Below, one piece after another: positions 1 through 22,048 of a DNA stretch of 22,048 nt. Source of the stretch: a virus; IMG/VR virus record IMGVR_UViG_3300001419_000064, positions 1-22,048 of that record. One strand, written 5' to 3'. A model generated the notes under the pieces. It did no database searches. It had not been told where the DNA came from and was given only the letters and a program-made list of their open reading frames with translations. A program made the translations under genes and the position numbers. Numbering within the stretch: position 1 is the first letter of the stretch; each line of letters opens with the position of its first letter.

Positions 1-82
1 CGTCAGTGATGATGTATTTAGCACCGCGGGGGCTGATGTGTACTTCGCGGTTGCCGATGTACTTTTCAGAGATGGTTGCCAT
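1..82 (-). CDS. Hypothetical protein, 5' part only (runs off left edge)
   Basis: The reading frame opens with ATG at 82-80 and stays open to the window edge, giving the first 27 residues (begins MATISEKYIGNREVH). A strong ribosome binding site (AGGAGG) lies 8 bases upstream, inside the previous gene. The start shares one base with the previous stop (TAATG), so translation is probably coupled. I do not recognise the family; too little is present to assign a role. Confidence 0.7.
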   Translation of the reverse strand, partial: MATISEKYIGNREVHISPRGAKYIITD

Positions 83-210
83 TAGTTATCCTCCTGTGAT
101 TCGAGCTTCCGCAGCTCAGCGCGGATGTTGGCAGCCATGAACTTGTTGCCATGGCGTTCAGCAATTTCAAGCGCTTTCAAGTAGCGCTCGCGGCGGGAGG
201 GTTCAGTCAT
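82..210 (-). CDS. Small hypothetical protein, 42 aa
   Basis: A 42-codon gene starts with ATG at 210-208, overlapping the thyX stop by ATGA, and ends in TAA overlapping the next ATG. It reads MTEPSRRERYLKALEIAER and on, and is charged and probably all helical. Its own 3' end supplies the AGGAGG ribosome binding site for the next gene. No family is recognised. Tight coupling on both sides and good codon use support it as real despite its size. Confidence 0.65.
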   Translation of the reverse strand: MTEPSRRERYLKALEIAERHGNKFMAANIRAELRKLESQEDN

Positions 211-935
211 GGTGCCAGCCTCGCTTTACCCCAGCGGCGATCCTGATACCAATCAGCGATCTGTGGCGACCAAGTCACAAAATGCGGCCAGATCAGATCG
301 CATAGCTCACGAATTTCCCATTGAGCATCAGCTTTGGCACGCAAGTCCAAGAAGTGCAGAAAAGCGCGCAGGCTGAAGCTCACCACGAAGTGTTGGCGGT
401 AGTCGAAGGGAAGAATGCCGCGGGCATGTTCTTCGGCGAAGCCGGCCCGGAGCAGATCCCTGTAGCGCTCGGCGGCGCTTCGGCAAAGTTCGAGATCCTG
501 ATTGCGCAGATCTTCGGTGTAGGCATATTTCTTGCCCTGCCGATCGCTGTAGTCCCCAATGGGACGGAGATAAAACACCTCCTCGAGCTCAAGGGCTCCG
601 TCTGCTGCTCGGCAGATGCGTTCGCCGGTGTAGCGCATTGATTGCACATCGAAGCTGACGCCGACCCTGTGGGTGCGTGCCTGTTGCATCACCGAGTGAG
701 GGAACCAGCCCACATTCAGCACGATCTGAGCGTGCTCCATCGGGCCGTAGTGGCCCCGTTCTCCAGCCAGCAGCCGCTTGACGCAGATATGTCCAGCTCG
801 GGTTTCATCTGGCCAGTTGTCGCGATCATCAGCCACGAAGCCCTCGCTGTAGTCCTGGTGCATCGCGGCGTATATGCACTGCTGCGGATTAGGGGTGGCA
901 GCAATTAGATCGACACGAAAGTAAGGATCATTCAT
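207..935 (-). CDS. thyX: Flavin-dependent thymidylate synthase ThyX
   Basis: The 242-residue product should convert dUMP to dTMP using methylene-tetrahydrofolate and FAD, supplying thymidine for phage DNA. The ThyX signature is at residues 87-101 (RTHRVGVSFDVQSMR), with the family serine at S94 and a Thr where the first Arg of the usual RHR triad sits. The C-terminal block (LPFDYRQHF, then LHFLDLRAKADAQWEIR) also fits ThyX. Length is normal for the family (about 220-250). The ATG at 935 lies inside the last codons of the upstream 55-aa gene (8-bp overlap), and the stop overlaps the next start. ThyX is common in cyanobacteria and their phages. Folate and FAD come from the host. Confidence 0.95.
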   Translation of the reverse strand: MNDPYFRVDLIAATPNPQQCIYAAMHQDYSEGFVADDRDNWPDETRAGHICVKRLLAGERGHYGPMEHAQIVLNVGWFPHSVMQQARTHRVGVSFDVQSMRYTGERICRAADGALELEEVFYLRPIGDYSDRQGKKYAYTEDLRNQDLELCRSAAERYRDLLRAGFAEEHARGILPFDYRQHFVVSFSLRAFLHFLDLRAKADAQWEIRELCDLIWPHFVTWSPQIADWYQDRRWGKARLAP

Positions 936-1095
936 GGATGTTTTCCAAATAGTTCATTGGGACTTCGATAATGCTAAAGACGTTGGAATTGGGATGCATT
1001 TCCTGCAAGCAGAGCTTAGCATCTTCTAAGTCAAATGCCATCACATTGACTATGCGAAAGTTGAGTCTCGCTTGATACAGCTTTTGTCTAAACAT
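928..1095 (-). CDS. Small hypothetical protein, 55 aa
   Basis: This 55-codon frame starts with ATG at 1095-1093, one base into the stop of the upstream gene (TGATG), and ends eight bases inside thyX. The product begins MFRQKLYQARLNFRIVNV and contains a strand-helix pattern (FRIVNVMAFDLEDAKLCLQ) and a hydrophobic FSIIEVPM stretch, which suggests a compact alpha/beta fold. No family is recognised. Coupling on both sides and a sensible amino acid pattern argue that it is a gene. Confidence 0.7.
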   Translation of the reverse strand: MFRQKLYQARLNFRIVNVMAFDLEDAKLCLQEMHPNSNVFSIIEVPMNYLENIHE

Positions 1096-1337
1096 CAGTT
1101 GCGGAGCAAACGGGATAGGCGGCGTGCGAAGCGCTTGGCTTGGGCACGGTTGTATGTGGTGACATGCCAGTCACCACAGAAGGGGCAGTGGTAGGGAGTG
1201 CCGGTGTAGCCGCCGCGGCGTAGGTGTGCGACGGCGGCTTGGCGGTTCAAGTGGGGGATCTTGGTGGAGCACATGGCGCGTGCTCGGTGGAGGAAGCCTT
1301 CATCAGGAAGCTGGAAAGGGTCTGTGTGGGTCTGCAA
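1095..1337 (-). CDS. Small zinc-ribbon-like protein
   Basis: The 80-residue product has a CPFC knuckle in YHCPFCGDWHVTTYNRAQ near residues 49-66, preceded by a basic helix with LNRQAAVAHLRR. Only one CxxC pair is present; C23 or the histidine of DWH might complete a site, so zinc binding is plausible but unproven. The C-terminus is strongly basic (KRFARRLSRLL), which could touch nucleic acid. The longest start is TTG at 1337 with no clear ribosome binding site; the first internal ATG would remove 21 residues. The stop overlaps the next ATG. Small CPFCG.WHV proteins are frequent in phages, with no assigned role. Confidence 0.7.
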   Translation of the reverse strand: MQTHTDPFQLPDEGFLHRARAMCSTKIPHLNRQAAVAHLRRGGYTGTPYHCPFCGDWHVTTYNRAQAKRFARRLSRLLRN

Positions 1338-1346
1338 AGGGCGGGG

Positions 1347-1523
1347 TCAATCGTTCTCGGTTGATGCTGGCAGGCTGGGGGCGTCTTGGATAGCTGCGGG
1401 GGCGAGGGAAGCACGCTCGAGGGCAGTTGCCAGGTCGGAAGCGGCCTGCAGGAGGGGGCCGGCAACGGGAGCGAGCTCGGAGCAGTAGCGAGCTGTGGCG
1501 CTCCAGAAAGTGTCGTTACGCAT
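1347..1523 (-). CDS. Small hypothetical protein, 58 aa
   Basis: A 58-codon frame runs from ATG at 1523-1521 to TGA at 1349-1347. It starts eight bases inside the upstream HTH/RHH gene and ends nine bases before the TTG start of the zinc-ribbon gene. The product (MRNDTFWSATARYCSELAPV and on) is alanine-rich with an amphipathic helix near residues 22-40 (AGPLLQAASDLATALERAS). It fills what would otherwise be a 180-bp gap in a tightly packed operon. No family is recognised. Confidence 0.65.
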   Translation of the reverse strand: MRNDTFWSATARYCSELAPVAGPLLQAASDLATALERASLAPAAIQDAPSLPASTEND

Positions 1524-1905
1524 GGGTGCGGTAGTGCGTGAGGGCGGTGTTGATCAGGTCGCTGCGGGTGGTGCCGTAGCTGCCGGAGTCGCAAGCGGCG
1601 ACGAGCCACTCGTAGTTCTCCGGCGTGAGTGTGAGCTGAACGTGGCGGCGCTTGAGGTCGCGTCGCATTTCTTCGTTCTGGCGCGCCAACTTGCTGCGGG
1701 AAGCGACGGAGCGGTAGCGCTCGAGATCGTCGGCGGTGATGTGGCCGAGGCCGATGGCAATCTGCATCATTTGCAGGATGCGCTGGCGACTGACACCGAG
1801 CTCGGAAGCGAGGTCGCTCCACTTGACAAAGCCCTGACGGCTGTAGTGGGCTTCGGCTCGCTTGATCAGGTCGATGTAGCGGTCGATTTGGACTGTGCGG
1901 GGCAT
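1516..1905 (-). CDS. Putative DNA-binding protein with HTH and ribbon-helix-helix parts
   Basis: The 129-residue product (from ATG 1905) has an N-terminal helix-turn-helix of resolvase or Hin style at about residues 20-45 (WSDLASELGVSRQRILQMMQ). Its C-terminal segment reads like a ribbon-helix-helix: a strand VQLTLTPE, helix A ENYEWLVAACD and helix B TRSDLINTALTHY. Between them is a basic linker (SKLARQNEEMRRDLKRR). I infer a small regulator able to bind DNA through two different folds. A TTG at 1941 would add 12 residues; the ATG (MPRTVQIDRY) looks better. It overlaps the upstream gene by 40 bp. Targets are unknown; the palindromes at 9541-9709 are candidates only by their presence in the same genome. 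Confidence 0.75.
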   Translation of the reverse strand: MPRTVQIDRYIDLIKRAEAHYSRQGFVKWSDLASELGVSRQRILQMMQIAIGLGHITADDLERYRSVASRSKLARQNEEMRRDLKRRHVQLTLTPENYEWLVAACDSGSYGTTRSDLINTALTHYRTHA

Positions 1906-2102
1906 GGGAGTTGGACAGGAACGACGGACAGGTTGCGCCAACCGAGGTGCTCGAGAGCAGCGGCGCGGCGGCTTGCGGTGACGGCTTCGACAAAGCGGGT
2001 GGCGTCCTCGGGGGAGGGGACCAGCGCGATGGGTGGGCCTTCGGGGCTGTGGTTGGCGGCGACGAAGCCGCCTTCAGCCAGGATTGTGTAGAAGAGGCGC
2101 AT
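1866..2102 (-). CDS. Small hypothetical protein, 78 aa
   Basis: The ORF is longer upstream, but the credible protein starts at ATG 2102 (MRLFYTILAEGGFVAANHSPEG). It has strand-rich start and end segments (IALVPSPED; WRNLSVVPVQL) around a helix (ATRFVEAVTASRRAAALEHLG). It overlaps the 61-aa gene by 29 bp and the HTH/RHH gene by 40 bp; the last 14 residues are low quality and lie in the overlap. No family is recognised. Confidence 0.6.
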   Translation of the reverse strand: MRLFYTILAEGGFVAANHSPEGPPIALVPSPEDATRFVEAVTASRRAAALEHLGWRNLSVVPVQLPCPAQSKSTATST

Positions 2103-2259
2103 GGAAGGTATCGGCGGGGTAGTAGCGGCTGAGGATTCCAGAGTCTCGGAGGCGGGCATTGGCTTGCAGGATCTCAGTGGTGGAGGCACAGGTGCGGTAA
2201 AGCACGGTGCCCGTGGTTGGATTGCAGAGTTCGTAAAAAGCAAGGTCAGGAGAAGGCAT
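2074..2259 (-). CDS. Small hypothetical protein, 61 aa
   Basis: The protein begins MPSPDLAFYELCNPTTGTVL. It has a beta-hairpin-like start (FYELCNPTTGTVLYRT), then a helix (TTEILQANARLRDSG). This pattern of a short strand pair and helix is common in phage accessory proteins, but I cannot name the family. Its ATG at 2259 has no clear ribosome binding site. It overlaps the next gene by 29 bp. Confidence 0.6.
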   Translation of the reverse strand: MPSPDLAFYELCNPTTGTVLYRTCASTTEILQANARLRDSGILSRYYPADTFHAPLLHNPG

Positions 2260-2300
2260 GCGAAAGTAACGGCAGGGCCGTGAGCGAGCAGAAGGAGGTG

Positions 2301-2336
2301 GGCCGGGGAGCGCTCAGCGCTGCGGTGAGTCCGGCC
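2301..2336 (-). other. GC-rich hairpin between genes
   Basis: Arms GGCCGG (2301-2306) and CCGGCC (2331-2336) are perfect complements, and the loop contains a doubled AGCGCT. It lies in the 94-bp gap between the stop of the 135-aa gene and the start of the 61-aa gene. No T-tract follows on the minus strand, so it is more likely an RNA processing or stability hairpin than a classical terminator. Confidence 0.4.
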
Positions 2337-2353
2337 TATTCAGTCTGGCAGGG

Positions 2354-2761
2354 TCATGAGGAGGTGGTGTAGCGGACGTGATAGGTGTTTTCACCGTCGT
2401 CGAGCTCGGTCAGGTCGGGGGCGGCGTCGTACAGGTTGAGGCAAGAGTCGATGAACTGGTTGACCCGGGCGTAGTCGAGGGCGGCGTGGATCCAGTGGGG
2501 GTTGATCTCATCATGAGACTCAATGAGACGCTCCATCTGTAGGCAGGCGGTGCGGTTGAAGCAGCCCCAGAGTTGTGTGATCAGGCCGATGGTCTGCATG
2601 AAGGTCTGATCGCTGAGCTGACCTTTGGTGAGCTCGGTGTGGATGATCTGGACGATCTTGCGCTGGGCTGGCGGCAGGCTGTCGAAGTTGGGGAAGATCT
2701 CGCGGACGGTGTCGTCGCTGAGTGACTCGAAGAGCCGCTCAGGGGTGTCGGGGATTTGCAT
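2354..2761 (-). CDS. Hypothetical protein, 135 aa
   Basis: The protein begins MQIPDTPERLFESLSDDTVR and is acidic and mostly helical. It carries a segment with W and C in the middle (LITQLWGCFNRTACLQMERL) and a C-terminal strand (ENTYHVRYTTSS). The ATG at 2761 is chosen over a TTG seven codons upstream. It follows DUF932 after a strong hairpin at 2792-2808, so its expression may be partly uncoupled from DUF932. No family is recognised. Confidence 0.7.
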   Translation of the reverse strand: MQIPDTPERLFESLSDDTVREIFPNFDSLPPAQRKIVQIIHTELTKGQLSDQTFMQTIGLITQLWGCFNRTACLQMERLIESHDEINPHWIHAALDYARVNQFIDSCLNLYDAAPDLTELDDGENTYHVRYTTSS

Positions 2762-2791
2762 GGTGGGGGCACTTTGATGCAAGGGTAGGAA

Positions 2792-2808
2792 GGCCGGCAG
2801 GGCCGGCC
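2792..2808 (-). terminator. Perfect 7-bp GC hairpin after the DUF932 gene, possible attenuator
   Basis: GGCCGGC, a 3-base loop AGG and GCCGGCC form a perfect stem 15 bases after the DUF932 stop. On the minus strand it is followed by TTCCTACCC, a poor U-tract. I see this as an attenuator or 3'-end-stabilising hairpin rather than a full terminator. Confidence 0.45.
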
Positions 2809-2822
2809 ACTGGAGGGGTGGT

Positions 2823-3968
2823 TCATACCAGCGCCAGACAGGCCTCGCGGGCGCGCTCGATGCGCTTGGCGGAGGTGCCGCCCCAGAGGGACTCGAGGCG
2901 AGCGCGGGCGCGCTCGGTTTCGTTCTTGGCGCGGCCGGAGTCGTGAGTCTCGAACTGGGTGATGGCGTTGTAGAGGGCGTAGGTGGTGCCTTTGATGCCG
3001 GGGATGTTGGTGATGCCGAGGCCGGTGTTTCCGGAGTAGTGGCTGCGGATGGTGCCGATCTCGGGGAGGTCGGCGAGGGTGCGGGGGCGCTTGTCGCCGG
3101 TCTTCTTGTCGCGGATGGGGGTGGCGAGCTTGTCGGCGTAGGTGGCTTCGAGGACGCGGCGGGCGATCTCGGGGGTGAGGGTGACGTTGGTGATGGAGCG
3201 CAGCTCGTCGATGGAGGCGGCGAAGGTCTGGCGCTCGATGTCGATCAGCTGTGGGAGCTGGTGGGCGAACTCGGTGACGCTGCCGGTGTGGCGGCGGCGG
3301 AGGCCGGTGCCGTTGGTGATGGCGTTGCGGGTGGCGCGGCCGGTGAGGAAGTTGAGCTGGTTGGCGCAGGCGAGGCGGATGTCGCTGAAGAAGACGCCGA
3401 AGCCGCTGCTGCCGTCGTGGGAGTTGAAGATGTGCAGGTAGCGGCGGACGCGATCACCGGGGACGACTTCGCTCTCGGTGTTGATGGAGGCGGTGGCGTA
3501 GACGCGGCGGCCGTTGCGGATGGAGAGGACGGTTTCGAGGTTGATGTCCTCGCGGAGGTAGTCGAGGAGGTTGATCAGGGCGCTGTTTTGCACCGGGGTG
3601 TAGGCGGTGCCGTGGATGCCGAGGAGGGCATCGTTGTCGCTGCGGACGATGGAGCAGTGGTCGGGGGATTCGATGGGGCCGTCGGGGCCCATGTAGAAGA
3701 CGGCGCGGCGCTCGGCGGTCCAATCGAGGCCGGCGATGGTGAAGGCCTCGGAGGCGGAGGCGTTCTCGGGGACGAAGGTGCCGAGCTGGGCGGTGAGGGG
3801 ATTTACGGTGTAGCCGTGCTCGCGGTACTTGCCGTAGACGGCGGGGCCGTAGCCGTCGGCGGCGTAGGCGGAGGAGACGGTGCTGGGGCTGAAGTCACGC
3901 ATGGTGGTGAAGTGGGTGGTGGTGTTGCCGGATTGGGTGCGGCTCCGGCCGGCCGCGTTGGTGGTCAT
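2823..3968 (-). CDS. DUF932 / phage-plasmid-like protein (TIGR03299 type)
   Basis: The 381-residue protein matches the DUF932 layout. A variable N-terminus is followed by a core with GLDWTAERRAVFY, IVRSDNDALLGIHGTAYTPVQN (near residues 107-128), a strand-rich middle with FSDIRLACANQLNF, and a long helical C-terminus ending in W.G.SAKR. The family occurs in phages and plasmids and has no established biochemical function; a role around DNA metabolism or host takeover is only a guess. ATG at 3968 follows a weak AGAAG ribosome binding site. The gene is strongly G/C-biased at third positions, which produces a false 365-codon Gly/Ala/Val-rich frame on the opposite strand. Confidence 0.85.
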   Translation of the reverse strand: MTTNAAGRSRTQSGNTTTHFTTMRDFSPSTVSSAYAADGYGPAVYGKYREHGYTVNPLTAQLGTFVPENASASEAFTIAGLDWTAERRAVFYMGPDGPIESPDHCSIVRSDNDALLGIHGTAYTPVQNSALINLLDYLREDINLETVLSIRNGRRVYATASINTESEVVPGDRVRRYLHIFNSHDGSSGFGVFFSDIRLACANQLNFLTGRATRNAITNGTGLRRRHTGSVTEFAHQLPQLIDIERQTFAASIDELRSITNVTLTPEIARRVLEATYADKLATPIRDKKTGDKRPRTLADLPEIGTIRSHYSGNTGLGITNIPGIKGTTYALYNAITQFETHDSGRAKNETERARARLESLWGGTSAKRIERAREACLALV

Positions 3969-3993
3969 ACAACTGGAGCTTCTTTGATGAGCC

Positions 3994-4293
3994 TTAACAG
4001 CAGATCGCGCTGCCGTCGCTCTCGTCGCAATACGCTCTAAGTTGAGCCTTTGTAATCCGCTCTCCGTCTAAGAACAGCTTGGTGTTAATCCTGTGAAAAG
4101 GAAAGCCTGTAGAACTGCACATAAAGACGTAGCTCAGCTCTACATCAAGACATTGGCCGGTAGACAGCCGGTACTGCAGCTGTTTGGTGTCTTGGTGCAG
4201 GGGATCGCCTACACCTCCGAGACCTTTCTTGTAGCGGCGGCAGGCCTGTTCAACGATTGAAGTGATTTTGCCTGTAGGGATTGGTTCAGTCAT
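3994..4293 (-). CDS. Hypothetical protein, 99 aa
   Basis: The protein begins MTEPIPTGKITSIVEQACRR. It has an N-terminal helix, a central beta region (QLQYRLSTGQCLDVELSYVFMCS; FHRINTKLFLDGERI) and ends in CC. The start overlaps the stop of the upstream 86-aa gene by ATGA. Codon use is less GC-extreme than in DUF932. No family is recognised. Confidence 0.75.
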   Translation of the reverse strand: MTEPIPTGKITSIVEQACRRYKKGLGGVGDPLHQDTKQLQYRLSTGQCLDVELSYVFMCSSTGFPFHRINTKLFLDGERITKAQLRAYCDESDGSAICC

Positions 4294-4550
4294 TCGCCTA
4301 AGTGAATCAGGTGGGTTTCTAGGTACTTGTGGACCTCGTGAAGTTTGCGGGCGGCTTCGTTGCGTTCAGTGGTGGCCTGCTGCCAGGCACCGTCTGGTTG
4401 CACGTAGTAATCGCGCTGATTGAACTCGATAGCGTTGAACGCTGTGATGGCTTCATTCAACCGGTTCCATGCAGCGAAGTAGCCCTCGGAGAGCATCTTG
4501 TGGCTTGTGCCGTTGAGATGAACAGCAGGGAAAACAGTGAATTCAGTCAT
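4290..4550 (-). CDS. Hypothetical protein, 86 aa
   Basis: The open frame extends upstream, but ATG 4550 (MTEFTVFPAVHLNGTSHKML) overlaps the previous stop by ATGA and is the natural start. The product has a short strand region, then two long helices (YFAAWNRLNEAITAFNAIEFN; TERNEAARKLHEVHKYLETHL). Its last codons are part of a 27-bp sequence that recurs at 5250-5276. No family is recognised. Confidence 0.75.
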   Translation of the reverse strand: MTEFTVFPAVHLNGTSHKMLSEGYFAAWNRLNEAITAFNAIEFNQRDYYVQPDGAWQQATTERNEAARKLHEVHKYLETHLIHLGE

Positions 4551-4792
4551 AGGTAAAGGACCATGGGGCCAGTGGTTTGGACGTAGAGGCGAGCGCCGCA
4601 AGACAGCGGCTTGTGGATGGCGTTGACGCCCTCGAATTCACCGCCGGCAGTCCACCGCTTGCACGGGTGGGACTTGCCTTTGAACTGGACGGTGTAGGGG
4701 CAGACGTCCTCGCCGGCCATCGCGCGGCGGAGGAGGTTCTGGTTGACGTGGATGCGTTTGATGCATCCCTCGGGGAGCTGCTTAATAGTCAT
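4547..4792 (-). CDS. Conserved phage hypothetical protein (IHVNQ...PLSCGAR type)
   Basis: The 81-residue product contains IKRIHVNQNLLRRAM near residues 11-25 and HKPLSCGARLYVQT near residues 60-73. I recognise this pair of motifs from small proteins found in many phages and some bacteria, all of unknown function. The fold looks all-beta with one helix. ATG at 4792; the stop overlaps the next start by ATGA. The sequence just upstream of the ATG (GTCAATCAGGTG) is repeated at 5241-5252. Confidence 0.75.
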   Translation of the reverse strand: MTIKQLPEGCIKRIHVNQNLLRRAMAGEDVCPYTVQFKGKSHPCKRWTAGGEFEGVNAIHKPLSCGARLYVQTTGPMVLYL

Positions 4793-4806
4793 GGGTCAAT
4801 CAGGTG

Positions 4807-5238
4807 TTAGAGGTAGCCGGCAAAAGCCATTCCTGGTTCGTCATAGAACCAAGTGATGTCGAGGTCTTCAAACTGTTCTCTGAGGTAGAGGCAAAGTTCC
4901 TCTGGTGGTCCCCAGGCCGTCAGGAACTCGTACTGGAGGAAGTCAGACATGTCATCGGAACAGTCCGGTGAATCGATGTCCCACTTGGTGCCCCAATGCG
5001 CAAGTCGCCAGTTGTACCAGCGATCGTCGATAGTGCCGTCAGGGAAATAGTGGCCGCTCCATGGAATGCGGTATTTAGGTCCAGGGAGCCAGCCTTTCTC
5101 GTTTGGCGTTTGTCTCCAGTCAGGCTCGGGCCTGAGGATTTGGAAGGGAGTGGATGAATCCATTGCGCCACGAATGAAATCAATCGTGTCGTGATTTTCC
5201 GAGGTAAAGGTCACTCGGTTGCTGCACCAATTAGGCAT
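4807..5238 (-). CDS. Api92/YubB-like (DUF1281) ferredoxin-fold protein
   Basis: The 143-residue product begins MPNWCSNRVTFTSENHDTID, the typical opening of the Api92/YubB (DUF1281) family. It carries the diagnostic YNWRLAHWGTKWDIDS segment near residues 77-92, then FLTAWGPPEELC and YDEPGMAFAGYL. Family members occur on phages and plasmids and adopt a ferredoxin-like alpha/beta fold. Their function is not established; no iron-sulfur cysteines are implied. ATG 5238, stop TAA. The gene start overlaps the short frame at 5211-5282. Confidence 0.8.
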   Translation of the reverse strand: MPNWCSNRVTFTSENHDTIDFIRGAMDSSTPFQILRPEPDWRQTPNEKGWLPGPKYRIPWSGHYFPDGTIDDRWYNWRLAHWGTKWDIDSPDCSDDMSDFLQYEFLTAWGPPEELCLYLREQFEDLDITWFYDEPGMAFAGYL

Positions 5239-5282
5239 GAGTCAATCAGGTGAATCAGGTGGGCTTCGAGGTACTTCTGCAT
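5211..5282 (-). pseudogene. 23-codon remnant duplicating the end of the 86-aa gene
   Basis: The frame starts ATG 5282 just after the previous stop and reads MQKYLEAHLIHLIDSCLIG. The segment KYLEAHLIHL matches KYLETHLIHL at the end of the gene at 4290-4550, and the DNA matches at 25 of 27 bases (4302-4328 versus 5250-5276). I interpret it as the leftover 3' end of a duplicated copy whose body was replaced by the neighbouring genes. It could still be translated. Confidence 0.45.
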
Positions 5283-5284
5283 CG

Positions 5285-5497
5285 TCAGGCCTTGGTACGG
5301 GTGTAGAAGTAGCTGCCGGGTCCGAAGTCCTCGAGCAGGTGGGGGAACGCAGCCTCTATGCGGCGGCGGTTGGCGGCGTCGCCTTTGAACCAGGCGTGAG
5401 CCAAGGCGGTGCAAAAGCCGCCGCCGTGGCGTTGCATGGCGAGGAAGGTGCGCCACTGGTCTTGCGGCGTGAGTGTGTCGAAGGTTGCGGGGCTCAT
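5285..5497 (-). CDS. Hypothetical protein, 70 aa
   Basis: ATG 5497 (MSPATFDTLTPQDQWRTFLA) overlaps the upstream stop by ATGA. The product is helical (FLAMQRHGGGFCTALAHAWFKGDAANRRRIEAAFPHL split by a Gly-rich turn) and ends in GPGSYFYTRTKA. Short proteins with this layout are common in phages near accessory genes; no function is known. Confidence 0.7.
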   Translation of the reverse strand: MSPATFDTLTPQDQWRTFLAMQRHGGGFCTALAHAWFKGDAANRRRIEAAFPHLLEDFGPGSYFYTRTKA

Positions 5498-5838
5498 GGG
5501 CGGTAGTTGGTGGTGAGGGCGACGTAGACGGTGGGGTTGTCGGTGGCCAGGCCTTCGGCCTGTTCGCGGAGTTGGGTTTTGCGGAGGGCCTCCATGGCGG
5601 CCTCGGTTTCGGGGGTGTAGGTCCACTTGTGGCGGATCTTGCGGGTGACGACGAGGTCGCCCTGCTCTATGCGGTCGAGGTCGAGGCGCTGCATGCGCTC
5701 ACACAGCCATTGGCGGTGAGCGGTGAGCTTGGCGGTGAGGCGCTGGGCTTCGAGCTGGAGCTCGTGAGCGTCAGCCAGGCGGCGGCCGATGGAGCCGGAG
5801 GGGCTGTAGCTGCGGACTTTGGCGGTGGGGTTACGCAT
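5494..5838 (-). CDS. Hypothetical protein, 114 aa, coiled-coil-like
   Basis: The protein begins MRNPTAKVRSYSPSGSIGRR. Residues about 18-60 are a long charged helix (ADAHELQLEAQRLTAKLTAHRQWLCERMQRLDLDRIE), followed by a strand (DLVVTRKIRHKWTYTPE), a second helix and a C-terminal strand (TVYVALTTNYRP). The pattern suggests a helical-hairpin protein with a small sheet. ATG 5838 follows a 60-bp gene-free stretch, so this could be the first gene of a sub-operon. No family is recognised. Confidence 0.7.
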   Translation of the reverse strand: MRNPTAKVRSYSPSGSIGRRLADAHELQLEAQRLTAKLTAHRQWLCERMQRLDLDRIEQGDLVVTRKIRHKWTYTPETEAAMEALRKTQLREQAEGLATDNPTVYVALTTNYRP

Positions 5839-5897
5839 GGATTGGAGAGAACGTGCAGAGATTAGCAGCTTCGCTGCGATGTGTGCAACTTATGCAC

Positions 5898-6038
5898 TTA
5901 GGGGCCTGTAGTGGATGCGGGGACGATCGGTAGCGCCACGGGGGTTTGGCGGTGGAGCTGCTGGCCGTGGTTGATGGCCAGGGCAGCGAGGGCGAGGCCG
6001 ACGAGGAAGCCGGCCACGTGCTCGGGGTGGATTCTCAT
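5898..6038 (-). CDS. Small predicted membrane protein, 46 aa
   Basis: The frame begins at ATG 6038, overlapping the DUF7227-like stop by ATGA, and ends TAA at 5898. Residues 8-22 (VAGFLVGLALAALAI) form one short transmembrane helix, preceded by MRIHPEH and followed by a hydrophilic tail rich in Gln and Pro. Single-pass small proteins like this can be lysis accessory or inner-membrane effectors; the sequence alone does not say which. Confidence 0.65.
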   Translation of the reverse strand: MRIHPEHVAGFLVGLALAALAINHGQQLHRQTPVALPIVPASTTGP

Positions 6039-6718
6039 GAGCATTTGGAAGTAGCGGTGGTGGAGCGGCCGCCGTGGGCGGGGAAGGTGACCACGAAGTC
6101 GCGGTCAGCGCGGGAGCAGAGCGGGATGCCACCGCCGCAGGACGCGCACTGCGTGGGGGAGCCGTCGAACGTCGCTGGACACTGCCGAAACTTGACACCG
6201 CGGTAGGTGAAATGCGGCGGAGCGTCCTCGGGGACGACGCAGACTGTGGGGTAGCCGCGGCGGGCGAGGCGAGCGGCCTCGGTGCGCGACTCGGTGGACA
6301 GGTTGACCACGAAGCCGCGGCGCAGGGCGCTGCGGATGGCGGCGAGGTTGGCCGCGCTGCGGATGTGGTGGGTGTATGTCCAGGCAGCACCAAGGTGCGC
6401 CGTGGCATCGGCCAGGCGGCGCAGCAGGGCAGCGTGGATGCGGCCGGCTTGGTGCCATAGGTCGCCGGCTACGTCGTGCCGGAACATGCTGCCGGGACGG
6501 AGCCGGGCTACCTGAGCGATGAATTGCTCAGGCGGGACGCCGCGGGTGCCGGCGGTGACGGCATCCCAGTGCTGGCGGGTGTAGTAGCCGGCCTCGGCGT
6601 AGCAGCCGCCGTCGCCGGCGAGGGGGCATCCGGGTGCGCAGCTGGGGCGGGCCGTGGTGGACACGGCGATGGGTCCGGTCTTCGAGTTGGAAGACCGGAC
6701 GGTGAGGGCGGAGTGCAT
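6035..6718 (-). CDS. DUF7227-like cysteine-rich phage protein
   Basis: From ATG 6718 the product is 227 residues (MHSALTVRSSNSKTGPIAVS). It contains the motif VSTTARPSCAPGCPLAG then GGCYAEAGYYTRQHWDAV at about residues 18-55, the hallmark of a family of phage and metagenome proteins (I believe DUF7227) with a CxxxCP...GCYAE cluster. Two further Cys pairs near the C-terminus (FRQCPATF; QCASCGGGIPLC) suggest a metal site, zinc or iron-sulfur. The middle (RLADATAHLGAAWTYTHH; NLAAIRSALRRGFVVNLS) resembles an alternating alpha/beta barrel, so a radical-SAM-like fold is conceivable, but the spacing of a CxxxCxxC motif is not seen. The function is unknown. Confidence 0.75.
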   Translation of the reverse strand: MHSALTVRSSNSKTGPIAVSTTARPSCAPGCPLAGDGGCYAEAGYYTRQHWDAVTAGTRGVPPEQFIAQVARLRPGSMFRHDVAGDLWHQAGRIHAALLRRLADATAHLGAAWTYTHHIRSAANLAAIRSALRRGFVVNLSTESRTEAARLARRGYPTVCVVPEDAPPHFTYRGVKFRQCPATFDGSPTQCASCGGGIPLCSRADRDFVVTFPAHGGRSTTATSKCS

Positions 6719-6723
6719 GCTGG

Positions 6724-6837
6724 TTACAGCTTGTGAAGGAAAGGCGCAGAGGCGCCCAGGGAGCCGACCTCGGGGGAGGAAGGGCTCCGGGGGCGCGTCA
6801 GTTGCCGGTGCTGGTGTCGACGATGAGCATGATTCAT
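6724..6837 (-). CDS. Possible small basic peptide, 37 aa
   Basis: The frame opens at ATG 6837, overlapping the stop of the 67-aa gene by ATGA, and ends TAA five bases before the DUF7227-like start. The product is His/Arg-rich at the start (MNHAHRRHQHRQLTRPRS) and Pro/Ser-rich after. Position and coupling favour translation, but composition is poor and I see no family. It may only serve to couple the two genes. Confidence 0.35.
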   Translation of the reverse strand: MNHAHRRHQHRQLTRPRSPSSPEVGSLGASAPFLHKL

Positions 6838-7037
6838 GCTTCTGGGTCAGGGGTGAGGCCCAGGCGGGCGAGGGTTGCGCCGGTGTTGGCATAGGGGCGC
6901 TCGGTGGCCAGGGGGCCACGGAACATCCAGCTTTGGAAAGTGCCGGACCAGTAGAGGTGGGAGGGATCGACACCGACGGAGCGGAGTTGAGCGGCCGTCA
7001 CGGGAGGAACGGCGCGGTTGGTGAAGTGGGTCTTCAT
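6834..7037 (-). CDS. Hypothetical protein, 67 aa
   Basis: ATG 7037 (MKTHFTNRAVPPVTAAQLRS) overlaps the stop of the 26-codon gene upstream. The segment VDPSHLYWSGTFQSWMFRGP, with several aromatic residues, looks like a small beta domain; the end (YANTGATLARLGLTPDPEA) looks helical. No family is recognised. Confidence 0.65.
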   Translation of the reverse strand: MKTHFTNRAVPPVTAAQLRSVGVDPSHLYWSGTFQSWMFRGPLATERPYANTGATLARLGLTPDPEA

Positions 7038-7114
7038 TGGCGGTAGTTCAGAGCGAGGTCTTTGATCTGGTCGATGTAGTAGCCCTCCCACAGGATTAGG
7101 CCGTTTTTGTTCAT
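7034..7114 (-). CDS. Very small protein, 26 aa
   Basis: A 26-codon frame (MNKNGLILWEGYYIDQIKDL and on) starts at ATG 7114 overlapping the previous stop by ATGA and ends TGA overlapping the next ATG the same way. Its core EGYYIDQ is shared with EGYYLDQ in the 77-aa gene at 8243-8476, and the DNA there is also similar. It may be a minimal paralogue or fragment of that gene. The two overlaps make it likely to be translated. Confidence 0.55.
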   Translation of the reverse strand: MNKNGLILWEGYYIDQIKDLALNYRQ

Positions 7115-7269
7115 GCCATCAGGGATTGATAGAGGGTCCACAGTTCGTTGACTGCTTCGAGATCACGCTCAAGCTGCTCGTCAGTGGCAGGGTTGGCGTC
7201 ATTGATGCGTTGCTCTTGCTCGGTGAGCAAGTCGCCGAGCATCTTGATCGCGGGAAGTGAGATGTTCAT
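7111..7269 (-). CDS. Hypothetical protein, 52 aa
   Basis: ATG 7269 (MNISLPAIKMLGDLLTEQEQ) is chosen because it overlaps the upstream stop by ATGA; a longer frame upstream lacks a good start. The product is acidic and predicted to be two helices (LPAIKMLGDLLTEQEQRIND; DEQLERDLEAVNELWTLYQS), a small helical hairpin. No family is recognised. Confidence 0.65.
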   Translation of the reverse strand: MNISLPAIKMLGDLLTEQEQRINDANPATDEQLERDLEAVNELWTLYQSLMA

Positions 7270-7484
7270 TTCAGGTTGGCGATGCGGGTTGCGAGCTGAT
7301 CGATAGGGCCGTTCCATGCACGGCCTCGGTTGTCTTCCCTGAAGGCGAGTAGATACTGCTCTTTGCTCTCCTTGTCATGGGGTAGATCCGTTGCGTGCCA
7401 GTCGTTGTAGAACGACAGGGCGTTGACGATCGCCAGTTGTTCGGCCTCGGTGAGGATGGCGTGGACTTTGGTGGTGATAGGCAT
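7266..7484 (-). CDS. Hypothetical protein, 72 aa
   Basis: The protein starts MPITTKVHAILTEAEQLAIV. It shows one strand, a helix (TEAEQLAIVNALSFYNDWH), a loop with acidic residues and a final helix (GPIDQLATRIANLK). ATG 7484 lies three bases after the stop of the 95-aa gene region. No family is recognised. Confidence 0.7.
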   Translation of the reverse strand: MPITTKVHAILTEAEQLAIVNALSFYNDWHATDLPHDKESKEQYLLAFREDNRGRAWNGPIDQLATRIANLK

Positions 7485-7487
7485 GGG

Positions 7488-7775
7488 TCAGTCGGAGAGA
7501 TAAAGGGTGTAGTCGGAGGATTCACGGCAGTTGCAAGCCCACGTCCACAGGACGCGCTTACGGTTCTCTTCGTGGTCACACAAGTCAGAGCTATCCCACG
7601 CACCGAAGCCGCGCAGGTACTCGCGGAACAGCCAGGCAGGCCCGTCAAAATCAAGATGGTCCACCCAATAGTTCACGTCTTCCTCGCAGTCACCTTGATG
7701 GCTGCAATCCATGACGCACTCCTGGGGGAGTTGCCGCACAGCGGCACGGTCCATAAACCAGTCGTTTTCGTACAT
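7488..7775 (-). CDS. Conserved phage hypothetical protein (CSHQGDCEEDVNYW type)
   Basis: The 95-residue acidic protein has a cysteine/histidine pattern (C20, then DCSHQGDCEEDVNYWVD near residues 23-39) and a later LREYLRGFGAWDSSDL and LWTWACNCRES. Small phage proteins with CSH.GxC..DV.YW followed by a GAWDdL..H.EN segment are known as uncharacterised conserved proteins. The conserved Cys and His could bind a metal. Function unknown. Confidence 0.75.
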   Translation of the reverse strand: MYENDWFMDRAAVRQLPQECVMDCSHQGDCEEDVNYWVDHLDFDGPAWLFREYLRGFGAWDSSDLCDHEENRKRVLWTWACNCRESSDYTLYLSD

Positions 7776-7778
7776 GAT

Positions 7779-8048
7779 TCACATAGGAGCGAGGATTGAA
7801 TAAGCACGGATGCGGGAACGCTTTTCGGATTGCGGACGCTGCCGGATTTTTATGGGCTGGCCGATGAACTCCATCCGGCGCATGAACCACCCAAGGTCAC
7901 AGTCCTCTTCCAAATAGACGTACTCACCGCGCTCGTGGGAGGACGGTGAAAATTCAGAGCGCCAACGCGCCCCGAGGTGCTCACGCAGCACGGCAATGGG
8001 CACCTTGAGCCAGCCGTGGCTGGGGTCGGAATAGAAGTCGAAAGTCAT
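7779..8048 (-). CDS. Hypothetical protein, 89 aa
   Basis: The protein begins MTFDFYSDPSHGWLKVPIAV and contains YVYLEEDCDLGWFMRRMEF and a basic C-terminus (IRQRPQSEKRSRIRAYSI). Phage genes with the pattern SDPGHGW..V....L..LG....S..SY..g..vYLEEDCD...F are common and uncharacterised; this is a good member. The family has been seen beside other small accessory genes. ATG 8048 overlaps the previous TGA by one base. Confidence 0.75.
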   Translation of the reverse strand: MTFDFYSDPSHGWLKVPIAVLREHLGARWRSEFSPSSHERGEYVYLEEDCDLGWFMRRMEFIGQPIKIRQRPQSEKRSRIRAYSILAPM

Positions 8049-8239
8049 CAGTTCACACAGTGGTGGTTGTTGTATTTGCGGAGCATCCGCATGTAGCGGG
8101 TCTCCTCTATCTCTGCGGCAGCTCGCTTGGCTTCGAGCTTTGCGAGATAGTCCCGGTCAAAGTTCGGGACTTGCTTGTATGCCTCGACAAGATCCCTGTA
8201 ATAGCGGGCATTCTCCAGGATTGTGTCTCCAGTGTTCAT
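8048..8239 (-). CDS. Hypothetical protein, 63 aa, helical
   Basis: The protein begins MNTGDTILENARYYRDLVEA and is almost wholly helical with heptad-like charge (YLAKLEAKRAAAEIEETRYMRMLRKY), so a coiled coil is likely. It ends NNHHCVN. ATG 8239; stop TGA shares one base with the next ATG. No family is recognised. Confidence 0.7.
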   Translation of the reverse strand: MNTGDTILENARYYRDLVEAYKQVPNFDRDYLAKLEAKRAAAEIEETRYMRMLRKYNNHHCVN

Positions 8240-8242
8240 GGT

Positions 8243-8476
8243 TCAGAGACGGACTCGGAGTCCGGCGGGGAGATCACGGTTGCGGCGGGTGAGCTCCATG
8301 CCATAGGTGCTCGCTTGATCGAGGTAGTAGCCCTCGCGAGCGGGATTCCAGCCGCGCATCGCGTCAGCTGCCTTATGGCAGTCGGACACGATGTAGCGGA
8401 GGGAATAGGAGTCCAGCGTCTTGGCATGGCATTCCCAGCGATCGAAGTGCTCGGGGGTCGCGTGGTCGGTGATCAT
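8243..8476 (-). CDS. Hypothetical protein, 77 aa
   Basis: ATG 8476 (MITDHATPEHFDRWECHAKT) overlaps the upstream stop by ATGA and is preferred to the long Arg-rich upstream extension. The product carries SLRYIVSDCHKAADAMRGWNP, a pattern typical of small phage proteins (L.yii.DC..A..a....P), then EGYYLDQASTYGMEL. Part of this end is shared with the 26-aa gene at 7034-7114. Function unknown. Confidence 0.7.
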   Translation of the reverse strand: MITDHATPEHFDRWECHAKTLDSYSLRYIVSDCHKAADAMRGWNPAREGYYLDQASTYGMELTRRNRDLPAGLRVRL

Positions 8477-8709
8477 TGGCCGGCCTCGATCAAGGCGAAC
8501 AGCTCCTGCTTGACAGCGGAGACGGTGGGCCCATCGACGGTGTGGATGCCGTAGACGCCGTAGAAGCACGGTTCACCAGTGCTCAAATCCACTTCGGAAG
8601 TGATGAGCGCGATGGCCTGGGGGCGGACGCCCTCGGGGCGGGGAACATCTGTGCGCCAGATGAGTTCCAGGTATCCGTCCGCGTTAGCACGACGGGAATC
8701 AAACTGCAT
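8473..8709 (-). CDS. Hypothetical protein, 78 aa
   Basis: The protein begins MQFDSRRANADGYLELIWRT and looks like an alpha/beta unit with two strands (GYLELIWRT; QAIALITSEVDL), a Gly/Tyr-rich turn (CFYGVYGIH) and a C-terminal helix (TVSAVKQELFALIEAGQ). It is the first gene downstream of the gene-free RNA-like region. A GAGG element 10 bases before ATG 8709 can act as the ribosome binding site. Confidence 0.7.
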   Translation of the reverse strand: MQFDSRRANADGYLELIWRTDVPRPEGVRPQAIALITSEVDLSTGEPCFYGVYGIHTVDGPTVSAVKQELFALIEAGQ

Positions 8710-8736
8710 GGTGCTAAACCTCAGCTAGGTGGATAA

Positions 8737-8755
8737 GCCCGGTGAGAAGCCGGGC
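8737..8755 (-). terminator. GC hairpin at the 3' side of the putative RNA
   Basis: GCCCGG (8737-8742) and CCGGGC (8750-8755) are perfect 6-bp arms with a 7-base loop. On the minus strand the hairpin is followed by TTATCC, a short U-poor tract, and then by the next gene's leader. It could end or trim the structured RNA; the weak T-tract makes partial read-through into 8709 likely. Confidence 0.45.
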
Positions 8756-8759
8756 GATA

Positions 8760-8783
8760 GCAGCTAGGGGGACTTGAACCCCC
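8760..8783 (-). other. tRNA-like T-arm with acceptor-like strand
   Basis: On the minus strand a 5-bp stem GGGGG/CCCCC carries the 7-base loop TTCAAGT, which fits the T-loop pattern TTCRANY, and is followed directly by TAGCTGC, as an acceptor 3' strand would be. No anticodon arm at normal spacing and no CCA are present, so it is not a complete tRNA. It may be a tRNA mimic at the end of the structured RNA or a tRNA remnant. Confidence 0.5.
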
Positions 8784-9385
8784 ATACAGAAAGCCCACCC
8801 CCCAACAAGGGAGTGGGCTGACTGCGCCTTGCCGCCGAAGCGGTAGCCGCTAAGTTCTTGCCTGACTGCCAGTCAGGGCTTAAATGTTGCAGAGCCGGAT
8901 GACAATCCGGGTTGCGTTATTCCCAGGAAACCAACGGTTTACACCAAGGTCAGCGCGTTCAAGAGCTAGGTCGTTTAAGGACCGCACACTCAGAGAACCG
9001 GGGTCATTGGATGAATCACCCGTGCTGCCTTGTCAGGCCGCAATCTCCTTTCCACTTGCTCCCAGGGCGGTTAGGGCCACCGTGCTGATCCCTCAGCACC
9101 TGCTACACGCAACGTGGCTTGTCCCTCATGGTGGACAGAACTTGGGCGCTTTCCCGTAACGGTCAGGTGACCGCGTCCCTTGATTACACGAACTCCGCAG
9201 AGTCACGCTTGGGGACCATCGTCCGGCAGAACCGCAGGCATCGCCGCCCTTGGATCTTTATCAGCGCTTACGTTCCGTTGCTGGCCATCGGCCAGCCGCA
9301 AGCTTGTTTTATGGCGCGGGGCCCTGCCCCGCTCTGTGACTTAACTCATTAGCTGAGCTCCTGTAGTAATTTGACTCTTAAAGGA

Positions 9386-9415
9386 TTGCACAAGACCGGA
9401 ATCCTGTCAACCCTA
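9386..9415 (-). promoter_or_regulatory. Repeat element copy A: TAGGGTTGAC-N14-GTGCAA
   Basis: On the minus strand, TAGGGTTGAC is followed after exactly 14 bases by GTGCAA. The same arrangement recurs 117 bp upstream (copy B, 9503-9532) with GGATT also shared inside. The TTGAC could be a -35 box for the putative RNA at 8737-9362, but no good -10 is visible at 17 bp. A phage-specific promoter or a protein-binding site is equally possible. Confidence 0.45.
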
Positions 9416-9429
9416 CCGGCCGGAGCCGG

Positions 9430-9492
9430 ATCGACGCACAAAGGAGGGAGGCTGGCCTATGGCCTAGGCCTCGCAAGTCCTTTGCGTTCGAT
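9430..9492. repeat. Long imperfect inverted repeat / cruciform
   Basis: The left arm ATCGACGCACAAAGGA (9430-9445) pairs with the right arm TCCTTTGCGTTCGAT (9478-9492) with one bulge and one mismatch. The loop holds a nested palindrome GGCCTAGGCC (9461-9470) and a second GGCCTATGGCC. It separates the two TAGGGTTGAC elements. The structure could act in DNA (origin or operator) or RNA. Confidence 0.5.
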
Positions 9493-9502
9493 GCATCAAT
9501 GG

Positions 9503-9532
9503 TTGCACCTAGGGGCCAATCCGTCAACCCTA
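9503..9532 (-). promoter_or_regulatory. Repeat element copy B: TAGGGTTGAC-N14-GTGCAA
   Basis: Second copy of the element at 9386-9415, with the same 14-base spacing between TTGAC and GTGCAA although the spacer sequence differs. Conserved spacing with an unconserved middle is the pattern expected for a two-box protein or polymerase binding site. Confidence 0.45.
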
Positions 9533-9540
9533 TTCGTTGA

Positions 9541-9602
9541 GTCTCATGAGACAACGGGTGAGACGGCCGTTGTCTCATGAGACAACGGGTGAGACGGCCG
9601 TA
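9541..9602. repeat. Tandem 31-bp repeat (two copies) with nested palindromes
   Basis: Two copies of a 31-bp unit (9541-9571 and 9572-9602) differ at one base. Each starts with the 12-bp palindrome GTCTCATGAGAC. In the second copy the palindrome extends to 22 bp (9567-9588). A further GTGAGAC half-site lies in each unit. Unit length is close to three helical turns, as expected for cooperative protein binding, for example iterons or tandem operators. Confidence 0.75.
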
Positions 9603-9691
9603 GGCCGCTTGCCAGGTAGGGATGAAACGCGCATGATGTGCGCGCGTGACCCAGTATTGCATGGCCTGGCCAGCACGTCAAGCCGATCCGT

Positions 9692-9709
9692 TGAGTCTCA
9701 TGAGACTCA
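9692..9709. repeat. 18-bp palindrome, GAGTCT-CATG-AGACTC core
   Basis: TGAGTCTCATGAGACTCA is a perfect palindrome sharing its core with the tandem repeat at 9541-9602, and the flanking GTTGAGTCTCA is identical to that at 9536-9546 and 9730-9740. It is a third full site for the same putative binding protein. A variant with the same arms but a TACA centre lies at 13537-13552. Confidence 0.7.
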
Positions 9710-9729
9710 CTGCGCCGCAGGCGATCTCA

Positions 9730-9758
9730 GTTGAGTCTCACCAGGCGCAGCCTGAGAC
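9730..9758. repeat. Split inverted repeat GTCTCA-N12-TGAGAC
   Basis: GTTGAGTCTCA (9730-9740) is an exact copy of the left half of the neighbouring palindromes, and TGAGAC (9753-9758) is the matching right half 12 bases away. It looks like a fourth site with its halves pulled apart by about one helical turn. Confidence 0.5.
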
Positions 9759-9769
9759 AGGGGCGGAGC

Positions 9770-9809
9770 ATGTATATGTGGGGGAGTACCCTAGAAAAAA
9801 TGTATATGT
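9770..9809. repeat. ATGTATATGT direct repeat, exactly 30 bp apart
   Basis: The decamer ATGTATATGT occurs at 9770-9779 and 9800-9809 in the most AT-rich stretch of this zone, between the palindromes and the sigma gene stop. The spacing is close to three helical turns. It may be a DNA-unwinding stretch or paired binding sites; it also overlaps where the sigma transcript would end. Confidence 0.45.
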
Positions 9810-9826
9810 ATGTAGTTGCTACAAAC

Positions 9827-10717
9827 CTATTCGCTAAAAGCTTCTTTATTAGCTGCTAGCTGCAAACGCAACTTATTCATCGCTTTTTTGTAGACAGTAG
9901 AGATGCAGTGACGTGATATACCGAGCTCGGTGGAGAGTTCTTGTCGGCTGAGCTTGTCAAAGTGGATGCCTTGCAGCACGCGCAGCTGCTGAGGGTCGAG
10001 AGAAGCGAGGGCGTCGTTGAGGAGGTTGTCGCGCTCGGTGATGGATAGTACGAGCTCGGGGCTTTCAGAAGGTGAGGGGTCGGTTGTGCTCAGCACTTCG
10101 AGCAGCGTGGTATCAGAGAGCTGGCAGAGGGAGTCGATCGAGGCGCAGTCGGTGATTGTGCAGTGAGCGAGGGTTTCGCTGATGCGTGTTGGGGGAAGCT
10201 CGAGGAGTTCGCTCAGCTCGTGGACTGTGGGGGAGCGGCCGTGCTCGGGGATGAAGAGTCCTATGGCCCGTTTGATTTTGAAGGCTGTGTCCTGCACGTT
10301 GATCGGCAGGCGGATGGTGCGGGAGGAGTTGTAGATGGCACGACTGATGGACTGGCGGATCCACCAGTAGGCGTAGGTGCTGAAGGCGTAGCCTCGGGTG
10401 GGATCGAATAGCTCGATGCTTCGGATCAGGCCGAGGCTGCCTTCTTGGATGAGGTCGCTGAGGTCGAGTCCTCGGTGTTGATAACGCTTCGCAATCACAA
10501 CTACCAGGCGGAGATTGGTGGCGACCATGAGGTCGAGGGAGCGTCTGCCGCGGCGGGCGATGTGGGGAGGTGCGGCGTGGCGGTCGGGTTGATCGGCGCC
10601 GGGTGGGGTGTAGCGAATCCATTCCTGGATGCGGTAGGCGTGCCGCAGCTGGACCTCCAAAGAGAGGACAGGGTAGCGAGCGATGTCGTTCAAGTACTGG
10701 GTCAGAAGTTCCGACAT
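9827..10717 (-). CDS. Phage-encoded sigma-70 family factor (group 2-like)
   Basis: The 296-residue protein is a nearly complete RpoD/SigA-family sigma factor. Residues 1-35 resemble region 1.2. Residues about 62-137 hold regions 2.1-2.4, including NLRLVVVIAKRYQHRGLDL, DLIQEGSLGLIRSIELFDP and GYAFSTYAYWWIRQSISRAI, then SRTIRLPINVQ. Residues 140-215 match region 3, and 236-287 match region 4 with the recognition HTH at 257-280 (LSRQELSTELGISRHCISTV). Region 2.4 is close to cyanobacterial SigB-type factors, so acquisition from a host is likely. It should redirect host RNA polymerase to a phage gene class. This is unlike T4-type gp55, which lacks most of region 4. ATG 10717, 14 bp after the upstream stop. 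Confidence 0.93.
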   Translation of the reverse strand: MSELLTQYLNDIARYPVLSLEVQLRHAYRIQEWIRYTPPGADQPDRHAAPPHIARRGRRSLDLMVATNLRLVVVIAKRYQHRGLDLSDLIQEGSLGLIRSIELFDPTRGYAFSTYAYWWIRQSISRAIYNSSRTIRLPINVQDTAFKIKRAIGLFIPEHGRSPTVHELSELLELPPTRISETLAHCTITDCASIDSLCQLSDTTLLEVLSTTDPSPSESPELVLSITERDNLLNDALASLDPQQLRVLQGIHFDKLSRQELSTELGISRHCISTVYKKAMNKLRLQLAANKEAFSE

Positions 10718-10731
10718 AGCTCGGGGTGGCG

Positions 10732-10917
10732 TCAGAGGCGGACGTCGATGTGGATGTGATACTTGGGGTTTGTGGAGCCGAAATGTTCAATTTGAGTCAC
10801 CTCGATGTTATCGATAGCCACTTCACTTATCGAGCTGAAATCGTTAAGAGCGTTGCCTATGTGTTGCTCGAGATGCAGCACATGCTGACGCAGTTCGGGG
10901 ATGGTTAAAGAGTTCAT
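10732..10917 (-). CDS. Hypothetical protein, 61 aa
   Basis: The protein begins MNSLTIPELRQHVLHLEQHI. It has an N-terminal helix with heptad-like leucines and a C-terminal strand pair (VAIDNIEVTQIEHFG; KYHIHIDVRL). It sits between dNMP kinase (ATGA overlap) and the sigma factor. No family is recognised; a role linked to the sigma factor is possible only from position. Confidence 0.7.
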   Translation of the reverse strand: MNSLTIPELRQHVLHLEQHIGNALNDFSSISEVAIDNIEVTQIEHFGSTNPKYHIHIDVRL

Positions 10918-11525
10918 TGGGCGAGTGTTGTTTTTGTGTTGCAGAGCACAGCGTCAACTGCACTACGGAGATCGTTAACAGAGCTGTTGTTGTGGATGAC
11001 GTGGTGGAAGCCGAGGGAGTAGTCGTGGTTGGGGTCGTCGAAGGGGAGGAGGTGGTCGAGTCCGCCCTCGGAGGCGTGGTCTGTGTCGTGCTCGATGCCG
11101 GGACGGGTCACCTTCCAGAGCTGGGCGTCGAAGCGGCTGAGCAGGACGGCTTCGTTTTCGTAGCGGATGTCATCGACGACGACGTTCTCGATGCCGCCGA
11201 CGCGGAGGCGCATGTAGCGGGTGGCCCAGCAGCGGAGCCAAAGCTCGGGGTGTACGCACTGACGACCCCATTCGGTGCCAAGAGTGCGGAGGAGGTGGCG
11301 GGCGTCGACGCGACTGTCAATCTCGGGGATGGGGGCGTTTTTGTCGTTGCGGGTGAGGGCGTAAGCGTCGCCGGGGTTGTAGCCGAACTCGATGAGGAGG
11401 GTGCTGAGCATGGCTTTCAGCGGTGCGGCGAAGCTCAGGCGAGCGAAGCCGTGCTGTGCGATCAGGTGATCGGCGATTGTGGATTTGCCGCTTTGTGGCG
11501 CGGGAGAGTAAATAGCAACGAGCAT
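10914..11525 (-). CDS. Deoxynucleoside monophosphate kinase (phage gp1-like)
   Basis: The 203-residue protein has an N-terminal P-loop (APQSGKST, residues 9-16; K14 would bind phosphate), the family motif LLRTLGTEWGRQ (residues 78-89), and VVVDDIRYENEA in the middle as a Walker-B-like strand. T4 gp1-type enzymes phosphorylate dGMP, dTMP and modified dNMPs to diphosphates, raising dNTP supply along with ThyX. Length and motif order are typical. ATG 11525; the stop overlaps the 61-aa gene by ATGA. Which nucleotides it uses cannot be read from sequence. Confidence 0.88.
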   Translation of the reverse strand: MLVAIYSPAPQSGKSTIADHLIAQHGFARLSFAAPLKAMLSTLLIEFGYNPGDAYALTRNDKNAPIPEIDSRVDARHLLRTLGTEWGRQCVHPELWLRCWATRYMRLRVGGIENVVVDDIRYENEAVLLSRFDAQLWKVTRPGIEHDTDHASEGGLDHLLPFDDPNHDYSLGFHHVIHNNSSVNDLRSAVDAVLCNTKTTLAQ

Positions 11526-11527
11526 GG

Positions 11528-11929
11528 TTATTTGTTGGTGAAAGAGAAGCGAGCGGGTATCAGGGAGATAATGAACCAGGTGTAGACGCAGTCAGCGGCG
11601 TCTTTGTAGCTCTCGGGGGGTGTGTCTCCGTTGTTGTCGGGGTCGCCTAGTGCGTTCCAGAGGAGCTTTGCAATCTTGTTTATGTGAGTGTCTACTATTT
11701 CTGGATTCTTCAAGAAAACACTGATAGATAGCAGGGTGTGAGCTGCGGTTACGTCAGGGCTGAGTCCGAACTCGGTGAGGGCTGTGTAGATCTCGGTGGT
11801 GTCTGGTGTGGAGGAGTTGAGCAGTTGCTCGGTGTCTATGCCGAGTTTGCTTGCACGCTGGGTGATCAAGGAACCCGCGATTACGTCGCTGACCATGCCG
11901 TGCATAGCATTTTCGATTTGTTGAGTCAT
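11528..11929 (-). CDS. Hypothetical protein, 133 aa, helical
   Basis: The protein begins MTQQIENAMHGMVSDVIAGS. It is almost entirely helical with a disordered acidic loop (LGDPDNNGDTPPESY) and a hydrophobic C-terminal segment (CVYTWFIISLIPARFSF) that could be a buried helix or a weak membrane contact. It is coupled by ATGA to the exonuclease upstream and lies two bases before the kinase gene. No family is recognised. Confidence 0.7.
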   Translation of the reverse strand: MTQQIENAMHGMVSDVIAGSLITQRASKLGIDTEQLLNSSTPDTTEIYTALTEFGLSPDVTAAHTLLSISVFLKNPEIVDTHINKIAKLLWNALGDPDNNGDTPPESYKDAADCVYTWFIISLIPARFSFTNK

Positions 11930-12606
11930 GCGCGGGAGCGGGTGAAACGTTTGACGCGAGCTTCAAAGTGCTTCATGTACTGTTGCAGCTGGCGAGGGGA
12001 TAGTTCTTCGATCTGTGGTGGTTCGTCGGGGATTGCTACCACGATCAAAGCGCGGGTGATGTTGAGACCTTGTGGTTTGTAAACGTAGTTGGCGGCGGCG
12101 GTGTACGCAGCGACCTGCAATGCGTACTCGTACATCTTTGCGGGGTTGCGGACTTTATCTGCTGTCTTCCAGTCGAGTAGGGACGGTTGTTCACCGTCGT
12201 CGTCGAGGTAGGCGATGCAGTCAAAGGTGCCGGCGTAACGGAGCGGGTGATAGATGGCGCCCTCGCAGACCAGGTTGCGGCGAATGCGGTCGAGGAAGCT
12301 GCGGGTGCTTTTCCAGTACGGGGTGTTGAGGAAGTCGAAGGCGGGCTCGGTGCCGTCGAGGAGGAAGCGCTCGATGGCGTCGTGGTGGCGGGTGCCGCGG
12401 AAGCTGGCCAGATTGCAGATGGCGTCGGCGCGGGCTTCGCCGATTGATTCGCGCCACTGCTGGAGGCCGGTGTTGTCGCGGGTGCCACTAAGGATGGTGG
12501 TGACGGAGCTGCATGCACCGATGGGGGTGCTGTAGCTGCGCTCGCCGTTGACGTGAGAGCGGACGGGCTCGAACTTGGGGAGGGCTCGGATGGCGTCAGA
12601 TGTCAT
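11926..12606 (-). CDS. PD-(D/E)XK exonuclease, Cas4/RecB-like
   Basis: From ATG 12606 the protein is 226 residues (MTSDAIRALPKFEPVRSHVN). The nuclease core is visible: a helix with HHDAIERFL (residues 74-82), YAGTFD (D129), SLLDWKT (D145, K147) and QVAAYTAA (Q164, Y168), which is the RecB-family arrangement of catalytic Asp, Asp-X-Lys and the trailing QxxxY. Similar small exonucleases replace the T7 gp6 type in cyanophages and are thought to degrade host DNA or process ends during replication. The upstream frame extension is low complexity and overlaps the HTH gene; the chosen ATG overlaps that gene by only 11 bp. No cysteine cluster of true Cas4 is seen. Confidence 0.88.
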   Translation of the reverse strand: MTSDAIRALPKFEPVRSHVNGERSYSTPIGACSSVTTILSGTRDNTGLQQWRESIGEARADAICNLASFRGTRHHDAIERFLLDGTEPAFDFLNTPYWKSTRSFLDRIRRNLVCEGAIYHPLRYAGTFDCIAYLDDDGEQPSLLDWKTADKVRNPAKMYEYALQVAAYTAAANYVYKPQGLNITRALIVVAIPDEPPQIEELSPRQLQQYMKHFEARVKRFTRSRA

Positions 12607-12829
12607 AGGGAACGCCGTCGATGGGCATGAGGAGGGCGTTGGCGTCGCATTTGAAGACTTGCATGAGATCGACGAGAACATTCGGATCGATGAGCTTGGT
12701 CTTACCGCTGGCCATCCGGCCAAGGGAGTAAGGCGAGATTCCTGAGACCTCGGAAACGGCTTGTAGGGTGAGCTGGGTGCGGAATAAATGAAAGCGGATG
12801 TTTCGCCCGAGCAGCTGTGTTGCATCCAT
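12596..12829 (-). CDS. XRE/Cro-type helix-turn-helix regulator
   Basis: The 77-residue protein is a single HTH domain. Residues about 20-55 (LTLQAVSEVSGISPYSLGRM then ASGKTKLIDPNVLVDLMQVF) fit the lambda-Cro/CI pattern, with SGISPYSLGRM as the turn and recognition helix. It follows a strong terminator by few bases, so transcripts reaching it have read through. As a small Cro-like protein at the head of the remaining operon it is a good candidate for the protein that binds the palindromes at 13537 or 9541-9709; that link is inference. Confidence 0.85.
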   Translation of the reverse strand: MDATQLLGRNIRFHLFRTQLTLQAVSEVSGISPYSLGRMASGKTKLIDPNVLVDLMQVFKCDANALLMPIDGVPYDI

Positions 12830-12835
12830 AGGAAT

Positions 12836-12865
12836 TAAAAATAAAGGGGGAGTTTTAGCTCCCCC
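12836..12865 (-). terminator. Rho-independent terminator after the SSB-like gene
   Basis: On the minus strand GGGGGAG, a 6-base loop and CTCCCCC (12865-12846) are followed by TTTATTTTTAA. Arms are perfect over 7 bp and the T-rich tract is good. It lies between the first gene of the leftward operon and the XRE regulator, and no promoter is visible behind it, so either it leaks or antitermination is used. Confidence 0.85.
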
Positions 12866-12878
12866 GGTGCCGGTGCAA

Positions 12879-13412
12879 TTAGACAGAAGAGCCGCCGAAA
12901 GGATCTTCGTTGTCGAAGAGGCGTGTCAAGTCGCACTCGAGATCATCGAAGCGTGCTTGCAGAACGGGCTTCACCTCTTTAGGCGGTGCAGCTACGAGGG
13001 TGTATTCGGTCTTGATGCCTTCTCCCTTTTTTGAGATCTTGATGTCGTAGTTTGTGGGGTCGCCGTAGTCCTCGTCAGCGATGTACTTGAACAGCTGATC
13101 CATCAGAGTTTTTTGAGTCATCTGGAGGATCTTGAAGTCATCAGAGGCGTAGTCATAGACGACACCGGCAAGAAAGCGCTTGATGGTTTGGTAGCCTTCT
13201 TGTTGCCTGATGTTGGCGGGGAGCTCTTCCGGTTTGGTTTCCCAGCGGATGGGCTTGTTGTCAACGGTCCAAGCCTCGAAGCCGGTGAGGCCTGAGCCGA
13301 AAAACCGCAAACGGGTCTCTTCGGTGAACTTGGACGGGTTGAGGTAGCGGCCGGAGCCGGAGGCCTCCTTGGAGATCTCCTCGATGGCTGCGGCTGAAAG
13401 AAAACCTGACAT
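12879..13412 (-). CDS. Putative single-stranded DNA-binding protein
   Basis: From ATG 13412 (MSGFLSAAAIEEISKEASGS) the product has 177 residues. It contains FRFFG-like RLRFFGSGLTGFEAWTVD, KPIRW, a long helix with FKILQMTQKTLMDQLFKYIA, then EDYGDPTNYDIKISKKGEGI followed by a TEYTLVAAPP strand. This KIL..TQ..i...l...D..wGDP..YDIKI..tG.G..T.Y block is typical of phage gp32/SSB-like proteins. The acidic C-terminus (DLTRLFDNEDPFGG) resembles an SSB interaction tail. The longer upstream frame is out of keeping; AAGGGA 8-13 bases before ATG 13412 decides the start. As first gene of the leftward operon it would be made early and in quantity. Confidence 0.72.
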   Translation of the reverse strand: MSGFLSAAAIEEISKEASGSGRYLNPSKFTEETRLRFFGSGLTGFEAWTVDNKPIRWETKPEELPANIRQQEGYQTIKRFLAGVVYDYASDDFKILQMTQKTLMDQLFKYIADEDYGDPTNYDIKISKKGEGIKTEYTLVAAPPKEVKPVLQARFDDLECDLTRLFDNEDPFGGSSV

Positions 13413-13447
13413 GTGGCGAAGTCCCTTAAGTAGTGGGTGATGTGCCA

Positions 13448-13470
13448 GAAGCGGAGGGTTTCCCCGCTTC
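13448..13470 (-). other. Hairpin in the 5' leader of the leftward operon
   Basis: GAAGCGG (13448-13454) and CCGCTTC (13464-13470) form a 7-bp perfect stem. It begins within a few bases of the predicted transcription start from the promoter at 13507-13479, so the mRNA would carry a 5'-terminal hairpin, a feature that usually protects mRNA from decay. Confidence 0.55.
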
Positions 13471-13478
13471 ATGAGCAG

Positions 13479-13507
13479 ATCATAAGGGGTAGGCGAGGGG
13501 CTGTCAA
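13479..13507 (-). promoter_or_regulatory. Near-consensus sigma-70 promoter for the leftward operon
   Basis: TTGACA at 13507-13502, a 17-bp spacer and TATGAT at 13484-13479 match the sigma-70 consensus in 11 of 12 positions. Predicted start is near 13472, giving a leader of about 60 bases before ATG 13412. Such a host-type promoter would be used at once after infection by host RNA polymerase. Confidence 0.88.
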
Positions 13508-13536
13508 CATGTACGTGGGAATACACAGCTATCTGC

Positions 13537-13552
13537 GAGTCTTACAAGACTC
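13537..13552. promoter_or_regulatory. Operator-like palindrome GAGTCT-N4-AGACTC
   Basis: GAGTCTTACAAGACTC has perfect 7-bp arms around a 2-base centre. Its outer arms are identical to those of the palindrome at 9692-9709, with only the central four bases changed. It lies 30 bp upstream of the leftward promoter's -35 and about 110 bp upstream of the rightward replication gene, the ideal place to control both directions. Confidence 0.6.
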
Positions 13553-13563
13553 ATGCGGGGTCG

Positions 13564-13592
13564 TTGCCGTCCGCAGCTGCTCTGGGTACGTT
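13564..13592 (+). promoter_or_regulatory. Weak candidate promoter for the rightward block
   Basis: TTGCCG, 17 bp, then TACGTT gives 4 of 6 and 4 of 6 matches. Nothing better is seen on the plus strand between the divergent genes. The start would fall near 13600. This block may instead use a promoter read by the phage sigma factor, whose sequence is unknown. Confidence 0.25.
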
Positions 13593-13604
13593 GAATTACG
13601 GCCA

Positions 13605-13633
13605 ATAAAAAACCCCCCGCTGGTGGCGGAGGG
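13605..13633 (-). terminator. Terminator on the minus strand in the divergent region
   Basis: On the minus strand a GC-rich hairpin (CCC.CCGC / GCGGGGG, 13633-13613) is followed by TTTTTTATT (13612-13604). It would stop antisense transcription coming leftward out of the Prim-Pol gene before it enters the SSB-like operon. It sits in the leader of the rightward transcript, where the same hairpin might also affect translation of Prim-Pol. Confidence 0.65.
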
Positions 13634-13662
13634 TGGTGGCCTTCACTTGCAACCAAAGCCTA

Positions 13663-16410
13663 ATGGACAAACAAAAGAAAAGCAATGGTTCGGATCTTCT
13701 CAAGGGCCGGGCTATTGAATTGCTGCGGCGTGATGTTTTTCCTGATGGGTGGTCATTTGTGCCAGTAGCTGGCAAAGCCACCTATGTGAAGGAATGGAGC
13801 ACAAAACCGCTGACTCGGGTTGAGTGCATGACGGCGTACCAGCTCAGGCAGGACTATGTGGGCCTGGGAGTGGTGACGGGGTCGTTCTCGGGGGGGCTGA
13901 TCGCTCTCGATATTGATGGGGAGGACGCTGATTCGCGCTACAGGGAAGCGGCCGGAAAGGAGTACGAGCCGTACGGCGAAGAGAAAACGATGTCGTGGAC
14001 ATCAGGTAAGCCGGGGCGGCGACAGATCCTGTATCAGGTGCCTAAAAATCTGGTTCCTGAGCTGAAGGATCTCAAAACGCTGATTCTGCGTACAGACGAT
14101 GGCGAGTGGCATGCGGGGCATGGAGATACCAACCGGGGAGCTGGTGGTGTGCTCGACCCCGAGAGTGGTGAAGCCTACGAAGAGGTTGTCCTGCGCTTCA
14201 ACGCCTGTCAGAGCGTGGTGCCTGGGTCGCCACATCCGGAGACCAAGAAGCCTTACAGCTTTCTGAACTACAACGACGGCAAGGTGGCGACGGCGCCGCA
14301 GTGGGTGCTGGATGTGCTGCGCCCGTACAGGAAGCCGACGCAGTGGCTGTCCGAGGCTGAGCAGAAGCAGCTAATGGAAGACATCGGCGGACATACGGCG
14401 GTGCCGTCCAGGCAGATCCGCGGATGGTTCTTCAAAGAGGAAGTGCAGGCGTTGCTTCAGCCTCGGCTGGAGGATTTGATCTTTCAGCATCCGGTGTTCG
14501 ACGAGTACGGATGGAAGCGTCGGGGAGGGGATAAGCCGCAGCGCATGAGTGGGTGCCCGTGGCATGGAGGGCGCAGCGGAACCACGTTTCAGTACGCGGA
14601 GGAAACTGGCTGCTGGGACTGCAAAGCATGTGGGGTCGGGGGAGACGTTCTCGACTTTGTGCACAAGATCCGCACGAAGGACATGCACGCGGAGCGGCCT
14701 ACGGGGCCTGATCTTGAGGCGTATGTGGCGGAGATTGCGGCCGAGCTCGGATACGACTATCCGGCGTGCGCGACGGCGACGGAGGTCACCGTTAAAGATG
14801 CGCCTCTGAAGAGGTTGTCGGGGCAGGAATTCTTCACCACCGCGGAGAAGATCATCAATGGGTACGACAACGCGGAACTGGCGCACTACCAGCTGATGGA
14901 GTTGGTGCGTGACTCGGGGCTGACGCACGTCTACAAATCAGGTCCGCAGGTGGAGTCGGCGCTGGAGCGGTTCTTGCTGCACCAAGAGCAAGTGGAAGAA
15001 GATCCCAAGTGGCAGGAAAAGGTGCGCGGGCAGCGGGACTATCTGATTCCGGATTTTGTGTCAGCACCGAGCTCGATACTGCTGCATGCTCGGGGTGGCA
15101 TGGGCAAGACCAGGCTTGCGGTGCTGCTGGCGAAGATTGTGGGCCAGAAGCTGCCGATGAAGGTGCGGGGCCTGAAGGTGGAGCCGACGGTTTCGGGGAA
15201 CGTGCTGTTCATTGGCAACGACATGTCGATGACGGACTACGCGGAGTACCTGGATCAGCAGGGGATTGACTCAACGGGGGCGGACTCGTGGTTTCGGTTC
15301 AAACCGCAGTGGCAGCAGAGTCAGTACAGGGTGCTGCTTAGGTGGCTGCAAGAGATCAAGCCTGTGCTGGTGGTGGTCGACTCGTTGACGTCGGTGAGCA
15401 CGATGATCGCGGCCAAGGAGTATGAGAAGGAGTACTCGAACACGCTGTACCGGTTGGCGCGGGAGAACGGAACGGCGTTTCCGGCTACGACGTTTCTGTG
15501 GATTCACCACAACACGAAGGACGGGACGAAGTTTCGCGGGACCGACACGCTGCGGAATGCGGTGCACGAGACTTGGGAGCTGAAAGATCTCAGCGATGAG
15601 GAGCGAGCTCAATACGGCGACCACGCGCTCATCCTCGAGATCGACAAGAGTCGCGGCATGCGGGGTGGTGATCGATTTTTGGTGCAAGAAGACATTGAAG
15701 AGGCGCTGAGTATTGAGGATCTGACGCCGACGGTGACCCGGGAGAACGGAGGGAATGGGGACGAGACGCCACGGACGATCGTTCTCGGGATCCTCAAAGA
15801 GGCGGAGGCTCCAATGACGGCTAAGGAGCTGCGTTACGCGCTTAACGCGCGGCTGGCGGGGCGCAGGGGGCCGGGGACGATCGTGAGTGAGAAGACGGTG
15901 AAGCGGTGGGTGCAGAGGTGGGTTGTTGCCGGCCTCGTGGAGGAGTCGAAGGTGAGACAGGCGGGAACGAAAGGTGGGAGGCCTTGCATGGGTTTTTCTG
16001 TCAAGCGTTCTATATACGAGTCACGGAGTGTCCAAAACCTTCCTTCTTTCTTTGAAACTCCTTCTAGTGGAAGGGATTTGAGTTTTGGACACGAGGATGG
16101 GAAAAATGTCCAAAACCCCGAAGTGTCCGAAACCTCCGAGGGTGAAGTGGTACAGCAGGGCACAGTCTCAAATGAGACGTATGCGACAAAGCAGCCTGTG
16201 GAAAAACTGGGGAAAAACCCCCCTGAAGAGGGCCCTGAGGTTTTGGACATTTCGGACACAGAAGAGGGGTTGTCCAAAACCTCCGAGGCTGAAACCCTTT
16301 CCAGCACAGGCGTTTCGGAAAATCGTTCCGAGGTTTTGGACATTTCCTCGGAGGTATATGGGAAGCCCGTTTCTACGCAGGACTATGGAGACTGGGAGGA
16401 GGACTGGTAA
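13663..16410 (+). CDS. Bifunctional primase-polymerase / RepA-like helicase
   Basis: The 915-residue product joins four parts. Residues about 1-230 are a Prim-Pol domain with GLGVVTGSFSGGLIALDIDG (catalytic DxD near 82-84) and VVPGSPHPETKKPY near 186-199. Residues about 295-335 are a DnaG-type zinc finger (CPWH; CWDCKACGVGGDVLDFVHKI). Residues about 470-720 are a RecA/RepA-like ATPase with Walker A ARGGMGKTRLA (about 476-486), Walker B VLVVVDSLT (about 567-575) and a later FLWIHHNTKDGTKFRGTDTL motif. A winged-helix-like part (APMTAKELRYALNARLAGRR) precedes a Ser/Glu-rich disordered tail. It should prime and unwind DNA at the phage origin. ATG 13663 is chosen over an upstream GTG. The tail's codons carry many inverted TGTCCAAAAC repeats, described separately. 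Confidence 0.92.
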   Translation: MDKQKKSNGSDLLKGRAIELLRRDVFPDGWSFVPVAGKATYVKEWSTKPLTRVECMTAYQLRQDYVGLGVVTGSFSGGLIALDIDGEDADSRYREAAGKEYEPYGEEKTMSWTSGKPGRRQILYQVPKNLVPELKDLKTLILRTDDGEWHAGHGDTNRGAGGVLDPESGEAYEEVVLRFNACQSVVPGSPHPETKKPYSFLNYNDGKVATAPQWVLDVLRPYRKPTQWLSEAEQKQLMEDIGGHTAVPSRQIRGWFFKEEVQALLQPRLEDLIFQHPVFDEYGWKRRGGDKPQRMSGCPWHGGRSGTTFQYAEETGCWDCKACGVGGDVLDFVHKIRTKDMHAERPTGPDLEAYVAEIAAELGYDYPACATATEVTVKDAPLKRLSGQEFFTTAEKIINGYDNAELAHYQLMELVRDSGLTHVYKSGPQVESALERFLLHQEQVEEDPKWQEKVRGQRDYLIPDFVSAPSSILLHARGGMGKTRLAVLLAKIVGQKLPMKVRGLKVEPTVSGNVLFIGNDMSMTDYAEYLDQQGIDSTGADSWFRFKPQWQQSQYRVLLRWLQEIKPVLVVVDSLTSVSTMIAAKEYEKEYSNTLYRLARENGTAFPATTFLWIHHNTKDGTKFRGTDTLRNAVHETWELKDLSDEERAQYGDHALILEIDKSRGMRGGDRFLVQEDIEEALSIEDLTPTVTRENGGNGDETPRTIVLGILKEAEAPMTAKELRYALNARLAGRRGPGTIVSEKTVKRWVQRWVVAGLVEESKVRQAGTKGGRPCMGFSVKRSIYESRSVQNLPSFFETPSSGRDLSFGHEDGKNVQNPEVSETSEGEVVQQGTVSNETYATKQPVEKLGKNPPEEGPEVLDISDTEEGLSKTSEAETLSSTGVSENRSEVLDISSEVYGKPVSTQDYGDWEEDW
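16029..16342. repeat. Eight TGTCCAAAAC-type boxes in both orientations inside the Prim-Pol gene
   Basis: Plus-strand boxes start at 16029, 16107, 16124 (TGTCCGAAACC) and 16271; minus-strand boxes lie at 16082-16091, 16237-16249, 16250-16258 (short) and 16328-16342. The fullest form is TGTCCAAAACCTCCGAG (16271-16287). Because the boxes appear on both strands and in different reading frames (SVQN, LSKTS, EVLDIS, SFGH), they cannot be explained by a repeated peptide. Inverted pairs could form stem-loops. They may be binding sites for the replicase, that is, an origin inside its own gene. Confidence 0.75.
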
Positions 16411-16499
16411 TGCGACTCAATCTCAGCGCCAGGAGGGCTCTTCACCGAGCTCGGCCTGGCCGCTGGGCGGTGCCGTCGGAAGCAGCAATGTCGCTATGA
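16410..16499 (+). CDS. Possible 29-aa basic peptide downstream of Prim-Pol
   Basis: ATG at 16410-16412 shares its first base with the Prim-Pol stop (TAATG) and has an excellent GGAGGA ribosome binding site 9 bases upstream. The peptide is Arg-rich (MRLNLSARRALHRARPGRWA). The frame overlaps the 3' end of the minus-strand gene at 16423-16656; both could be used. No family is recognised. Confidence 0.35.
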   Translation: MRLNLSARRALHRARPGRWAVPSEAAMSL

Positions 16500-16656
16500 A
16501 GCTGCGAGCTTGAAAGTGAGACTTGACGAGAGTCTTTGCTAAAGCTTTTAGCTCTGCTATATTGCTACAGTCATCGATCTGCCTTAGCGCTGACTCAACA
16601 GCAAAGCTACGAGTAAGATCATCCACACCAAAGTCGCAGTTAACCAAGTATGCCAT
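16423..16656 (-). CDS. Minus-strand hypothetical protein, 77 aa, between two plus-strand replication genes
   Basis: From ATG 16656 the product reads MAYLVNCDFGVDDLTRSFAV and has a clear helix pair (AVESALRQIDDCSNIAELKAL; AKTLVKSHFQARSFIATLLL) followed by a loose tail. The amino acid pattern and codon choice are those of a real gene, and it precisely fills the 240-bp gap between Prim-Pol and the polymerase. It lies antisense to its neighbours and its DNA is less GC-rich. Cyanobacteria and cyanophages have many small two-helix proteins of this kind; NblA was considered but key features are missing. Longer starts (to 16686) run into the polymerase gene. Confidence 0.65.
   Translation of the reverse strand: MAYLVNCDFGVDDLTRSFAVESALRQIDDCSNIAELKALAKTLVKSHFQARSFIATLLLPTAPPSGQAELGEEPSWR
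16536..16563 (+). promoter_or_regulatory. Candidate sigma-70 promoter for the DNA polymerase
   Basis: TTGCTA (16536-16541), 16 bp, then TATATT (16558-16563) gives a good -10 (5 of 6) and moderate -35 (4 of 6). The spacer contains an inverted repeat GCTAAA-GCT-TTTAGC (16539-16553), a possible operator. Start would be near 16570, 80 bases before the polymerase ATG. It lies within the minus-strand 77-aa gene, so the two transcription units would interfere. Confidence 0.5.
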
Positions 16657-18599
16657 CGACTGAGACACTTGCCCACATACAAGCATTAGAAAATGTTGAT
16701 TTCGATTTCATACGTGGCCCGCAGGCGGCTTCGCTGCTGAAGCGACGCGTTACCGAGCTCGGTGAGGCTGAAGGCCCGTTGGGGGTAGACACAGAGACGA
16801 CAGGGTTAGATCCGCTGGCGAATCGCGTGCGTCTCATTCAAGTCGCAAGCTGCGACTACGCACTCGTGGTCGATGTGGAAGGATGGCGTACCGAGGGCGA
16901 AAGGCAGTTGCCCTGGGATGCGCCAGGGCTGCAGGAGCTAAAGGCGCTGCTCGAAGGTCCGCAAAAGAAGGTGCTGCAGAACGCTGCGTTCGACTTGAAC
17001 TTCCTCGCCGGCGAGGGTGTCGAGCTCGGGGGATCGGTTTTTGACACGATGATCGCCGCCAAGGTGGTCAATAACGGCACGGGGGCGAAGAATGACCTCG
17101 GAAGCCTCGTGAACCGAGTGCTGAAGGTGCCGCTGCCGAAGGAGCTGCAGAAAGCGGACTGGGGTGGCGAAATCTCGGATGAGATGGTGCGCTACGCGGC
17201 GCGGGACGCGGTGTGCCTACCTCGCATGGTGCCGGCGCTGGTGGCGGCGCTGAAAGAGGCTGAAGTGTCGCCCTCGGTGACGCTGTGGGACGTTTTCAAG
17301 CTGGAGATGAAGGCGTTGCGGCCGATTGCGCGCATGCAGTGGAATGGGTTTGGGTTTGATGCGGTGGCTGCCGCGGCTTTGCAGGTCTCATTGCAAGACC
17401 ATACTGAGACTCTTAAGACGCACTTTCTTGAGACCCTGGATGTCGCGCTCAAGGCGGAGCATCCGGATGAACCGAGCGTGTGGCTGCCTCGCGATGAGGA
17501 TGGCACGCTGAACACACGCGAAAAAGACTCGGGGTCGATTCGCAAGGGTACGAAGCGTTACAAGGGTTTCAACCCGCGCTCGCCAAAGCAGATGGCTGAG
17601 CGATTTGAGCAGGCAGGGATTCTGTTGCCACCGGACCAGAAGGGAGCTCCGAGCCTGGATCAGAACCTATTGGCATTCCTGAAGGGGGAGTACGAGCTCG
17701 TGGCGATGTACCTCGAGTGGAAGACGGCTGTGACTCGTGTGTCTCACATTGAGAAACTGCTGGATTCGATTGGGCCAGATGGGCGGATTCATGCGGGGTA
17801 TAGGCAGATGGGAACGGAGACTGGGCGCCTGAGTTGTTCTTCGCCGAACCTACAGCAAGTACCTCGTGAGGGGGAGTTTCGGCGTTTGTTCCGAGCTCGG
17901 AGTGGGTACAGGCTTGTCGTGGCGGACTTCAGTCAGGTGGAGCTGCGGGTGGCAGCGGAGCTTTCCGGGGAGGAGCGTATGCGGGCGGCGTACAAAGCGG
18001 GGAGAGATCTGCACACAGAGACTGCAGCGTTGGTTACGGGTAAAAGTGCAGATAGCATTACGAAGAAAGAACGTACTTCGGCCAAGTTGTGTAATTTTGG
18101 GTTATTGTATGGAGCTGGTGCTGCTACTTTAAGAAAACAAGCTGTTGCACAGTATGGCGTAGATATGGAGCTAGAAGAAGCGCAGGAATTAGTGACTGGA
18201 TTTAGAGAAGCGTACCCACAACTGTATGAATGGCAGATGCAGGAAGGTAACAAAACAACTAAGGGTGTGTTCACACGATATGGTCGACGTAGGATGTTGA
18301 CAGGTTTCAATGACAAGTACACGACACGAATCAATACACAGGTGCAGGGGACTGCAGGGGACATTGCCAAGATCGCCCTCGCGATGATCTGGGACCGGAT
18401 TCAGCAGGCAACGCCTGGTGAGGCGCTGTTGATTGCCATGGTGCACGATGAGATCGTTCTCGAGGTCGTGCAGGATCGTGTGGAGCAATGGTCGGAGCTG
18501 TTAGCAGGTGCTATGGAGGCTGCTGGTTCGGTTATTTGTAAGGCGGTTCCTATTGTGGCCGAAGCTTCGTCTGGTGACACTTGGGCAGATGCCAAGTAG
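16650..18599 (+). CDS. Family A DNA polymerase (PolA-like) with 3'-5' exonuclease
   Basis: The 649-residue enzyme has a 3'-5' proofreading domain (Exo I DTETTGLDP with D47 and E49; Exo II NAAFDLNFL, D115; Exo III YAARD, Y182 and D186) and a polymerase domain with motif A ADFSQVELR (D426), motif B RTSAKLCNFGLLYG (K479, F483) and motif C MVHDEIVLEV (H599, D600). The residue equal to E. coli 762 is Phe (F483), the wild-type state seen in many lytic phages. There is no 5'-3' nuclease domain, as usual for phage enzymes. The replicative role with the upstream Prim-Pol helicase is clear. DNA of about 18050-18345, over motif B, is visibly AT-richer than the rest of the gene. ATG 16650 has no strong ribosome binding site. 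Confidence 0.96.
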   Translation: MPSTETLAHIQALENVDFDFIRGPQAASLLKRRVTELGEAEGPLGVDTETTGLDPLANRVRLIQVASCDYALVVDVEGWRTEGERQLPWDAPGLQELKALLEGPQKKVLQNAAFDLNFLAGEGVELGGSVFDTMIAAKVVNNGTGAKNDLGSLVNRVLKVPLPKELQKADWGGEISDEMVRYAARDAVCLPRMVPALVAALKEAEVSPSVTLWDVFKLEMKALRPIARMQWNGFGFDAVAAAALQVSLQDHTETLKTHFLETLDVALKAEHPDEPSVWLPRDEDGTLNTREKDSGSIRKGTKRYKGFNPRSPKQMAERFEQAGILLPPDQKGAPSLDQNLLAFLKGEYELVAMYLEWKTAVTRVSHIEKLLDSIGPDGRIHAGYRQMGTETGRLSCSSPNLQQVPREGEFRRLFRARSGYRLVVADFSQVELRVAAELSGEERMRAAYKAGRDLHTETAALVTGKSADSITKKERTSAKLCNFGLLYGAGAATLRKQAVAQYGVDMELEEAQELVTGFREAYPQLYEWQMQEGNKTTKGVFTRYGRRRMLTGFNDKYTTRINTQVQGTAGDIAKIALAMIWDRIQQATPGEALLIAMVHDEIVLEVVQDRVEQWSELLAGAMEAAGSVICKAVPIVAEASSGDTWADAK

Positions 18600-18640
18600 T
18601 ACGACTTGTGGTAGGATATTTATGTAGCGTTTTTCTAGCA

Positions 18641-19036
18641 ATGTTGACAGGACAAGAACTGCTTTCGTTTGTGAAGGCCAATGTGGACATGGATCAAGCT
18701 GAAATTGCGCGCGGGGCTGGCTATGTGCGCGTGACGGAAAAGGGCACAGAACGTTTGTTGATCAATAAGCTCAATGAAGCGTTGCTGGAAGCTAAAGGGC
18801 TCAAGCTTAAAAGCAGCAAGAAGCCTGGCAAGTCGGCGCAGTATTTGACTACAGTGCACCGTACTGGTGTGATTCTGGTGGGAAAGACGTACTCGCAGAA
18901 GTTTGGGGTGGAGCCTGGTGACGAGCTGAAAATCGTCATTGAAGAGGATTCGATCCGGTTGGTTCCGCAGCCCGCGAGTCGGAAGCCTAAGACTGAAGCA
19001 GTGAACGAAGCCTGTAGTATTCCGTCTGCTGCTTGA
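18641..19036 (+). CDS. Cyanobacterial-type AbrB-like transcription regulator
   Basis: From ATG 18641 (MLTGQELLSFVKANVDMDQA) the product has 131 residues. The N-terminal LTG..LL..VK segment, the middle EIARGAGYVRVTEKGTERLL and LNEALLEAKGLKL, and the C-terminal swapped-hairpin part (GVILVGKTYSQKFGVEPGDE then LKIVIEEDSIRLVP) match the cyAbrB family of cyanobacteria, regulators of nitrogen, carbon and stress genes. The phage copy could mimic or displace the host regulator, or act on phage genes. The longer upstream frame overlaps the polymerase end and is not needed. This is strong evidence of a cyanobacterial host. Confidence 0.85.
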   Translation: MLTGQELLSFVKANVDMDQAEIARGAGYVRVTEKGTERLLINKLNEALLEAKGLKLKSSKKPGKSAQYLTTVHRTGVILVGKTYSQKFGVEPGDELKIVIEEDSIRLVPQPASRKPKTEAVNEACSIPSAA

Positions 19037-19260
19037 TGGGTGATAACGAGCTGCGATCTCGGTTGTTGGCTCAACTGACAAAGATTGCAGAACGTTTGCC
19101 GAATGGGCTCCTTCATCGGTTGGTGAAGGATGCCCAGTTTTTTCATGACTGGAATATGAAGAAAAAGAAAGCTAGAGCGTCTGCACGGTTAGCTCAGTAT
19201 GAAGCGTGGAAGCTTAAAGCGGAGGATAAATACTGGCGTGGGGTTCGGCGTAACGGCTAG
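19036..19260 (+). CDS. Small basic protein, 74 aa
   Basis: ATG 19036 shares its first base with the AbrB stop (TGATG), so the two are coupled. The product (MGDNELRSRLLAQLTKIAER) is helical and very basic in its second half (NMKKKKARASARLAQYEAWK; YWRGVRRN), suggesting nucleic acid binding. The piece LPNGLLHRLVKDAQFFHDWN could be a helix-turn. It may be a partner of the AbrB-like protein. No family is recognised. Confidence 0.7.
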   Translation: MGDNELRSRLLAQLTKIAERLPNGLLHRLVKDAQFFHDWNMKKKKARASARLAQYEAWKLKAEDKYWRGVRRNG

Positions 19261-19283
19261 GATGGAGTGAATACATTGACATT

Positions 19284-20396
19284 ATGGCTGCTCGTAAGTC
19301 TTACTCGAACACTTGGAAGGGGGTGGAGCAAGCAGCCAAACGCGCAGGTGCGAAATATCCCGAGCTCGTGGCGGCGCAATGGGCGCTAGAGAGTTCCTGG
19401 GGAAAGCACACCTCGGGGAGGCATAATTACTTCGGTTTGAAGGGGCAGGGCTCGGATTGCGTAACCACCGAAGTGATCAACGGCGAGACGATTACGATCA
19501 CAGATGGGTTTCTGGATTTCTCGGACCTCGGGGAGTGTGTGCAGTATTTAGTGGACCGATGGTACAAAGACTTTGAGAGCTGGAAAGGTGTCAACCATGC
19601 GGTCAGCCGGGATGCGGCGGCGCGTGAGCTCAAAGCGCAGGGGTACGCGACCGATCCGGCGTACGCGGAGAAGTTAATTAGGCTCATGGATGAGCATGCG
19701 GGCTCGGGTAGCGGAACAGAGGCTCAAAGCTCGTACACACGTATACAAGCCGTGCGAGATACCTGGCTGAAAAAGAAGCCGGTGCAGTCTTCCGAGCTCG
19801 GGGAGGATGAGCGGGTGGCTGTGTCTGCAGGTAAGTCCTACAGCGTGTTGAAGTGGGATGAGCTGCCGGCACAGGCGCATGCGCAAGTCGAACTTGGTTA
19901 TGGGGCGGGTACTTGGTACATTTATGAACCTCATTGGGTGCAAGAGGGTGCGCCGCAGGCGAAGCCAGAGGTGGACTGGGAAGACTTCAGTTGTTTGGTG
20001 ACACCCAATCTCGCGGTTGGTGAGGTGCTTCAGTACGACAAGCGGAGGACTCCGGCGCAGGGGGCGTCAGTGCGAGCTCGGTTGCTGCGGACTGCGGCGG
20101 AGTTTCAGAAGGTGCGCGATGCTTGGGGTCGGCCGCTGGGGGTGACGAGCTTTTACAGGCCGGAGCCGATCAATCAGCAGGTTGGTGGGGTGCCGGGCTC
20201 GAGACATGTGGTTGGGGAGGCGTTTGATGTCTATCCCGTGGACCGCAGTCTGGAGAGCTTTTACCAGTGGATCCGAGTGCGGTGGACTGGTGGACTAGGA
20301 GATGGACGCTACCGCGGTTTCATCCACTTGGACGTTAGTGGCGGAGGCTTCGTTCCCGGTGCGGGTGTCCGACCTTCTCGCGAATGGACGTATTAG
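19284..20396 (+). CDS. Two-domain endolysin: glucosaminidase plus M15 peptidase
   Basis: The 370-residue protein begins with a glycoside hydrolase 73-type N-acetylglucosaminidase domain (about 1-145): WALESSWGKHTSGRHNYFGL with the catalytic Glu at E36. A linker with a short SH3-like or repeat part (SVLKWDELPAQAHAQVELGY then WYIYEPHW) follows. The C-terminal M15 zinc peptidase (about 230-370) shows SFYRPEPINQ, SRHVVGEAFDVYP (H308, D315) and FIHLD (H348), the three zinc ligands expected. It should cut both glycan and peptide bonds of the cell wall for release. There is no signal peptide, so a holin is expected. The last 20 codons are duplicated beyond the HNH gene. Confidence 0.93.
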   Translation: MAARKSYSNTWKGVEQAAKRAGAKYPELVAAQWALESSWGKHTSGRHNYFGLKGQGSDCVTTEVINGETITITDGFLDFSDLGECVQYLVDRWYKDFESWKGVNHAVSRDAAARELKAQGYATDPAYAEKLIRLMDEHAGSGSGTEAQSSYTRIQAVRDTWLKKKPVQSSELGEDERVAVSAGKSYSVLKWDELPAQAHAQVELGYGAGTWYIYEPHWVQEGAPQAKPEVDWEDFSCLVTPNLAVGEVLQYDKRRTPAQGASVRARLLRTAAEFQKVRDAWGRPLGVTSFYRPEPINQQVGGVPGSRHVVGEAFDVYPVDRSLESFYQWIRVRWTGGLGDGRYRGFIHLDVSGGGFVPGAGVRPSREWTY

Positions 20397-20403
20397 ATTG
20401 GGT

Positions 20404-20433
20404 GAGTCGGCGGTGCTGGTAACACCCCGACTC
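20404..20433 (+). other. Strong hairpin before the HNH gene
   Basis: GAGTCGG (20404-20410) and CCGACTC (20427-20433) with inner GGTG/CACC form an 11-bp stem with one bulge. No T-tract follows, so it is not a standard terminator. It sits 25 bases before the HNH ATG. T4 homing endonuclease genes are known to be held back by hairpins near their starts, and this could do the same or mark the end of the lysin message. Confidence 0.5.
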
Positions 20434-20458
20434 GTGACCAACCTGAAGGTACAGGCTG

Positions 20459-21007
20459 ATGGATCAGAGCTTAGAGCAGTGGCGCCCAGTTGCAGGCTAT
20501 GAGGGCCTGTATGAGGTCAGTGATGCGGGCAGGGTGAGGAGCGTTGATGGGGAGAGATGGAATGGTCAAATAACACACAAGTTCACAGGGCGCATTCTGA
20601 AGCAAGCTACTAGTGCTTACAAGCAGGTGACGTTATCCAAAAACAAGAAACTAAAGACTTATAGGGTGCATCAGTTAGTCGCAGATGCATTCTTGCCACC
20701 CTGTCCCGGCCTGCGGGGTAGACGAGCTGGTTGCTATCAAGTGGATCATATAAACAATAACAGGTTCGACAATAGAGCCTGCAACCTGCAGTGGCTCACG
20801 GTAAGAGATAATACTTACACCAAAAATCCAAATGCGCTAGCCAAGCGTCTAGGCTCTAATCATCCCAATGCGGTGCTTAATGAGCAACAGGTTGCGGAAT
20901 TAAAAAATTCAACAGAAGGAGCAGGTGTTCTGGCGCAGCGCTATAAAGTTAGTAAAGGCACCATACAGGATATTAGAAGTGGCAGGATTTGGAAGCATGT
21001 CGCTTGA
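20459..21007 (+). CDS. HNH homing endonuclease with NUMOD4
   Basis: The 182-residue protein has a NUMOD4 segment at residues 5-30 (EQWRPVAGYEGLYEVSDAGR), an HNH core (VHQLVADAFLP then VDHINNNRFDNRACNLQWLT, about 70-115) and a C-terminal helix-turn-helix (LNEQQVAELKNSTEGAGVLA; YKVSKGTIQDIRSGRIWKHV), the usual layout of phage homing endonucleases. It should nick or cut a specific site in related phages and spread itself by repair. Its DNA is AT-richer than neighbours, a sign of recent entry. It lies directly after the endolysin and in front of a leftover copy of the lysin's 3' end, so the lysin gene is the probable target. Confidence 0.93.
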   Translation: MDQSLEQWRPVAGYEGLYEVSDAGRVRSVDGERWNGQITHKFTGRILKQATSAYKQVTLSKNKKLKTYRVHQLVADAFLPPCPGLRGRRAGCYQVDHINNNRFDNRACNLQWLTVRDNTYTKNPNALAKRLGSNHPNAVLNEQQVAELKNSTEGAGVLAQRYKVSKGTIQDIRSGRIWKHVA

Positions 21008-21074
21008 TACGCGCGGAGGTGGGGGCTTTGTGCCCGGAGCTGGTGCGCGGCCGGCGGCGGAGTGGACTTATTGA
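21003..21074 (+). pseudogene. Displaced original 3' end of the endolysin gene
   Basis: Starting at CTT 21003 a frame reads LDTRGGGGFVPGAGARPAAE then WTY and stop. The active endolysin ends LDVSGGGFVPGAGVRPSREW then TY and stop. About 14 of 18 aligned residues agree, yet 11 of the shared codons use a different third base. It has no start codon and begins exactly where the HNH gene ends. I read it as the former end of the lysin gene, cut off when the homing element, carrying its own version, was inserted. Confidence 0.85.
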
Positions 21075-21110
21075 ACCGTATTCGAGTAGCTTTCAGGATA
21101 CAAATGTTAA

Positions 21111-21239
21111 TTACAGCTGTAAATTAATAAAATCACCTGATTGAGTTGTAAGGTTGTCTCCATCCTGAGTAATTAAAAGAATAAGGACTACAGCTTGCGC
21201 TGTACTTATAGAACGCAATCTAGTAGCTAAAAGTTTCAT
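21111..21239 (-). CDS. Small protein, 42 aa, tail-gene neighbour
   Basis: ATG 21239 shares a base with the stop of the 143-aa gene (TGATG). The product begins MKLLATRLRSISTAQAVVLI and continues with LITQDGDNL and a strand-like SGDFINLQL. It may be a short beta protein with one hydrophobic stretch (AVVLILLI) that could be membrane-associated. It converges on the lysin/HNH transcript. No family is recognised; short LL..DG..L..EsGD... proteins occur beside phage virion genes. Confidence 0.55.
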   Translation of the reverse strand: MKLLATRLRSISTAQAVVLILLITQDGDNLTTQSGDFINLQL

Positions 21240-21670
21240 CAAAGTAGCTCTGTCACTTCGAGCACGCCATCGGTGCTGGCATTGCGGATGACAGCGATAT
21301 TAGGTGTTTCAGGTAGCGCTAAGTCAAGCCGCTCGCCGCTGCTGATAAAGTGTGTTGTTAAAGCGGCAGTCTGCGATGTGCTGCCAATGGCATAGCGAAT
21401 ATCTGCGCCTACAGCTTTGATGCTGATGCGACGGCAAGTGGTCGTTAGGGCTGTGTTCGCGCTCGTGGAGCCAGCGGCGAGTTGACGAGCGACTCCGGGA
21501 ATACCTAAAGGTTCTGTTGGGACCGGGTTGCCTGCATCGTTTTTGATTTCTACGCCATCAGCGGTGACGCTGAGAGTTGCGTTGCCGATGTCTACAGGGA
21601 GCGGTTGGTTGGGGTCCGCACGGACGTATACTTCAGCGTAGCGGTCGTCGTTTACGATTTTCTGTGCCAT
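21239..21670 (-). CDS. Putative virion-associated protein, 143 aa
   Basis: The protein begins MAQKIVNDDRYAEVYVRADP and is beta-rich with many Thr, Ser, Ala and Gly. It has TLSVTADGVEIKNDAGNPVP, then RRISIKAVGADIRYAIGSTS and SGERLDLALPETPNIAVI, ending in a strand (GVLEVTELL). This pattern is common in phage tail, baseplate or head-decoration proteins, though I cannot name the family. It lies on the minus strand with the putative frameshift pair upstream. Confidence 0.6.
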   Translation of the reverse strand: MAQKIVNDDRYAEVYVRADPNQPLPVDIGNATLSVTADGVEIKNDAGNPVPTEPLGIPGVARQLAAGSTSANTALTTTCRRISIKAVGADIRYAIGSTSQTAALTTHFISSGERLDLALPETPNIAVIRNASTDGVLEVTELL

Positions 21671-21703
21671 AGCTATGCAGCAATGCCTCAGTGTAGGACC
21701 GTG

Positions 21704-21943
21704 TCAGTCAGTTGGATCGGTGTCGAGTTCATCGAACCAGGGAGCACGGATGTGTAGGTCGTCGAGCCGCACTGGTGGCTGGACCGTAGGCGGCTGACTG
21801 CGATGCCAGCTTTCGATCTCAGCATCCAGTCCGGGTTTCAAGGTCGCCTCGAATTTGCGGCGGTTGATCGCACGCTGCAGATCCTGCAACGGTGAGCGCG
21901 TGTCGAACCGCCACAGCCAACGACCGTCGGTAGGGATCAGCCC
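21704..21943 (-). CDS. Downstream half of a predicted -1 frameshift fusion
   Basis: The frame reads GLIPTDGRWLWRFDTRSPLQ and on to TDPTD (79 codons) and looks coding throughout, but it has no ATG or GTG. The only standard start is TTG 21889, which would drop the well-formed IPTDGRWLWRFDTRSP part. It is entered from the upstream gene by a -1 shift at A AAA AAG. A CTG overlapping the upstream stop (CTGA) is an alternative start. Its role is unknown; it could be the T-like half of a tail-chaperone pair, but no tape measure follows it. Confidence 0.6.
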   Translation of the reverse strand, partial: GLIPTDGRWLWRFDTRSPLQDLQRAINRRKFEATLKPGLDAEIESWHRSQPPTVQPPVRLDDLHIRAPWFDELDTDPTD

Positions 21944-22048
21944 TTTTTTGCTTTGAGGCTGCGGAGTGCGTGGAACACAATCTGGATCACGCTGTTGTCA
22001 CGCAGCGGCGACAGAGCGATGATTTCAGATGCGGCAGCGATCACGATC
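21937..22048 (-). CDS. Upstream half of the frameshift pair, C-terminal part only
   Basis: The frame enters from the right edge and reads VIAAASEIIALSPLRDNSVI then QIVFHALRSLKAKKG and stop (TGA 21939-21937). The hydrophobic-helix then basic tail pattern resembles the ends of small membrane or holin-like phage proteins; a tail assembly chaperone is the other option. A slippery heptamer lies two codons before the stop. The start is outside the window. Confidence 0.65.
   Translation of the reverse strand, partial: IVIAAASEIIALSPLRDNSVIQIVFHALRSLKAKKG
21943..21949 (-). promoter_or_regulatory. Candidate -1 ribosomal frameshift site A AAA AAG
   Basis: The heptamer AAAAAAG is in the correct register (GCA AAA AAG GGC TGA) and lies one codon before the stop. 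Slipping back one base continues into the open -1 frame at 21704-21943. Twelve bases downstream a small hairpin CCGAC-GGTC-GTTGG could stimulate it, though the spacing is longer than ideal. Confidence 0.55.

Follow-up and report, generated by a model that had tools for sequence, protein, structure and literature searches.

The window analysed here (22,048 bases) is an entire virus record, a metagenomic contig in which Pfam and PHROG profile matches identify genes for a DNA polymerase A, a primase, a sigma factor, and an AbrB-like protein. The AbrB-like protein and the matches of the lysin to Synechococcus-phage lysins suggest that the virus is probably a cyanophage. Here, we report an endolysin gene with two 3' ends, one in frame with the gene and one stranded behind a free-standing HNH gene of the homing-endonuclease type (Table 1). 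The last 20 codons of the lysin are repeated at 21009-21071, in frame behind CTT GAT (21003-21008), and this copy adjoins the HNH ORF directly: the HNH TGA (21005-21007) falls inside the first codons of the copy, i.e., the stop codon of the HNH gene is provided by the displaced lysin end. The repeat had been noticed in an initial annotation of the DNA and is confirmed by a BLOSUM62 score of 91, whereas 200 shuffles of 20397-22048 scored 42 at most; by tblastx, the two flanks matched each other at 2.6e-9.

Compared codon by codon, with one codon deleted, the two lysin ends share five identical codons, differ synonymously at 10 (all at the third base) and non-synonymously at five; the imported end is the one that is a codon shorter. 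The annotation had counted third-base differences in 11 of 18 codons; the differences are indeed mostly synonymous, but the count is now 10 of 20 (11 of 21 if the Asp codon is included). Likewise, its term "recoded" suits the 10 synonymous codons, but not the five amino-acid changes and the codon deletion, which are as expected if the end derives from another lysin lineage. The Pfam M15 match, and with it the catalytic domain as matched, stops at residue 350 and so takes in only the few residues of the exchanged end that precede this point. Judged from its sequence, the hybrid lysin is full length and its catalytic domain is essentially untouched.

Table 1. Features of the endolysin–HNH locus in the window.
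Feature	Position	Strand	Basis or details
Endolysin ORF	19284-20396	+	370 aa; Glucosaminidase + Peptidase_M15_3
Resident part of endolysin (glucosaminidase + M15 peptidase)	19284-20320	+	93% identical to and colinear with L001; PF01832, PF08291
Imported, diverged endolysin 3' end with TAG stop, fused in frame	20321-20396	+	38/57 nt identical to native end, 37/57 to L001
Structured 5' leader of HNH gene, overlapping lysin stop codon	20392-20458	+	Leader model R1, 52 bits, E 3e-14 (R1 was trained on 41 sequences, the window among them)
Leader stem P2, GAGTCGG/CCGACTC, with bulged C at 20411 and inner stem GGTG/CACC	20404-20433	+	Covariation
Conserved leader motif GTGACCAAC	20434-20442	+	Near-invariant in alignment A3
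Leader hairpin P3, CCTG/CAGG, 3 nt ahead of HNH start codon	20442-20455	+	Complementary arms vary
NUMOD4-HNH_3 homing-endonuclease-type gene	20459-21007	+	182 aa, intact; PF07463 1.3e-14, PF13392 8.8e-10
Displaced native endolysin 3' end with TGA	21003-21074	+	21011-21075 98.5% identical to L001 lysin end

Uninterrupted lysin ends in related viruses

IMG/VR gave 29 loci related to the lysin, and in all 27 of those in which the lysin end could be read it is uninterrupted. The closest of them, L001, is an insert-free sister phage whose lysin reads HLD-RRGGGGFVPGAGARPAAEWTY-stop. L001 is colinear with the window over 15284-20333 (93.3% identity), then over 21011-21075 (98.5%), and then from 21704 on, skipping about 675 bases (20334-21008). 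This break and resumption of colinearity identifies the downstream copy as the native end and 20334-21008 as added sequence. Over the last 19 codons of L001, 56 of 57 bases are identical to the downstream copy and 37 of 57 to the in-frame copy, the two ends of the window being identical to each other at 38 of 57. The alignment bears out two earlier proposals, i.e., that an insert-free relative would run straight into the 21003-21074 copy, and that a foreign lysin end was fused in frame while the native end was left stranded downstream. The exact insertion is held by one genome.

The imported end had been placed from 20331 on. That the end was replaced stands, but divergence from L001 sets in earlier: mismatches cluster from 20321, with four in the 13 nt of 20321-20333 (P = 0.013 against the rate in the gene body), so the foreign tract probably starts at about 20321, a few codons ahead of 20331. 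Please note that this start rests on those four mismatches. The diverged tract 20321-20396 would fit co-conversion of flanking sequence.

As to the source of the imported end, it is identical to other lysin ends at 34-43 of 57 positions and none stands out as closer. Its spacer from HLD to FVPG is one residue short. A spacer of this shorter, five-residue kind also occurs in a lysin clade (L274-L278) that carries no HNH gene; at the nucleotide level, this clade is identical to the imported end at 34-39 of 63 positions, no more than other lysins. Because no lysin, including those of the short-spacer clade, comes closer, the donor lineage appears to be unsampled; searches by HNH protein, by HNH alignment, and by degenerate lysin end returned no donor phage with the same order of lysin end and HNH gene.

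The HNH gene, its relatives, and a structured leader

The HNH protein matches phrog_59 (HNH) at 1.8e-40 and the structure of I-HmuI (PDB 1u3e) at 3.2e-9, across NUMOD4 and the HNH motif; the order of NUMOD4 and HNH_3 is the same in both proteins and the catalytic DH...N...N residues align, in agreement with the earlier description as a free-standing homing-type gene. Its nearest relatives in IMG/VR, L031 (69%) and L032 (41%), lie convergent with a different glucosaminidase–M15 lysin and overlap its 3' end by a few bases. This convergent placement recurs in 18 further loci among the matches listed and in 47 of 58 leader contigs, two sets that partly overlap; loci in which convergent HNH genes overlap the lysin stop include L038-L059 and L118-L174. 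By contrast, no HNH gene was detected at the lysin stop in 66 of 69 related lysin loci, which were fetched with another query. Six such HNH-free loci were inspected, and in five (L194, L202, L241, L243, and L271) the lysin stop is followed within a few bases by a putative dCTP-deaminase-like gene; in the sixth, L212, no such gene sits right behind the lysin. This presence and absence among related loci marks the lysin 3' end as a polymorphic site into which this HNH family has inserted repeatedly. No duplicated lysin end was found in the convergent loci, which sets the codirectional, end-replacing form of the window apart from them. At the same lysin stop, L210 and L211 (2583-3050) carry a different HNH-like gene, codirectional and leaderless.

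The HNH gene of the window is preceded by a leader whose fold is common to its relatives: a 7-bp stem, a bulged C, an inner stem of 3-4 bp, the motif GUGACCAMC, and a hairpin abutting the AUG. In 41 leaders, 90% of the cells pair and 101 cells are changed on both sides, against 34 in shuffles; nine of the 11 pairs of the P2 main stem show double changes with pairing retained, and many leaders of the largest subset have one C-A mismatch. The covariation score is 0.453, and slid controls reach at most 0.127. P3, which contains a Shine-Dalgarno-like AGG, has its 4 bp in 35 of 35 distinct leaders, against 2.3 in shuffles, and occurs with five complementary arm-pair types. A further outer stem of 3 bp (GGU/ACC) was left out of the model because its sequence hardly varies and its pairing is broken in some of the leaders.

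The leader stands ahead of HNH genes of five architectures in 62 of 64 distinct leader/ORF pairs, a set in which part of the leaders came from HNH searches and two pattern scans were protein-independent; of the other two, L146 has an HNH-like remnant and L193 is probably a chance match. No family of Rfam 15 matches the leader, none was found in named phages, and bacterial genomes gave only three matches, all actinobacterial, one of which was shown not to lie ahead of an HNH gene. The structured leader is probably new. By analogy with homing genes of T4 (PMC2988022), it probably regulates translation; within 20392-20458 there is also a possible -10 box. Decayed HNH remnants lie behind the leader in L154 (5420-5600) and L146 (1833-2100), as expected for homing genes after fixation, and a weak leader-like match (26 bits) precedes a KilA-N gene in L008 (1393-1459), with the GUGACC motif not in place.

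Replaced gene ends elsewhere

A scan of 208 distinct homing-type gene contexts, in which 700 bases were compared on each side, gave clear same-strand gene-end repeats in two, the window and L054; two further weak matches lay near the 1e-3 threshold and neither is a gene end. The 16 HNH loci of named phages showed no such repeat. In L054, a 257-kb virus contig, positions 2234-3652 hold a gene end, a tandem NUMOD4-HNH gene, and a second copy of the gene end. The repeated gene is unrelated to the lysin; it encodes 744 aa or more, including an NPPY motif, and ends in LFRDLFPQEWSELQTAFKALAEKLRPGVYEYGFLRR. Directly at the HNH stop sits LWRGLFPEEWAELQTAFKVLSEKLRPGVYEYGFLRK, which is a second copy of the last 37 codons of the gene, and by codon the copies are the same at 13, synonymous at 16, and changed at seven. 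This HNH gene is without a leader. Searches for relatives of this gene gave none in phages and only distant ones, at most 32% identical, in plasmids; since no close relative was found, the native end of L054 is not identifiable.

Homing that replaces a gene end is known from yeast and from fungal mitochondria, and the window would be a phage variant of it. WHO elements target FBA1 in Torulaspora and Lachancea yeasts (PMC7282813). As in the window, they replace the 3' end of the target and leave a target 3' fragment downstream of the endonuclease gene; under the WHO model, the next homing event uses this fragment as its second homology arm, and the acquired end is protected from cutting. Resistance was tested there, whereas for the window we infer it. 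The yeast elements are nuclear and their enzymes HO-related, unlike the NUMOD4-HNH protein of I-HmuI kin found here at a phage lysin. Fungal mitochondrial mobile ORFs with inserted C-termini are described in atp6 of Allomyces and in atp6, atp9, cox2, and nad3 of Glomus (PMC3630166), and the analogy to the atp6 elements drawn in the initial annotation holds, since the order of elements is the same: an in-frame foreign end, an endonuclease ORF, and a displaced native end. There, too, the differences are mostly synonymous and the displaced copy is nearer to insert-free relatives, as it is here to L001. In contrast, the Glomus elements encode LAGLIDADG or GIY-YIG enzymes in mitochondria and their hybrid transcripts or expression have been shown (PMC3630166), while the window element, with NUMOD4-HNH_3, is known as a sequence in a virus contig. 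Enzyme class and host differ from those of both families, so we place it in neither.

The intronless homing of the T4 seg and mob genes (PMC2988022) resembles the window in the free-standing endonuclease gene, its presence or absence between relatives, and perhaps flank co-conversion; the window likewise has an intact homing-type HNH gene and an empty site in L001. RNA hairpin leaders precede several T4 homing genes, compared with one covarying fold before unrelated HNH genes here, and the consulted part of the T4 source holds no description of a replaced coding end with a stranded copy. We found no report of a phage example of gene-end-replacing homing in a literature search of open PubMed Central texts.

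Homing and the competing explanations

We consider the locus an intronless homing element of the gene-end-replacing design, driven by the HNH enzyme, with a probability of about 0.78. The enzyme would cut or nick the native lysin 3' end near the HLD codons, and the break would be repaired from a co-infecting phage carrying, in this order, a lysin 3' end with its stop, the leader, and the HNH gene. The left exchange would lie within the conserved body of the lysin, shortly ahead of 20321, where the identity changes sharply, and the recipient's own lysin end was displaced downstream of the HNH gene. The imported end would probably be too different for recutting. The leftover end had been called debris; it is stranded, but by the WHO model (PMC7282813) it would, together with its flank, probably serve the next transfer as right homology arm, presumably through 21003-21074 itself. 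The last leader hairpin lies over the ribosome-entry region and would probably limit or time translation.

We favor homing because L001 offers an empty site, because the HNH gene is intact, I-HmuI-like, with NUMOD4, and has no intron around it, and because the native tail is far nearer to L001 (56/57) than the in-frame tail (37/57) while the fetched relatives are uninterrupted. It is favored further because the closest HNH relatives occur at other endolysin 3' ends, present or absent among related phages, and because the architecture is repeated in L054 and has precedents in WHO elements, with tested resistance, and in the mobile ORFs, with hybrid transcripts. Against it count the right arm, which spans only about 70 nt within the gene, the convergent relatives without duplicated ends, and the failure to find a donor.

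Accidental illegitimate recombination between two phages, with the HNH gene a passenger and not the driver, is the alternative that survives best, and we hold it to be unlikely. Phages are mosaic, the right junction is without clear homology, and the exact arrangement occurs in one contig; yet the insert contains nothing but a gene end and a single HNH gene, dozens of phages have HNH relatives at the 3' ends of lysins, and L054 is an independent second case around another HNH gene.

If the insertion were spliced, as a group I intron or otherwise, the true 3' exon would be the downstream copy, and the upstream end would arise by fortuitous read-through. HNH genes are often intron-borne and the insert lies within a coding gene; the I-HmuI gene itself sits in a group I intron, which the HNH gene of the window does not. 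Neither strand of 20000-21400 has an Rfam match at E<=5, upstream there is a complete lysin end, homologous and closed by a stop of its own, and there is no room for a core, with about 60 nt between lysin stop and HNH start and an HNH stop that overlaps the downstream copy. Splicing is therefore very improbable, and the earlier reading as intronless is upheld, since each of the two ends codes right through to a stop.

Tandem duplication of the lysin 3' end in the same phage, the in-frame copy diverging later, would likewise yield two copies flanking the HNH gene, but here it is the untranslated copy that is conserved (56/57 to L001), and the in-frame copy that has gathered 10 synonymous and five other changes and a deletion, the opposite of what neutral drift predicts; moreover, the gene is 93% identical up to its 3' end, where divergence sets in abruptly, and we give this origin hardly any credence. 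An assembly chimera of two phage genomes, conceivable for a metagenomic contig, is just as implausible: the hybrid lysin keeps its frame and full length, the HNH side of the right junction has no lysin homology to mislead an assembler, and a second contig (L054) has the same architecture.

Beyond the single locus, we incline slightly towards an undescribed class of selfish cassettes in phages, defined by a structured 5' leader RNA that accompanies unrelated HNH genes; some phage homing genes would also bring a replacement end for their target gene, so that WHO-like homing would be recurrent. A free-standing homing gene would be expected to keep out of essential genes, since an insertion inside one would break it, and a spare, cleavage-resistant gene end would be a solution without intron or intein. 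The phage lysin and the second HNH locus may indicate that this solution evolved repeatedly, with pieces of essential genes exchanged between phages. The shared leader offers a sequence handle for homing cassettes whose nucleases are mutually unrecognisable, and it is a candidate RNA regulator.

Two minor observations concern the comparison with L001 outside the lysin gene. A 628-bp segment of the window (21076-21703) is missing in L001; it contains an ORF on the minus strand (21239-21670) that neither Pfam nor PHROG matches. The end of the primase gene, at about 16104-16346, holds short repeats of GAGGTTTTGGACATTTC and related sequences, and L001 has them too.
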